64,000 nucleotides of DNA. Source: Glycocaulis abyssi (GTDB lineage: Bacteria > Pseudomonadota > Alphaproteobacteria > Caulobacterales > Maricaulaceae). The notes below the pieces were generated by a model. The model was not told where the DNA came from and did no database searches. It worked only from the letters and a program-made list of their open reading frames with translations. Shown here piece after piece: positions 1 through 64,000 of this stretch; positions within the stretch are counted from its first letter, which is position 1; every line of letters begins with the position of its first letter. Made by a program: the position numbers and the translations under genes. The stretch covers positions 2,567,001 through 2,631,000 of the forward strand of contig NZ_CP163421.1 in assembly GCF_041429775.1 (NCBI RefSeq), read 5' to 3'.

Positions 1-2
1 GT

Positions 3-761
3 CTCGACATTATTTCCGGCATGCACGCCCCGCTGGCCGGCGTTCCGGAGCTGAAGGAAGCGGCCGCGCGCCTGGGCCGTCAGCTGATCGATGTCCGGCG
101 CCCGCCCGCCGGCTTGCCGCTCGGCACGGGCCGCAAGCGCACCGGCAAGCGCCTGCTGACCGTCGGGACAGACTGCGCGCTGGGCAAGAAATACACCGCG
201 CTGGCCCTCACCCAGGCGTTCACGCGCGCCGGAGCCAGGGCAACCTTCCGCGCCACCGGCCAGACCGGTATTCTCATCGCGGGCGGCGGCGTGCCGATGG
301 ACGCGGTGGTCAGTGACTTTCTGGCCGGGGCCGCCGAGGCTTTGTCACCCGATGCGCCAGCCGATCACTGGGATATTGTCGAAGGGCAGGGCTCGCTCTT
401 TCATCCCTCCTATGCCGGTGTATCGCTGGGTCTCCTGCATGGCAGCCAGCCCGATGTGCTGGTGATCTGCCACGAGTTCGGCCGTAAACGGATTATCGGT
501 ATCGACGCCCACTATCCCATCCCCTCCATTGAGGAGGTGATCGAGCTCAACCTGATGCATGCGCGCCGGGTAAATCCCGATGTGCGCGTCGGCGGGATCA
601 GCCTCAATACCTCGAAACTCTCCGAGGACGAGGCGCGCCGCGCCATCGAGACGGAGGCGCGGCGCACGGGCCTTCCCTGCGCCGATCCGATCCGCGGCGG
701 CGCAGCCTTCGACCGGCTTGTCGAGGCTTGCCTGGAACCCGAAGCAGCCCTCGCCCAATGA
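3..761 (+). CDS. dgcN: DUF1611 / DgcN-like protein (5' end cut by window edge)
   Basis: P-loop protein of the DUF1611 family. Characterised marine members (DgcN) are D-glutamate N-acetyltransferases that act before the racemase DgcA. The reading frame is open to the window edge (codons L-D-I-I-S-G precede the first Met at 21), so the N-terminal domain lies outside and 21 is not the real start. A Walker-A-like GTDCALGKKYT sits about 40 residues after that Met, followed by an EGQGSLFHPSY segment typical of the family. The stop overlaps the next start as ATGA (758-761), so it is translationally coupled to a YkvI-type permease and a beta-lactamase-fold gene. The specific D-Glu role is inferred from family knowledge; dgcA would have to lie upstream of the window. 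Confidence 0.75.
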   Translation, partial: LDIISGMHAPLAGVPELKEAAARLGRQLIDVRRPPAGLPLGTGRKRTGKRLLTVGTDCALGKKYTALALTQAFTRAGARATFRATGQTGILIAGGGVPMDAVVSDFLAGAAEALSPDAPADHWDIVEGQGSLFHPSYAGVSLGLLHGSQPDVLVICHEFGRKRIIGIDAHYPIPSIEEVIELNLMHARRVNPDVRVGGISLNTSKLSEDEARRAIETEARRTGLPCADPIRGGAAFDRLVEACLEPEAALAQ

Positions 762-1855
762 GCGTGAGCCCCAGCCTCTTTCAGCGCCTGATCCTGCCCG
801 GCCTTGCCTTCAAGGCGGTGGTGATTGGCGGGGGCTATGCCACGGGGCGTGAGCTGGTGGAGTATTTCATGCCATCCGGCCCGGTGGGCGGATTGCTGGG
901 GCTGGCGCTGGTCACGGCACTGTGGAGCGGTATCTGCGCGCTGACCTTCGTCTTCGCGCACGCTACGCGCAGCGGCAATTATCTCGCCTTCTTCCAGGCG
1001 TTGCTCGGGCCCTTCTGGCCGCTTTTCGAGATTGCCTATCTGCTCTTCCTCTTCCTGATCCTCGCCGTGTTCGGCGCGGCAGCAGGCGAGATCGGGGCGG
1101 CGCTTTTCGGCCTGCCTAACCTGGTGGGTTCGGCGGCGCTCGCGCTCTCCATCCTCCTCTTTGCCGCTCTTGGCCAGGAGAGCGTGGAGCGGCTTTTCAA
1201 ATACGCCTCGCTCTTCCTCTATCTGGTCTATCTCGTCTTCGTGGTGATGTGCTTCACGCAATTTGGCGGGGATATCCTCGCAGGGCTTGATGCCGGTATT
1301 CCGGCGACGGGCTGGGTGTCGGGCGGTGTCACCTATGCGGGCTATAACGTGGTCGGCGCGGTGGTGATCCTGCCCATGCTGCGACATCTGACTAGCCGCA
1401 AGGACGCAATTATTGCCGGCGCGCTTGCCGGACCTTTGGCCGCGCTTCCCGCGCTTCTCTTCTTCGCCTGCATGATCGCTTTCTACCCGGAGATTTCAGG
1501 CGCGGCCCTGCCTTCAAACTATATCCTCGAACGCCTCGGCTCGCCGGTCTTCCAGATGGCGTTCCAGTTCATGGTGTTTGTGGCCCTGGTGGAAACCAGC
1601 GTCAGTGCAGTCCATGCCGTCAATGAACGGATATCGGCTGTGCGGCCCCGCGCCATCGGGATACGCACCCGTCTTGCGGTCACCTCCGTCATACTGCTCG
1701 CGGCCATGGTGGTCGCAGACCGGTTCGGCCTGATCGCCCTGATTGCCAACGGCTACCGCATGTTGGCGTTCGCGATCATCGCCGTCTTCGTCCTGCCGCT
1801 CCTGACACTCGGCGTCTGGAAGCTGATGCGTATGCGCAAGGAGGCCGGCGCATGA
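758..1855 (+). CDS. YkvI-type membrane permease (COG3949)
   Basis: Polytopic inner-membrane protein of about 365 residues with roughly ten hydrophobic helices. It resembles the YkvI/COG3949 group, distant relatives of amino-acid transporters. The N-terminal helix carries a GGGYATGRE segment, similar to the unwound glycine-rich first helix of that superfamily. I chose ATG 758 because it forms an ATGA overlap with the DgcN-like gene; the longer open frame from 728 would extend deep into that gene. The gene also ends in an ATGA overlap with the following serine hydrolase (1852-1855). Context suggests import or export of an amino acid such as D-glutamate or a small peptide, but the substrate is unknown. 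Confidence 0.75.
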   Translation: MSVSPSLFQRLILPGLAFKAVVIGGGYATGRELVEYFMPSGPVGGLLGLALVTALWSGICALTFVFAHATRSGNYLAFFQALLGPFWPLFEIAYLLFLFLILAVFGAAAGEIGAALFGLPNLVGSAALALSILLFAALGQESVERLFKYASLFLYLVYLVFVVMCFTQFGGDILAGLDAGIPATGWVSGGVTYAGYNVVGAVVILPMLRHLTSRKDAIIAGALAGPLAALPALLFFACMIAFYPEISGAALPSNYILERLGSPVFQMAFQFMVFVALVETSVSAVHAVNERISAVRPRAIGIRTRLAVTSVILLAAMVVADRFGLIALIANGYRMLAFAIIAVFVLPLLTLGVWKLMRMRKEAGA

Positions 1856-2847
1856 GACATGTCCTGATAGCTGCCGTGCTGGGCACCGCCCTCTGCACGG
1901 GGCCGCAGACCGGTGTCAGCCATGCCGCCTTGCTGGAAGAGAGCGAAACCGCCGCGATAGAGGCGCGCATTGCCGCGCTGGCGCAGATCGCGGGCGGGCG
2001 TGTGGGCGTGATGGCGTTCAGCCTCGAGAGCGGACTGGCGGCGGGCCACAACGCCGATGAAGCCTTTCCCATGGCCAGCACGTTCAAGATTGCGGTAGCT
2101 GCAGCGGTGCTGGCGCGGGTGGACGCAGGCGAGCTGCCGCTGGACACGATGGTGGATATCCCGCAGGAGCGCTATGTGCTCTCCGATGTGATCGCCAACC
2201 GGCTGATCCATCCCGGCGTGGCGCTGTCGGTCGCCAATCTGATCGAGCTCAACATCACCGAGAGTGACAATACCGCCGCCGACATGCTGACCGAGCTGGC
2301 TGGCGGGCCGCAGGCGGTGACGCAGTGGCTGCGCGCGCAAGGGATTGAGGACCAGCGCGTGGACCGGGATACGGCAGGGCTGATCCGTGATTTCTTCGCC
2401 CTGCCCGATGGCCCGCTCGTCCGTACTGTGCCGGCAGCTCTGGAGGCGGACCCGCAGATATTCCAGCGCGGCCAGCAGCCCAATCCCGATTTTGATGCCG
2501 ATCCGCGCGACACTTCCAGCCCGCGCGCCATGGCCCGCCTGATCGCGCGTATCGCGCAAGGCGAGGCGCTCAGCGAAGCCAGTACCGAGTTTCTGCTCGC
2601 CTCCATGGGGCGCACGCGCACCGGGGCAGGACGGCTGAGAGGCCTGCTTCCCGGCGGTACGCAAATTGCCCACAAGACCGGCACGATCGGGGGCACGGTC
2701 AATGATGCCGGGCTCATCACCCTGCCGGACGGACGGCGTATCGTGGTGGTGGTATTCGTCAAGGAAAGTGCTGCGCCGATTGCCGAACGCGAGCGCGCGA
2801 TTGCAGAAATCACCCGCACCCTGCATGACTGGTTCCTCGTCCGGTAG
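1852..2847 (+). CDS. Exported class A beta-lactamase-fold serine hydrolase
   Basis: 331 residues with an N-terminal signal peptide, so it should act in the periplasm. The serine hydrolase motifs are all present: STFK (active Ser-Lys, near residue 67), SDN in ITESDNTAAD, and KTG in AHKTGTIGGT. The omega-loop ExxLN that supplies the deacylating Glu166 in true class A beta-lactamases is not visible. After the VDR that aligns just before it there is DTAGLIRDFF, then about 30-40 extra residues before DPRDTSSPRAM. It may therefore be a slow or non-lactamase acyl-enzyme acting on peptidoglycan or peptides. Third gene of a coupled operon with dgcN-like and ykvI-like genes. Confidence 0.8.
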   Translation: MRHVLIAAVLGTALCTGPQTGVSHAALLEESETAAIEARIAALAQIAGGRVGVMAFSLESGLAAGHNADEAFPMASTFKIAVAAAVLARVDAGELPLDTMVDIPQERYVLSDVIANRLIHPGVALSVANLIELNITESDNTAADMLTELAGGPQAVTQWLRAQGIEDQRVDRDTAGLIRDFFALPDGPLVRTVPAALEADPQIFQRGQQPNPDFDADPRDTSSPRAMARLIARIAQGEALSEASTEFLLASMGRTRTGAGRLRGLLPGGTQIAHKTGTIGGTVNDAGLITLPDGRRIVVVVFVKESAAPIAERERAIAEITRTLHDWFLVR

Positions 2848-3015
2848 GATAGAGAAGCCGCTCTCCGATAGCCGCCACGCCTTGGCAACAGGCTTCATAT
2901 TGCAGGTCTCCACTATTAGGCTGTGCATTATAGAGCCGTCGCGGGAGGGGCGGATTAGTTCCGCGCGTGCCCTTTCAATTGAGGAACTTGCCGGGATTTT
3001 AGCGGGGACAGGGGC

Positions 3016-3552
3016 ATGAAATCGGCATCCCTCGCGGCGATCATGGGACTGTTCGTGATTACCGGCTGCACTGCCGAAGAGGAGCGTGCGCCAGACTGGG
3101 TGGAGACACCGGAAATGGAGGCGGCGCGGCTCCTTCACGAGGCAGCGTGGGCGAACTGGCGTGACCCTCACGCACTTTACGATGCAGCCTGGCAAGGCAA
3201 TCTTGACGCTATTGATTGCGAAATAGCCAGCGACGAATGGCGCTTTGCCGCCTCTACCGGCTATGAGCATGTGGATTATTACCGGCTTCAAACAGGCTAC
3301 CGGCGATGGCAGGTTAGCGGGGAGCGCGATGAGCGCGCGCCTGCGGCTGCCCGGCGCATGCCGCGCTTCGAGGTGGCAGGCGAGGTGGCCTATCACAGCT
3401 ACCGCCTGCGCAAGGCCAGCAACCCCGATGAGCCGCTATTGCCCCACGATCCGTGCTGGGAGCTGAACGATATCCAGCTTGAACTGGTCCGGGTGGCGAT
3501 CCCCGATGAGGAGAGCGCCCCCTGCCTCGTAGGCTGGGGAATTGAGGAGTAA
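3016..3552 (+). CDS. Small hypothetical lipoprotein
   Basis: 178 residues. The N-terminus is a lipoprotein signal with lipobox VITGC, so the mature protein starts at Cys19 or thereabouts and is membrane-anchored. The rest is soluble, rich in Trp, Glu and Ala, with four further Cys residues (in DAIDCEI, DPCWEL and PCLVG) that could form disulfides. No family recognised. It follows the beta-lactamase-fold gene by 168 bases and converges on the D-aminoacylase gene with only 3 bases between the stops. Confidence 0.65.
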   Translation: MKSASLAAIMGLFVITGCTAEEERAPDWVETPEMEAARLLHEAAWANWRDPHALYDAAWQGNLDAIDCEIASDEWRFAASTGYEHVDYYRLQTGYRRWQVSGERDERAPAAARRMPRFEVAGEVAYHSYRLRKASNPDEPLLPHDPCWELNDIQLELVRVAIPDEESAPCLVGWGIEE

Positions 3553-3555
3553 CCC

Positions 3556-5112
3556 CTACTCAGCCCCGCTCGCCACGGTTCCCCGGACCGGGCGGCCGGG
3601 CAGGACGGAGGTGTCAATCTCGCCCCCATTGACCAGCACCGTGCCGTTCACGATCACATAGTCAAAGCCGACGCTCGCCTGTGCGGGCCGCTCGAACGTC
3701 GCCTGGTCGGCAACGGTCTCGGGGTCAAACACCACGATATCGGCGTCCATGCCGGCCTGCAGGCGGCCCTTGCGGCGCATTTGCGGTACGGCGCCAGAAA
3801 GGATGCGGGCCGGGTAGAAGCTCGCCTTGGCGACGGCTTCCGGCCAGTCGATTACCCCGCGCTCACGCGCATAGATGCGAAGGAAGCGGCCATAAGTGCC
3901 GGCGCTGCGCGGGTGGGAGTGTGCATCCTCCGGGATCGGCCAGATACCGCCTTCCAGGCGCTCGCTGCCGACGGACCACGGTCCGCCATCAGAGGCGATC
4001 GCCCCGCCGGGGAAGAGGATGGAGCGGTCCAGATATGCCTGATGCTCCGGGCGCTCATCGGGATTGAGGAAGTGGACGACAATGCCGGTGCCGGGCGCAT
4101 TTTCCTGCAGGTCGTGGAAGCGCGCCTCGTCCAGCGGCACGCCCTGCACGGTGAAGTCGGAATATTCGATCCCGCCCATGCGCTCGCGCCAGTCCGGCCC
4201 GCGGAACATCGCCGCGCCAATACCGGTTGCGCCCGCACCATAGGGGTAGGCTTCCACCGTGATGTTTATCCCGCGCGCCTGGGCTCCCTCGATCATCTCC
4301 GCGATGCGGTCAATGTCGGACAGGCTGATCGAGTTGAGATGGCTGATATGCATGTGGGCGCCGGTGGCGGCGGCCACCGCCACCATTTCCTGGAAGCCCT
4401 CGAACGAGCTTTGTGGCTCGATGGCGCTCAGGAACCGCGCATGGGTGAAGGTGGGTACATCGCGCGCGGCGGCCAGTGCGTTGACAGCGTGATACTCGCC
4501 CCGGCTGATCCCGGGCGCATAGCCCAGCAGGATGCCGATTCCCAGCCCGCCTTCCTCCAGCCCGGTATTGATATGGCGCAGGATTGCCGACAGGCGCTCG
4601 TCATCAGCAAGCTCCGTCTGCCAGCGGGGATCGCCGATATAGCGGAAGAACCAGTAGGTGTCGGCGTCGGGATCGACATCCATGACCGCAGCGATGCGCG
4701 CATGCGCCCAGCTCGCCGCCGCGCCGTAATTGATCGGACGGCCTTCCTCTTCGGCGCGCGCGTAGAAATCGGCCACGGGCAGGACACCCGATTCCAGTTC
4801 CAGCGTGGTTGTAACTCCGTCCAGCGCCTGCATGCGCCCGGACGGCGTGTTCTGGCCATGGCCGTGCAGATCGATAAAGCCCGGCGCAACGATGCGGCCC
4901 GTAGCGTCGATCGTGCGCGTGCCTTCAAGCGGGGTTTCGGAGATGATCGCGATCTCGTCGCCCCGGATGCCGACATGGCGGATCGCATCGAGGCCCGTTT
5001 CCGGATCAATGACCCGGCCATTATTCACGGCCACGTCATAATCCTGCGCGAACGCGGCCGGGCTGAAGGCCAGAGCGCCCGCCAGCGCAAGCTTTGCGAT
5101 GATACCGGTCAT
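3556..5112 (-). CDS. Exported D-aminoacylase-type amidohydrolase
   Basis: 518 residues, with a Sec signal peptide ending near AFAQ, so it should be periplasmic. Amidohydrolase superfamily, N-acyl-D-amino-acid deacylase group. It shows a metal-binding HxH in DLHGHGQ (residue ~80), further metal ligands in TFTHARF and HISHLNS, a late catalytic Asp in ASDGGP, and the HPRSAGTYGRFLR signature of D-aminoacylases. It should remove an acyl group from an N-acyl-D-amino acid, though related members cleave dipeptides or hydantoin-like substrates. RBS GGGGAGAA precedes ATG 5112. Its position next to a DgcN-like operon supports a D-amino-acid role; substrate unproven. Confidence 0.8.
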   Translation of the reverse strand: MTGIIAKLALAGALAFSPAAFAQDYDVAVNNGRVIDPETGLDAIRHVGIRGDEIAIISETPLEGTRTIDATGRIVAPGFIDLHGHGQNTPSGRMQALDGVTTTLELESGVLPVADFYARAEEEGRPINYGAAASWAHARIAAVMDVDPDADTYWFFRYIGDPRWQTELADDERLSAILRHINTGLEEGGLGIGILLGYAPGISRGEYHAVNALAAARDVPTFTHARFLSAIEPQSSFEGFQEMVAVAAATGAHMHISHLNSISLSDIDRIAEMIEGAQARGINITVEAYPYGAGATGIGAAMFRGPDWRERMGGIEYSDFTVQGVPLDEARFHDLQENAPGTGIVVHFLNPDERPEHQAYLDRSILFPGGAIASDGGPWSVGSERLEGGIWPIPEDAHSHPRSAGTYGRFLRIYARERGVIDWPEAVAKASFYPARILSGAVPQMRRKGRLQAGMDADIVVFDPETVADQATFERPAQASVGFDYVIVNGTVLVNGGEIDTSVLPGRPVRGTVASGAE

Positions 5113-5231
5113 GCCATTCTCCCCGTTTTCATTTTTTGACGCATTTCTCTTATCAGAGAAAATTGGCTCTGTCAGGTTTGTTTGCGCAGGCGCTGGCGGG
5201 AACCCGATCCTGCCGGGCGCGTTTTCGGCGT

Positions 5232-6533
5232 ATGAAACAACCGATTGTGATTATCACCTATGCGCGCAGCCTGATGGCGCTGACGATCGCTGAATCCTGC
5301 CGCGATCTGGCAGGGCGCATCGTGGCGGCGGACAGCGTGGACATGACCCCGCTCGGCTTTTCCAGGCACTGCGACGAAGCGATTGTTACCGCTGATTGCC
5401 GCAGCGACCCGGAAGGGTTCGTCAACAGCATGGTCGAGGCGTGTGCCCGCTATGCCGGAGAGACCGTGATTATCATGCCGGTGTTTGAGGAAATGGAATT
5501 GCTGGCGCGCGAGCGTCACCGCTTCCCGGCGCAGGTCACCATCGCTGCCCCTGACGCTGCTGCGATTGGCAAGGTCACGCCAAAGCACAGGCTGGCTGAT
5601 ACTGTTTCCGGTACGGATATCCCCGCCCCCGCGACCGAGATCATCGGGGATGGAAAGTCCGGGCTTAAGGAGCCGGAAGGTTTCACCTATCCCTTCCTCG
5701 TCAAACCGTCTGAAGGCGCCGGCGGCCGCGGTATCAGCAAGGTGGAATCCCGCGAGGAGTTGAAAGACTACGAGGCGGGCCTTCGCGAAAAGGATATCAT
5801 CCTGGCCCAGTCCCTGGCACCGGGTGAGGACTATTGTATCTCGGCACTCTGCCGGAAGGGCGAACTCGTGATCTGTTCGGCCTACACCAATCTGGAGCAA
5901 TTCCCCAAGGAGCACGGCGCGGGCGTGGTGCGCGAAACGGTTGATGCCGCCCCCTTTGTGGACGCCGTGCGCCAGATCGCCCGCGAAACCGCCTGGGACG
6001 GGATTTTCGAGGCCGACTTCATGTGGACCGGCAACCAGGACGACACGCCCCTTCTCATCGAGATCAATGCCCGCTTCTGGGCGGGTGTGCGTCATTCCAA
6101 GCTGTCTGGCGTGGACTATCCCCGCCTGTTGCTGGAACAGACCCTGTTTGGCCGTATCCAGTCAGATCCCGGAGCGCCGGAAATCGGTCACCGCTCGAAA
6201 GTGCCGATGATCTGGGTGCCCTCTGCGGTATCGGAGGCGTTCTCGGAAACCGAATATGCCGAAAAGCTGTCCGACGCGTGGGAGCATCTGCAGGCATCAG
6301 ATGGCAATCTTCTTGAGAGGGTCGGGCGCTTTCTCGGCACGCTGGGCCGCGCGAAGTCGGCTGGCGAAGCGATAGACGATATCATGTTCCGCCTGACCGA
6401 CCGGTCAGACCTAGATATTGATCTGATGGCTGAAGATGACCCGCGCTCGGCCCTGGGGGTCCTGTTTATCGCCTCCCATCTGGCGCGCTTTGGCAAGCTG
6501 CCGCCGGAAATCTCCTACAAGCCCATGGATTAG
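5232..6533 (+). CDS. ATP-grasp ligase of unknown substrate
   Basis: 433 residues. An N-terminal Rossmann-like pre-ATP-grasp domain (PIVIITYARS) is followed by an ATP-grasp fold with FLVKPSEGAGGRGI (nucleotide-binding lysine and glycine loop) and LIEINARFW carrying the E-x-N-x-R metal ligands. Such enzymes join a carboxylate to an amine or thiol through an acyl-phosphate. I start it at ATG 5232; the open frame runs back to 5136, but the extra residues look non-coding. Seven bases downstream is a class I glutamine amidotransferase-fold hydrolase, suggesting a make-and-cleave pair for an amide or gamma-glutamyl compound. Product not identifiable from sequence. Confidence 0.75.
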   Translation: MKQPIVIITYARSLMALTIAESCRDLAGRIVAADSVDMTPLGFSRHCDEAIVTADCRSDPEGFVNSMVEACARYAGETVIIMPVFEEMELLARERHRFPAQVTIAAPDAAAIGKVTPKHRLADTVSGTDIPAPATEIIGDGKSGLKEPEGFTYPFLVKPSEGAGGRGISKVESREELKDYEAGLREKDIILAQSLAPGEDYCISALCRKGELVICSAYTNLEQFPKEHGAGVVRETVDAAPFVDAVRQIARETAWDGIFEADFMWTGNQDDTPLLIEINARFWAGVRHSKLSGVDYPRLLLEQTLFGRIQSDPGAPEIGHRSKVPMIWVPSAVSEAFSETEYAEKLSDAWEHLQASDGNLLERVGRFLGTLGRAKSAGEAIDDIMFRLTDRSDLDIDLMAEDDPRSALGVLFIASHLARFGKLPPEISYKPMD

Positions 6534-6539
6534 CGAATT

Positions 6540-7238
6540 TTGAGACCTGTCATCGGATATATCGGCGCGCCGCGCGGCGACCGGCTGGTCGGCATGCTGA
6601 CCGCGTTCATCATCCGCATTTCGGGTGGCAGGCCAGCCCGCCTGTGCAAGCCACCCGCTTCGGGGCCAAGCAGGATTGATGGCCTCATCCTTCTGGGCGG
6701 GCTCGACATCCACCCCAGCCAGTATAATGCGGAAATGGAGGTTGAAAGCCGGTTTGACCTTGAGCGTGACGAGCTGGAGCTCGCCTGGCTGGACATCGCC
6801 TTTGCGCGCGCCATACCCGTTATGGGCATTTGCCGCGGCCTTCAGATGCTCAACGTCAAGGCAGGCGGAGATCTGCACCAGCGGCTCGATCCCGAAGTGA
6901 CGAAGAACTGGCCGAGCGGCCCGCTCGGCTACGCCCTGTTCCGCAAGCCTGTCGAGGTGTTGCCGGGCTCATTCCTTGCCAGCGTGTTCGGACAGGGCAC
7001 GCTGCGCGTAAACAGCCTGCACCGCCGCGCCGTGCGCGCCGTCGCGCCCGGCTTTGAGGCAACGGCGTGCGGCGCAGACGGCGGCATACAGGCGATTGAG
7101 GCACAGGACGGAGCCTTGCGCCTCGGCGTGCAGTTTCATCCCGAATTGCTGCCTCACCGGCGCGATATGCGCCGCCTGTTCCGGCTTTTTGTGGAGGCTT
7201 GCCGGTCAGCTGTCCCAGTTCTTGCTGACCGGGAATGA
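6540..7238 (+). CDS. Class I glutamine amidotransferase-like hydrolase (peptidase C26 / PuuD type)
   Basis: 232 residues. It carries the nucleophile elbow GICRGLQMLN (catalytic Cys near 100) and the His-Glu of GVQFHPE (near 198), the layout of gamma-glutamyl hydrolases such as PuuD. The start is probably TTG 6540, because the family opens with RPVIGI and the frame reads RPVIGY immediately after it. It lies 6 bases after the ATP-grasp ligase gene and is almost certainly co-transcribed. Its 3' end overlaps the convergent sensor kinase gene by 33 bases. It is likely to cleave a gamma-glutamyl amide or to supply ammonia; substrate unknown. Confidence 0.8.
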   Translation: MRPVIGYIGAPRGDRLVGMLTAFIIRISGGRPARLCKPPASGPSRIDGLILLGGLDIHPSQYNAEMEVESRFDLERDELELAWLDIAFARAIPVMGICRGLQMLNVKAGGDLHQRLDPEVTKNWPSGPLGYALFRKPVEVLPGSFLASVFGQGTLRVNSLHRRAVRAVAPGFEATACGADGGIQAIEAQDGALRLGVQFHPELLPHRRDMRRLFRLFVEACRSAVPVLADRE

Positions 7239-8957
7239 GACGGTCGCTTCATACCCGCCAAGCGCGCTGACCCGCGTGGTGAACTGGCCGCCCAGCTGCT
7301 GGGCAAAGGCATGCATCAGCGATGAGCCAGTCCCTGTTCCTGCTTGCGGGGATGCGCCATTGCCATTGTCGCCGATGGCAATTTCGCACCGATCGTCATC
7401 ATTGCAGATCAGGCGTACGACGATCCTGCCGGAATCCCGTCCCGCGAAGGCATGCTTGAAGGCGTTTGTAACCGCCTCGGTCACGAACAGGGCCATGGGC
7501 GCAGCCTGGTCGGGGCTGAGCGCCAGCTCCTCACATTCGATCTCCACGCTGATATTGCTGTCATGGCCGCCCAATACTTCGGCGAGGTTATGGATCAGAT
7601 CCTTCAGGAAGGGGGCAATTTCGATAAAGCGCAGATCATCGGTTTCGTAGAGGCTGCGGTGGACGAGGGCGAGCGCGTTGATCCGCCGTCTGGCATCCAT
7701 CAGCGCCTCTGCCGCTGCCGGATCGCTTATCCGGCCCGACTGCAGGTTTAGAAGGCTTACAATGACCTGAAGATTGTTCTTCACGCGGTGATGGATTTCG
7801 CGAAGCAGGCCGGAGCGCTGATCGACGGCTTCGGCCAGCTCGGTGCGCTGCTCATCCAGCGAGGCGGCCATCTGCTCCATGACGGCGGCGAGCCTTGCCA
7901 CTTCGCGAGGCGCCTTGCGTGCGCGCTGGGGAACAAGGTCGAGGCGTCCGGCGGCGTAAAGCTGCGCAATACGCTGCAGATAGGTCAGCCAGCGCAGAAT
8001 GAAGTAGTCCACCGCCATCCATACGCACACCAGCACCAGCAATGTCATCAGGGCAGGGATGGCAAACGTGCTGATGACGCTGATCCCGCTCCAGTTTTCA
8101 AACACGCGCGCAGGCGCGGCGATTGCGACGCCCAGCCTTTCCGGGAGCAGTGACGCGACGATCACCTCATAGCCTGAGCGTACGCCTGTGCCTTGCGCGC
8201 GGATAGCTTCGCCCGGCCGTGCCTGTTCCAGGAGTGTACCCACAGCGACGTCCTCAAACAGGTCGTCATTGACGGCGCTGCCTTCGAGCTTTAGCGCGCC
8301 CTGCCGGCTTATCAGGGCGATCTGGGCGTCTGCGCTGAGCCGTTCGCGCCGCACAAGGCGCGCGGCTGCATTCATATCGGTTGCCACCGCAACCACTCCG
8401 GCAAAGATGTCGGTTTCCGAGCCGTCAACGCCCGGGGCCGCGCGCAGGCGCCGCACGGTCAGCACAACCTGACGCTGGGACATGGCACCGAAAACCACAT
8501 CGCTGTGGGTTCGGTCGGCACCGTCGCGCAATGCCTGGAACCAGTCGCGCGAATTGTAATTCCGCTCGTCACTGGCGGGCGGTACGGCGGAGCAGACAAG
8601 TTCGCCTTGCGCATCCAGTACCGCGATATTCGAGACCGTTATGTCGGCCTGTGTCATATGCCGGAGTGTCCGCTCGCATGCGGCCGGGTCATCCATCAGG
8701 GCGAAAGACCAGGATGCAATGGCACCTGCCTTGCCATCAGCGCGCGAGAAGGCGGCTGTTATGGCTTCCGAGGCGGTAAGCGCAGCGGCGTGCAGGCGGT
8801 CTATTTCACGTTCGCGTTGCTGCTCATACTCCATGAGGCCCTGCACACTCGACAGGACGAGCAGGGGCATGAGTGCCAGAACCAGCACGGCCAGCAGCTG
8901 GACGCGCAGCCCCCTGCGCGATCCGTTTTCCAGAGCTTCCGATAACCCCGCGAGCAA
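7206..8957 (-). CDS. HisKA_2/HWE sensor histidine kinase of the general stress response
   Basis: About 583 residues. TM1 is near 20-40, then a periplasmic Cache-like sensor of about 250 residues (contains NSRDWFQ), TM2 near 293-322, a HAMP-like linker, an H-box EIHHRVKNNLQ with phosphoacceptor His near 389, and a C-terminal HATPase. This kinase class phosphorylates PhyR-type regulators. No ATG is suitable: the frame is open back to 9134 but overlaps ecfG. I take TTG 8957, five bases past the ecfG stop and 10 bases after a GGGGG stretch. It is downstream of nepR-ecfG on the same strand, so it is probably their PhyK-like input. The start is uncertain. Confidence 0.8.
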   Translation of the reverse strand: MLAGLSEALENGSRRGLRVQLLAVLVLALMPLLVLSSVQGLMEYEQQREREIDRLHAAALTASEAITAAFSRADGKAGAIASWSFALMDDPAACERTLRHMTQADITVSNIAVLDAQGELVCSAVPPASDERNYNSRDWFQALRDGADRTHSDVVFGAMSQRQVVLTVRRLRAAPGVDGSETDIFAGVVAVATDMNAAARLVRRERLSADAQIALISRQGALKLEGSAVNDDLFEDVAVGTLLEQARPGEAIRAQGTGVRSGYEVIVASLLPERLGVAIAAPARVFENWSGISVISTFAIPALMTLLVLVCVWMAVDYFILRWLTYLQRIAQLYAAGRLDLVPQRARKAPREVARLAAVMEQMAASLDEQRTELAEAVDQRSGLLREIHHRVKNNLQVIVSLLNLQSGRISDPAAAEALMDARRRINALALVHRSLYETDDLRFIEIAPFLKDLIHNLAEVLGGHDSNISVEIECEELALSPDQAAPMALFVTEAVTNAFKHAFAGRDSGRIVVRLICNDDDRCEIAIGDNGNGASPQAGTGTGSSLMHAFAQQLGGQFTTRVSALGGYEATVSFPVSKNWDS

Positions 8958-8962
8958 GTGCG

Positions 8963-9586
8963 TCAGGCCCCCGAAGTGAGGGATTTCACCTCTGCCATGA
9001 TGAGCTCTGCCGACTGGGAGGGTTTGACGTCGTCGCCGGCCGAGCGCTGCCTGGGGCCGGACTCCAGAATGGCGGCAAGAGCGGCCCTTGCCCGGCTGAC
9101 CCGGCTTTTCACCGTGCCTATGGCACAGCCGCATATGCTGGCGGCCTCTTCATAGGAAAACCCGCCAGCGCCGACCAGAATGATCGCTTCGCGCTGATCG
9201 TCAGGAAGCTCCAGCAGCGCACGGCGCGTCTCGTCCAGCTCCATGACACCGTTCATGGATGACGGTCCCGTCAGCGTTCTGTCCGCCTGCTCCTGGTCCC
9301 ACGCCACCTGCCGCCAGCTGCGGCGGCAATCGGAATAGAACTGGTTGCGCATGATGGTGAATATCCAGGCGCGGAAGTTGGACCCGGCGCGGAAGCGCTT
9401 GCGCGCGTTCCAGGCTTTCATCAGCGCGTCCTGGGTGAGATCGTCCGCCGCGCTGTCATCGCCGGTCAGTGACCGGGCAAAGGCGCGCATATAGGGGATG
9501 GCTTCAGCCATCTCCCGCTTGAACTCTCCAGCCGGCAGGGGCTCGGCAGGCGCGTCCGCAGCCATATCGCATTCCGGGCCAGCCAT
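8963..9586 (-). CDS. ecfG: EcfG-family extracytoplasmic-function sigma factor
   Basis: 207 residues with sigma region 2 (GDDSAADDLTQDALMKAWNARKRF, quoted in part: DDLTQDALMKAW) and region 4 (LPDDQREAIILVGAGGFSY, then ASICGCAIGTVKSRVSRAR as the helix-turn-helix). The gap after the nepR stop is three bases, the canonical nepR-ecfG arrangement. It should direct RNA polymerase to GGAAC-N16/17-CGTT promoters when NepR is titrated by phosphorylated PhyR. Two such promoters lie in the adjacent divergent region, implying autoregulation. Confidence 0.93.
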   Translation of the reverse strand: MAGPECDMAADAPAEPLPAGEFKREMAEAIPYMRAFARSLTGDDSAADDLTQDALMKAWNARKRFRAGSNFRAWIFTIMRNQFYSDCRRSWRQVAWDQEQADRTLTGPSSMNGVMELDETRRALLELPDDQREAIILVGAGGFSYEEAASICGCAIGTVKSRVSRARAALAAILESGPRQRSAGDDVKPSQSAELIMAEVKSLTSGA

Positions 9587-9589
9587 GTG

Positions 9590-9802
9590 TCAGCCCTCAT
9601 TTCTGCGGGAGCCGCTACCCGGCGGAGTGCCGGGCTGCTCCTCCAGCTCATCGAGAGCGGCCAGCATCTGCTCAAAATCGTCCGGAACGCCCTGGCGGAC
9701 GACATCGTCGTATACCGCCTGCAGGCGCGCACCAATGACACGCTGACGGCTCTTGACCGCCTGCGCATCCGGTTTGTCATCAGACTTGTTCATTGCACTC
9801 AT
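9590..9802 (-). CDS. nepR: NepR anti-sigma factor
   Basis: 70 residues. The core IGARLQAVYDDVVRQGVPDD is the two-helix NepR signature that binds EcfG, and in stress binds the sigma-like domain of PhyR. It is flanked by charged, probably disordered tails, as in the family. First gene of the leftward nepR-ecfG-(kinase) unit, preceded by an EcfG-type promoter at 9893-9917. Confidence 0.92.
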   Translation of the reverse strand: MSAMNKSDDKPDAQAVKSRQRVIGARLQAVYDDVVRQGVPDDFEQMLAALDELEEQPGTPPGSGSRRNEG

Positions 9803-9892
9803 ACTTGCTCTTTGCGGCTGCGCTACGCGGCGGGTAGCCGCCCCTCCATCGCATATTGACCATCATAGCGTATTGTTTCTTTCGAGGCAGAC

Positions 9893-9917
9893 AACGCGCC
9901 GGTGAGGAACCTGTTCC
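9893..9917 (-). promoter_or_regulatory. EcfG-type promoter for nepR-ecfG
   Basis: Read on the minus strand, GGAAC (9917-9913) and CGTT (9896-9893) are separated by exactly 16 bases, the EcfG consensus. It lies about 90 bases upstream of the nepR start and points into it. Confidence 0.8.
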
Positions 9918-9946
9918 GCCGTTCCGCTGCATTTGTCAGCGCGCAC

Positions 9947-9972
9947 GGAACCGGTTCTGCAGAACACGCGTT
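9947..9972 (+). promoter_or_regulatory. EcfG-type promoter for phyR
   Basis: GGAAC (9947-9951) and CGTT (9969-9972) with a 17-base spacer, about 30 bases upstream of the phyR start and pointing rightward. Together with the opposite promoter at 9893-9917 it makes the divergent region a double EcfG-controlled switch. Confidence 0.85.
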
Positions 9973-10001
9973 ATTGTAAGAGTTTCGTCCGGAGGAGACT
10001 G

Positions 10002-10772
10002 ATGAGTTTTTCAAATGCTATCCGCCCGCATCTTCCCTATTTGCGGCGTTATGCCCGTATTCTGACCGGGTCGCAGGCGAGCGGGGACGCCTATGTGCGC
10101 GCCTGTCTGGAAGCCGTTCTGGCCAACCCGCAGGGTTTTGACCGCGATCAAAGCCCCAAGATTGCACTCTATCAGCTTTTCCACGCCACTTGGGACAGTT
10201 CCGGAGGAGCGGATCCGGCATCGAGCCTCGACCGGCGTCTGTCGGAGATTACCCCGCTGCACCGTCAGGTGATGCTGCTGACCTCAGTAGAGGGGTTCAG
10301 TGTCGAGGACGCGGCCACAATCATGCGTATCAGCACGGCGCAGGCCGAAAGCGCCCTTCTCAGTGCGCAAAAAGAGCTCGAACAGGGGCTGGCGACATCG
10401 GTGCTCATCATTGAGGACGAGCCGATCATTGCGCTTGATCTGGCTACCGTGGTCGAGCGTCTGGGCCACAGGGTCTGTGACACGGCCCGCACACGCGCCG
10501 AGGCGGTACAAAAGGCCGCCGAGCACCGCCCGGGCCTTGTGCTTGCCGATATTCAGCTGGCGGACAATTCTTCGGGCATCGACGCGGTGCGCGACATCCT
10601 TTCCGGACAGGATGTCCCGGTGATCTTCATTACCGCCTATCCTGAGCGCCTGCTGACCGGGGAGCGTCCCGAGCCGACCTATCTCATCACCAAACCCTTC
10701 ATGCCGGAAACGGTGGCCGCGACCATCAGTCAGGCCCTGTTCTTCGCTGCGGAGCCGGCTGAGGCATCCTGA
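10002..10772 (+). CDS. phyR: PhyR response regulator with sigma-like output domain
   Basis: 256 residues. Residues 1-125 form a degenerate sigma-factor-like domain (EcfG mimic: YLRRYARILTGSQASGD, later TPLHRQVMLLTSVEGFSVEDAA). Residues ~130-250 form a receiver domain with acidic pocket EDE and phosphoacceptor Asp183 in VLADIQLAD, plus the conserved Lys in ITKPF. Phosphorylated PhyR sequesters NepR and frees EcfG. The start ATG 10002 follows GGAGGAG at 9991; an upstream in-frame start at 9933 would cover the promoter. A DUF1328 gene follows 18 bases later. Confidence 0.95.
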   Translation: MSFSNAIRPHLPYLRRYARILTGSQASGDAYVRACLEAVLANPQGFDRDQSPKIALYQLFHATWDSSGGADPASSLDRRLSEITPLHRQVMLLTSVEGFSVEDAATIMRISTAQAESALLSAQKELEQGLATSVLIIEDEPIIALDLATVVERLGHRVCDTARTRAEAVQKAAEHRPGLVLADIQLADNSSGIDAVRDILSGQDVPVIFITAYPERLLTGERPEPTYLITKPFMPETVAATISQALFFAAEPAEAS

Positions 10773-10790
10773 GCTGGAAGGAACACGACC

Positions 10791-10964
10791 ATGTTTGGCT
10801 GGGCACTGCTTTTCCTCGTCATCGCCATCATATGCGCGGTTCTGGGCTTCATGACGCTCGCCGGCGCGGCCGCGACAATTGCGCAAGTGCTGTTTGTCAT
10901 TGCGCTGGGCCTGGCCGTTCTGTCTGCCATCATTCAGGCATTCCGGGGACGCCCGCCGGTGTAA
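10791..10964 (+). CDS. DUF1328 small membrane protein
   Basis: 57 residues, with two hydrophobic helices around a Gly/Ala-rich turn (VLGFMTLAGAAATIAQVLF), the DUF1328 pattern; ends in a short basic tail FRGRPPV. AAGGAA precedes ATG 10791. It starts 18 bases after phyR with no terminator between, so it is probably carried on the EcfG-driven phyR transcript. Molecular function unknown; small stress-induced envelope proteins of this type are common in proteobacteria. Confidence 0.8.
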   Translation: MFGWALLFLVIAIICAVLGFMTLAGAAATIAQVLFVIALGLAVLSAIIQAFRGRPPV

Positions 10965-11285
10965 CTTGGCCTAATTCTGAAGGGAAAGTCATGCCGGGCG
11001 GGTCCGCTATGGTTCCCGGCAATAGCTTTCTCAGCGCGCCGCCTATGGCCGCGCCTGCCAGAAAAACGCGCCTTGCAGGTGACAGTTCCGTTGAAAACTG
11101 ACGCAGGCCATGGATCGATCTGGCAAGTCCGGTGTTAAATACGAAAGAATGAGAGTCCGGACTGATTGCACTTGCGCTGCATACGGTTGATTTTCGCCTG
11201 CGCCATCATATCTGCAAATTCTCATCGCCGGCCCCGGTGGCGTGTCCGGATTTTCATGTATTACTGATTTGAGGAGAGATTTTGC
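10965..11285. other. Intergenic region between DUF1328 gene and NAGGN operon
   Basis: 321 bases without a convincing gene. It holds one minus-strand GGAAC-N16-CGTT match (11089-11065) pointing back toward the DUF1328/phyR genes, and a GAGGAGAG ribosome site just before 11286. I could not assign a convincing housekeeping promoter for the osmolyte operon, and saw no EcfG motif on the plus strand here. Confidence 0.6.
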
Positions 11286-13058
11286 ATGTGCGGTATAGCC
11301 GGTGAATTGCGCTTTGATGGACAGCCTGCGGACATTTCAGCCCTGCAGACGGTAACCGGCAGGATGACGCCGCGCGGGCCGGATGCTGGCGGGCTCTATG
11401 TTCAGGGGGCGGCCGCTTTGGGCCACAGGCGGCTCAAGATCATCGACCTTACCGACGCCGCGCAGCAGCCCATGGTGGATTCTCAGCTCGGCCTGTCGGC
11501 CGTGTTCAATGGCTGTATCTATAATCACAAGGAGCTGCGCGCCGAGCTCGAGGCAAAAGGCTACCGCTTCTTCTCTGATGGCGACACGGAGGTTTTGCTC
11601 AAAGGCTATCATGCCTGGGGCGAGGATTTCGTTCAGCGCCTCAACGGCATGTTCGCCTTCACAATCGTCGAGCGCGATTCCGGCCGTGTACTGATCGGGC
11701 GTGACCGGCTGGGCATCAAGCCGCTCTATTACAGCGAGACCAAAGGGGCGTTCCGCTTCGCGTCGAGCCTTCCTGCGCTTCTCGCATTCGGGGATATCGA
11801 TACATCGATCGATCCGCAGGCAATCAATTTCTACTTCTCCTTCCACGCCGTGGTTCCCGCCCCTTGGACCATATTGAAGGGCGTGCGAAAGCTGCCGCCT
11901 GCCACGCTCCTGCGTATCGAGCCGGACGGAACCCGCTCCGAGCGCAGATTCTGGACGCTTCCCTTCGGCCCGCGTGATGACGAGGCAGGACTGTCCCGCG
12001 GCGAATGGAAGGAGCGTGTCGCTGATGCGATGCGTCTGGCGGTAAAGCGCCGCCTGGTCGCTGATGTGCCGGTTGGTGTGCTGCTGTCGGGCGGTCTTGA
12101 TAGCTCACTTATCGTCGGCCTTCTGGCCGAGGCCGGGCAGACCGGGCTGAAAACATTCTCGATAGGCTTTGAAAGCGTCGGCGAGGAAGCGGGCGACGAA
12201 TTTCAGTATTCGGACATAATCGCGAAACGCTTCGAGACCGATCACCATCAGATCCGTATCGACACCGCGCGCGCCCTGCCGGCGCTTGAGCGTGCCATCG
12301 GCGCGATGAGCGAGCCTATGACCAGCCATGACTGCGTGGGCTTCTTCCTGCTGTCCGAAGAGGTTTCCAAACACGTCAAGGTCGTCCAGTCCGGGCAGGG
12401 CGCAGACGAGATATTCGCTGGCTATCACTGGTATCCGCCCATGCTGGATGCCAACGACGCGGTGGAAACCTATGCCAAGGCGTTCTTCGACCGCGATAGC
12501 GCCGAAATGGGCGAGCTGTTACACGAAGGCTGGGCCGATGGGGATTTCGCCCGCAAATTTGTCGCCCAGCACTTTGCGCAAGCCGGTGCGGAGCGCCCGA
12601 TCGACAAGGCGCTGCGGATCGATACCGAAATCATGCTGATCGACGATCCGGTCAAGCGGGTGGACAATATGACCATGGCCTTTGGCCTGGAAGCGCGCGT
12701 ACCCTTCCTTGACTATGAGGTGGTGGAGCTGGCTGCGCGTGTGCCGGCCGAGCTGAAGATCGCCGAAGGCGGCAAGGGTATTCTCAAAGATGTGGGCCGT
12801 GATGTGATACCATCGGAAGTTATCGACCGGCCCAAGGGCTATTTCCCTGTTCCGGCGCTGAAATATCTGCGCGGCCCCTATCTGGAGCGTGTCCGCGATG
12901 CGGTCACATCGGACAGTTTTCGTGCGCGCGGTATCGTAAAGGACGGCTATGTCGGCCGGCTGCTCGATGATCCCGAGGCACACATCACCCCGTTGCGCGG
13001 ATCAAAGCTTTACCAGATCGGCCTGCTGGCCATGTGGCTTGAAGCGCATAATGTGTAA
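11286..13058 (+). CDS. asnO: N-acetylglutaminylglutamine amidotransferase (AsnB-like)
   Basis: 590 residues. Class II glutamine amidotransferase domain with the nucleophile Cys2 (MCGIAGEL), then an asparagine-synthetase-type ATP-pyrophosphatase domain with SGGLDSSL. It catalyses terminal amidation in synthesis of the osmoprotectant N-acetylglutaminylglutamine amide (NAGGN). Assignment rests on its position in the conserved trio with a GNAT/ATP-grasp fusion and an M42 peptidase. RBS GAGGAGAG precedes ATG 11286. First gene of the operon; 24 bases separate it from the next. Confidence 0.88.
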   Translation: MCGIAGELRFDGQPADISALQTVTGRMTPRGPDAGGLYVQGAAALGHRRLKIIDLTDAAQQPMVDSQLGLSAVFNGCIYNHKELRAELEAKGYRFFSDGDTEVLLKGYHAWGEDFVQRLNGMFAFTIVERDSGRVLIGRDRLGIKPLYYSETKGAFRFASSLPALLAFGDIDTSIDPQAINFYFSFHAVVPAPWTILKGVRKLPPATLLRIEPDGTRSERRFWTLPFGPRDDEAGLSRGEWKERVADAMRLAVKRRLVADVPVGVLLSGGLDSSLIVGLLAEAGQTGLKTFSIGFESVGEEAGDEFQYSDIIAKRFETDHHQIRIDTARALPALERAIGAMSEPMTSHDCVGFFLLSEEVSKHVKVVQSGQGADEIFAGYHWYPPMLDANDAVETYAKAFFDRDSAEMGELLHEGWADGDFARKFVAQHFAQAGAERPIDKALRIDTEIMLIDDPVKRVDNMTMAFGLEARVPFLDYEVVELAARVPAELKIAEGGKGILKDVGRDVIPSEVIDRPKGYFPVPALKYLRGPYLERVRDAVTSDSFRARGIVKDGYVGRLLDDPEAHITPLRGSKLYQIGLLAMWLEAHNV

Positions 13059-13082
13059 TCAGGGACAGATCGGAGGCGGCCA

Positions 13083-14852
13083 ATGAGCCAGCCACGCAAG
13101 TCCGGCAAGCGAAATCCGATGGGCCACCGGCTCAAGCGCATGCGCGATCAGTCAATGCGTGCCGCTATTCCGGGTGCTGATGATGCCGCGGCTCCCTCTT
13201 TGCCCGCCAATGTGGTGGTCGATTGCGGCTGGGGCCGCCTTGCCTTCGCGCAGACGTTCGAAACGGCCGACGATCTGGTCGATGTTCTGCGCAGTGAGGA
13301 GAGCACCAAGCGCGATATCGCCTTCTACATCCGCGATCCCCATGTTGTGCTGGCGGCGGCGCCGCAGGAAATTTTCCTCGACCCTTCGCATACCTATCGT
13401 CTCGATCTGGCGACCTATCGCGCCCGCAAGACACCTTTGCGCGGATACTTTGTGCGGCGGCTGTGTTCGGAGGCCGATGCCAAGGCCGTCAACCGCATCT
13501 ACCGCGCACGCGGCATGGTGCCCGTTGATCCGGAATTTTTCTGGCGGCAACGCGACAGCCGCACACTCACCTTTCTCGTGGTCGAGCACGATGAGACAGG
13601 CGAGATCCTGGGCGCCGTGACGGGTGTGGATCATGCCCGTGCGTTCGATGATCCGGCGCACGGATCGTCGCTCTGGTGCCTTGCGGTAGACCCCCGCGCC
13701 AGCCAGCCGGGGATTGGCGAGGCGCTGGCCCGCCGGCTGGCCGAGCTTTTTCAGGCGCGCGGCGCATCCTATCTGGATCTGTCCGTACTCCACGATAATG
13801 AGTCGGCCATCGCGCTTTATGAAAAGCTCGGCTTCAAGCGCATCCCGGTTTTCACCCTGAAGCGCAAGAACACGATCAACGAAAAGCTCTTCATCGGCCC
13901 GCCGCCTGAGGAGCAGCTGAACCCCTATGCGCGCATTATCGTCGATGAGGCGCGCAGGCGGGGGATTGGCGTCGAGGTGCTTGATGCCGAAGGCGGCTTT
14001 TTCAAGCTGAGCTGGGGTGGGCGTGCAGTGGTCTGCCGGGAATCGCTTTCCGAGTTGACGACCGCCATCGCCATGAGCCGGTGTGACGACAAGGCCGTGA
14101 CGCGCAGATTGATGGAAGCGGCTGGCGTGCCTGTGCCTCGCCAGCTCAGTGCCAGCGCCAGCAAGGCCGAGCGCGCGGCATTTCTGGAGGCGTGCGGCTC
14201 TGTTGTTGTCAAGCCCTCGCGCGGCGAACAGGGCCGCGGTGTGGTCGTCGGCATTGAAACCCTTGAGGATATGGACGCCGCGCTGGAGCAGGCCGCCCGT
14301 TTGAACCCCGATGTGCTCATCGAGGAATGTGTGCAGGGCGATGATCTGCGTGTCGTCGTCATCAATGACGAGGTGGTAGCCGCTGCCTTGCGCAAGCCGC
14401 CGGAGATTCTGGGGGATGGCGAGCGAACCATCCGTCAACTGATAGAGCGTCTGTCGCGCCGCCGCGCCGCCGCGACGCAAGACGAATCGCGCATCCCCCT
14501 CGATGATGAAACGGCGCGCTGCGTCAGGGCTGGCGGCTATGATCTCGATGACGTTCTGCCGCGCGGCGATCATCTGCGCGTGCGCCGCACGGCCAATCTG
14601 CATACGGGCGGCACGCTGCACGATGTCACAGCCGAGCTGAGCCCGGCCATTGCCGCCAGCGCTCTCAAAGCAGCCAGAGCCATTGATATTCCGGTTGCCG
14701 GGATGGATTTTATCGTGACCGCTCCGTCCGAGGATTATCATGTTTTCATCGAGGCCAATGAAAGACCGGGGCTGGCCAATCACGAACCCCAGCCGACGGC
14801 TGAACGCTTTGTCGACCTTCTCTTTCCTCTATCGGCGGCCCGCCCGGACTGA
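13083..14852 (+). CDS. ngg: N-acetylglutaminylglutamine synthetase (GNAT + ATP-grasp fusion)
   Basis: 589 residues. An N-terminal GNAT acetyltransferase domain (residues ~110-270, with YLDLSVLHDNESAIALYEKL at the acetyl-CoA region) is fused to a C-terminal ATP-grasp domain (residues ~290-585) containing VVKPSRGEQGRGVVVG and FIEANERPG. This fusion is diagnostic for NAGGN synthesis: it makes the N-acetylated Gln-Gln dipeptide that the preceding enzyme amidates. Fifteen bases separate it from the M42 peptidase gene. Confidence 0.9.
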   Translation: MSQPRKSGKRNPMGHRLKRMRDQSMRAAIPGADDAAAPSLPANVVVDCGWGRLAFAQTFETADDLVDVLRSEESTKRDIAFYIRDPHVVLAAAPQEIFLDPSHTYRLDLATYRARKTPLRGYFVRRLCSEADAKAVNRIYRARGMVPVDPEFFWRQRDSRTLTFLVVEHDETGEILGAVTGVDHARAFDDPAHGSSLWCLAVDPRASQPGIGEALARRLAELFQARGASYLDLSVLHDNESAIALYEKLGFKRIPVFTLKRKNTINEKLFIGPPPEEQLNPYARIIVDEARRRGIGVEVLDAEGGFFKLSWGGRAVVCRESLSELTTAIAMSRCDDKAVTRRLMEAAGVPVPRQLSASASKAERAAFLEACGSVVVKPSRGEQGRGVVVGIETLEDMDAALEQAARLNPDVLIEECVQGDDLRVVVINDEVVAAALRKPPEILGDGERTIRQLIERLSRRRAAATQDESRIPLDDETARCVRAGGYDLDDVLPRGDHLRVRRTANLHTGGTLHDVTAELSPAIAASALKAARAIDIPVAGMDFIVTAPSEDYHVFIEANERPGLANHEPQPTAERFVDLLFPLSAARPD

Positions 14853-14867
14853 CAGAAAGCTGACGCG

Positions 14868-16049
14868 ATGCCCCTGATCGACGACACCTATATTGCAAGC
14901 TTTCTCAAGACCTTGCTCGAAACGCCCAGCCCCACAGGCTATACCGACGCCGTGACGCGCGTGTGCTGCGCTGAGCTGGACCGTCTGGGCGTCAGCTATG
15001 AGATCACACGGCGCGGCGCGATCCGGGCGAAACTGCAGGGCGGGCGCCGCCAGCCCGCCCGCGCCCTGATCGCCCATGTCGACACGCTGGGCGCACAGGT
15101 CAAATTCCTTAAAGATAATGGCCGCATGGAACTGGTCCCTATCGGGCACTGGTCGTCGCGCTTTGCCGAAGGCGCGCGCTGCACGGTCTTTACCGCCGAG
15201 CACGGGGCGTTCCGGGGTACGATCCTGCCCCTGAAGGCGTCCGGACACACCTTCAACGATGAGGTGGATACACAGCCTGTCGCCTGGAGCCAGGTCGAGC
15301 TGCGCCCCGATATAGTCGCCGAAAGCGCTGGCGATCTGGCCGTGACCGGCTTCAATATCGGAGACTTCGTGGCCATTGATCCGCAGCCGGAGTTTCTCGA
15401 CAACGGTTTCGTGGTATCGCGTCATCTTGATGACAAGGCCGGTGTCGCGGCCATGTTTGCCGCCATCAAGGCGCTGGTCGAAGGCGAGGTGAAACTCGCT
15501 GTCGATACCTATTTTCTGATTTCGGTCACCGAAGAGGTGGGCCATGGCGCCAGCTCGGTTCTGACCCACGATATCGCCTCCATGATCACGATCGATAACG
15601 GCACAACCGCGCCCGGTCAGAATAGCCGCGAGTTTGGCGTGACCATCGCCATGGCAGACCAGACCGGGCCGTTCGATTATCACCTGACCCAGAAACTTCT
15701 ACGGCTGGCGCGCGATGAGGGGATCGAGCATCAGCGCGATATTTTCCGTTATTACCGGTCGGACTCGGCGGCCGCCATCGAGGCGGGCGCGGATGTACGC
15801 ACCGCACTCGTCACATTCGGGATTGATGCCAGCCACGGCTATGAACGCATTCACATGCACGCGCTGCATTCGGTGGCCCGCCTGATCCACGCCTATGCCG
15901 CGTCGCGCGTGGAGATCCGGCGCGATGCCGAACCCCTCACAGACTCGCTCAAAGGCTTTACCGGACTGCCCATGGAACCGGCCGATGAGGAAAGCTGGGA
16001 CGGGCGTGACGATGCGCCAGAGCGCCCCTCCGACGGCAGTAAAAGCTAG
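14868..16049 (+). CDS. M42-family peptidase of the NAGGN operon
   Basis: 393 residues, M42/M20-type dinuclear zinc aminopeptidase. It shows LIAHVDTLG (first metal His-x-Asp), HLDDKAGVAA (bridging Asp), VTEEVGHGAS (catalytic Glu and metal ligand) and a late GIDASHGYERIH (final metal His). The gene is the third member of the conserved osmoprotectant trio and probably turns over NAGGN or a related peptide when osmotic stress is relieved. That role is family knowledge; activity is not directly shown. Confidence 0.85.
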   Translation: MPLIDDTYIASFLKTLLETPSPTGYTDAVTRVCCAELDRLGVSYEITRRGAIRAKLQGGRRQPARALIAHVDTLGAQVKFLKDNGRMELVPIGHWSSRFAEGARCTVFTAEHGAFRGTILPLKASGHTFNDEVDTQPVAWSQVELRPDIVAESAGDLAVTGFNIGDFVAIDPQPEFLDNGFVVSRHLDDKAGVAAMFAAIKALVEGEVKLAVDTYFLISVTEEVGHGASSVLTHDIASMITIDNGTTAPGQNSREFGVTIAMADQTGPFDYHLTQKLLRLARDEGIEHQRDIFRYYRSDSAAAIEAGADVRTALVTFGIDASHGYERIHMHALHSVARLIHAYAASRVEIRRDAEPLTDSLKGFTGLPMEPADEESWDGRDDAPERPSDGSKS

Positions 16050-16173
16050 CCGGCCGCTGGCCCAAACATCCGGCCCGCGCTGCTGCGGCGTATCATCTGG
16101 TTGAGCGGACTTGCGTTGCGGCAAAAACTGCTAAGACTATTGTCGCACTGCAGCATGAACCGGATACCGCCCC

Positions 16174-17091
16174 ATGAAAGATGATCCCGCCCGCGCCGAT
16201 GAGCCTGCGCCTGCCGATAGCCAGGACGTTCAGGGTCTGGCTGACGGCCTTGCCCGGCTTTTGCGTGTCGAGGAAATCGATACCGATCTTTATCGCGGCC
16301 CGCGCAATCCCGGCGGCAAGGGGCGGGTGTTTGGCGGCCAGGTGGTCGGTCAGGCATTGATGGCTGCGGCCGGCTCGGTTGACGAGGAGCGCTCGATCCA
16401 CTCGCTTCACGCCTATTTCATGCGCGCGGGCAATGAGGATTATCCCATCATCTTCCGCGTGGAGCGCGATTTTGATGGCGGCAGTTTCTCCACCCGCCGC
16501 GTCATCGCCATGCAGAAGGGCCAGCCCATCCTGAACATGGCGGCCTCCTTCCAGCGCGCCGAAGAAGGCTTGTCTCACGCCGATATAATGCCCGATGTGC
16601 CGGGTCCCGAAGAGCTCAAAAGCGAAGCTGAACTTGCTGAAGAACAGCGCGGCAGCCTGCCGGACGGCTTCTATCAGATGGTGACGCGGCCCCGCCCGAT
16701 CGAGCTGCGCCCTGTCGGCCCGTGGTCGCCGGGCAAACCGCCCAGGCTGGAACCGGTGCGCCATATCTGGTTCCGGGTGCGCGGTGATCTGGGCAGCGAT
16801 CCCCTGCTGCATCGCGCAGCGCTGGCCTATGCCTCCGACATGGCTCTGCTGGGTACGTCGATGCAGCCGCATGGTGTCAGCTGGGTCTCGCCCGGCCTGC
16901 AGTCAGCGAGCCTGGATCACGCGGTCTGGTTTCACAGCGATGTACGCATGGATGAGTGGCTGCTTTATTCCACGGACAGCCCGTGGGCGGGTTCAGGCCG
17001 GGGCTATAATCGCGGACGGCTCTTTACGCAGGATGGCAGGCTGGTCGCCTCCACGGCGCAGGAAGGTCTGATCCGGATACGGAAGAAATAG
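16174..17091 (+). CDS. tesB: Acyl-CoA thioesterase II (TesB)
   Basis: 305 residues with two hot-dog domains. The N-terminal one includes LYRGPRNPGGKGRVFGGQVVGQAL and the C-terminal one LDHAVWFHSDVRMDEWLLY, where the conserved Asp and following polar residues of TesB lie. It hydrolyses medium and long acyl-CoAs to free acid and CoA in the cytoplasm. Length is normal. It stands alone, converging on the aminotransferase gene with 8 bases between stops. Confidence 0.92.
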   Translation: MKDDPARADEPAPADSQDVQGLADGLARLLRVEEIDTDLYRGPRNPGGKGRVFGGQVVGQALMAAAGSVDEERSIHSLHAYFMRAGNEDYPIIFRVERDFDGGSFSTRRVIAMQKGQPILNMAASFQRAEEGLSHADIMPDVPGPEELKSEAELAEEQRGSLPDGFYQMVTRPRPIELRPVGPWSPGKPPRLEPVRHIWFRVRGDLGSDPLLHRAALAYASDMALLGTSMQPHGVSWVSPGLQSASLDHAVWFHSDVRMDEWLLYSTDSPWAGSGRGYNRGRLFTQDGRLVASTAQEGLIRIRKK

Positions 17092-17099
17092 AGCGAGGG

Positions 17100-18233
17100 C
17101 TATGCCTTCAACGCCGCAAACCACGGTTCCAGCCGGTAAATCGCCTCTTTTACCTGCGGCGTGGATACCGCAAAGCTGAGGCGCATGAAGCGGTGCCCGT
17201 TGACCGGGTCAAAATCCAGGCCCGGGGCGGCCGCTACGAACGTCTCGCGCAGCAGGCGCTCGCAAAACGCCATCGAATTATCTGTCAGATGGCCGATATC
17301 GGCCCAGATATAGAAGGCGCCGTCTGGCGGAGCGATGGAGGTCAGGCCCATGCGTGGCAGCGCTTCGAGCAAAGCTTCGCGATTGGTCCGGTAGGTCTCG
17401 ACATGGGCATTAAGCTCGCTCTCACAGTCCATGGCCGTCAGCGCGGCGTGCTGGCTTAGCGAGGGCGGGGTCAGGAAGAGATTGCCGCGATAGGCGCGCA
17501 CCAGCTCCGCCTTGTCGGCTGGCGCGATGACCCAGCCCAGCCGCCACCCCACCATGGAGTAGTATTTGGAGAAGCTGTTGACGATGAAGGCCGTGTTGTC
17601 GAACCGCGCGATGCTGGCCGCGGGCATGCCATAGGAAAGCCCGTGATAAATCTCGTCGGAGATGATCCGTATGCCGCGTTCCCGGCAGACCTCGGCAATC
17701 GCTTCCAGTTCTTCAGGGGGCAGTATCGTGCCGGTAGGATTGGCGGGGCTGGCGATGACGATGCCGGCAGGCGCTGGGTCCAGCGCCTCGATCATCTGCG
17801 CGCTCAGCTGGAAACGGGTTTCCGGCCCGCAATCAATCTCGACCGGAACCAGATGCACGGCTCGCGCCGTATTGCGGTAAGCGACATAGCCCGGCCGTGC
17901 CATGACGATGCGGTCACCGGGCTCAAAGCCGGCCAGCATGGATAGCAGGAGGGCAGGCGACGCGCCGGCGGTCAGGATGACCCGGTCCGGCGCAATCTCC
18001 ACGCCATAACGCTCCTGGTAGTGACGGCTGATACGTTCGCGCAAACGTGCGCTTTCCCAGTACCCCATGGCATCGCCATCCAGCACGGCATGCGCGGTCT
18101 GGATGGCGGCCTGCGGCGCGCCGGTCGAGGGTTGGCCGAATTCCATGTGGATGACGGGCTTTCCCTCGGCTTTCAGCCGGTGGGCAAGCTCTGAAATGGC
18201 GATGGCTTTGAAGGGTTCGATGCGTGTGTTCAT
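17100..18233 (-). CDS. Class I/II PLP-dependent aminotransferase
   Basis: 377 residues, fold type I. It shows SPANPTGT (PLP ring contact), DEIYHGLSY (Asp and Tyr to PLP), NSFSKYYSMVGWRLGW with the Schiff-base Lys, and FMRLSFA (substrate carboxylate Arg). Closest in style to aspartate/aromatic aminotransferases that use 2-oxoglutarate. The exact amino donor cannot be read from sequence. It is followed upstream on the same strand by the DUF4197 gene with 9 bases between. Confidence 0.85.
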   Translation of the reverse strand: MNTRIEPFKAIAISELAHRLKAEGKPVIHMEFGQPSTGAPQAAIQTAHAVLDGDAMGYWESARLRERISRHYQERYGVEIAPDRVILTAGASPALLLSMLAGFEPGDRIVMARPGYVAYRNTARAVHLVPVEIDCGPETRFQLSAQMIEALDPAPAGIVIASPANPTGTILPPEELEAIAEVCRERGIRIISDEIYHGLSYGMPAASIARFDNTAFIVNSFSKYYSMVGWRLGWVIAPADKAELVRAYRGNLFLTPPSLSQHAALTAMDCESELNAHVETYRTNREALLEALPRMGLTSIAPPDGAFYIWADIGHLTDNSMAFCERLLRETFVAAAPGLDFDPVNGHRFMRLSFAVSTPQVKEAIYRLEPWFAALKA

Positions 18234-18242
18234 GCGACCTGT

Positions 18243-18944
18243 CTAGCCGCCAAACAGCCCCCGCAAAAGCCCTGTTGCGCGGCTGACCGGATCACGCCGG
18301 ATGGAGCGCTCTTCCTCGCCGACATAGTGGAATATGCCGTCCAGCGCGCGGGTAACGGCAAAGTCGGTCAGCTGGCCGCGCAAATTGGCGGCGGGCGACC
18401 CACCGCCCCCGCCAAACAGCCCGCCCAGCCCTGAGCGCTGATTGAGCAGGCCGGACGCACTGTCGAGCGCGCTATAGGCACCCGACGCGGTCAGCGTCTC
18501 CTCCATGGGCGGACGCAAAAGCCCGGTCAGCGGCGTTTCGGTGCGGCCCCTTAAGTACTGCGTGGCGGCTGTATCCGGCCCACGGATAATCGAGGTCGCG
18601 TCCTGGATCGTCAGGGAACGGATGGCATCAACAACCAGACGCCGGGCGGGCGGCATGGCCTGTTCCGCCGCGCGGTTCATCCGCATCTCCACATCGTCCA
18701 GTGGCCCGGCAAGGCCCACGGGCTGCAGGCGCTGCTGTACGCTGCGCATCGTGCCGGGCAGAGGTATGCGCACCACCGGATCGCCAAAGAAGCCATCGCG
18801 CTGGCCCAGCCGCGTCGTGGCCGCCTGCGTAGCAGTTGTCAGCAGTTGCCGGATGGCCGCGTTGCTATCGCCTTGCGCAAAGCCCGCAGGTGTTATGGTG
18901 AAAGCCAGCCCTGTGGCCAGAAATGTACGGCGGTCCATCGGCAT
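18243..18944 (-). CDS. DUF4197 protein with Tat-type signal
   Basis: 233 residues. The N-terminus MDRRTFLATGL has the twin-arginine RRxFL pattern and a hydrophobic stretch ending at AFAQ, so export by Tat is likely. The mature part matches DUF4197 (all-alpha, with LTIQDATSIIRGPDTAATQYL in the centre and FAVTRALDGIFHYVGEEE near the end). A glycine-rich spacer separates these parts. Function unknown. The start may be Met1 or Met3. Confidence 0.8.
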   Translation of the reverse strand: MPMDRRTFLATGLAFTITPAGFAQGDSNAAIRQLLTTATQAATTRLGQRDGFFGDPVVRIPLPGTMRSVQQRLQPVGLAGPLDDVEMRMNRAAEQAMPPARRLVVDAIRSLTIQDATSIIRGPDTAATQYLRGRTETPLTGLLRPPMEETLTASGAYSALDSASGLLNQRSGLGGLFGGGGGSPAANLRGQLTDFAVTRALDGIFHYVGEEERSIRRDPVSRATGLLRGLFGG

Positions 18945-19017
18945 TCCTCCCTCGCCCTGTAAAGGTCAGGATAGTGACTATACGCCGATGAACAGGAGCT
19001 GACAGAAAAACCGGTGC

Positions 19018-20937
19018 CTACTCGGCTGCGATTTTCTCCGTGGCGGACCCGCCTGTATCGCGGTGGCGCAGCGCCCGGCCAAGCTTGGTTGTGCCGTGGG
19101 CCTTGGTGAAGCCGTCTTTCGTCCAGACCAGCCCGCCACCGACCAGCACATGCGTCACTACACCGTCAGAGCGGTTCACCAGCTGCTCGTGCTCGAACAC
19201 GTCGCGATGGACGAATTTCAGCCCGGCATCGGAATCGTAGGCTTTAAGGGCTTCAGGGTCGATAATGGCGATATCGGCCACATCGCCGGTTTCGATCCGG
19301 CCCGCCTCAATGCCGATAAAATCCGCCGGATCGCGCGTCAGGCGCTTCACCTGCGCGGCAACGCGTTCCATGCCATCGGCCTGCGCCAGCTGCAGGCAAC
19401 GCAGATTGCCGTCATAGAAGGCCATATTGGTCAGGTGCGCACCGGAATCGTTGAAGCCGGGGAATATCTGCGGATCGGTCAGCAGCTTCTTCACCACCTC
19501 CATGTCCCGATTGGCCGAGATCGTCCACCAGCGCAGATCGGTATCGTAAAGCTGGAACAGGCCGATGATGAAATACGGCTCGCCCACATCCGGCGAGGTC
19601 GCCATCAGCGGCAGGGCATCAAACGCCGCGCGCTCTTCTTCTGAGCGAATAACGTCCGGCATGCCAAAGCTGACCTGATAGCGCTTGAACACATCCTCGA
19701 AGGTCTCGCCCACCCAGTCGGCCGGGCAGCCCGAATGGAACACCATCTGGGCAAGGTCGCGGTCAAACGCCATCTGTTCGGCGCGCATCTTGCGCTTGAA
19801 ACCGGCGAGCCCCCCCTGCTTGCCGTGCATCCACATGGCCGCAAAGCGCGCCTGATAGTCCGGGTCGGCGAGGATGCGCTGGCGCGCCTCGCGGTCTTCA
19901 AGATCGGGCTCGTTCAGTTCGCGCAGTTCCGGGATTTCCTCGGCCAGCGGATTGACCGGCCCGTCCCAGTAAAGCCGGAAGGGGGCGGCGAGCGCCTGAA
20001 AGCGAAAATGCCCCTTGAAGAGGGTCGAGTTCAAAAGCCGGGTGAGGATTTTGGCGAGCTTTACGAGGTTTCGGTTTGCCGCCACGTCCATGGCGGCGAC
20101 GGCGGTGACTTTGAGCGGTTTGCCGTGGACGCGCCCGCTGGTCAGCAGGAAATTGCGGAACACTTCTGCCGGATTGTCCTTGGGCGGAGTGGCCTGCCAG
20201 AGCCGGTCCCAGCGGCGCAGGATGGCCGTCAGGCGTTTGAGCTCCTTATAGCTGCCGAACTGGGAGGGGATTTTGGTCTTGCGATTGGGGTCTTCGGCCA
20301 GGAAGTGGAAGGGCAGCGCGTCGGTGGAAAAGCCGACATAGCCCTCGCCCATCGCGGTCTCCAGCAACGCCTCCATCCGCTGAAGCTCGTCTTCGCGCGG
20401 ATCTCGGCTGACGCTTTCCCGCAATCCCATCACCTCGGCGCGCAGCATGGAGTGCGGCACCATCGGGATGACATTGATGCCGAGTTCGAGCGTATCGAGA
20501 TGGTCGAGATACTCCGCCGTCGTCGCCCATGTCGCGAGGTCCGCGGCCTTGCGCAATACAGGTTTGGGCATGTTCTCCACGCGCGCAAAGCAATCGACGA
20601 TCGGGTCCTCGCCATTGCGGCGCTGATGGCCAAAGCAGATGCCAAGCGAGCAGTTGGACATGAGCACGGTCGTGGTGCCGTGACGCACCGCTTCGGGCAG
20701 GCCGGGATCCAGCTCCACCTCAAGGTCGAAATGGGTATGGATGTCGAGCAGCCCCGGCATCACCCACAGCCCCTCCGCCTCGATCACGTCTTTCGCCTTG
20801 GCCGGATCAAGCCCGGTGCCGCGCGCGGCGATCCGGCCGTCCTTAATGGCGATATCGCCGGTCATGGGCATGGTGCCGGTCCCGTCAATGACGAGGCCGC
20901 CCTGGATCAGTGTGTCCCATTCGCGTCTGGCGGCCAT
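19018..20937 (-). CDS. Cytoplasmic amidohydrolase, N-acyl-D-amino-acid deacylase-like
   Basis: 639 residues, no signal peptide. Amidohydrolase superfamily: metal-binding HxH in LLDIHTHFDLE, GTTTVLMSNCS, and a late FNDSGAHLTNM with the expected catalytic Asp. The middle contains a large alpha-helical insertion, so it is longer than typical D-aminoacylases (~480-530). COG3653-type proteins act on N-acyl-D-amino acids or related cyclic amides. GGGAGG precedes the start. It is 24 bases downstream of the alpha/beta hydrolase gene, on the same strand. Second member of this superfamily in the window. Confidence 0.8.
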   Translation of the reverse strand: MAARREWDTLIQGGLVIDGTGTMPMTGDIAIKDGRIAARGTGLDPAKAKDVIEAEGLWVMPGLLDIHTHFDLEVELDPGLPEAVRHGTTTVLMSNCSLGICFGHQRRNGEDPIVDCFARVENMPKPVLRKAADLATWATTAEYLDHLDTLELGINVIPMVPHSMLRAEVMGLRESVSRDPREDELQRMEALLETAMGEGYVGFSTDALPFHFLAEDPNRKTKIPSQFGSYKELKRLTAILRRWDRLWQATPPKDNPAEVFRNFLLTSGRVHGKPLKVTAVAAMDVAANRNLVKLAKILTRLLNSTLFKGHFRFQALAAPFRLYWDGPVNPLAEEIPELRELNEPDLEDREARQRILADPDYQARFAAMWMHGKQGGLAGFKRKMRAEQMAFDRDLAQMVFHSGCPADWVGETFEDVFKRYQVSFGMPDVIRSEEERAAFDALPLMATSPDVGEPYFIIGLFQLYDTDLRWWTISANRDMEVVKKLLTDPQIFPGFNDSGAHLTNMAFYDGNLRCLQLAQADGMERVAAQVKRLTRDPADFIGIEAGRIETGDVADIAIIDPEALKAYDSDAGLKFVHRDVFEHEQLVNRSDGVVTHVLVGGGLVWTKDGFTKAHGTTKLGRALRHRDTGGSATEKIAAE

Positions 20938-20961
20938 CAGGGCCTCCCTTGTTTCATTGCT

Positions 20962-21864
20962 CTAAAGAGTATGCGGCATGCGGTGGAAATCCAGGAAGGC
21001 GGCCAGCACCGCGTCTGGCGCTTCCACCTGCGGGTAGTGGCCGATGCCCTCAAGGATCACCGTGTCGGGGTTCGGTACCAGCTCGCGATAGCGCGCTACC
21101 ATGTGTGCGCCCGACACCGGATCAGCCCCGCCATCAATGACGCGCAAGGGGATTTGCGCTGCCTGCAGCGCGCCGACCCAGCGTTCGCGGTTCTCGCGCC
21201 GTTCGGCGATATAACGGATCAGCTTGTGGCCGATGGCCGGCATACCGCCATTGGCCGTCACCAGCGCCCAGAACTCCTTCAGCGCCGCATTATCGGGCTG
21301 CGTGTCGGGGCCGAACACCTCTGAGAAGCCCTTGCGGAAACGCTTTTCCGTCATCAGGCGCGAGACCAGAAAGCCGATCGGCGAATGCAGGAGCTTCTGG
21401 TTGAAAGTGGCATGGTGGGTCTCCGGGAAGAGCCCGCCATTCAGGAACACTACCGATTGAAGCTTAGGCGTTCCGCCTTCGCTTCCATTGTGCCGGGCGA
21501 GCAATTCCTGCGCGACCGTATCGCCATAATCATGCGCCAGCACATGGCACTCGGCGATGCCCAGCGCCGCGCACAGGCCGGCATGCAGGTCGGCCTGATC
21601 GCGGATGGAATACTCATATTCAGGCGGCTTCGCTGAAAAGCCGAACCCGATCATGTCCGGCGCCAGCAGGCGAAAACGGGCGCTCAAGGGTTCCCACATA
21701 TCCACCCAGTCCCAGCTGGCGGTGGGAAAGCCGTGAATGAGCATCAGGACCGGCTTTGACGCGTCGGCCCAGTCGCCGCCCTGCCAGAAGGCGATTGTCT
21801 GCCCGCGCCAGTCAAAGCGCTGCGCGGCCTTGCGCCAGTCTTCAAGGCTCGGCCTTGCGGCCAT
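20962..21864 (-). CDS. Alpha/beta hydrolase with Asp nucleophile (epoxide hydrolase / dehalogenase / MEST-like)
   Basis: About 300 residues. It has an oxyanion region MLIHGFPTASWDW, then the nucleophile elbow HVLAHDYGDTVAQE with Asp in the catalytic position, and a final His in EGIGHYPQVEAP. The Asp nucleophile separates it from esterases and fits epoxide hydrolases, haloalkane dehalogenases and MEST-like proteins; HDYGD is closest to the last. ATG 21864 is preceded by GGGAGGAG with a 5-base gap, better than the upstream ATG at 21882. Substrate unknown. Confidence 0.85.
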   Translation of the reverse strand: MAARPSLEDWRKAAQRFDWRGQTIAFWQGGDWADASKPVLMLIHGFPTASWDWVDMWEPLSARFRLLAPDMIGFGFSAKPPEYEYSIRDQADLHAGLCAALGIAECHVLAHDYGDTVAQELLARHNGSEGGTPKLQSVVFLNGGLFPETHHATFNQKLLHSPIGFLVSRLMTEKRFRKGFSEVFGPDTQPDNAALKEFWALVTANGGMPAIGHKLIRYIAERRENRERWVGALQAAQIPLRVIDGGADPVSGAHMVARYRELVPNPDTVILEGIGHYPQVEAPDAVLAAFLDFHRMPHTL

Positions 21865-21996
21865 GCTGTCTCCTCCCGGCATGCTTTTCCTATGAGACTA
21901 GTGTTCACTGACAGCTCACTCAACCGGTTTTGACCGATTGCAGCGCACGGGAAGATTGGGAAAGGTGGAGCGGGACACACAGAAGGATGGACGCCA

Positions 21997-23079
21997 GTGC
22001 GCGCCGACAGGGATGTCATCATTATCGGTGCGGGTCTGGCCGGTCTCATGCTCGCCGAACGCCTCGCACTGTCTTCCCAGCGCCAGCTGCGCGTGGAGGT
22101 GTTCGAACAGGCGCCGAGCCTCACAACCGCGCGGCGCAGCTGGAGCTGGTATGAGGCGGGTCGGCCCCGCACGGCGTTTGACAAGACCTGGACCCGCTGG
22201 GAGATGAGCGCGGCCAATCTGGCGGTTGCCCGCCCGTTCGCGGATGGCCGCTACGGCCTCTTGCGGGGTGAGGCGCTGGCCGGGCGGGCCTTGCAGGCGA
22301 TAGAAACGAGCCCGTCTGTCCGCCTGCGCCTGTCGGCAAGCGTTAGCGCCATAAGGTCCGCACCCGGCGGGGCTGTTGTCGAGACAAGTCAGGGGGAACT
22401 CAGCGCACGGATGGTGATCGATACCCGTCCGGGCGGGGCCGAGCTGCTCGACCGGGCGCGCTGGGTGCGCACTGGCATCAGGGCCGAAGTGCGTACCGGC
22501 TCGGCCTGCTTTGATCAGGACACCGCCACGCTGGTTCACCGCCTGCGCCGGGAGGATGGCGCGCTGACATTCGAGACCGTCCTGCCGCTGGCCGCCGACC
22601 ATGCCATTATCGAAGCTGTACGCATCGCCCGCTCAGGCGATGAGCGCCGGCCGGCCTTTGACCGGGCGGTGGAGCGGATCACCGGCGGTGTGGCCGCTGA
22701 CATCGGCATACGCATGCGCAGCGCAAGTCCGCTGGGTCTCTCCGACCGGTGGCCTGTGAGCGCCCGTGCCGTGCGTATCGCGGCTAGCCGCGGGGCCGGG
22801 CTTGCCCTTGCCGGGGCAACGGGGCGTGATGCCCAGCGTGGACAGGTATGGGCAGTCCAGGCTTTCGACGCGCTGGAGCGCGGCCGCGCATTGCCCGGCC
22901 TGCCCGCGCAGCCCTTGCTTGCCCGGCTTTCCTCCTATCTGCTGTTCAGGCGGCTTGCGGCCCGTCCTTCACGGCTGATCGCCATGGCAGAGCGGTCGCC
23001 GGGCGATTCGATCGTGCGCCTGGTGGGCGGAACGGCGTCACTGGCCGATGCCGCGCCCCTGCTCTGGGTGAACCGCTAG
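21997..23079 (+). CDS. Lycopene cyclase-like FAD protein
   Basis: 360 residues. N-terminal FAD-binding GxGxxG in [17 protein letters not shown], then SWSWYE, Y-x-L-x-R-G and [14 protein letters not shown], each recalling CrtY-family lycopene cyclases (HTWSFH, substrate-site and YTLPLSPTEALIE blocks). The C-terminal GGLFHPTTGYS-type motif is much altered ([13 protein letters not shown]). GTG 21997 is the only plausible start. No other carotenoid gene is nearby, so cyclase activity is uncertain. Its TAG shares the palindrome CTAG with the stop of convergent ilvD. Confidence 0.7.
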
Positions 23080-24767
23080 GAGCTGACGAACGGGAAGGAT
23101 GTCACCGCGCCGTCGGACGCTGATGACACCAGCGCTGCGTATTTGGCATAGGCACCGGACGGATAGCGCGGCGCTGGCGGCGTGAAGCCGCTCTTCATGC
23201 GCGTATCCAGATCGGCGTCGGTATCAATACGCTGGGCATCGACATCAATCCTGATCCGGTCACCATCCTTTACAAAGGCGATGGGGCCGCCCCGCGCCGC
23301 CTCCGGCGCAACATGACCGACCATGAAGCCGTAAGTGGCGCCGGAAAACCGGCCATCCGTAATCAGTGCCACATCATCGCCAAGCCCCGCGCCCTGAATG
23401 GCGGCCGTGACCGCCAGCATTTCGCGCATGCCCGGCCCCCCGGCGGGGCCTTCATAGCGGATGACGACCACATCGCCTTTCTGGATTTTCCCGGCCTGGA
23501 CAGCTTCAAAACAGGCATCCTCGCTGTCGAACACACGCGCCGGCCCTTCAAAGGACAGACGGTCATGGCCTGCCAGCTTGGCAACACAGCCCTGCGGTGC
23601 CAGATCACCATAGAGAATGCCGAACCCGCCGCGCGATTTGAGCGGTTTCTCCGCAGACAGAATAACGTCCTGCCCTTTGGCTTCCTCTGCGCCGGCAACC
23701 AGCCCGAACAGGGCGTCGCCGGTGATGGTGGGCGCGTCGGCGATGAGCCCGGCCTCCTTCAGCCGCCGGCCCAGCAGGGGCGAGCCGCCAGCCGCCGCCA
23801 TGTCGGGCGCCATATAGCGCCCGCCCGGCTTCAGATCGGCGATCACCGGTGTTGAGCGGGAAATGGCATCGAAATCATCAATGCCAAACGCGGACGGTTC
23901 CAGCCCTGCCTCGCGCGCTATCGCCACCAGATGCAGGACCGCGTTGGTAGACCCTGCGGTGGCGCTGACGGCCGCCGCAGCATTCTTCAGCGATTGCGGG
24001 GTGACGAACTGCCTGGCATTGCGCCCTTCGCGGAACGCTTCGACGACCAGCTCCCCGGCGCGCCGCGCGGCATCGGGCTTTCTGGGATCGGTGGCCGGAA
24101 TATCATTCAGCCCCATGGGCGACAGGCCCAGGAAGGTCAGCGCCAGCGCCATCGTGTTGGCGGTGAACTGTCCGCCGCACGCGCCCGCGCCCGGACAGGC
24201 TTGCCGTTCCACCTCGCCCAGCTCCGCCTCGCTGATCTTGCCCGCAGCGCACGCGCCGACGGCCTCGAACACGTCCTGAATGGTAACCGCCTTGCCGTGC
24301 AGTTTTCCCGGCATGATCGACCCGCCATAGAGAATGACGCTTGGCAGGTCGAGACGCGCTGCCGCCATGGCTGCAGCCGGAATTGTCTTGTCGCATCCGG
24401 CCAGAAACAGCACCGCATCGAGACAATGTCCGCGTACGGCAAGTTCAGCCGAATCTGCCACGCATTCGCGGCTCATCAGGCTGGCACGCATGCCTTCAGT
24501 ACCCATTGCGATGCCGTCAGTGACCACAATCGTATTGAAGTCCACCGGCGTTCCGCCTGCAGCGATAATGCCCTCGCGCGCGTGGTCGGCCAGCGTATTG
24601 AGGTGCATGTTGCACGGCGTGACACTCGTCCAGGTGTTGACGATGGCGATCATCGGCTTTGCCATCGCGGCGTTGTCATAACCGGCTGCGCGCAGCATGG
24701 CTCTGGCCGGTGCACGGCTCGGCCCTTCGATGAGGGTGCGCGAGGGAGAAGTCGGGCGTGTGGTCAT
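23076..24767 (-). CDS. ilvD: Dihydroxy-acid dehydratase
   Basis: 563 residues. It carries the iron-sulfur Cys motifs in [10 protein letters not shown] and [16 protein letters not shown] and the C-terminal [13 protein letters not shown]. It converts 2,3-dihydroxy acids to 2-oxo acids in the last shared step of valine and isoleucine synthesis. It is the last gene of the thr operon: its ATG immediately follows the thrC stop (TAA-ATG). This ties ilvD expression to the Thr/Ile-responsive leader at 28953-29018 rather than to the ilvC leader. Confidence 0.95.
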
Positions 24768-26087
24768 TTATGCGTATCCTGCAGACACTCTCGAAGAACG
24801 AAACGTACCGGCCAGCGCCCGCGACAGGGCGTTCATGTCCGCTGCCAGCTCGTCCATATGTGACGGGCGGTCAAGGACGGCCTTTAGCGGTGCGCTGGGG
24901 TCGATGGATTGCCCGATAAGGGGCTCCACCACATCGGCAAACTTGTAAGGGTGAGCTGTAGCCGCCGCTATCCAGACACGCTGCTCGCGCGCGGCCTCCG
25001 GCAGGCGGTGCCAAGCTTCCGCGGCAATGGCCGAATGCGGGCACCACACATATCCGGTGCGCTCGAAATCCGCGATTATCCGGGCGCGGATCGCATCATC
25101 ATCTACCCGTTCCACGCTGATCGCGCGCTGGTCTGATGCCAGATGATCGAGGCGCTCGAAATTGCTCGGCGTGCCGATATCCATCGCATTGGCCAGTGTC
25201 GCAACCGATGGCCGAGGCCGGTACACGCCTGTCTGGTTCCATTCGTGCAAGGTGGCATTGGCGTTGGTGGCAATCACCACCGGCCCGATGGGAAGACCCA
25301 TGGAGCGGGCATAGAGCGCCGCCAGACCATGGCCCAGATTGCCGCTGGGAATGATCAGGCCGGGCAGGGTGCCGCTTGTCCGCCAGACTTTCAGCGCCGC
25401 ATCAGCCAGATACACCATCTGGGGCAGCAGCCGCACGATATTGATCGAGTTGGCCGAGGTCAGCCGGAAGCGGCGTGTGAGCTCCTCATCGGCGAACGCG
25501 TTCTTGACCAGGGCCTGACAGGCATCGAAATCACCGCTCACCCGAAATGCCCGCACGGGCGCATTCCAGCAGGTCAGCTGATGTTCCTGGAAGGGAGATA
25601 CACGCCCCTTGGGGTACAGTACCGCCAGCTGTACGCCCTTGCGGCCCTCCGCCGCCTGCGCAGCGGCCCCGCCGGTATCGCCCGATGTCGCAACAAGCAC
25701 CGTAAACGGATCATCTTCGTCGGCGAGGCAGTCCAGAGCGCCCATCAGGAAGCGCGTGCCGAAATCCTTGAAAGCGCCTGTAGGCCCATGAAACAGCTCA
25801 AGCGCGCGCAGGCCCGGCCTTGCCGGATCAGGAATGGTCAGCGGCACCGGAAAGTCGAAAGCATTCGCGCACAGGGCTGGCAGATCAGCTTGCAGCGCAT
25901 CGCCCTCGAAGAACGGGCCAAGAAGCTGCGTAGCAAGCTCAGCGAGTGTGAGGCCGGGCTGGACATCGTCGGAACTGATGCGGGGCAGGGTCTGCGGAAT
26001 GAAGAGTGCGCCGCCGGGCGCGCTCCCCCGGCAGATGGCCTCGCTCAGGCTGGCTGACTGGCCGCCGCGCGTGGAGACATATCTCAC
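24768..26087 (-). CDS. thrC: Threonine synthase
   Basis: 439 residues, PLP-dependent, with the lysine in GPTGAFKDFGTRF and the phosphate-binding TSGDTGGAA. Converts O-phosphohomoserine to threonine. The frame is open to 26228, but the start is GTG 26087, which overlaps the thrB stop as GTGA and gives the standard N-terminus VRYVSTRG. Third gene of the operon, directly abutting ilvD. Confidence 0.95.
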   Translation of the reverse strand: MRYVSTRGGQSASLSEAICRGSAPGGALFIPQTLPRISSDDVQPGLTLAELATQLLGPFFEGDALQADLPALCANAFDFPVPLTIPDPARPGLRALELFHGPTGAFKDFGTRFLMGALDCLADEDDPFTVLVATSGDTGGAAAQAAEGRKGVQLAVLYPKGRVSPFQEHQLTCWNAPVRAFRVSGDFDACQALVKNAFADEELTRRFRLTSANSINIVRLLPQMVYLADAALKVWRTSGTLPGLIIPSGNLGHGLAALYARSMGLPIGPVVIATNANATLHEWNQTGVYRPRPSVATLANAMDIGTPSNFERLDHLASDQRAISVERVDDDAIRARIIADFERTGYVWCPHSAIAAEAWHRLPEAAREQRVWIAAATAHPYKFADVVEPLIGQSIDPSAPLKAVLDRPSHMDELAADMNALSRALAGTFRSSRVSAGYA

Positions 26088-27031
26088 CCCACCACCTCCG
26101 GCAGCGGTTCCAGTCTCGCCCCGCGGGAATTTATCGGCGCGTGATAGGCGTGTGCGGACTGGCCCTCTCTGGCGAAGGCGGCGCACATGGCAGCTTCGAC
26201 GGCGGCGTGGTCTGCCTCGGAGCACCATGCAAATATCGACGGTCCGGACCCGGAGAATGAGCAGCCTAGCGCGCCTGCCTGCAAGGCGGCGGTCTTCACG
26301 GCCGGAAGCGCTGGCAGAAGATATCGCCGCTGCGGTTCAACCAGCACATCGTCCAGCCCGGCGCGGATCAGATCATGCTCATTGGCGGCGCAGCCAGCCA
26401 CAAAGGCCGCCAGCCGCCGCGAGTGCTCGACAACCGTCTCCATAGCGACAGCAGGGCGCAATATCCCGCGTGCGGCGCGTGTCTCAATCTCCGCATCAGG
26501 ATGAACGACGATCGAGACCAGGCCCGATGGTGCCGGTATGCGGCGCACCTGACTAGCCTCCAGCCGCGCAGCGATCACCAGCCCGCCAAGCAGGCTTGCC
26601 ATCACATTGTCCCAGGGCGGCGGATCGGAGGATACCCGCTCGCCTTCAAGGGCGAACATCAAGAGCTCGGCTTGCGCGAACGGCGTTTCCAGAAGGGCAT
26701 TGACGGCCACTGCCGCCGCGACCGCCGATGCGGCTGAGCCGCCCATGCCCGCGCTCAACGGCACGCCCTTCTCAATATCCAGCCGTACCCCGAAACGGGC
26801 ACCCGCCGCGTCGAGCAGGGCCTTTGCAGCCGCCAATGCGGTATTGCGCTCAGCAGAGCCTGGCAGGCTTTTCACCCGGCCGGAAACCGCGCCGAGGCGC
26901 ACGCCGGGTTCTGCCTCACGGTGGGCGGTGACCACGTCCTGTAGCGTGTCAAACGCCTGGCCCAGAATATCAAATCCCGGTCCCACATTGCCTATGCTGG
27001 CCGGTGCACTCGCTCTGGCGATGTCCTTCAT
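26084..27031 (-). CDS. thrB: Homoserine kinase (GHMP family)
   Basis: About 315 residues. The N-terminus ASAPASIGNVGPGFDILG and the ATP loop PLSAGMGGSAASAVAA are GHMP kinase signatures. Phosphorylates homoserine for ThrC. Three in-frame Mets occur at 27058, 27040 and 27031; an AAGGAGAGG between the first and second favours 27040 or 27031, and I use 27031. Ends in a GTGA overlap with thrC. This is the enteric-type ThrB, not the aminoglycoside-kinase-like enzyme found in many alphaproteobacteria. Confidence 0.93.
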   Translation of the reverse strand: MKDIARASAPASIGNVGPGFDILGQAFDTLQDVVTAHREAEPGVRLGAVSGRVKSLPGSAERNTALAAAKALLDAAGARFGVRLDIEKGVPLSAGMGGSAASAVAAAVAVNALLETPFAQAELLMFALEGERVSSDPPPWDNVMASLLGGLVIAARLEASQVRRIPAPSGLVSIVVHPDAEIETRAARGILRPAVAMETVVEHSRRLAAFVAGCAANEHDLIRAGLDDVLVEPQRRYLLPALPAVKTAALQAGALGCSFSGSGPSIFAWCSEADHAAVEAAMCAAFAREGQSAHAYHAPINSRGARLEPLPEVVG

Positions 27032-27061
27032 CGCGCGCATCCTCTCCTTGCCGCCCATCGG

Positions 27062-28843
27062 TCAGGCCCTCAGCAATGCAGGGGCTCTGGACGGTTCCGA
27101 CGCGGCGAATTCCATCTTCTCAGGCTCCGACAGTCCGCGGTGAATGTCCATGATGTCTGCAAACACGGCTGCAGCCGTCGGCCAGCGCCCCGCGCCCTTG
27201 CCACACAGGGTTTGCACGCTGTGATCGGCGCAGGTGAGGATGAAGCGGTTCTCCTCGTTGCGCGCGCCCGCCAGAGGGTGCTGTGCCGGCACTGCACGCA
27301 CCCGCACTTCGGCTTTCACCTGCCCGTCGGCCGACAACTCGCAAACGCCGATCTGCTTGAAGACCAGCCCGTCTGCGCGTGCCGCCTTCACCGCCGCCGG
27401 GTCGGCCTGCGCAAGCGAATCCTTGGGTATACCGGCCGGGTCGACAGCCTTTCCGAACGCGGCCCGGATCAGCAGGGACAGCTTGTCGGCGGCGTCATGC
27501 CCGTCCACATCGGCGGCCGGATCGGCTTCGGCAAATCCCAGGCGCTGCGCCTCTTTCACTGCATCGTCGAACGCGTCCCCGGCGGCCAGCCGGTCCAGCA
27601 GGAAGTTCGCCGTGCCGTTCATCACGCCCTCGATCCGCACCGGACCATTATGTCCCCCACGCTGTTCCAGCGCTTCGAGAATGGGCGTGCCGCCACCCAC
27701 CGCCGCGCTGAAAGCGAGCCGGGCCGCTCCCTCGCGCGTTGCGGCGTGAAGCGCGTCATAATGGCGGGCGAGAGCCGCCTTGTTGGCGGTGACAACATGC
27801 GCGCCGCCGCTCAGCGCACGGGCCATGATTTCTGCCGGGTGGTCCGCGCCGCCCAGCAGCTCGACCACCAGATCCGGCTTGCCGGAAAGCGCGAGGCCAA
27901 GCTCATCGGTAAAGCGCACGCCGTCCTGATGGGCACGGGCTTCCGGGCGGCGTACCAGAACCGGGTTCAGTTCAAACAGGTCCGGGCGGGAGCGCAGATG
28001 TGCCAGCACTCCCGCACCCACCGCGCCGCAGCCCAGCAGAGCGACACGCAGGCGCCGCACGGGCCGCGCTGGTGCCTTGCGGGCCGGAGCCGCGCAGATT
28101 CGGGTGGCCTCACCGGCGCCCATGGCCGCGATCTCGATGACGAGATTGGCGGCCTTCGCCGCGGCGATGGCCTTGGGCTGTATCAGGCCCGCGCTGACAT
28201 CGGCGGCAGCGTCATAGTCCAGCTCTGCATAGCGTTCTGCCTGCGGGTTCTCGGCCGGATCTTCTGCGTAGACGCCATCAACATCCTTGATCAGCCGCAC
28301 GCGCGCCGCGCCGCATCGCGCCGCAAAGAAAACCGCCGTCAGGTCCGTACCGCCCCGCCCCAGCGTGACCGCGCCAAACCGGGCGTGCACCGCAGTAAAG
28401 CCCGGCACGGCCAGCACTTCGTGACAAGACAGGGCCTCGGCGACTGCCGCATTGTCCAGACCGCACAGATTGGCGTCCAGCGGATCGCCTTCAGCTTCCA
28501 GTCCGATTTCGTGTGGATCAAGAACAGCCGTCCGCACGCCCACCCGTCCCAGCGCCAGACCCATGAGGGCGGCAGAGCGCAGCTCGCCCACCCGTGCAAG
28601 GCGCGCCATCATCGCGGCATGGGGCGTGGCGCCGTTTCCGCCGACAAGCTCGCCTTGCGCCAGCAGGGCATCGGTTTCGCCGGCAAGCGCGGAAACCACC
28701 GCAATGACTTTTTCGCCCCGGCGGACATGCCGGAACACTTCCTGGGCGGCGGCGTCGTAATCGGCGTCGCACTGCAGGACCGAGCTGCCGAATTTGAGCA
28801 CGCAAAGCGGCGGCGCGCCGGATTTCATGGATTGGGGTTTCAT
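27062..28843 (-). CDS. thrA: Bifunctional aspartate kinase / homoserine dehydrogenase, ACT-less
   Basis: 593 residues. Residues ~13-255 are an aspartate kinase domain (KFGSS in place of the usual KFGG(T), TLGRGGTDLTAV, KDVDGVYAEDP). Residues ~270-590 are homoserine dehydrogenase (LLGCGAVGAGV Rossmann loop, TANKAAL, GVMNGTANFLLD, EADPAADVDGHDAADKL). Enteric ThrA is ~820 residues with tandem ACT domains between the two; here only a ~15-residue linker is present, so allosteric control by threonine through ACT domains seems impossible. AGGA precedes ATG 28843. First structural gene after the attenuator. Confidence 0.92.
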   Translation of the reverse strand: MKPQSMKSGAPPLCVLKFGSSVLQCDADYDAAAQEVFRHVRRGEKVIAVVSALAGETDALLAQGELVGGNGATPHAAMMARLARVGELRSAALMGLALGRVGVRTAVLDPHEIGLEAEGDPLDANLCGLDNAAVAEALSCHEVLAVPGFTAVHARFGAVTLGRGGTDLTAVFFAARCGAARVRLIKDVDGVYAEDPAENPQAERYAELDYDAAADVSAGLIQPKAIAAAKAANLVIEIAAMGAGEATRICAAPARKAPARPVRRLRVALLGCGAVGAGVLAHLRSRPDLFELNPVLVRRPEARAHQDGVRFTDELGLALSGKPDLVVELLGGADHPAEIMARALSGGAHVVTANKAALARHYDALHAATREGAARLAFSAAVGGGTPILEALEQRGGHNGPVRIEGVMNGTANFLLDRLAAGDAFDDAVKEAQRLGFAEADPAADVDGHDAADKLSLLIRAAFGKAVDPAGIPKDSLAQADPAAVKAARADGLVFKQIGVCELSADGQVKAEVRVRAVPAQHPLAGARNEENRFILTCADHSVQTLCGKGAGRWPTAAAVFADIMDIHRGLSEPEKMEFAASEPSRAPALLRA

Positions 28844-28889
28844 GGCGGTTTCCTGTCTCGTGCTGGTAGTCGGGCTGGGTTCAAGGCAT

Positions 28890-28921
28890 GAAAAAACCCG
28901 CTCGCCGGGTGGGGAGCGGGT
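28890..28921 (-). terminator. Attenuator terminator of the thr operon
   Basis: On the minus strand ACCCGCTC and GAGCGGGT form a perfect 8-bp stem (28921-28914 with 28903-28896) around a 10-base loop, followed by a run of T. It sits between the leader peptide stop (28953) and thrA (28843). The 5' arm can instead pair through CCGCTCC (28919-28913) with GGAGCGG inside the leader ORF (28970-28964), giving a competing antiterminator. Confidence 0.85.
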
Positions 28922-28952
28922 CGGTTTGGTGTGGTGAGGTTTATCTGCCTCG

Positions 28953-29018
28953 TCAGACCATATCCGCTCCGCCCCCGGTACCGCCGGTGGTGGTGATGAT
29001 GGTCGTGATAATGGTCAT
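28953..29018 (-). CDS. thrL: thr operon leader peptide (Thr/Ile-rich)
   Basis: A 21-codon ORF, beginning MTIITTIITTT and ending in a Gly-rich tail GGTGGGADMV: seven Thr and four Ile codons, clustered as in enteric ThrL. The stop is 32 bases before the attenuator stem. Stalling at the Thr/Ile run when charged tRNA is scarce would favour the antiterminator and expression of thrABC-ilvD. A Shine-Dalgarno sequence is weak. Called from codon composition, position and the downstream alternative stems. Confidence 0.8.
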   Translation of the reverse strand: MTIITTIITTTGGTGGGADMV

Positions 29019-29386
29019 GTGCGGGGCAGACAGAACGCCGCCATCACGGGTTTCAAACCCGTGCGAGGCATTCGTGCTGAAGGCGCTCATCGCCTGCATC
29101 TGTCTGGCCCTTTATCCGTGGCAACCCGCATTGCTGCGGCTGCTAACTGTCGACGAGCTTCGATGCAAAACGCACATCGCGTCAAACAGAAATTTTGCCT
29201 GGCGAGTGATGTTTGCGGCGTTTCGCATGATAACTATCAGAAATTATTGGATAAAAAATTTAACATACCACCGGAGAAATTTTCTCTTGCACTTTTGTTG
29301 CGCTTGCCTCACGGTTTTCGCAGATGCGAGACACGTTTGTTTCGCACCGTCGCAGCAGCCTGATCGGGGCTGCAGGGGAAACAGGT
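29019..29386. promoter_or_regulatory. Divergent promoter region between the thr and ilv leaders
   Basis: About 370 bases with no convincing gene. It holds a perfect 19-base inverted repeat at 29045-29063 near the thr leader, and an AT-rich stretch (about 29160-29300) unlike the GC-rich surroundings. Both leader transcripts must start here. I could not fix the -35/-10 boxes with confidence. Confidence 0.6.
29045..29063. repeat. Perfect inverted repeat upstream of thr leader
   Basis: CACGGGTTT, C, AAACCCGTG: nine-base arms around one central base, 27 bases before the thrL start. No T-run follows on either strand, so it is not a standard terminator. It could be an operator or a 5' UTR hairpin. 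Confidence 0.6.
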
Positions 29387-29527
29387 ATGAGCCGCCGCGC
29401 CATTGCCATGGCTGACCGCGCAGAGCGCGAGACCCGGACACGGATGATTGCCGTGACCGGTCTCATTACGCTCGTACTTGTGATTGTACTTACCATTCCC
29501 ATACCGGGAGCGGTTGTCCCTGCCTGA
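29387..29527 (+). CDS. ilvL: ilv operon leader peptide (Leu/Val/Ile-rich)
   Basis: 46-codon leader starting at ATG 29387 after AGGGGAA with a 6-base gap; ATG 29444 is an alternative giving 27 residues. The C-terminal half [20 protein letters not shown] has 14 branched-chain residues in about 22, and the IPIPGA ending recalls enteric IlvL. It is followed within 30 bases by a strong terminator, then ilvC. Ribosome stalling on Leu/Val/Ile codons would free the terminator's 5' arm to pair with the GGGAGCGG at 29506-29513 inside this ORF. Confidence 0.82.
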
Positions 29528-29554
29528 CGGTCCGAAAAAGACCTGAAATGCAAG

Positions 29555-29590
29555 AACCCCCGCTCCCACCCGGAAGCGGGGGTTTTCTTT
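29555..29590 (+). terminator. Attenuator terminator of the ilv operon
   Basis: AACCCCCGCT (29555-29564) and AGCGGGGGTT (29575-29584) form a perfect 10-bp stem with a 10-base loop, followed by TTTTCTTT. CCGCTCCC (29560-29567) in the 5' arm and loop is the exact complement of GGGAGCGG at 29506-29513, the predicted antiterminator strand in the leader ORF. ilvC starts 33 bases later. Confidence 0.88.
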
Positions 29591-29622
29591 TGCGCCAAGC
29601 GCACACCAAGGAGACCTCGAGA

Positions 29623-30639
29623 ATGCAAGCCCGGATTTACACAGACAACGATGCCAACCCGTCCGCGATAAAGCCGGGGCCGGTGGCCATTATCGGTTAT
29701 GGCAGTCAGGGCCGCGCCCATGCGCGAAACTTGCGCGACAGCGGCCATGACGTGATCGTTGGCGCGCGTGCTGGTGGCCGGGCGGCGGCTACGGCGAAGG
29801 GTGATGGCTTTACGGTGGTTAGCCCGGCGGAGGCCGCAAATGCCGCCTCGCTGATCGCGCTTTTAACCCCCGACATGTCCCACGCCGAGGTCTACACGCA
29901 TGATATTGCGCCCAATATGAGCGCTGGCGACGCGCTGCTGGTCGCGCACGGATTTTCCATCCATTACGGCCAGATCCAGCCTGCGAAAGACGTGGATGTC
30001 ATCCTGGTTGCCCCCAAGGGGCCGGGCGATCTGGTGCGCCGCGAGTTTGAGCGTGGTGCGGGTGTGCCGAGCCTGTTTGCCGTCTGGCAGGATGCGTCCG
30101 GCAAGGCGCGTGACAAGGCGCTGGCCTATTGCGCAGGCAATGGCGGCACGGCCGGCGGCGCCATCGAGACCACATTTGCCGAGGAAACCGAAACCGATCT
30201 GTTCGGCGAACAGGCCGTCCTGTGCGGCGGAGCGAGCGAGCTGGTCATTGCCGGCTATGAGACGCTGGTGGAAGCCGGATATCAGCCTGAAATCGCCTAT
30301 TTCGAGTGCCTGCATGAGCTGAAACTGATCGTCGACCTCATGTATGAGGGCGGCCTCGCCAAGATGCACAGCTTCGTGTCGGAGACCGCCAAATATGGCG
30401 ATCTGGTCTCAGGGCCGCGCGTCATCAATGCCGAGACCAGAGAGCGCATGCGCGAGGTGCTGCGCGATATCCAGACCGGCAGCTTTGCCCGTGACTGGGT
30501 GCTGGAAAATCAGGCGGGCAAGCCGCGCTACGCAGCCTTGCTGCGCGAGGATCTCGATCAGCCGATCGAGCATACCGGCGAGCGCCTGCGTGCGCGCATG
30601 GGCTGGCTGCAGCCCGGCGCGAATGCCGGTCAGGCGTAA
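29623..30639 (+). CDS. ilvC: Ketol-acid reductoisomerase (short, class I)
   Basis: 338 residues, the short class I form. NADP Rossmann loop [18 protein letters not shown] and the C-terminal knotted domain with [19 protein letters not shown] (metal-binding Asp/Glu). Converts acetohydroxy acids to dihydroxy acids. The frame opens at 29548 inside the attenuator, but ATG 29623 preceded by AAGGAG is the start. First structural gene of the ilvC-G-M-leuA-ilvE-leuC-D operon. Confidence 0.96.
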
Positions 30640-30656
30640 AGGGCAGGAACCGGATC

Positions 30657-32354
30657 ATGACGCCCGCATCGCCCCCCAAACTGGATACAAGGCCGGACAC
30701 GCGTTCGGGTGCCCAGCTTGTCATTGACGCGCTGGAGCATGAGGGCGTGAGCCATGTCTTTGGCTATCCGGGCGGCGCGATCATGCCGGTCTATGACGCG
30801 CTGACGGCCTCCAGCCTGACGCATATACTGGTCCGCCATGAGCAGGCTGCAGCGCTGGCCGCTGATGCCTGGGCGCGGGTGACGGGCAGGCCGGGCGTAT
30901 GTCTGGCGACTTCCGGTCCCGGAGCCACCAATCTGGTCACCGGGCTGGCCAATGCCTTCATGGATTGCGTGCCGGTTGTGGCTATTACGGGCCAGGTGGC
31001 GACGCCTCTGATGGGTACTGACGCCTTCCAGGAAATCGATACGTTCGGCATCACCCTGCCGGTCGTGAAGCATTCCTGGCTGGTGCGCGATGCGGCCGAT
31101 ATCCCTGACATATTTGCCGAGGCTTTCCGCTTTGCCCGTTCAGGCAGGCCCGGCCCGGTGCTCATCGATCTTCCCAAGGACGTAACGCAGGCAAGCGGCA
31201 TTTCCCCCCGCTCGCATGCCTGCCGGACGGCGGCGCGGGCCGTGTTTCCCCTCGATGCGAAGGCGTTGGCGGCTGCTGACCGTCTTATCGCTTCGGCCCG
31301 TCGCCCCGTCCTCTATTTTGGTGGCGGTATCGCGCTGGGCAAAGCAGAAGACGCGCTGCGCGCCTTCTTCCAGCGTTCGCGCATTCCCGCCGTGGCAACC
31401 CTGAAAGGGCTGGGCGCGCTGCCCACTGACTGGCCGGGATTCCTCGGCATGCTGGGCATGCACGGCACGCGAGCCGCCAACATGGCGGTCAATGATTGCG
31501 ATCTGCTGATCTGTGTCGGCGCGCGCTTTGATGACCGGGCCACCGGCCGGCTGGACACGTTCGCCGCCAATGCCCGCGTTGTGCATATCGATGGCGATGC
31601 AGCGGAAATCTCCAAGCTGCGTGAAGCGGATGTGGCGCTGGCTGGCGATGTCGCCGGCATATTGTCGGCCCTCTCCGGCCAGACGGGCGGGATTGATGGC
31701 TGGCGGCGCACCTGCGAGGAGAATGCCGAGCGCTGGGCTTTCCGCTATGACGCGCCGGGCTCGGGCGTCTATGCGCCTGCCTTGCTCAAACAGATTTCCG
31801 AAGCGGCCGGAGAAAAATTCATCGCCACCTGCGATGTCGGCCAGCACCAGATGTGGGTGGCCCAGCATTGCCGCTTCTCGCGCCCGCAGGCCCACCTGAC
31901 CAGCGCCGGGCTCGGCACGATGGGCTATGGTCTGCCTGCGGGTATCGGCGCGGCGCTGGCCGAGCCGGACGCGACGGTCGTCACGATCAGTGGCGACGGC
32001 TCGATCATGATGAATATTCAGGAGCTGGCGACCCTGCGCCGCTACCGCATCCCGCTGAAAATCGTCCTCATCGACAACGCCCAGCTCGGCATGGTCCGGC
32101 AGTGGCAGGAGCTGTTCTACGAGGAGAATTTCTCCGAGGTCGATCTCTGGGACAATCCCGACTTTGCCGAGCTCGCACGAGCTTTTGGCATCGAGGCGTT
32201 CACGCTGGACCGCCGGGCCGATGTGCCGGGCGCCGTGGAGCGCCTTCTGTCCACGCGCGGGCCGGTCCTGTGCCACGTGCGCATCGACCCGCGTGAGAAT
32301 GTCTGGCCGCTTGTGCCGCCGGGCAAAGCCAATTCCGACATGATGGAGGCATAA
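30657..32354 (+). CDS. ilvG: Acetolactate synthase large subunit
   Basis: 565 residues, thiamine diphosphate enzyme. GYPGGAIMPVYDAL and RHEQAAALAADAWAR (catalytic Glu) at the N-terminus; GDGSIMMNIQELATLRR (ThDP/Mg site) near the C-terminus. Joins pyruvate with pyruvate or 2-oxobutyrate. It pairs with the very short ACT subunit immediately downstream, which suggests the IlvGM-type isozyme rather than the usual IlvIH (IlvBN) pair. Seventeen bases separate it from ilvC. Confidence 0.93.
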   Translation: MTPASPPKLDTRPDTRSGAQLVIDALEHEGVSHVFGYPGGAIMPVYDALTASSLTHILVRHEQAAALAADAWARVTGRPGVCLATSGPGATNLVTGLANAFMDCVPVVAITGQVATPLMGTDAFQEIDTFGITLPVVKHSWLVRDAADIPDIFAEAFRFARSGRPGPVLIDLPKDVTQASGISPRSHACRTAARAVFPLDAKALAAADRLIASARRPVLYFGGGIALGKAEDALRAFFQRSRIPAVATLKGLGALPTDWPGFLGMLGMHGTRAANMAVNDCDLLICVGARFDDRATGRLDTFAANARVVHIDGDAAEISKLREADVALAGDVAGILSALSGQTGGIDGWRRTCEENAERWAFRYDAPGSGVYAPALLKQISEAAGEKFIATCDVGQHQMWVAQHCRFSRPQAHLTSAGLGTMGYGLPAGIGAALAEPDATVVTISGDGSIMMNIQELATLRRYRIPLKIVLIDNAQLGMVRQWQELFYEENFSEVDLWDNPDFAELARAFGIEAFTLDRRADVPGAVERLLSTRGPVLCHVRIDPRENVWPLVPPGKANSDMMEA

Positions 32355-32357
32355 GCC

Positions 32358-32618
32358 ATGACCACACAGATCGATATCGATTTCCTGCCCGCCGAAGGGG
32401 CCGTGGTGCGTCTTATCGGCCTTGTAGAACGCCGTGGCTATGAGCTCGATGCGGTAAACTATGCGCCCGCCACCGGGGCACACACGCTCAGCATGACCGT
32501 GCGCGCACGCCCCGGCCTGCGCCGGATCGAGACGCTGAAAGCCCAGATCGCGCGCGTTTACGGCGTCGTGTCGGTGAACGAGATAACGGCCGCGCCCAGA
32601 CTGGAAGCAGCATCATGA
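32358..32618 (+). CDS. ilvM: Acetolactate synthase small subunit, IlvM type
   Basis: 86 residues forming a single ACT domain (VVRLIGLVERRGYELDAVNY ... YGVVSVNEI). Typical alphaproteobacterial IlvH is ~160-190 residues with a second domain; the short form matches IlvM of the enteric ilvGM pair. It starts 3 bases after ilvG and ends in an ATGA overlap with leuA (32615-32618). Confidence 0.88.
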   Translation: MTTQIDIDFLPAEGAVVRLIGLVERRGYELDAVNYAPATGAHTLSMTVRARPGLRRIETLKAQIARVYGVVSVNEITAAPRLEAAS

Positions 32619-34216
32619 CCCGGCAGATCATCATATTCGATACCAGCCTGCGCGATGGCGAACAGGCACCCGGCTTTTCGATGAACGAGACCGGCAAGCT
32701 GGCCATGGCCAGAGCGCTGGCGGCTTTGAAAGTTGATGTCATCGAGGCTGGATTTGCGGCCGCCTCGCCCGGTGATGCACGTGCTATTGCCCGCATCGCC
32801 GCCGAGATTGAGGGCCCGCGCATATGCTCGCTGGCGCGGGCCTCGAAAGCCGATATTGATGCGGCGGCAGAGGCGCTGAAAGCTGCGCCGAAAAAGCGTA
32901 TCCATGTCTTTCTAGGCACCAGCCAGATCCACCGGGAATTCAAGCTGAAAATGACCCCGGCGGAGATACTCTCTGCCATCTCCGACATGGTCGCCCATGC
33001 GCGCACATATTGCGACGATGTGGAGTTTTCCGCCGAAGACGCGATCCGTACAGAGCCGGGCTTCCTCGTTGAGGCCCTGTCCACCGCAGCCGCGGCAGGG
33101 GCTAGCACGCTCAACGTACCCGACACGGTCGGCTACGCCACGCCGGACGAGATCTATGATCTCTTCCGTATGCTGGGCAAAAAGGTCAGCCGGAATGACG
33201 ACGTTATCTTCTCGGCCCATTGTCACAACGATCTGGGTCTGGCGGTTGCCAATTCGCTGGCAGCGATCCGGGGCGGGGCGCGTCAGGTGGAGTGCACCGT
33301 CAACGGTATTGGCGAGCGGGCTGGCAACGCTGCGCTGGAAGATATCGTGATGGCCATCCGTACACGGCGCGATGCCATGGGTGTCAGCACAGGCATCAAC
33401 ACGCCGGAAATCATGTCGGCCAGCCGCACCCTGTCGCGCATCACCTCCACCCACCCGCCGCGTAACAAGGCGATTGTGGGAGCCAACGCGTTCGCCCATG
33501 AGGCCGGCATTCACCAGCATGGCATGCTGATGAACCGCGAGACCTACGAGATCATGAAGCCCGAAGATGTGGGCTGGCCATCCAGCTCGCTGGTACTGGG
33601 CAAGCATTCGGGCAAGCACGCGCTGGCGGCCCGCGCCGCCGAGCTGGGCTTCAAGCTGGATGACGAGGCGTTTGCGCGCGCCTTTGCCGAGTTCAAGCGG
33701 GTCGCTGACGAGATCGGTACGGTCGATACAGCCCATCTCGCGGCCATATTGTCGCGCAGCGAAGGCGTGTCCGATGACGAGCTGTGGACGCTGTCGCGCG
33801 TGGAAATCCGCGCGCCGCTGGCCTCCAATGCCGAGCCGGTTGCCCGCGTGGAGCTGGATCATCCGCGCCGGGGCCGGGTGACCGATGTCGCCGCAGCGCC
33901 CGGCGCCATGGACGCGGCCTTTCTGGCTGTAAGCGATATCATCGGTGTCGCGGCCAGCGTTGAGTCCATCGATATGCGCTACATCGCGGCTGAAGCCGAA
34001 GATGCAGGCAACAAGGCCCAGATCGCCGATGTGCTGATCGAAATGTCAGTGTCGAGCAGCGGCGAAAGTTTTACCGGGCGCGCGCGCAATCGCGATATCC
34101 TGCCTGCATGCGTGGGCGCGTATATCGACGCGCTGTGCAATGCCAGCGCCGTCGCCCGCCATCGCGCGGGCAATGGCTCCGATCATCCAGCGGCCAATGG
34201 TGTCGCAGCAGAATAG
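32615..34216 (+). CDS. leuA: 2-isopropylmalate synthase
   Basis: 533 residues. DTSLRDGEQAPGFSM (metal and catalytic Arg/Asp) at the N-terminus, HCHNDLGLAVANS (metal His-x-His) mid-protein, and a C-terminal leucine-sensing LeuA dimer domain with the swivel KHSGKHAL between. First committed step of leucine synthesis. Translationally coupled to ilvM. Confidence 0.95.
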   Translation: MTRQIIIFDTSLRDGEQAPGFSMNETGKLAMARALAALKVDVIEAGFAAASPGDARAIARIAAEIEGPRICSLARASKADIDAAAEALKAAPKKRIHVFLGTSQIHREFKLKMTPAEILSAISDMVAHARTYCDDVEFSAEDAIRTEPGFLVEALSTAAAAGASTLNVPDTVGYATPDEIYDLFRMLGKKVSRNDDVIFSAHCHNDLGLAVANSLAAIRGGARQVECTVNGIGERAGNAALEDIVMAIRTRRDAMGVSTGINTPEIMSASRTLSRITSTHPPRNKAIVGANAFAHEAGIHQHGMLMNRETYEIMKPEDVGWPSSSLVLGKHSGKHALAARAAELGFKLDDEAFARAFAEFKRVADEIGTVDTAHLAAILSRSEGVSDDELWTLSRVEIRAPLASNAEPVARVELDHPRRGRVTDVAAAPGAMDAAFLAVSDIIGVAASVESIDMRYIAAEAEDAGNKAQIADVLIEMSVSSSGESFTGRARNRDILPACVGAYIDALCNASAVARHRAGNGSDHPAANGVAAE

Positions 34217-34226
34217 GAATACGCCG

Positions 34227-35201
34227 ATGAGCATTCAGGAAGTCGAACACATCTGGCACAACGGCCAGCTTATACGCTGGCAGGATGCCAAGGTGCATGT
34301 GCTCACCCACGCCCTGCACTATGGCACCTCGCTGTTTGAGGGTATCCGCGTCTACGACACGCCGGACGGGCCGATGGGTTTCCGCGTGCATGACCACATG
34401 CAGCGCCTGGTGGATTCGGCCAAGATCTACGGCATTTCGCTCGACTATGACGCCGAAGCGCTGACCAGAGCCTGTCTGGAAACCGTGGCCGCCAATAATC
34501 TGCGTTCGGCCTATATCCGTCCTGTGGCGTTCCTGGGCTATGGTTCGATCGGTGTTGCACCGCTGACCCTGCCGCCGGTCGAGATTTACATGGCCGCCTT
34601 CCCCTGGGGGGCCTATCTCGGAGACGAGGGCCGCACAAAAGGTGTGGATGTCTGCGTCTCCTCCTGGAACCGGCTTGCGCCCAACACGGCCCCGACCGGT
34701 GCCAAGGCGGGCGGCAATTATCTTTCCAGCTTCCTTATCTCGCGCGAAGCCAAGCTGAACGGCTTTGCCGAGGGCATTGGTCTTGATACGGAAGGACGCC
34801 TCTCCGAAGGCGCGGGCGAGAATATTTTCGCGGTAAAGGATGGCCGCATCCTCACCCCGCCGGCGGCCTCGTCCATCCTGCAGGGCATTACCCGCGACAG
34901 CATCATCAAGCTGGCAAAGGCCGAAGGCATTGAAGTTGTCGAGCAAGCCTTGCCGCGCGAAATTCTCTACCTCGCCGACGAGATTTTCTTCACCGGCACG
35001 GCGGTCGAGCTGACCCCGGTGCGCTCGGTCGACCGCAAGCCCACCCGTGCAGGCGGCCCCGGCGAGATCACCAAATGCCTGCAGGACCGTTTCTTCGGCC
35101 TGTTTGAGGGGCGCACGCCCGACCGCTGGAACTGGCTGGAGCCGGTCCCGGCCACCACTACTGACAAGGAAGCCGATAATGGAACGCGCATCGCCGTCTG
35201 A
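34227..35201 (+). CDS. ilvE: Branched-chain amino acid aminotransferase
   Basis: 324 residues, fold type IV PLP enzyme. The Schiff-base lysine is in [11 protein letters not shown] and [10 protein letters not shown] carries the conserved Glu. Final transamination for Leu, Ile and Val. Start ATG 34227, ten bases after the leuA stop; the longer frame from 34140 overlaps leuA. The 3' end overlaps leuC by 23 bases. Confidence 0.95.
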
Positions 35202-36612
35202 ACCGCGCACGCTGTTCGACAAGCTGTGGGACAGTCATATCGTTATGCCGGAAAGCCCCGAGGCACCGGCCATGCTCTATGTTGACCTTCACCTTGTGCA
35301 TGAGGTGACGAGCCCGCAGGCTTTCGCGATGCTGGACGAGCGGGGGCTGAAGGTGCGTGCGCCGCAGCGTACCTTCGCCACGCTCGACCATTCCACACCC
35401 ACCACGCCGCGCAGGAAAGGCCAGCGCCCGGCCTATATCAGCCCGGCTGCCAAGAACCAGGTGGAGCGTCTGGAGGAAAACTGCGCCCGCCACGGCATTC
35501 CGCTGGCGGGCTGGGGCAGTTCAGACCGGGGTATTGTCCATGTGATGGGGCCGGAGCTGGGCCTGACCCAGCCCGGCATGACGATTGTCTGCGGTGACAG
35601 CCACACCTCCACCCATGGCGCGTTTGGCGCTCTGGCCTTTGGCATCGGCACGACGGAGGTCGCCCACGTGCTGGCCACCCAGACCGTGCTCCAGCGCAAG
35701 CCGAAGACGATGAAAGTCCATGTCGATGGCCGCCTGCCCTATGGGGTGGGTGCCAAGGATCTGATCCTTGCCATCATTGCAAAGCTCGGCGCGGGCGGCG
35801 CATCGGGCCACGTCATCGAGTATTGCGGCCCGGCCATCGAGGCGCTCTCCATGGAAGGGCGCATGACGGTCTGCAACATGTCGATCGAAGCGGGCGCGCG
35901 CGCCGGTCTGATCGCGCCTGATGAGGTGACGTTCGCCTGGCTGTCAGGCCGCGAGTATGCGCCCAAGGGGGCGGCCTTCGAGGCGGCCCGACTGAAATGG
36001 AAGCAATTGCGCAGCGATCCCGGTGCCAGCTTTGACCGCGAGGTGCGTCTCGATGCCAGCCGCCTTGCCCCGATGGTCACCTGGGGCGCATCCCCGCACA
36101 TGGCTGCGCCCGTGGACGCGATGGTTCCGGCTCCGGGAACGGCCGACGATGTGAAAGCGCTCGCATGGATGGGCTTTACCCCCGGCGAAACCCTGATGGG
36201 CGAGGCGGTTCACACCGTCTTTGTCGGCTCGTGCACCAATGCGCGCCTGTCCGATCTGCGCGAGGCCGCCTTCATCATGGCTGGACGCCATGTGAAGCCC
36301 GGCGTGCGCATGCTGGTTGTTCCGGGCTCAGAGCGCGTGCGCAAGGCAGCAGAGGCCGAAGGCCTCGACGCCATCTTCCGCACCGCAGGGGCTGAATGGC
36401 GCGAACCCGGCTGCTCGATGTGTATCGCCATGAATGGCGATAGCGGCAGGCCGGGGGAGCTGGTCGTCTCGACCTCCAACCGCAACTTTGCCGGCCGTCA
36501 AGGGCCCGGCGTGCGCACGGTGCTGGCAAGCCCGGCGACCGCTGCGGCTGCGGCTGTCGCTGGTGCGATTACCGATCCGCGAAAAATGATGGAGATGTGT
36601 GGTGCAGCGTGA
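35179..36612 (+). CDS. leuC: 3-isopropylmalate dehydratase large subunit
   Basis: 477 residues, aconitase family. 4Fe-4S ligand cysteines are in GSCTNAR and GCSMC. The start ATG 35179 lies inside ilvE and gives the standard N-terminus [13 protein letters not shown]; the open frame from 35047 is an artefact. Works with LeuD downstream, which overlaps its end by 11-14 bases. Confidence 0.95.
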
Positions 36613-37180
36613 ACCGATAAGTGAAATCCGCTCGCGCAGCTTTGCCTTGCATGAGCACAATATCGATACTGACCAGATCATCCCGGCCCGCTTCCTGACC
36701 ACCACGGAGCGCGGCGCGCTGGCCGATGCCTGCTTTCGCGACTGGCGTTTCGACGCCGACGGCAATGTGACAGACCATCCGCTCAACGTTGTCGAGACGG
36801 CCACCCATTCTGTCCTCATCGCGGGGGATAATTTCGGCTGTGGCTCCTCGCGCGAGCATGCGCCCTGGGCCTTGCGGGACTTTGGTGTGCGCGCCGTCAT
36901 CACCACGCGTGCGGGCGATATCTTCAAGGCCAATGCGGCCAATAACGGGCTGGTCGTGGCCGAGATTGATGCCGAGGCGCACGCAGCGCTTCTGGAGCGA
37001 ACCGGCGAGGAAGTAGTTGTCAGCCTTCCCGATATGAGCGTTACCAGCGGCAATGTGCGCGCCGGTTTCACGCTGGAGCCGTTTGCGCGCACCTGCCTGA
37101 TTGAAGGCCATGATGCGCTCGGCTTCCTCCTTGCGCGCGAGGATGCCATTACCCGCTTCGAGCAGGCCAGCGCGGCCTGA
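36599..37180 (+). CDS. leuD: 3-isopropylmalate dehydratase small subunit
   Basis: 193 residues, aconitase swivel domain with [16 protein letters not shown] and the N-terminal [13 protein letters not shown]. Start GTG 36599 or the adjacent GTG 36602, both inside the leuC end. leuB (isopropylmalate dehydrogenase) does not follow and must be elsewhere. Confidence 0.95.
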
Positions 37181-37228
37181 GACAGGCGCTGCCCGTTAGG
37201 GCTTTGCCAGAAACGCTGGAGCCTAGTA

Positions 37229-37262
37229 GAAGCGGCGGTTCATCCGCCGCTTCGCCTGTTTT
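37229..37262 (+). terminator. Hairpin between leuD and leuS
   Basis: GAAGCGGCGG (37229-37238) and CCGCCGCTTC (37244-37253) form a perfect 10-bp stem with a TTCAT loop; a short T-run begins 6 bases after the stem, so termination may be partial. It lies just upstream of leuS. Confidence 0.5.
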
Positions 37263-37281
37263 CAAGGAAGGTTGCCCGCCC

Positions 37282-39972
<2,691 letters not shown>

Positions 39973-40046
39973 CGCCAGAATGCGCTTGCAGGAGCGCGCG
40001 CGCACGCTCTACCCTCATTCGCGAACTGAAAATCGGGGAGGGTTTC

Positions 40047-41771
40047 ATGCGGCATATATGGCTGGGTGTGTTGGGCGCATTGGCGGTATCGGCCTGTACA
40101 GGCAGCGCAGAGCAGCGCCCGCCCGAACCGCTGGAGGCAACCCTTCGCACGGTGGAGCAGGGCGAGCTGATCGGCTTCCAGCATTCGCCCGGCGCGTGGG
40201 CCTGGCGCGGTGTGCCGTTTGCCGCCGCGCCTGAAGGCGATCTGCGCTGGCGCGCGCCGCGTCCTGCCCCTGCCTTCAATGGCCGCTTCGAGGCCCTGGA
40301 CCATCCTGAGCCCTGCCCGCAATTTACCAGCGCCCTTCAGGCATCATCGGGCGTCACACCCGGCCAGCTCGTTGGCAGCGAGGACTGCCTGCGCCTCGAC
40401 GTCTATGCGCCCGAAGGCGCAAGCGCGGATAATGCTGACCGTCCGGTCATGGTCTGGATTCATGGCGGGGCCAATGTCTGGGGCTTTGCCGGACAGTATG
40501 ACGGCGCGCAGCTGGCAAAAGACCAGGATGTGGTCGTGGTGGCGATCCAGTATCGGCTGGGTCCGCTGGGCTTCTTCGCGCATGACGCCATCCGCAATGA
40601 TGCCGCCGATCCACGCGACGCGGCGGCCAATTTCGCGCTTCTGGACCAGATCGCGGCGCTGGAATGGGTACGGGAGAACGCGGCCCGGTTCGGCGGCGAT
40701 GCCGGCAATGTAACCATTTTTGGCGAGAGCGCAGGCGGACATAATGTGGCCGGCCTGCTGGCCTCGCCGCTGGCGTCGGGCCTGTTTCACCGGGCCATCA
40801 TCCAGTCGGGCAGCTTTGACAGTGTCAGCTGGGAAGCGGCCGCCGGGGCCGAACCCGGCCAGTCCAATACATCAGACGAGATCGCGCTTCGCATCGCGGG
40901 TGACGGCTATAATGCCGCCGCCTTGCGCAGCGCTGATCTGGAGACCGTCTTCAACGCCTATCGCGGGGAGGATGGCGCGCCCTTCCTCAACCTGCCGCGC
41001 ATGATCGAGGACGGGGTGACGATCCCGCGCGATGGTCTCGCCAACGCCTTTGCCTCACCCGACACGTTCAACGCGGTTCCGGTCATCACCGGCACCAACC
41101 GGGACGAGATGAAGCTGTTCAATCTCTTCAGCGCTGATCTGGTGAAGCGCTATTTCGGCGTCATCCTTATCAGCCGGGACGCAGCCTTCTATGACGCCAT
41201 CTCGGACTATCAGAGCCGGGTATGGCGCATCCTCGCGGTGGACCAGTCTGCGAGCCTCATGCAGTCCGGCGGACATGGCGATGTCTGGGCTTACCGGTTT
41301 GACTGGGACGAGCAGGGCCGGGCGCTTTTCGTGATGGACTTGTCCCATCTTCTGGGCGCAGCCCACGCCATCGAGATACCGTTCGTCTTCAACCATTTCG
41401 ACTTTTTCGGCCGCCTCGATGGGGCGATGTTCAACAACAATAACGCCAGCGGGCGCGAAGCGCTGGCCGCCGCCATGGGCGCGTACTGGGCCGAGTTTGC
41501 CCGCACGGGCGAGCCGGGCACGGGCGGACCCACTAACCTGCCCTATTGGGAGCGCTGGGATGAGGGCGGTGTCCTGATGCGCTTTGACAGCCCGGACGAC
41601 AACGGACAGGAGCGCATCGCGGGTACGGACAGTTTTGAACGGCTCGAAGCCGATCTCGCTGCCGACACCCGCTTCGATGACGCCCAGCGCTGCATGATTT
41701 TCGAGGCGATGGCGGCCTGGCGGCCGCGTGGCAGTCTTGATGCGATGGGCCAGCGCCTGGGGTGCGGCTGA
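40047..41771 (+). CDS. Lipoprotein carboxylesterase, type B
   Basis: 574 residues. Lipobox AVSAC near residue 17, so a membrane-anchored envelope enzyme. Carboxylesterase/lipase family: FGESAGGHNVAGLL holds the catalytic Ser, MVWIHGGANVWGF the oxyanion hole; Glu and His follow later. It hydrolyses carboxylic esters of unknown identity. GGGAGG precedes ATG 40047. Confidence 0.88.
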   Translation: MRHIWLGVLGALAVSACTGSAEQRPPEPLEATLRTVEQGELIGFQHSPGAWAWRGVPFAAAPEGDLRWRAPRPAPAFNGRFEALDHPEPCPQFTSALQASSGVTPGQLVGSEDCLRLDVYAPEGASADNADRPVMVWIHGGANVWGFAGQYDGAQLAKDQDVVVVAIQYRLGPLGFFAHDAIRNDAADPRDAAANFALLDQIAALEWVRENAARFGGDAGNVTIFGESAGGHNVAGLLASPLASGLFHRAIIQSGSFDSVSWEAAAGAEPGQSNTSDEIALRIAGDGYNAAALRSADLETVFNAYRGEDGAPFLNLPRMIEDGVTIPRDGLANAFASPDTFNAVPVITGTNRDEMKLFNLFSADLVKRYFGVILISRDAAFYDAISDYQSRVWRILAVDQSASLMQSGGHGDVWAYRFDWDEQGRALFVMDLSHLLGAAHAIEIPFVFNHFDFFGRLDGAMFNNNNASGREALAAAMGAYWAEFARTGEPGTGGPTNLPYWERWDEGGVLMRFDSPDDNGQERIAGTDSFERLEADLAADTRFDDAQRCMIFEAMAAWRPRGSLDAMGQRLGCG

Positions 41772-41794
41772 CCTTTGAGCCTCTTGCCAGAATG

Positions 41795-41813
41795 AAGTGA
41801 ACAGTGTTCACTT
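41795..41813. promoter_or_regulatory. Perfect palindromic operator upstream of the monooxygenase
   Basis: AAGTGAACA, G, TGTTCACTT: nine-base arms with one central base, 34 bases upstream of the monooxygenase ATG. Size and symmetry fit a TetR-family operator. No TetR-type gene lies in the window. Confidence 0.7.
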
Positions 41814-41846
41814 TTCTTCAGGCCGAGGGTTCGGAGACAATGCGTC

Positions 41847-43349
41847 ATGGCGGATAATCAAGCGCAGAGCGTGGACGTGCTGATCGTCGGGGCCGGGATT
41901 TCCGGCATTGGCGCGGCCTGGCATCTCCAGCACCGCGCACCCGGCCAGAGCTATGCCATTATAGAGGCCCGCGCGCAGATTGGCGGCACCTGGGATCTCT
42001 TCCGCTATCCCGGCATACGCTCCGACTCTGACATGTACACGTTCGGCTATAATTTCCGCCCCTGGGTGGACGGCAAGGTGTTTGCCGACGGGCCGAGCAT
42101 TCGCCGCTATGTGACCGATACCGCGCGTGAGGCCGGGATTGACTGGCATATCCGCTTTGACACGCGCGTCATATCGGCGAGCTGGGATAGCGGGACAGCC
42201 CGCTGGACGGTGGCGATGGAAGGGCCGGAAGGCCGCCAGGCGCTCACCGCCCGTTTCCTGATGATCTGTTCGGGCTATTACCGCTACGAGCAGGGCCATA
42301 TGCCCGAATTTGAGGGGCTGGCGGACTTTGCTGGCGAAATCATCCACCCGCAGAAATGGCCTGAAGGCCATGACTATGCGGGCAAGCGCGTGGTGATTAT
42401 CGGCTCTGGCGCAACGGCGGTGACGCTGGTGCCAGCCATGGCGGAGAAAGCCGCACATGTGACCATGCTGCAGCGCTCGCCGAGCTATATCGCAGCCCGT
42501 CCCTCACGCGACGCTGTGGCCGACGCCTTGCGAAAGGTGTTGCCCGGACGGCTCGCCTACACGCTCTCGCGGGTGAAGAATATTGCGCTATCCATGTTCT
42601 TCTTCCAGCTGTCGCGCGTTTGGCCGGACTTTGTGAAGCGCGGCGTCATCAAGGCGATACGCGCAGAGCTGGGCGAGGATTTCGATGTCGAGCGCCACTT
42701 CTCGCCCCGCTATAATCCGTGGGACCAGCGCTTCTGCCTCGCCCCCGATGGCGATTTCTTCGCGGCCCTTAAGGGCGGCAAGGCCAGCATCGTCACCGAT
42801 CATATCGAACGCTTCGAAAAGGGCGGCATCCGCCTGAAATCCGGCGAGCTGATCGAGGCTGATCTCATCGTCCCGGCGACGGGGCTGGAAATGCAGGTCG
42901 GTGGCGGCATGGATATCAGCGTGGATGGCGAGAGCGTGGTACCTGCCAACAAGATCACCTATCGCGGCATGATGCTCTCCGGTGTTCCCAACGCCGCTCT
43001 GGCGTTCGGCTATACCAATGCTTCATGGACGCTGAAGATCGATCTCACGGCTGAGCGGGTCTGCCGCCTGCTGAACCACATGGAGCGGCAGGGCCATGAT
43101 TACTGCGTGCCGGTACCGCCAACGGATATCGAGCTGGCGCCGCTGCTCGATTTCTCGTCCGGCTATGTCCAGCGCGCCCTGCCACACCTGCCCCGGCAGG
43201 GGACCAAAGCGCCCTGGCGCACCTATCAGAACTATGTGCAGGACATGCTGACCATCCGCTATGGCCGCCTCGAAGACGGGCATTTGCGCTTCCGCAAGGC
43301 AAAAGGCACCGCCAGCGCAGCAGAGCCGGTTGCCCGCGCTGCCGAATGA
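41847..43349 (+). CDS. Flavin-containing Baeyer-Villiger-type monooxygenase
   Basis: 500 residues. FAD motif VGAGISGIGAAWHL near residue 15, NADPH motif GSGATAVTLVP near 190, and between them FAGEIIHPQKWPEG, matching the Baeyer-Villiger fingerprint FxGxxxHxxxWP. Close in pattern to EthA-like monooxygenases, which oxidise ketones or thioamides using NADPH and O2. A palindromic operator sits just upstream, suggesting induction by substrate. Confidence 0.88.
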   Translation: MADNQAQSVDVLIVGAGISGIGAAWHLQHRAPGQSYAIIEARAQIGGTWDLFRYPGIRSDSDMYTFGYNFRPWVDGKVFADGPSIRRYVTDTAREAGIDWHIRFDTRVISASWDSGTARWTVAMEGPEGRQALTARFLMICSGYYRYEQGHMPEFEGLADFAGEIIHPQKWPEGHDYAGKRVVIIGSGATAVTLVPAMAEKAAHVTMLQRSPSYIAARPSRDAVADALRKVLPGRLAYTLSRVKNIALSMFFFQLSRVWPDFVKRGVIKAIRAELGEDFDVERHFSPRYNPWDQRFCLAPDGDFFAALKGGKASIVTDHIERFEKGGIRLKSGELIEADLIVPATGLEMQVGGGMDISVDGESVVPANKITYRGMMLSGVPNAALAFGYTNASWTLKIDLTAERVCRLLNHMERQGHDYCVPVPPTDIELAPLLDFSSGYVQRALPHLPRQGTKAPWRTYQNYVQDMLTIRYGRLEDGHLRFRKAKGTASAAEPVARAAE

Positions 43350-44759
43350 TCAGTCCAGCCGCTCCACGGGCGGCATCGTCCACTCACCGTCCAGCACGGC
43401 CTCCTGCGGCCAGTAGAGGCGGGCGAGCAGGGTGAAATTGCCACTCTGCGGTGCGGGGAGCCAGTTCGCCTCACGGCCCTCTTCTGGCGGTCCGGAATGA
43501 ATGTCTAGCGTGATGCTGCCATCCTCATCGGCCACCAGCGCGTCCCGGCTCGTCAGTGCGTAGCGGTTCGCCTCATTGGCGATGAAATATCCGTCGGCGT
43601 CATAGAGCGTGACCGACCAGAATCCGTTGACCGGGGGCATGGTCTCGGCTTCAAACCGGATCTGATAGCGCTGCCCGCCCTGCAAGGGCTCGCCAGATGA
43701 ATCGGTGCTGGCAGAGGGATAAACAGCGTCTTCAGGCAGGTTCGCGCCAAGGCCATAGAGCGCTACCCCGGCCCGGTAGGCATGATCGCTCCCATAGCGG
43801 CCAATATGGTCATCGGGAACAACCCACCCTGCGGCCCGCGACGGCCCTTCCGCCAGACGTTCGCGCGCTGCCGCTACGCCGCGCAGCACCACCTGCATGG
43901 CCAGTATGCCGTATTCGGACCAGTCGGCACTTTCGCCGGGGCCAGCGCCGAGCGCGCGCATCCGGGCCAGCGCCTCGCGATCGGTTTCGGCAGGGGGATT
44001 GTCCACCATTAGCTGGCCGAGCCGGTCGAAGAAGTCCGGCGCATCCATTTCGGCCACCCTGGCTGGCGGCGCAGGTAGCGCTGATGCGGACGCTGGCCGC
44101 TCCAGCGTCACACCATGGCCTCCCGGCATGGCGCGATACGGGTAGAGCCGTAATCCGTCCTGCAGCCGGTGCACGGCTGGCAGATCATCCGGTCCGCTGA
44201 TCTCGATCCGGCCCAGAAGCCAGACCATACGGGTTGGCGAGCGGTAAAGCGTCATGCCTTCCGGCGCGCTGCCCTCAAAGTCTGGCCCGGCAATCAGTAT
44301 GCTGACACTGCCATCGCCCAGCGTGCGCACACCCGGATCGGCAAAGACATTGGTCCACGCATCCATGCCCTGAAACAGCCAGTAGCGGCCGTCCATGGCC
44401 GGGATGTCCAGCTGCATGGGAGTGCTGCCCAGCTCCAGCCAGGCCAGCGAATACAGCGTATCGACATTGGGGCGCACCACGGCCGTAAACCCCGCCTCCG
44501 GCAGGCTGCGTATATGCGCCAGCCGGTTGGGCGGCAGCCCGCCCCGCTCGATCACATCGCGCCGGGTCTCATCCATCAGCACCAGCGGATAGCCGTAAAT
44601 ATAGGAATGTCCGGCGGCCTGCCCCAGCTCCTGCAGGGTCAGCTCAAACGGGTTGCGGGTCGACCATACCCAGCCCATCGCCAGCCCGCCGACAAGGGCG
44701 CTGACGATAATGGTGGCCATCAATATCCGGCGGCGTCTGCGGTAAAAGGCCAAACGCAT
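43350..44759 (-). CDS. DUF1254/DUF1214 membrane-anchored protein
   Basis: About 469 residues. A basic N-terminus (RRRRR) and one hydrophobic anchor are followed by DUF1254 (YIYGYPLVLMDETRR, VRPNVDTLYSLAWLEL) and C-terminal DUF1214 (FWSVTLYDADGYFIAN). Function unknown; related proteins are common in marine and soil bacteria. The start is uncertain: ATG 44759 has GGAGGA abutting it, 44720 and 44786 are alternatives. Its stop abuts the monooxygenase stop (convergent). Confidence 0.8.
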   Translation of the reverse strand: MRLAFYRRRRRILMATIIVSALVGGLAMGWVWSTRNPFELTLQELGQAAGHSYIYGYPLVLMDETRRDVIERGGLPPNRLAHIRSLPEAGFTAVVRPNVDTLYSLAWLELGSTPMQLDIPAMDGRYWLFQGMDAWTNVFADPGVRTLGDGSVSILIAGPDFEGSAPEGMTLYRSPTRMVWLLGRIEISGPDDLPAVHRLQDGLRLYPYRAMPGGHGVTLERPASASALPAPPARVAEMDAPDFFDRLGQLMVDNPPAETDREALARMRALGAGPGESADWSEYGILAMQVVLRGVAAARERLAEGPSRAAGWVVPDDHIGRYGSDHAYRAGVALYGLGANLPEDAVYPSASTDSSGEPLQGGQRYQIRFEAETMPPVNGFWSVTLYDADGYFIANEANRYALTSRDALVADEDGSITLDIHSGPPEEGREANWLPAPQSGNFTLLARLYWPQEAVLDGEWTMPPVERLD

Positions 44760-44855
44760 TCCTCCAGCCTGCCCAAGGGCAAGCATCGCGCGCTACGGCA
44801 GGGCAGCGCAAGGGCGCTGACAGGCCAACCGCTTTGCGTTATCGCACACACCATC

Positions 44856-46682
44856 ATGGCGCCACCGCTTCTCACTTTGCAGGATATAAGCCTGAGCTTC
44901 GGGGTCACGCCCCTGCTCACGGGCGCGGAGCTGATCGTCGCGCCCGGTGAGCGCATCTGCCTTGTCGGGCGGAACGGCTCTGGCAAATCCTCCCTGATGA
45001 AGATCGCAGCCGGGCTGATCGAGGCAGATGCAGGCGAGCGCTTCCTCCATCCGGGCGCGACGGTGCGCTACCTGCCGCAGGAGCCGGATCTGTCCGGATT
45101 CGAGACCGCACTGGCCTATGTCGAGGCCGGGCTGACGCCGGGCGATGATCCCTGGCGCGCGCGTATGCTGCTCGAAGCGCTGGGGCTGACCGGCGAGGAA
45201 AGCCCGGCCCGCCTGTCAGGCGGTGAGGCGCGCCGGGCGGCGCTGGCCCGTACGCTGGCACCTGAACCCGACATTCTCTTTCTCGACGAGCCGACCAACC
45301 ATCTCGATCTGCCGGCTATCGAGTGGCTGGAGGAGGAGCTCTCGCGCACGAAAAGCGCGCTTGTACTCATCAGCCACGACCGGCGCTTTCTGGAAAACCT
45401 CTCCCGCGCCACCGTCTGGCTGGACCGGGGCATCGCCCGGCGGCTCGACAAGGGCTTTGCCCATTTCGAGGACTGGCGCGACGAGGTGCTGGCCGCAGAA
45501 GAGCTCGAACAGCACAAGCTCGCCCGCCAGATCGCGCGCGAGGAAGACTGGATGCGCTATGGCGTTACCGCCCGGCGCAAGCGCAATGTCCGCCGCGTGG
45601 ACGAGCTCAAGGCCCTGAAAGCCCGCTATCGCAGCCATTCCGGCCCGCAAGGTGTAGCCAATCTGGAAGCCTCTGATGCCGAGCAATCCGGCAAGCGCGT
45701 TGTCGAGGCAAAGAACATCTCCAAGCGTTTCGGTGACCGTGTGGTGGTGCACGATGCCTCCATCCGTATCCAGCGCGGCGAGCGCATCGGCTTTGTCGGC
45801 CCCAATGGCGCGGGCAAGACCACGCTTCTCAACATGCTGGTGGGCAATCTCGAACCCGATACCGGCACTGTGCAGCTGGGTGTGGGCCTGCAGATCGCCC
45901 AGCTGGACCAGAAGCGCGCGCAGCTCAAACCCCACTGGACACTCGCCGAGGCGCTGACCGGCGGGGGCGGCGACCATGTCGAGATCAACGGCCAGACGCG
46001 CCATATCGCCAGCTGGATGAAGGATTTCCTGTTCCGCCCCGAACAGGCGCGCACGCCGGTCCATGTCTTGTCCGGAGGCGAGCGCGCCCGCATCATGCTG
46101 GCCCGCGCGCTGGCCCTGCCCGGCAATGTCATGGTGCTCGACGAGCCGACCAATGATCTTGATCTGGAAACGCTCGATTTGTTGCAGGACCTGATTGCCG
46201 ATTATGCCGGCACCGTGCTGCTGGTCAGCCATGACCGCGATTTCCTTGATCGCACGGTGAACCGCGTTATCGCCTATGAAGGCGATGGGAACTGGCAGGT
46301 CTATGCGGGCGGCTATTCCGACATGGTGGTCCAGCGCGGTGAGGGCGTGCGCGCGCGCAGCCAGCAGGAAACTGTGCAAAAGCAGACGGCCGCACCAGCC
46401 TCTGCGAAATCACCGGCCTCAGCGCCGCCACAGCAGCGCGCCAAGCTCTCCTTCAAGGACAAGCATGCGCTTGAAACCCTGCCCGGCGAGATCGAGGCTC
46501 TGGGGAGTAAAATCGCCAAGCTGGAAGCCGAGCTGGCCGATCCGGCGCTGTTCTCACGCAATCCGGAGCGCTTTCATGCCGCCAGCGGCGAACTGGCGAA
46601 GGCCAGCGAAGAGCGCGAAGCCAAGGAAGAGCGCTGGCTGGAGCTGGAAATGCTGCGCGAGGAGCTGGAGGCCGGGCGCTAG
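44856..46682 (+). CDS. uup: ABC-F ATPase, Uup type
   Basis: 608 residues with two ABC domains: Walker A GRNGSGKSSL and GPNGAGKTTL, signatures LSGGEARR and LSGGERAR, Walker B DILFLDEPTNHLD and VMVLDEPTNDLD. A linker rich in Arg/Lys lies between, and a charged coiled-coil tail near the C-terminus, as in Uup. No membrane segments; ABC-F proteins act at the ribosome. The track frame begins far upstream; ATG 44856 gives the family N-terminus MAPPLLTLQDISLSFG. Confidence 0.92.
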   Translation: MAPPLLTLQDISLSFGVTPLLTGAELIVAPGERICLVGRNGSGKSSLMKIAAGLIEADAGERFLHPGATVRYLPQEPDLSGFETALAYVEAGLTPGDDPWRARMLLEALGLTGEESPARLSGGEARRAALARTLAPEPDILFLDEPTNHLDLPAIEWLEEELSRTKSALVLISHDRRFLENLSRATVWLDRGIARRLDKGFAHFEDWRDEVLAAEELEQHKLARQIAREEDWMRYGVTARRKRNVRRVDELKALKARYRSHSGPQGVANLEASDAEQSGKRVVEAKNISKRFGDRVVVHDASIRIQRGERIGFVGPNGAGKTTLLNMLVGNLEPDTGTVQLGVGLQIAQLDQKRAQLKPHWTLAEALTGGGGDHVEINGQTRHIASWMKDFLFRPEQARTPVHVLSGGERARIMLARALALPGNVMVLDEPTNDLDLETLDLLQDLIADYAGTVLLVSHDRDFLDRTVNRVIAYEGDGNWQVYAGGYSDMVVQRGEGVRARSQQETVQKQTAAPASAKSPASAPPQQRAKLSFKDKHALETLPGEIEALGSKIAKLEAELADPALFSRNPERFHAASGELAKASEEREAKEERWLELEMLREELEAGR

Positions 46683-46753
46683 CCCTCCTCATTGCGCAAT
46701 GCTGCGCCTGCGATATGGTGTCCCGGATTATCGGGTCTGAAGGATAATGTGCC

Positions 46754-47893
46754 GTGGCTGCGTCCGCATCCGAGCTGATTTCCGGTGCGCGCCGCGCCGT
46801 CGTGAAAATCGGTTCCTCCCTTCTCATTGATGCGCATACGGGCGGCCCGGACACGGCCCGTTTCGAGGCGATTGGCGGAGCGCTGGCGCGCTGGCGTGCG
46901 CGCGGCATCGAAACCGTGCTGGTATCCTCCGGCGCTGTGGCGCTGGGCCGCAAGCGGCTGAACCTGCCCGCCGGCAAGCTGGCGCTCGACCAGAAACAGG
47001 CGGCCGCAGCCGCAGGCCAGACCGCCCTGATGATGGCGTGGAATGCCGCGCTGGAACCCCATGGCATGCCCGCCGCGCAGGCGCTTCTTACCTTTGATGA
47101 CATGGAAAGCCGACGCCGCTGGCTCAATGCCCGCGCCACGCTGGATGCGCTGCTCGCCGCCGGCGCACTGCCCGTCATCAACGAGAATGATACGGTCGCC
47201 ACCGCCGAGCTGCGCTATGGCGATAATGACCGGCTGGCCGCGCGCGTGGCGCAGATGTGCGATGGCGACCTGCTGGTCTTGTTGTCGGACGTGGACGGGC
47301 TTTACAGCGCTGATCCGTCCCGTGTTCCCGGCGCGCAGCTGATTGCCCATGTGGCCGCCATCACGCCGGAGATCGAGGCGCTGGGCGGGGAGCCGGGCAG
47401 GGCCGGTACCGGTACCGGCGGCATGGCCTCCAAGATTGCGGCTGCGCGCATCGCAGCGCGGGCCGGCATTGCCACCATCATCGCAGCCGGCGCCGAAGAT
47501 GATCCGCTGGACAGGCTGAGCAGAGGCGCGCCGCACACGGTCTTTGCGCCGGAGACCTCGCGCACCAATGCCCGGCGCAACTGGATTTCCGGTGCGATAG
47601 CTCCGCGCGGAAAACTGCATCTCGATGACGGCGCAGCGCGCGCCGTGCGGTCCGGCAAGAGCCTGCTGCCTGCCGGGATTGCGCGGGTAGAAGGCGAGTT
47701 CTCGCGCGGCGAAACAGTGGCGCTGGCGGGCGGTGATGGCGCGGTGCTCGCCAAGGGAATTTCCGCCTACGGAGCAGAGGAATTGCGCCGGATTGCCGGC
47801 CTGCGATCCGCCGATATCGAAGCGGTGCTGGGCTATCGCCGGGGCGTGGCGGCCATCCATGTCAACGATCTGGTGCTGGAGGATCAGGGATGA
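46754..47893 (+). CDS. proB: Glutamate 5-kinase
   Basis: 379 residues. Amino acid kinase domain (VVKIGSSLLID, NENDTVATAELRYGDNDRL, GTGTGGMASKI) plus a C-terminal PUA domain. Phosphorylates glutamate for proline synthesis. GTG start at 46754. ATGA overlap with proA. Confidence 0.95.
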   Translation: MAASASELISGARRAVVKIGSSLLIDAHTGGPDTARFEAIGGALARWRARGIETVLVSSGAVALGRKRLNLPAGKLALDQKQAAAAAGQTALMMAWNAALEPHGMPAAQALLTFDDMESRRRWLNARATLDALLAAGALPVINENDTVATAELRYGDNDRLAARVAQMCDGDLLVLLSDVDGLYSADPSRVPGAQLIAHVAAITPEIEALGGEPGRAGTGTGGMASKIAAARIAARAGIATIIAAGAEDDPLDRLSRGAPHTVFAPETSRTNARRNWISGAIAPRGKLHLDDGAARAVRSGKSLLPAGIARVEGEFSRGETVALAGGDGAVLAKGISAYGAEELRRIAGLRSADIEAVLGYRRGVAAIHVNDLVLEDQG

Positions 47894-49155
47894 GCAAATA
47901 TCAGCCTGATTGGGCAAGCCGCGCGGGCGCAGAGCTTCGTGCCGCCGCACGCGCGCTGGCAGACACAAGCGCGGACAGGCGCACCGCCGCGCTTGCCGCC
48001 ATGGCCGATGCGCTGCAGGCAGCTTCGAAAAGTGTGCTGGCTGCCAATGCGGATGATGTGGCCCGCGCTCAAAGCAATGACACCAGCGGTGCCATGCTGG
48101 ACCGGCTGCGCCTCGATCCACAGCGGCTTGATGGCATTGTGGAGGGTATCCGCGCCGTCGCCCGTCACCCCGACCCGATAGGGCGCGAGATCACGCGCTG
48201 GACACGGCCCAACGGCCTTGTGATGTCGCAAGTGCGTGTCCCCATCGGCGCGATTGGCGTCATCTTTGAAAGCCGCCCCAACGTGGCGGCGGATGCGGCG
48301 GCCCTGTGCGTGCGCTCGGGCAATGCGGTGGTGCTGCGCGGCGGATCGGACGCGGCCTCCAGCGTGGCGGCGATTTTGGATGCTCTGCGAGGCGGCTTGC
48401 GCGAAGCGGGCCTGCCGCAAGCCATCATCATCGCGCCGCCGTCCACCGACCGCGCCTATGTCGGTGACATGCTGGCCGGGATGGATGGCGCGCTGGATCT
48501 CGTCATTCCGCGCGGCGGCAAGGCGCTGGTCAAACGTGTGCAGGAAGAGGCGAGGGTGCCGGTGCTCGGCCATCTCGATGGGCTCTGCCACGTCTATGTG
48601 GACGGCGCAGCGGACGCGGACATGGCCGAACGCCTGGTAGTGAACTCCAAGATGCGCCGCACCGGCGTGTGCAATGCGGCTGAATGCGTGCTGATCGACC
48701 GGCAGGCTGGCGAAGCGATGGTGACGCGCCTCGTATCGGCACTACAGGCAGCCGGGTGCGAAGTGCGTGGTGACGCAGCGGTGCAGGCGCTCGCCCCGTC
48801 TGTCACGCCCGCGAGCCCGGAAGATTTCGACACCGAATATCTCGATGCCATCGTCTCCATGGCGGTGGTGGACGGGGTAGAGGGCGCGCTGGCTCATATC
48901 GCCCGCCATGGCTCTGGCCATACCGAGGCGATCATCACCGGCGACGAGACGTCAGCGCACACCTTCCTCGCCCGCGTGGATGCCGGCGTTGTCATGCACA
49001 ATGCCTCGACCGGATTTTCAGACGGCGGCGAGTTCGGCTTCGGCGCAGAGATAGGCATTGCCACGGGCCGCATCCATGCACGCGGACCAGTGGGCGCCGA
49101 TCAGCTCACCAGCTGGAAATACCAGGTGTTTGGCACGGGGCAGACAAGACCCTAG
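47890..49155 (+). CDS. proA: Gamma-glutamyl phosphate reductase
   Basis: 421 residues, aldehyde dehydrogenase fold with catalytic Cys in RRTGVCNAAECVL and the FGFGAEIGIATGRIHARGP C-terminal signature. Reduces glutamyl phosphate to the semialdehyde. Coupled to proB. Its final codons (QTRP-stop) fall in one copy of the 14-bp direct repeat described at 49141-49256. Confidence 0.95.
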   Translation: MSKYQPDWASRAGAELRAAARALADTSADRRTAALAAMADALQAASKSVLAANADDVARAQSNDTSGAMLDRLRLDPQRLDGIVEGIRAVARHPDPIGREITRWTRPNGLVMSQVRVPIGAIGVIFESRPNVAADAAALCVRSGNAVVLRGGSDAASSVAAILDALRGGLREAGLPQAIIIAPPSTDRAYVGDMLAGMDGALDLVIPRGGKALVKRVQEEARVPVLGHLDGLCHVYVDGAADADMAERLVVNSKMRRTGVCNAAECVLIDRQAGEAMVTRLVSALQAAGCEVRGDAAVQALAPSVTPASPEDFDTEYLDAIVSMAVVDGVEGALAHIARHGSGHTEAIITGDETSAHTFLARVDAGVVMHNASTGFSDGGEFGFGAEIGIATGRIHARGPVGADQLTSWKYQVFGTGQTRP

Positions 49156-49256
49156 AGCGCAATCCGAAAAGTGGGCACCGGTTTTCGGAAAAATTGCGCT
49201 CAAGATAAAAAGTTAGAGCGTGCGGCCTGACACAAGTCAGGTCAGACAAGACCCTA
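49141..49256. repeat. Palindromic repeat element flanked by 14-bp direct repeats
   Basis: CAGACAAGACCCTA occurs at 49141-49154 and again at 49243-49256. Between them is an imperfect palindrome (49155-49201) with outer arms GAGCGCAAT / ATTGCGCTC and inner arms CCGAAAA / TTTTCGG around GTGGGCACCGG, a core resembling the dispersed AAAAGTGGG-CCGGTTTTCGG repeats seen in many alphaproteobacterial genomes. A second hairpin CCTGAC-ACAA-GTCAGG follows (49226-49241). Confidence 0.75.
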
Positions 49257-50231
49257 ACGCGCCTCCAGCCCCAGCGTCTCGAACATCTGCGCATCGCGCG
49301 TCAAAGACGGGTTGGGCGTGGTCAGCAACTCCTCGCCGACGAAAATCGATCCGGCACCGGCCAGGATGCACAGCGCCTGCAGCTCCCGGCTCATCCCTTC
49401 GCGGCCCGCAGACAGGCGCACAACCGAGAGCGGCATGATGATCCGGGCGGTGGCGATGGCGCGCACGAAATCAAGCCCGTCCAGCGGAGCCGACCCGGAT
49501 AGCGGCGTGCCGGACACTGGCACCAGATGATTGATCGGCACGCTTTCGGGGTGCGGGTCCAGCCGGGCCAGCTCGGTCAGAAGGCCAATACGGTCCTCCG
49601 CCCCTTCGCCCATGCCGATAATGCCGCCGCAGCACACCTTGATGCCCGCGCCGCGCACCCGGTCCAGCGTCTCTATCCGGTCCTCCCAGGTGCGGGTGGT
49701 GATGATCTTTTCGTAGTATTCCGGCGAGGTATCGAGATTGTGGTTGTAATAGTCGAGCCCGGCCTCTTTCAGCCGTTCGGCCTGCCCCTTTCCGAGCATG
49801 CCAAGCGTCATGCAGGTCTCAAGGCCGAGCGCTTTTACCCCCTCGATCATCTCGCAGATTTTCGGCTCGTCGCGTGTCTTTAGTGAGCGCCAGGCCGCGC
49901 CCATGCAAAAGCGTGTCGCGCCGCCTGCCTTGGCCGCGCGCGCCTTTTCCAGCACGGTATCCGTGTCCATCAGCCTGGAGGCTTTAAGCCCTGTGTCGAA
50001 CTTGGCAGACTGGTTGCAATACCCGCAATCTTCGGGGCAGCCGCCCGTCTTGATGGAGAGAAGCTGGCTCTTCTGCACCTCGCCTGCCCGGTGGTGGAGG
50101 CGGTGGATCTCGCCCGCCGCATGCATCAGATCGGCAAACGGCGCATCATGGATCGCCTTGACCTCTTCGCGGGACCAGTCAGAACGGGGCGTGCCGGAAG
50201 CGCGAATCGTGTCGGGCAGTGAAAGCGTCAT
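49254..50231 (-). CDS. bioB: Biotin synthase
   Basis: 325 residues, radical SAM enzyme with [11 protein letters not shown] (SAM cluster Cys) and downstream [11 protein letters not shown] and [11 protein letters not shown]. Inserts sulfur into dethiobiotin. The start is ATG 50231 (a TTG at 50243 is less likely). No other bio genes nearby. It converges on proA across the repeat element and diverges from the VanZ-like gene. Confidence 0.95.
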
Positions 50232-50232
50232 G

Positions 50233-50676
50233 ATGTTAAACAAGTCCTCAGCTGATAAGGCCGGTACCCTAGGCGAGGGGCACCGTAGCCCTCAAGTGCG
50301 CTGGGCGGCAGAACTCGCCGGATTCTTCCGCCCCTTCTGGCACTGGCTCTTTATTGCGGCGTTTCTCGTCACCTGCGTTTTTGCATTATGGCCCGGATAC
50401 GCCAACCCGCCTGCGGCGCTTGGATGGCATGTCGTCAACCATCTCATGGCCTTTGTGGTGCTGACCATGCTGGCCCGTGCGGCCTGGCCACAGCTACGCC
50501 GGATATGGCTGTTTCTCATTCTTCTGGCCTATGGCGGGCTGATTGAGCTGCTGCAATCCCTGCCTTTCATCAACCGCTCAATGTCGCTCTATGACTGGGC
50601 GGTAGATGCGGTGGGCATCGTGCTGGGGCTGGTTCTGGTCTGGATCGCAGGCTGGATTGCCGGCGAGCCCTGGTGA
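50233..50676 (+). CDS. VanZ-like small membrane protein
   Basis: About 147 residues with four hydrophobic segments and the pattern [11 protein letters not shown] ... [29 protein letters not shown] of VanZ-like proteins. The start is uncertain: ATG 50230/50233 overlap the divergent bioB start, while GTG 50296 would leave room for promoters. Ends in a GTGA overlap with the DUF3445 gene. The family is broad and does not imply antibiotic resistance. Confidence 0.7.
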
Positions 50677-51497
50677 GCAGCCCGCGCCCGCCCCACACGC
50701 CCTGGCGCGATGGCCCGCCACGCTTTGCTGTCGGCCTCAAGCCCATTGCTCCTGACACCTGGCTGGTCCCGGATACAGAAGCAGACAGCCTGCCAGAGCG
50801 CCGGGCGCTGCTGGCAGACTTCGCCCTGACGAGTTTCGAAGCGTCCGGCGCTGGCCCCGCTGCGCGTGAAGCGGCACTGCTGGCCACCGGCCATCTGCAT
50901 GACGCCGGCATGGACGCGCCCGAGCCGGAGGAGGGGCCGCCCGCCCTATGGCAGCTCGCCCATCATGTCAGCGATGATCTGGTGGTGATGATGCCGGGCA
51001 GGGCTGGCTGGTATGTGGGCGCGGCCGTGCTTACCTCGCCCACCTTCTTCTCCCTGCCTCATGCGGCGGGAAAGACGCTGCACGCACTCCACCAGCCCGT
51101 CCCCGGCGGGGACCAGCTGGCCACCCGCATTGCCCGCGTGTTCGACCATGTCCGGCCCGGACAGGTGCTCGAACGCTTCAACTGGACCCTGCAGGCGGGT
51201 GATGACCGTTTCACGCCGGACGGCGCCCCCTTGCGCGCACGCGCGCTGGCGGCCAAGCCGGGCGAGGCCGAAGCCCTGCTGCATGTGCGGGTGGAACGCC
51301 AGACGATCACGAAACTCGAAGACAGCGGCGCGGTCCTTTTCACCATCCGCATCTGCCTTGATCCGGTGGCGGCGCTGGACGCAAAAGAAAAGGCCGCCCT
51401 GGGAGCGGCCTGGCACGGTGCGGATGACGCCGCACGCGGCTACAAGAAATGGGCAGTGCTGGACCATCTGGTGGCCGCAGCACTGCCCGCTCCCTGA
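50673..51497 (+). CDS. DUF3445 / heme-dependent oxidative N-demethylase-like
   Basis: 274 residues of the DUF3445 (HDM) family: LHVRVERQTITKLEDSGAVLFTIR is the conserved block and FFSLPHAAGKTLHALHQPVPGG another. Family members bind heme and remove N-methyl groups, sometimes for dimethylamine use. Starts at GTG 50673, coupled to the VanZ-like gene. Convergent with the AGCS symporter gene (one base between). Confidence 0.8.
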   Translation: MSSPRPPHTPWRDGPPRFAVGLKPIAPDTWLVPDTEADSLPERRALLADFALTSFEASGAGPAAREAALLATGHLHDAGMDAPEPEEGPPALWQLAHHVSDDLVVMMPGRAGWYVGAAVLTSPTFFSLPHAAGKTLHALHQPVPGGDQLATRIARVFDHVRPGQVLERFNWTLQAGDDRFTPDGAPLRARALAAKPGEAEALLHVRVERQTITKLEDSGAVLFTIRICLDPVAALDAKEKAALGAAWHGADDAARGYKKWAVLDHLVAAALPAP

Positions 51498-51498
51498 A

Positions 51499-53325
51499 TT
51501 ACCCGGCGGGTTCTTCGCTTTTCCCGCTCTCCGGCTTGGCAGAAGCCACCGGCTTGCCGTCCGGCCCTTTGGCCGTATCGCCAAACCAGGCCGGAGGCAC
51601 GACGCCGTTCTTGTCGAAGTCGCGCGTGTACTTGACCACCATCCCCGACAGCAACAGCAGTGCCAGCAGGTTGGGCAGCGCCATGGCCGAGTTGGCGATA
51701 TCGCCCAGGCGCCAGACGAAGTCATTGGCCTGGATCGCGCCGGTGAACACCATGGCCACCCACACGAAGCGGAACGGCTTGGCGGCCCAGTCGCCCACCA
51801 GATAGGTGGCCGATTGTTCGGCATAGTACGACCAGCCGATCAGCGTGGTGAAAGCAAACAGCGCGAGCGCCAGTCCGATCACCCAGCCGCCGACCACCGG
51901 CAGGCCCTGCCCGAATGCCGCTGACGTGATGCCGACATCCTGAAGTTCGCCGATCGACATCCAGGCGTATTCGACGAAGCCGCCGCCCTCGGTCGGGTAC
52001 TGGCCGGCGACCACCAGGATCACCAGCGCCGTCATGGTGCAGATGATGATGGTGTCGATGAAGGTGCCCAGCATCGCCATCTCGCCCTGACGGATCGGGT
52101 TCTTGGTCTGGGCTGCGGCGTGGGCGATAGGCAGGGAGCCCTGACCAGCCTCGTTGGAGAACAGGCCGCGCGCGACGCCAAAACGCACCGCCTCCATCAC
52201 CGCATAGCCTGCCAGCCCGCCTACGGCCGGTCCAAATCCGAAGGCGTACTCGAATATCTGCATGAAGGCGCCCGGCACATGTTCAATGTGCAGGACAAGG
52301 ACAAAGGCCGCGACCAGCACATAGGCCGCCGCCATGAACGGCACCATGATCCCGGCGACGCGTCCGATGGACTTGATGCCGCCAATAATCACCAGGAAGA
52401 CAAAAAACGCGATCAGCGCGCCCGGTATCCAGGCCGCCACCACCAGGCGCAGCGTGTCGGCGGTGAGTGCGCCGGGCGCTGCCTCGGCGGCCATGGCCGC
52501 ATCAGGGTCAATCACCTGGCCGGTTTCGGCGGTTGCCGCCGCTGCAGCGGCCTCTGCTGCGTCTGCGGCTGCGGCGGCGCGTGCACCGCGGGCCCGCCCG
52601 CTTGCGTCCAGCTCGATAATGCCCCCGGCGTCCACGATGCGCCGCGCCTCGCAGGCCGACATGCCGATATTGGCCGTGGGCTGCAAAAGCTGGCAGGGCA
52701 GGATGCGCGCGATATTGTTTTCGGTGCCCGTCTGAACGCCGTTGGTGATGGAGTTGGACTGGATCATGTTGCCAGTGGCGAGCGCGGAGAACAGCGCGCC
52801 GATGCAGAACACCACCGCCAGCCAGCCCCAGCCTTTGCCCAAGCCGTTCTTGATGTAGTACATCGGCCCGCCATGGAAGTGTCCGTCGGCGTGCTTTTCA
52901 CGGAAACGCACGGCCAGCGAGCCTTCCGCGTAGGACAGCGCCATGCCGAACAGGGCGGTGATCCACATCCAGAAGATCGCGCCGGGACCACCCAGCGAGA
53001 TGGCCGTGGCCACCCCGGCCAGATTGCCGGTGCCGACCTGACCGGAAAGCGCGGTGGACAGTGCCTGCCATGGTGTGATGTCACCAGCGCTGTCATCGCC
53101 CTTGCGTCCGCCCCACAGCCGGGAGAACGCGCCGCCCAGGGTCAGGACCGGGCGGAAGCCCAGACGGATCATCAGGAAAAGGCCAATCCCGAGCAGGACC
53201 ACCACCATGGGACCCATGGGGACAATCTGCTCGTCACCCCAGTATCCGCCCCACAGGAAATCAGCCGCCATGAACACAAGATCGACGAGATTTGTCCCGC
53301 CCGCTGGCGCTTGCTCAACTGCCAT
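51499..53325 (-). CDS. Sodium:alanine/glycine symporter (AGCS) with large loop insertion
   Basis: 608 residues with about eleven TM helices. GQVGTGNLAGVATAISLGGPGAIFWMW and GGPMYYIKNGLG are AGCS signatures. Family members are usually ~450-500 residues; the extra length is mostly a periplasmic loop (~residues 225-305) with an Ala-rich tract (ARAAAAADAAEAAAAAATAE) and several Cys. Transports Ala/Gly with Na+. ATG 53325 follows GGGGAG by 7 bases. The basic C-terminal tail is also long. Confidence 0.9.
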   Translation of the reverse strand: MAVEQAPAGGTNLVDLVFMAADFLWGGYWGDEQIVPMGPMVVVLLGIGLFLMIRLGFRPVLTLGGAFSRLWGGRKGDDSAGDITPWQALSTALSGQVGTGNLAGVATAISLGGPGAIFWMWITALFGMALSYAEGSLAVRFREKHADGHFHGGPMYYIKNGLGKGWGWLAVVFCIGALFSALATGNMIQSNSITNGVQTGTENNIARILPCQLLQPTANIGMSACEARRIVDAGGIIELDASGRARGARAAAAADAAEAAAAAATAETGQVIDPDAAMAAEAAPGALTADTLRLVVAAWIPGALIAFFVFLVIIGGIKSIGRVAGIMVPFMAAAYVLVAAFVLVLHIEHVPGAFMQIFEYAFGFGPAVGGLAGYAVMEAVRFGVARGLFSNEAGQGSLPIAHAAAQTKNPIRQGEMAMLGTFIDTIIICTMTALVILVVAGQYPTEGGGFVEYAWMSIGELQDVGITSAAFGQGLPVVGGWVIGLALALFAFTTLIGWSYYAEQSATYLVGDWAAKPFRFVWVAMVFTGAIQANDFVWRLGDIANSAMALPNLLALLLLSGMVVKYTRDFDKNGVVPPAWFGDTAKGPDGKPVASAKPESGKSEEPAG

Positions 53326-53433
53326 AATGTCGCTCCCCACAAATTTGGTGGGTGCAGCTTAGGCACCTGCCGGGCAAACGCAAACGCCTTTGTGACATTG
53401 ACAATCAGCCAGGCCGCATGCGGGCTGGAGCAG

Positions 53434-53463
53434 GCCCGGTTCAGCCCGGTTCAGCCCGGTTCA
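53434..53463. repeat. Three tandem 10-bp repeats
   Basis: GCCCGGTTCA three times in perfect tandem, in the gap between the AGCS and molybdopterin-domain genes. Copy number may vary between strains. Confidence 0.85.
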
Positions 53464-53492
53464 TGGCCATGGCTTGCGGCGCCGCGCGGTGG

Positions 53493-54113
53493 CTACGGCG
53501 TGCCGCCCGGCTGATAGGGCGTGATGGCAAACACGCCCCAGGGCCACAGATCATCATTCATGTCGGCCAGATCGCTCTGGTTGAGGCGCGGCCAGACCAG
53601 CATGACAGGGCCAAGCCCGCCCGTGGCCAGCGGGTCGCCATCCGCACGCAGGGCAAGGATGGGCTCATGGCGGGCGATAAGCGCGGCAGGCACCTCGGCC
53701 TCATACCCGTCAAAGGCGGTAAGGCGCACACTCGCCCCCTCCAGCCCTGCATGGCGCAACACTTCGGACAGGCGCGGGCCATCGAAGACGCGCGGCGCAC
53801 TGCCGACGGGGAAATCGGCCCGTATCTGGCGCCAGCTCATCGCCGTCAGTTCCGGCCGGGTAAATCCGCGCGCGCCCTGCACCTCGATGCCGTAAATGGC
53901 ATAGAGGCCCTCATAGGTGACAGGACGGCTGCCACGATGGGCGCTGTCGACCCCGGTGATGACCAGCACAACCGGGCCGGTGCGCGATATCGCGTCCGGG
54001 TCAACCGGGTTCTGGCCGCAGCCTGGAAGCGTCAGCCCTGTTATCAGAAGCATGAGGCCAGCCAGCCCTGTCAGTCCGGCACGCCAGCATTGCGCAACAG
54101 TAAAACCTGACAT
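53493..54113 (-). CDS. Lipoprotein with oxidoreductase molybdopterin-binding-like domain
   Basis: 206 residues. Lipobox LTLPGC near residue 32. The C-terminal 130 residues (YGIEVQGARGFTRPELTAM, RLTAFDGYEAEVPAALIA, GGLGPVMLVWPR) resemble the sulfite-oxidase-type domain found without the catalytic Cys site, so a binding or accessory role is likely. Start ATG 54113; the frame from 54308 is longer but lacks a signal. Same strand as the dienelactone-hydrolase-like lipoprotein upstream. Confidence 0.65.
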   Translation of the reverse strand: MSGFTVAQCWRAGLTGLAGLMLLITGLTLPGCGQNPVDPDAISRTGPVVLVITGVDSAHRGSRPVTYEGLYAIYGIEVQGARGFTRPELTAMSWRQIRADFPVGSAPRVFDGPRLSEVLRHAGLEGASVRLTAFDGYEAEVPAALIARHEPILALRADGDPLATGGLGPVMLVWPRLNQSDLADMNDDLWPWGVFAITPYQPGGTP

Positions 54114-54192
54114 CGCGTCTCCCCTTTTTGGTGCGTATGGCGCGGCGCTGACCACTACCATGCGCGAGTATGTTGCTGATGACCAGCCAGCC

Positions 54193-55026
54193 CTAACGCT
54201 GACCGGCCAGAAAGCCGGACGCCAGACGCTCAGCAAACCAGTCATGTGCATGGGCCGCGCCTTGCGCGTCGTGGCGCACGCGCGGATCAAATGGCTCGTC
54301 GGGCGCATCGAAGGCGTGGGTCAGTCCCGCCAGAACCTGCCAGTCGATCTGCGCGCCCGTTTCCAGCTGCGCCTCGAACAGATCACCGCAGGCGCGCGGA
54401 TCGGCAATCACATCATTGCCCGCCAGCAGGGCATGGACGGGCGGATAGGCCGGCACATCATGGCCGCGCGCCCGGTTGAGAAAGCCGCACCACGGATAGA
54501 CCAGCATGACCGAGCGCACGCCTTCCAGCGCATTGCCGGGCAGGGCCTCCATCCCGGCAGGCGGCGCACCCTCATGGGCAAGCGTCAGCGTATCCAGCAA
54601 GGTCCAGCCGCCATGGCTCCAGCCGATCAGGGCAAGCCGGGACGCATCAATCTGCGGCAGGCTGCGCGCATATGCGAGAGCTGCCATGACATCGCCCGCG
54701 CGCGCATCACCGCGAAGGCGCGCCGCGCTGCACACCGTCAGGCGCGCACCCATGCGGCCAATCCCGCGTGCGCCATGGGAATCCACGATCAGCGCCGCAA
54801 TACCGGCTTGATTGGCAATCGCCGCATAGTCCTGCTGGACGGAGATCACCCCGCCACAGCCTGAAAACATCAGCACGGCGGGGACAGGCTCCGAGGCGCC
54901 CTGAGGCATCTGAACGCTGATATGCGGCTCCAGCATGGCGATACGCTGTTCGAGCGTATCAGGCGCATTGCTGCACGCCGTCAGCCCACTGGCGGTGAGC
55001 GCCAGAATGGCGGCCCGCCAGAGCAT
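54193..55026 (-). CDS. Lipoprotein alpha/beta hydrolase, dienelactone hydrolase-like
   Basis: 277 residues. Lipobox LTAC near residue 17, then a hydrolase with nucleophile Ser in [12 protein letters not shown] and a late Asp/His ([27 protein letters not shown]). Membrane-anchored. Its start overlaps the purH stop as TGATG, so it is translated from the purH transcript. Substrate unknown. Confidence 0.8.
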
Positions 55027-56621
55027 CAGTGCCGGAAATGGCGCATGCCGGTGAAGACCATGGCAAGGCCCGCCTCATTGGCCGCCTTTATCACCTCGTC
55101 ATCGCGGATCGAGCCGCCCGGCTGGATGATGGCCGTGGCACCTGCCTCGATGGCCGCATTCAGCCCGTCGGCAAACGGGAAGAAGGCATCCGAGGCGCAC
55201 ACAGAGCCGCGTGTGCGCGGTTCATCCCAGCCATTTTCCTGTGCGGCCAGCTCTGCCTTGCGCGCCGCCAGCACCGCCGCATCCAGCCGGCTCGTCTGGC
55301 CCATGCCGATGCCGGACGTGGTGCCGCCCTTGGCATAGACGATGGCGTTGGACTTCACATGCTTGACCACCCGCCAGGCGAACAGCAAATCGGCCAGCTC
55401 GGCTTCGCTCGGCGCCCGCTCGGTGACGGTTTTGAGATCCCTGGCCAGCACATGGCCGGTATCGCGCGCCTGGACCAGCAGGCCCCCCGCCACCGATTTG
55501 ACCATCCATGCGGCCTGTGCCGGGTTCGCCATGCCGCCCGTGACCAGCACGCGGACATTCTTCTTCGCGGCGAGGATTTCCATCGCTGCATCATCGGCTT
55601 CCGGCGCGATCACCACTTCGGTGAAGTGTGAGGCGATGAGATCAGCCGTATCGGCGTCCAGCTTGCGGTTAAGCGCGACAATACCGCCAAACGCGCTCAC
55701 CGGATCGGCAGCAAACGCGCGGTCATAGGCGGTGGCGAGCTTGTCGGCGGCGCTGACCCCGCACGGATTGGCGTGCTTGACGATGACGCAGGCTGCCTGC
55801 TCTTCGGCATCAAACTCGCTGACCAGCTCAAACGCGGCGTCTGCGTCTGCGAGATTGTTGTAGGACAGCTCCTTGCCCTGCAGCTGCTTTGCCGAAACGA
55901 TGCCGGGGCGGGGCGCAGGGCTGGCATAGAGGGCTGCGCTCTGGTGCGGGTTCTCGCCATAGCGCAGTCCTTGCGACAGCGTGCCGCCAATGGCGAAAAA
56001 GCGGTTGTCCGGCTCGTTTGTTTCCTCGGCCAGCCGCTCGGCAATCGCACTGTCATAGGCGGCGGTACGGGCAAAGGCTTTTGCGGCCAGATGGCGGCGC
56101 AGGGCGAGCGTTGTCTGCCCCTCATGCTTTTCCATTTCGCCAATGACTTTTTCCAGATCGTCGCCTTCCACGCACACCGTGACATGGACGTGGTTCTTGG
56201 CGGCAGCGCGGATCATGGCCGGGCCGCCGACATCGATCTTGGCGATGCAGCCCTCAATGTCCGCGCCGGAGGCGACCGCATCCTCGAACGGGTAGAGATT
56301 GACCATGAGAAGGTCGATGGCCGGGATGCCATGCTCGTCCATCGAGGCCAGATCATCCTCCCGGTCACGCCTTGCCAGCAACCCGCCATGAATGCGCGGA
56401 TGCAGGGTTTTCACCCGGCCATCCATCATTTCAGGGTACCCGGTCACTTCGGCGGCGTCGCGCGCCTCCAGCCCGGATTCGCGCAATGTTGCCAGCGTGC
56501 CGCCAGTGGAGATCAGCTCGACGCCCATCTCTGACAGCTTGCGGGCGCGGGCCACCAGGCCGGTCTTGTCCGATACCGAGATCAGCGCGCGGCGTACCGG
56601 CGCAAGGAATTCATCCGACAT
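55026..56621 (-). CDS. purH: Bifunctional AICAR formyltransferase / IMP cyclohydrolase
   Basis: 531 residues. N-terminal IMP cyclohydrolase domain ([25 protein letters not shown]) and C-terminal AICAR transformylase (KHANPCGVS with the catalytic Lys-His). The last two steps of purine synthesis. Follows the heparinase gene by 36 bases. Confidence 0.96.
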
Positions 56622-56657
56622 GAGGGGAATGCTCCATACAAATCTGGCGTCTGGCTA

Positions 56658-58400
56658 TCACGCCCCGCCGACGCGACCAAGGCGCTGGAACGCCCATCTT
56701 ACACGGTTTGGCGGCCGCTCGCCTCCCCCATACGATTCTGCCTCGCCGGAGATGACCAGCTGGGTCGAGCGCACAGGGCTGGGGCCACTGGCGAGATAAA
56801 CCGAGCGTTCCAGCCGGACAGGGCCGCCATCGGTGCGGAAACGCCAGCCATCGCCATTGGGCAGGACCAGAAGCGCGCTTAAGGAATCGCGCGAAAGAGA
56901 CGCCTTCACGCCGGGATGCAGCTGGAAGCGGATGGCAAAGCTCAGAAGCTTTTCCGGATCATCGGGCGGGCCGTCCTCAACGGGGCGGTAAATGCCGTCC
57001 TCGCCGCGCAGATCGCCGCCATCCACGGCCAGGAAGAGCCGCCGGCGTATGCCGACCCCGAACTTGGCCCGGTAGCCATCATGGCTGGATTCCAGCCAGA
57101 CGCCGACATCTTCCTCATTGCGGCGCGCACGCACCGGATCAGGCCCGGTCTCGAACCGGTCGCCCAGCAGATTGCGCTTCCAGCCCGGACGGATAAGGCG
57201 CGCCAAGGAGGTTTCCTCCAGCGTCAGCGCAGAGTGAGCCGCTGTGGCCCGCACCGCCTCGCGCCAGGCCGGCGGCTGGTCATCATTCCAGCCGCAATTG
57301 ACGATCAGGCGGCCACCGGGCGGCGCAAATTCGAACGATAGCGCGCTGGCATGGGCGTTCACCCCGTGCACGCCTTTTGCCGGCCCTGCCGCATCCAGAA
57401 TGACGACAGAGCCGCCCGCCTCGGCGCGGTGATAGCCCGAATGGGGCGCGACGTTGAAAGGTTTCACCTTTTCGCGCCCGCGCATCGCGGTTTCAATCAG
57501 CCGGGTCGATCCCTCGCCCCCGCCATGGAAGCTGGCAAGCCCTTTGGGGCCCATGCGGAAGAAGCGCACCGCGCCCGCCAGCCGGTCCATCGCCCGGCTG
57601 ATTTCGGTATCGAGCGTCAGCCCCTGCGCGTTGGCCAGCGCATCCAGCTGCACCAGGGCGGCCAGGATGCGCGCGCTGGTCAGTGGCGTGCGGCTGACAT
57701 GCCCGCCATCAGGCAGGACTTGCGATTTGAGATCGGCCGCCAGCTGGCGTTCGCCGGCCTGGCGTGTGCGCTGGCCCAGCTCCAGGCTGATGGAAGCTGC
57801 CGTCAGGGCGATGGCAGCGTCTATCCGCTCGGCGCTGGCCGGCAGCAGGGGCAGGGCGCGCCGCAGCCGGGCGGATTGCCGGACAAGGCTTTTCAGCCGG
57901 GTATCGCGGGCGCTGCGGTCATCACCGCCATCCAGCAGCGGCAGGACCTGCAGCCAGATACGCACCCGGCGCGCCAGTATGGCCGGGCTCCACGCAAAAC
58001 TGTTCCAGCGGCCAAACCATGAAAGCCAGTCATCAATCAGGGTGAGGGCCGTATCTGTGGGATCGTCCTCGCGCACCGCCAACAGGTCGGGCAGCCACTC
58101 AAAGCTGTGCAGGCGTGCGGCAAAGGCCCGCGACGGCGCGGGCAGCGCCCACACGCTCTCGCCAGCCGGTACGCTGAGCGTCTCGCCGCCCAGCGTGAAC
58201 CGGCCTGCCAGCAGCGCTGCGCCGCGCGTGGCATCTCCGCCGGCAACCGGTTCGAGAGGATGGATGGTGCGCTTGCCCGACCCCCCTCCCAGAGACAGCA
58301 TGCGGTAGGGCGGCAGGAAATTGGCAAAATCGGAAAGTTCGCGGCGCATCGCGCCAAGGGCGGCCTGCCCGATATCGCGGCTGGTGACGAGAGAGCCCAT
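56658..58400 (-). CDS. Heparinase II/III family protein
   Basis: 580 residues. N-terminal alpha/alpha toroid with FGRWNSFAWSPAILARRV and a C-terminal beta domain with GPKGLASFHGGGEGST, SGYHRAEAGGSVVILD and CGWNDDQP. In alphaproteobacteria this gene regularly lies between rpe and purH; its substrate there is not established. I use ATG 58400, since the frame to 58493 overlaps rpe. Confidence 0.88.
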   Translation of the reverse strand: MGSLVTSRDIGQAALGAMRRELSDFANFLPPYRMLSLGGGSGKRTIHPLEPVAGGDATRGAALLAGRFTLGGETLSVPAGESVWALPAPSRAFAARLHSFEWLPDLLAVREDDPTDTALTLIDDWLSWFGRWNSFAWSPAILARRVRIWLQVLPLLDGGDDRSARDTRLKSLVRQSARLRRALPLLPASAERIDAAIALTAASISLELGQRTRQAGERQLAADLKSQVLPDGGHVSRTPLTSARILAALVQLDALANAQGLTLDTEISRAMDRLAGAVRFFRMGPKGLASFHGGGEGSTRLIETAMRGREKVKPFNVAPHSGYHRAEAGGSVVILDAAGPAKGVHGVNAHASALSFEFAPPGGRLIVNCGWNDDQPPAWREAVRATAAHSALTLEETSLARLIRPGWKRNLLGDRFETGPDPVRARRNEEDVGVWLESSHDGYRAKFGVGIRRRLFLAVDGGDLRGEDGIYRPVEDGPPDDPEKLLSFAIRFQLHPGVKASLSRDSLSALLVLPNGDGWRFRTDGGPVRLERSVYLASGPSPVRSTQLVISGEAESYGGGERPPNRVRWAFQRLGRVGGA

Positions 58401-58410
58401 GGGCGCTGTG

Positions 58411-59085
58411 TCAGCCTCCGCGCAAGGCGTGGATATTGGCCGCGTAGCGGTCCGGCCCGCCGGTGAACACGGCAGAACCGGCCACCAGCGCATCCGCGCC
58501 CGCCTCGACGCATTGCCGGGCGGTCTGCGGGTTCACCCCGCCATCGACCTCTATCAGGGTGGACGAACCGGCTGCGTCTATCATCGCGCGCAGCGCCTCG
58601 ATCTTCTTCAGCTGGCTGGTGATGAAGCTCTGCCCGCCAAAGCCCGGATTGACGCTCATCACCAGCACCAGATCCAGCTCCTCGATCACGGGGGCGAGCA
58701 CATCAGCGGGCGTTGCCGGATTGAGCGCCGCACCGGCCTTCACGCCGTGCGACTTGATGGTCTGGATGGTGCGGTGGAAATGCGGCCCGGCTTCCGGGTG
58801 CGCGGTTATCATGTCCGCGCCTGCATCGGCAAACTGGGCGATGTAAGGATCAACCGGCGAGATCATCAGATGCACGTCGAACGGCTTTTTCGACCAGCTG
58901 CGCAGCGCCTTTACCACGGCCGGGCCAATGGTGAGATTCGGCACGAAATGCCCGTCCATCACATCGACATGGATCCAGTCGGCCCCGGCCTCGTCGACAG
59001 CCTTCACCTCCTCGCCCAGCCGGGCGAAGTCCGCAGAGAGGATGGAGGGTGAAATCTTGACTGTGCGCGCCATGGTAACGGGCAT
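58411..59085 (-). CDS. rpe: Ribulose-phosphate 3-epimerase
   Basis: About 224 residues, TIM barrel: [31 protein letters not shown] (metal His/Asp) and [13 protein letters not shown]. Interconverts ribulose- and xylulose-5-phosphate. Start ATG 59085 (with GGGGG upstream) or 59073. 44 bases downstream of rsmB. Confidence 0.94.
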
Positions 59086-59129
59086 ATCAGCGCCCCCCGG
59101 CAAGGGCAAGCTGGCGCGGCCAGTAAGGG

Positions 59130-60467
59130 TTAGGGCTGCCCCACCAGCCGCGCGATGAAGAAGCCGTCCAGCCTGCCTGTCTCCGCCCACATATCGGGCC
59201 GCGTGCGCACATCGCCGTCGGGCGTGAGAGCATCGCCAAGACCGGGCAATTCATCGGCGCTTACGGGTTCGCGGCGGGCTTCGGGCGTGCGGGCCAGGAA
59301 GGCAGCGATCTGGTCTTCGCCCTCTTCCGGCTCCAGCGAGCAGGTGCAGTAGATCAGCCGCCCGCCGGGCCTCAGCATGGCAAACGCATTGTCGAGCAGC
59401 TGGGCCTGCAGGGCGGCAAGGCTGGCGATGTCGGCTTCGCTCTTGCTCCATGCCACATCCGGGCGGCGGCGCAGCGTGCCGGTCGCGCTGCATGGCGCGT
59501 CCAGCAATACGGCGTCGAGTTTCTCATCGGGCTGCCAGCTGGTGGCGTCGGCGGTGATGATCTGCGCCTTCAGCCCGGTGCGGGCAAGGTTCTGGCTGAC
59601 GCGCTTCAGGCGCGCTTCTGACCGGTCAACCGCGATGACATCCGCCCCGGCTGCGGCCAGTTGCAGCGTCTTGCCGCCCGGCGCCGCGCAGATATCGGCG
59701 ATGCGCTCACCCGCCTTCGGGGCCAGCAGCTTTACCGGCAGCGCGGCGGCTGCGTCCTGCGCCCACCAGTTTCCGGCCTCGAAACCCGGCAGGGCGGTGA
59801 CATCGCCAATCCCCTCTTTGCGTATCGTGCCGGTGGGGAGCAACTCGCCGCCGATTTCGCTCGCAAAGCTGGCAGCATCGAAACCGGGCTTCACGGAGAG
59901 GTCCAGCGGCGGGGCACCGGCTCTGGCCAGCGCCATCGCGCGGGCCGTGTCCTCGCCGTAAATCTCGCACCATCGCGCGCGCAGCCAGTCCGGCAGATCG
60001 ATGAGCGGATCAGCGGCAATAAACGCCTCCGCACCCCGTTCTGACACCCGGCGCAGCACGGCGTTCACCAGCCCTTTCAGGCGGCGGCCCTCTTCGGCGG
60101 CACCTGTAATCCTCACCCAGCCATCCACCACCGCGTGCGGCGGCGTCATCAGCACCAATAGCTCGGCGGATGCCAGCGTGAGCACGGCCCGGCCAAACAC
60201 CTCGCGTGGACGCAAGGGCTTGTCGAGGAAGCTGTTGTAGGCCGCTTCCAGCGTGCCCCGGCGGCGGATGGCGGCAGAGAGGATGGCTCTGGCAAAGGCG
60301 CGGTCGCGCGCCTCCATGGCCTTGTAACCGGGTTGAGCGGAGAGCGCGCTATCGAGCGCCGCGCCATCGGCCTCCATACTCAGAAAGGCTTTCAGCGCCG
60401 CCTCACGGGCGGTCAGGGGGCGGGGTCTGGGGCGAGCGGCGGCGTTCGGCCGGCGTTTGGCTGTCAT
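59130..60467 (-). CDS. rsmB: 16S rRNA m5C967 methyltransferase
   Basis: 445 residues. N-terminal NusB-like helical domain, C-terminal SAM methyltransferase with [29 protein letters not shown] (one catalytic Cys) and [15 protein letters not shown] (the second). Its ATG overlaps the stop of the 2OG oxygenase gene as ATGA. Confidence 0.93.
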
Positions 60468-61228
60468 GCGCCCGGCGGCACTTCGGTGCCCTGTCTCAGC
60501 CAGCCTGTCAGGGCGTAGCGATAACCAGGCGCGAACGGTGCCACGACGCTAACCGCATGCTGGGCAGGTACGCTGAAGAGGGCCAGCGTGTTAAATCCCG
60601 GAACAAAGGCTTCGTCGACATGGCCCTGGGCGTTCAGGAATTGAAGCTGCCCGCCGAAATCAGCGCGCCAGCCGGGTGTCAGGTTGATGACATAGGCGGC
60701 CAGCCGGTTCTTGCCGTCCACATCATCATCATGGGTTGTGAGATAGTGGCCCGGCCCGAACGCGGTCGCCTGGCTGTCAGTGTAGCTGATAGCGCTATGC
60801 CCGGTGATCGCGCGCGCCAGCTCCAGAAAGTCCGGGCTGCGCACGATGCCCAGCGCTTGGCGCAGCACCGGATCATCCAGCCTGTCCTGCATGCCCAGAT
60901 CATAAAGCGGATAATTGCGGAACAGGTACTGGAAGCCCTGCCGCGCCTGCAGCCCTGCCGTCTCGACGAACTGGGCATATTTCGCCTTGTCGAGTGCTTC
61001 CATGGCGCTGGCTTCGAACGCCCGGTGCTGGCCGCCAATACAGCTTACCAGGTGCCAGCCGGTCCAGCTGTGCAGGCGCTGATAAAGGGCGTTCGCGGTC
61101 TCGGCGGGCAGCAGATCAGGCACGAGCACCCTGCCATCCTTCGCAAATTTCTCCGCGAGCTGAGCAATATCATCACGTGGTGTCAGACGAGGCTCGGCCG
61201 CGCCGGCACCAGGTCCCGCGCTGGTCAT
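60464..61228 (-). CDS. 2OG-Fe(II) oxygenase, proline hydroxylase-like
   Basis: About 254 residues. Double-stranded beta-helix with THDDDVDGKNR holding the HxD iron pair, then PAQHAVSVVAPFAPGYRYALTGW with the distal His and the 2-oxoglutarate Arg. Similar in order to Tpa1/Ofd1-like prolyl hydroxylases. I take ATG 61228; the frame from 61264 begins with TTG inside the rlmN end. Placed between rlmN and rsmB, which modify the ribosome; a translation-related target is a guess. Confidence 0.75.
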   Translation of the reverse strand: MTSAGPGAGAAEPRLTPRDDIAQLAEKFAKDGRVLVPDLLPAETANALYQRLHSWTGWHLVSCIGGQHRAFEASAMEALDKAKYAQFVETAGLQARQGFQYLFRNYPLYDLGMQDRLDDPVLRQALGIVRSPDFLELARAITGHSAISYTDSQATAFGPGHYLTTHDDDVDGKNRLAAYVINLTPGWRADFGGQLQFLNAQGHVDEAFVPGFNTLALFSVPAQHAVSVVAPFAPGYRYALTGWLRQGTEVPPGA

Positions 61229-61260
61229 GGCCGCCCCTGCCTTGATTGGCTGTTCACGCT

Positions 61261-62415
61261 TCAAGCCCCCGCCTCTCTCTCCAGACGGCGCTTTTCGCTG
61301 GCGCGCTGTTTCACGCTTTCAGAGCGCAGCTGCCCGCAAGCGGCCAGGATGTCGCGACCGCGCGGCGTGCGGATCGGGCTGGCATAACCGGCCTTGTTCA
61401 CGATGTCGGCAAAGCGCTCGATCGTCGCCCAGTCAGAGCACTCGTAAGGCGAACCCGGCCACGGGTTGAACGGGATGAGGTTGATCTTGGAGGGTATGCC
61501 CTGCAGCAGGCGTACCAGCGCCTTGGCTTCGCCGGGCGAGTCGTTCACGCCCTTGAGCATCACATATTCGAACGTCACCCGCTTGGAGTTGGAAAGCTCC
61601 GGATAGGCGCGGATCGCGTCCATCAGCTCGGCAATCGGGTATTTCCTGTTCAGCGGCACCAGCTCGTCGCGAAGCGCGTCATTGGTGGCGTGCAGGGAGA
61701 TTGCGAGCATGGTGTTGGTGCGCGCGCCCAGCTCCTCGATTTTCGGCACCACGCCGGACGTGGAGACCGTGATGCGCCGGCGGCCAATGCCGATGCCCTC
61801 GCCATCTGAAATCACATCAATCGCATCAGCGACATGATCGAGATTATAGAGCGGTTCGCCCATGCCCATGAACACCACATTGGTGATCTGGCGGTCTTCC
61901 AGCCGGCTCGGCCATTCGGCCAGATCATCCTTGGCGATCAGCACCTGCTGGACGATCTCGGCAGCGGTGAGATTGCGCACCAGCGCCTGTGTGCCGGTAT
62001 GGCAGAACGTACAGTTGAGCGTGCAGCCGACCTGGCTGGACACACACAGCGCGCCCGACCGGCCAACGCCCGGAATGAACACGGTCTCGCATTCCACGCC
62101 CGGTGACAGCTCGATCAGGTATTTGCGCGTGCCATCGACGCTCACCCGGCGATCGGTTATGCGCGGCCGGGCAAGGGTGAAATGCTCTGGCAGGCGCTCT
62201 CGCAGCTCCTTGGAGATGTCCGTCATCGCGGCAAAATCGGTGATGCCGTACTGATAGACCCAGCGCCAGATCTGGCCTGAGCGCATCTTCGCCTTTGTCT
62301 CCTCGACCAGCCCGGTGGCGATGAGACAATCGCGAATCTGGCCCCGCGTCATCCCGGCCAGGGATGGCGTGACGGCGGGCCGCTTTGCGGCGGAAAGATC
62401 AAGGCTCGTGCTCAT
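61261..62415 (-). CDS. rlmN: 23S rRNA (A2503-C2) / tRNA methyltransferase
   Basis: 384 residues, radical SAM enzyme with [11 protein letters not shown] (4Fe-4S Cys) and the C-terminal methyl-accepting Cys region (AACGQL). Methylates A2503 of 23S rRNA. ATG 62415 is preferred over TTG 62445. Confidence 0.94.
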
Positions 62416-62536
62416 GGCCGCGCGATATACGTCAATCGCGGCCAAATTGCGAGGGCGCGCCTGATTGACACGGTTCTCGAAGGGCTTCGCCCGCGCTAGG
62501 CTTTTCTAGACGCCATCATCAGCACCCGGTTGATTC

Positions 62537-63145
62537 ATGAAACTTCTCTGCCATCCCCTCGCCGCGCAGGCCCCCACCATCCGTGCCGCTTCCGGCCGCC
62601 GCCAGTGGATGGATGACACGCCCGAAAGCTTTGCCTATCGCTGCCTGCCGCTGGCGGTGGCCAACCAGCATGGCTGGGAGGTGTTCACGCCCTCTGGTCT
62701 CACCGCGCGCTGGAATGGCGGGCAGCGCGTGGAGGATGTCGAGGTGATCCTCGATGATCCGCTGACCATGCACCAGCCGGGCAGCGCGATGACAAATTTC
62801 GGCTCCGGCATACTCACCTTCGAGATGAGTTTCCTGCTGCGCACACCGCCGGGCTGGAACATCTGGGTCACCGGCCCGGTCAATGGTGTGAAGGACGGCA
62901 TCGCGCCGCTGTCGGGTGTGATCGAGACCGACTGGAGCCCCTATTCCTTCACCATGAACTGGCGCTTTACACGGCCCGGTGAAGTGCGCTTCGAGGCCGG
63001 CGAGGCGGTCGCCCATTTCTTCCCCGTGCGCCGGGATCTATTTGACCGGATCACGCCGGAATTGCGCGCCATTCAGTCCGATCCGAAAACACTGCAGCAG
63101 CTCAATACCTGGCGCGAAAGCCGCGAGGATTTCGCCGGCGGCTGA
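62537..63145 (+). CDS. DUF6065 protein, apparently frameshifted near its C-terminus
   Basis: 202 residues readable, matching DUF6065 (ANQHGWEVFTPSGLTARWNGG, FGSGILTFEMSFLLRTPPGWNIWVTGPVN quoted in part as FLLRTPPGWNIWVTGP). Function unknown. The frame stops at 63145 right after SREDF-AGG, but in the -1 frame coding continues without a break to 63300 (RRRLKTGDKAAAEEKWQKGYY). The join implies loss of one base near 63133; restored length would be about 254 residues. Confidence 0.75.
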   Translation: MKLLCHPLAAQAPTIRAASGRRQWMDDTPESFAYRCLPLAVANQHGWEVFTPSGLTARWNGGQRVEDVEVILDDPLTMHQPGSAMTNFGSGILTFEMSFLLRTPPGWNIWVTGPVNGVKDGIAPLSGVIETDWSPYSFTMNWRFTRPGEVRFEAGEAVAHFFPVRRDLFDRITPELRAIQSDPKTLQQLNTWRESREDFAGG

Positions 63146-63300
63146 AAACCGGCGACAAGGCGGCGGCGGAAGAAAAATGGCAGAAGGGCTATTATCGCGG
63201 CCTGATGCCGGATGGCAAAAAAGGCCCCAGCGATCACAAGACGAAAGTGCGCGTCGAGGAGTTCAAACCGGCCGCGCCAAAGCCGGGGAAGGGGCGGTAG
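63133..63300 (+). pseudogene. C-terminal part of the DUF6065 gene in the -1 frame
   Basis: 55 codons reading RRRLKTGDK, EEKWQKGYYRGLMPDG, then HKTKVRVEEF and a Pro/Lys-rich tail, ending TAG at 63300. It continues the DUF6065 product if one base is restored at ~63133. Could be a real inactivating mutation or a sequencing error. Confidence 0.65.
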
Positions 63301-63381
63301 GGCGGGTCATTGCCAGAGCAGCGCAAGCGGCGCTATTTTAGCGCTAAAACCGCAGTTGCTTATCGGCTCAAGGAGAATAAG

Positions 63382-63969
63382 TTGATTTTCAAATTTTTCT
63401 TGATGTTTATATTTGTAGCGCTCTCGGCGACCGCTATGGAAGATGCGAGTGCTTATAAGTTTCAGGGCAATAATTGCAATTTTGTTGTTATACTTAATGA
63501 GGAGTCTGAGCGGGTTCGTTTTGCTTCATTTCTTCGGTTGGCATTTGGCGATGAGATTTGGATCGTCAATGATTTTGATGCTTCCGACTTCCGGGCAGTC
63601 AGTTTGACGCCAACTTCTGGCTGCTCAAACAGCACAGGGTCAATAATTTCAGACCGGGTTAACGACATTCTTTGGAGGTATAGTGATGTTGAAATATTGT
63701 CTGACTCTGAATCGGAGTATTTTTTTCCAAGTAGAAGCTGCACGAGCAGCCTGCACGCTCGATATCATTTGAATGAATTGCAAATTTCAACCGTAATATC
63801 AAGCTTCGAAAGGATAGGCGTAGATATTGCAGTCAGCCATTCAAGTGATTCGGATATAGTATTTAATGTTCAAGATGTATGCGGACACAGCGGTATAGGA
63901 TTAGCGGAAATTCTTGATGATATCGTGTGGACGCTCCAACACGAAATCGGACCGAAATCACGCCGGTAA
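63382..63969 (+). CDS. AT-rich exported orphan protein
   Basis: 195 residues. Starts at TTG 63382 after AAGGAG with a 6-base gap; N-terminus MIFKFFLMFIFVALSATAMEDASA is a Sec signal peptide. The mature protein has several Cys (NNCNF, SGCSNS, SRSCTSS, DVCGH) and Ser/Asp-rich stretches. Base composition is far more AT-rich than the rest of the window and codon use differs, so it is probably a recent arrival. No family recognised. Confidence 0.7.
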   Translation: MIFKFFLMFIFVALSATAMEDASAYKFQGNNCNFVVILNEESERVRFASFLRLAFGDEIWIVNDFDASDFRAVSLTPTSGCSNSTGSIISDRVNDILWRYSDVEILSDSESEYFFPSRSCTSSLHARYHLNELQISTVISSFERIGVDIAVSHSSDSDIVFNVQDVCGHSGIGLAEILDDIVWTLQHEIGPKSRR

Positions 63970-64000
63970 TGTCAGCGATAGTCGATAGTGAACAACGAAA

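Follow-up and report, generated by a model that had tools for sequence, protein, structure and literature searches.

The thrABC-ilvD operon of Glycocaulis abyssi, carried by the 64,000-nucleotide stretch analysed here (the window), is very probably controlled by a ribosome-mediated transcription attenuator. The parts of this device, their order and their recurrence in relatives come directly from the sequence; translation of the leader, termination and the response to starvation are what we infer. The original prediction of such an attenuator is strongly supported by the recurrence of the leader, by a folding switch point, and by the restriction of Thr/Ile-rich tails to terminators lying ahead of fused thrA genes.

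The operon lies on the minus strand. Domain matches identify its first gene, thrA (27062-28843), as an aspartokinase-homoserine dehydrogenase fusion without ACT domains. The product has 593 residues, over which kinase, NAD-binding and homoserine dehydrogenase domains are matched, and is 82% identical to ThrA of Glycocaulis albus and 85% identical to that of another genome of the same genus. It is followed by thrB, homoserine kinase (26084-27058; NF002288, 305 bits over a cut-off of 194), thrC, threonine synthase (24768-26228; TIGR00260, 220 bits over 167) and ilvD, dihydroxy-acid dehydratase (23076-24767; NF002068, 734 bits over 644). The coordinates given for thrB and thrC are those of the longest ORFs, which overlap, and their true starts are unsure. 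ThrA is not of the E. coli type (bifunctional enzyme I), matching NF006959 at 186 bits where the cut-off is 726, and a scan of 21 homologues, window included, over their matched ranges gave no ACT family with E of 0.01 or less. In E. coli ThrA the allosteric feedback resides in the ACT domains, so that for an enzyme lacking them RNA control may be the main feedback.

Upstream of thrA, the minus strand from 29018 to 28953 encodes MTIITTIITTTGGTGGGADMV*, in which seven codons are for Thr and four for Ile. Ten successive Thr/Ile codons (TIITTIITTT; 28986-29015, minus strand) make up the control block, which matches the antitermination zone of the folding model described below. The original prediction took the ORF to have 21 codons; its Thr and Ile content stands, but the leader is probably longer, with 48 codons. 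An in-frame ATG at 29099, with AAAGGG at 29113-29108 upstream of it, gives a putative leader ORF of 48 codons plus stop (28953-29099, minus strand), the length also found in the close relatives L003, L032 and L048, and all four forms have Shine-Dalgarno-like matches of 4-5 bases. No Shine-Dalgarno-like sequence was seen by eye ahead of the ATG at 29018, which is ATC in L003, GTC in L048 and ATG in L032. Over the whole leader set, with the start chosen by Shine-Dalgarno match, a length of 40-50 codons was obtained for 52 of 61 leaders and a match of at least 4 bases for 40 of 61; L047 and L050, with 20-21 codons, appear to be short forms. The leader peptide is not conserved, and in 264 codon comparisons among four Glycocaulis the first, second and third codon positions differ 64, 68 and 65 times, without third-position bias, so this comparison provides no independent proof of leader translation.

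A pause hairpin at 29045-29063, within the leader ORF and 5' of the control block, was considered and rejected as too weak (mean z -0.49 over 61 leaders, with p≤0.05 in 6 of them). The same positions hold a 19-base palindrome, CACGGGTTTGAAACCCGTG; hairpins are common at this place across the 61 leaders and are weakly supported.

The remaining parts of the switch follow the control block on the minus strand. Segment 2, GGGGGCGGAGCGG (28964-28976), lies within the leader ORF and is predicted by duplex and folding calculations to pair with segment 3, CCGCTCC (28913-28919), which has an invariant core and is common to the antiterminator and the terminator. The terminator hairpin, formed from segments 3 and 4 and supported by both sequence and fold, occupies 28891-28922; its G+C-rich stem (28922-28895) begins about 30 bases past the leader stop and is followed by T to 28891, the hairpin carrying six T in all. 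GGAGCGG at 28970-28964 is exactly complementary to CCGCTCC at 28919-28913. Both the T-tailed terminator and the exact 7-base alternative pairing of the original prediction are thus present in the window sequence, the pairing being not significant when the window is taken alone (p 0.18 against dinucleotide shuffles, p 0.083 against synonymous recodings). The region as a whole is more strongly structured than expected, 29018-28888 folding at -46.2 kcal/mol compared with -36.1 for shuffles (z -3.0; none of 200 shuffles was as good).

The effect of the ribosome was modelled by folding the RNA that is left free with the ribosome at each codon, the ribosome being taken to cover 12 bases counted from the start of the A-site codon; folding was at equilibrium, without kinetics. 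When the A-site lies within codons 2-11 of the 21-codon ORF, which is the Thr/Ile block, segment 3 is predicted to pair with segment 2 at 0.81-0.89 and with segment 4 at no more than 0.08. The modelled share of the terminator is 0.12 at codon 12, 0.98 at codon 13 and 1.00 from codon 14 to the stop; in the naked leader, without a ribosome, it reaches only 0.62. In this equilibrium model the switch point lies at the end of the Thr/Ile block, and the window leader is calculated to form an antiterminator that is mutually exclusive with the terminator and depends on ribosome position.

We propose the following mechanism. RNA polymerase would transcribe the leader, whose ORF of about 48 codons ends in the Thr/Ile run followed by the G-rich segment 2. 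When charged tRNA-Thr and tRNA-Ile are ample, the ribosome would reach the stop codon and cover segment 2, leaving segments 3 and 4 to form the terminator, and transcription would end before thrA. When threonine or isoleucine is short, the ribosome would wait in the Thr/Ile block and segment 2 would pair with segment 3; no terminator would then form, and thrA, thrB, thrC and ilvD would be transcribed.

The arrangement recurs in relatives. Sixty records were surveyed, namely the window, 5 kin and 54 named loci (L002, a copy of the window, was left out, and the kinase-domain relatives L086-L110 lay outside the survey). An ORF stopping 21-40 bases ahead of a CCCGCTC...GCGGG-T terminator is found 5' of fused thrA in 50 of the 60. 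The leader ORF with its Thr/Ile codons, which the original prediction had expected relatives to share, is indeed there: a Thr/Ile/Met-rich tail with the terminator precedes fused thrA in 49 records, the fiftieth being L071, and among 14 further sphingomonad-side loci a similar pattern finds a leader in 12. One more (L164) was found by eye and was used in the control-codon, tree-pair and Met-count sets only. The pattern finds no leader in 10 of the 60 records (L073, L075-L080, L082-L084), and none in L165. The ten include Parvularcula and Marinicaulis, in which thrA is not followed by any thrB or thrC match and the upstream sequence looks, by our own reading, like the end of a PLP-enzyme gene. 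In L071, the chromosome of Sphingomonas rhizophila, the leader frame misses its stop and thrA is matched as two separate pieces, from either decay or sequence error.

At E 1e-100 or better, with up to three candidates scored per genome, fused thrA was found in at least 1 of 386 genomes class-wide (its own) and in at least 3 of 396 genomes in the order of L081, own included; in near kin the counts were 11 of 120 and 15 of 118 genomes.

The best surviving alternative, which we nevertheless consider very unlikely, is that the hairpin is a plain intrinsic terminator that blocks transcription entering thrA from elsewhere, and that the Thr/Ile-rich ORF is no sensor. The hairpin is terminator-like and has a T tail, and 20 of 61 leaders, lacking any antitermination zone, favour the terminator at every ribosome position tested in the equilibrium model. 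Against this, the upstream gene is divergent, so that there is nothing obvious to terminate, and the switch point calculated for the window falls where the Thr/Ile block ends. The distribution of such tails also speaks against it. The window and the 54 loci (1.27 Mb, both strands summed) contain 94 terminator-like sites, a background made up mostly of thrA neighbourhoods and chosen for thrA rather than at random. ORF tails with at least seven Thr+Ile in 14 codons number 38, and 37 of these are in leader position before fused thrA; the remaining one (L080) is about 0.3 kb before it. No other terminator in these 55 records has a Thr/Ile-rich tail. The L080 case, at about 570-720 of a Phycisphaerales record, is a Thr/Ile-rich ORF (IETTTTTTIIEPRSG) with a terminator.

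The same model was applied across the leader set. With the ribosome at the stop codon, the equilibrium model favours the terminator in 59 of 61 leaders, and an antitermination zone is predicted in 41 of 61. Thr, Ile and Met codons account for 250 of 382 codons inside these zones and 391 of 1081 outside, a contrast whose Fisher p should be read with caution since the 61 leaders are related; shared ancestry likewise means that all p values over the set are overstated. L071 was left out of the folding, duplex, pause-hairpin, tree-pair and Met-count sets because its Met/Thr-rich frame misses the stop, and in L181 a shifted terminator start, taken by pattern, distorts the folding and duplex rows.

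Pairing between segments 2 and 3 was assessed by duplexes calculated for each sequence, since the register in which MAFFT aligns segment 2 shifts from genus to genus and counts of column pairs would mean little. The duplex of the ORF tail with segment 3 beats its own shuffles (mean -13.5) in 53 of 61 leaders, and the 2:3 duplex beats other windows of the same leader (mean -8.0) in all 61. Mean energies are -19.1 kcal/mol for the terminator hairpin and -16.3 for the 2:3 duplex, and the duplex is at least as strong as the hairpin in just 13 of 61 leaders. Kinetics, with 2:3 forming first, must therefore matter in many of them. All 50 aligned rows have the same segment 3 (CCCGCTC) and the same segment 4 core (GCGGG). 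Changes in segment 2 are one-sided only: of the 61 leaders, 9 have GGAGCGG, 25 have its wobble variant GGGGCGG, 14 match over a shorter stretch, and 13 have no match of 6 or more. Two-sided covariation of the stem is not demonstrable because segment 3 does not vary, and this invariance is expected if segment 3 must pair with both segment 2 and segment 4.

A small hairpin 3' of the leader stop (28936-28951, minus strand; GAGG/CCTC) does vary on both sides in the Maricaulaceae, where the arms are GAGG/CCTC, GCGG/CCGC or GGAAT/ATTCC. It is better than the shuffle mean in 45 of 62 leaders, with p≤0.05 in 19. From these sequences it appears convincing in the Maricaulaceae only, and is unsupported in sphingomonads. 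Its conservation there could be taken to favour a metabolite-binding riboswitch or a protein-bound leader to which the ORF is incidental, as could the best Rfam match along the leader strand, Atu_C7 at 28890-29033 (18.5 bits of the 45 needed, E 0.096). We give this possibility very little weight, marginally less than the plain terminator: no Rfam family reaches threshold in 28500-29800, a search of 13 relatives gave no match at E up to 1, and what recurs is the codon content, which differs where gene content differs. Equally improbable is a main role in translation coupling, or in trans as a peptide or small RNA comparable to rnTrpL and peTrpL of Sinorhizobium meliloti, in place of attenuation of thrA. 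Alphaproteobacterial attenuator RNAs and leader peptides can have second roles of this sort according to the available text of PMC10117765, but here the peptide sequence is not conserved, and a terminator with an alternative pairing lies between ORF and thrA and recurs in relatives.

The original prediction attributed isoleucine sensing to the presence of ilvD in the operon, and this explanation is not supported by comparison. ilvD follows thrABC on the same strand in records of Glycocaulis, Oceanicaulis, Marinicauda and Alkalicaulis; in Maricaulis and the named sphingomonad thrABC loci no ilvD was found after thrC on that strand (some of the contigs are short), and their leaders still carry Ile codons, 2-4 in most sphingomonads. 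Threonine is the precursor of isoleucine, and this explains the Ile codons better than ilvD does. In the window, ilvD does fall under the same predicted switch.

A second leader, absent from the original prediction, precedes the divergent ilvC-ilvG-leuA run on the plus strand. Its ORF has 46 codons plus stop (29387-29527) and an end rich in Ile, Leu and Val. Segment 2, GGGAGCGG (29506-29513), is complementary to segment 3, CCGCTCCC (29560-29567), which forms part of a putative terminator at 29555-29588; ilvC itself (29623-30639) starts at ATG 29623 behind AAGGAG. An Ile/Leu/Val-rich leader is found in 18 of 30 ilvC loci, each with GGAGCGG, and is absent from 12. In the equilibrium model the window ilvC leader has no antitermination zone, the terminator being favoured at 0.88-0.89 at each of 27 positions, and it is anatomy and recurrence that suggest an attenuator here. 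The window genome also has a second ketol-acid reductoisomerase gene (G000:C1:1104736-1105698), 43% identical to the window ilvC.

In many relatives the control codons of the thr leaders include Met. Homoserine dehydrogenase genes were counted by PF00742 in 63 genomes, and Met codons in a 16-codon window of the leader; L061, an incomplete genome, was left out, and split homoserine dehydrogenase matches in L071 and L069 were read as one gene each. At least two Met codons are present in 22 of the 28 leaders whose genome has just one homoserine dehydrogenase, compared with 1 of the 33 from genomes with more (p 8e-8, which is overstated because the leaders are related). Three other Met windows gave p from 1e-7 to 3e-7 for the same contrast in the same related leaders. 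The difference appears within separate groups: mean Met counts for single and multiple enzymes are 3.0 and 1.0 in Maricaulis, and 2.56 and 0.50 on the sphingomonad side. The remaining leaders outside these two groups show no difference (means 1.0 and 0.58), and L051 and L069 are exceptions, having a single enzyme and no Met. A quickly built ThrA tree shows 8 changes of the enzyme label. Five independent pairs on starred branches gave on average 3.3 in agreement, 0 opposed and 1.7 that do not differ (median p 0.25, an underpowered test); with a threshold of three Met, 1.6 agree and 0 oppose. It is concluded that an association of Met codons with the single-enzyme state is suggestive, but unproven.

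In the window genome, outside the window, a second homoserine dehydrogenase opens a run (L189 3124-6393) with ORFs that we read as MetX-like and PLP-enzyme genes. A SAM-II match ahead of it scores 28.8 bits (E 1.2e-4), below the threshold of 36. In L165, a SAM riboswitch (3371-3486, plus strand; RF00162, 82 bits) lies on the strand opposite the fused thrA, which has no Thr leader.

Three leaders have no thrB match behind thrA, and two of these, L081 and L182, have a control window rich in Met and devoid of Ile. In L081 (4792-8886) a leader containing MTAMMMMMTAM (six Met) precedes a fused thrA, after which come MetX (382 bits over 296) and a cystathionine gamma-synthase, metB (TIGR02080, 558 bits over 505); no thrB or thrC match was found within its 11.7 kb. 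Its leader is a candidate methionine attenuator. L182 has five Met (AAMMMMAAMRM; L182, L185) before a fused thrA followed by a glutaminase gene. In these two loci, the control codons differ where the gene content differs. They fall in different starred groups of the ThrA tree, L182 being flagged as a long branch. The third, L164, keeps its Thr/Ile codons and has two Met, and so leaving thrBC is not sufficient by itself.

On balance, we lean slightly towards a single RNA chassis, consisting of a leader ORF and fixed segments 2, 3 and 4, that has been re-tuned through its control codons. These would be Thr and Ile in genomes that, like that of the window, have a second enzyme for methionine; Thr, Ile and Met where the fused enzyme is alone; and almost purely Met in forms that would have arisen twice (L081 and L182). 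The codons would then name every amino acid supplied by way of the homoserine dehydrogenase in question. Leaders of the Met type would be methionine attenuators worked by the ribosome, and the switch may take the place of the feedback absent from the ACT-less enzyme. Should the methionine result hold, the end products that a branch of a pathway has to supply can be read from its leader codons, and a change of attenuator specificity becomes directly testable by codon swaps. This apparent re-tuning is the part most deserving of experiment. The wider interest lies in some 60 diverged leaders built on one chassis, with codons that apparently follow gene content.

Our searches of open-access papers turned up no description of a thr attenuator in these lineages, and part of it may be in the survey of proteobacterial attenuators by Vitreschak and others (2004). 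The available text of PMC2965389, PMC1273637, PMC1183508, PMC1262725, PMC10117765 and PMC6230763 contains neither a Thr leader in these lineages nor a Met-codon attenuator. RNA-level control of methionine genes in Gram-negatives is represented there by SAM-II riboswitches (PMC1273637) and the 5' UTR of the Xanthomonas met operon (PMC6230763). The available text of these two describes no Met-codon leader peptide, whereas in L081 and L182 a leader ORF would be the sensor of charged tRNA-Met. Also known in alphaproteobacteria is an ilvB leader peptide for branched-chain genes (available text of PMC1273637). The window ilvC leader is alike in kind, a likeness drawn without sequence comparison, and differs in preceding ilvC-ilvG-leuA, divergently from thrABC-ilvD. 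SEP5 of Sinorhizobium meliloti, a small ORF in a 5' UTR with six Thr and three Lys codons, has been proposed as a leader peptide (available text of PMC10117765). It resembles the window leader, by description, as a Thr-rich alphaproteobacterial small ORF, and differs in being Thr+Lys and in belonging to a different gene.

The thr attenuator is thus a known kind of device, seen here in lineages for which we found no description of it. The closest known system is presumably the enteric thrL, the gammaproteobacterial thr operon attenuator that we take Rfam Thr_leader to represent. Both have a Thr/Ile-rich leader ORF and an antiterminator that competes with a terminator, ahead of thrABC. Thr_leader has no match at E up to 5 in 28500-29800, nor at E up to 1 in the 13 relatives, and it is concluded that the window leader works like the enteric thr attenuator but is not a member by the Rfam models. 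The E. coli thr leader has eight ACC codons (available text of PMC1183508). The system described here differs from the enteric one in its leader of about 48 codons, in having ilvD after thrC, in an enzyme without ACT domains, in the post-stop hairpin of the Maricaulaceae, and in the Met codons carried by many relatives.
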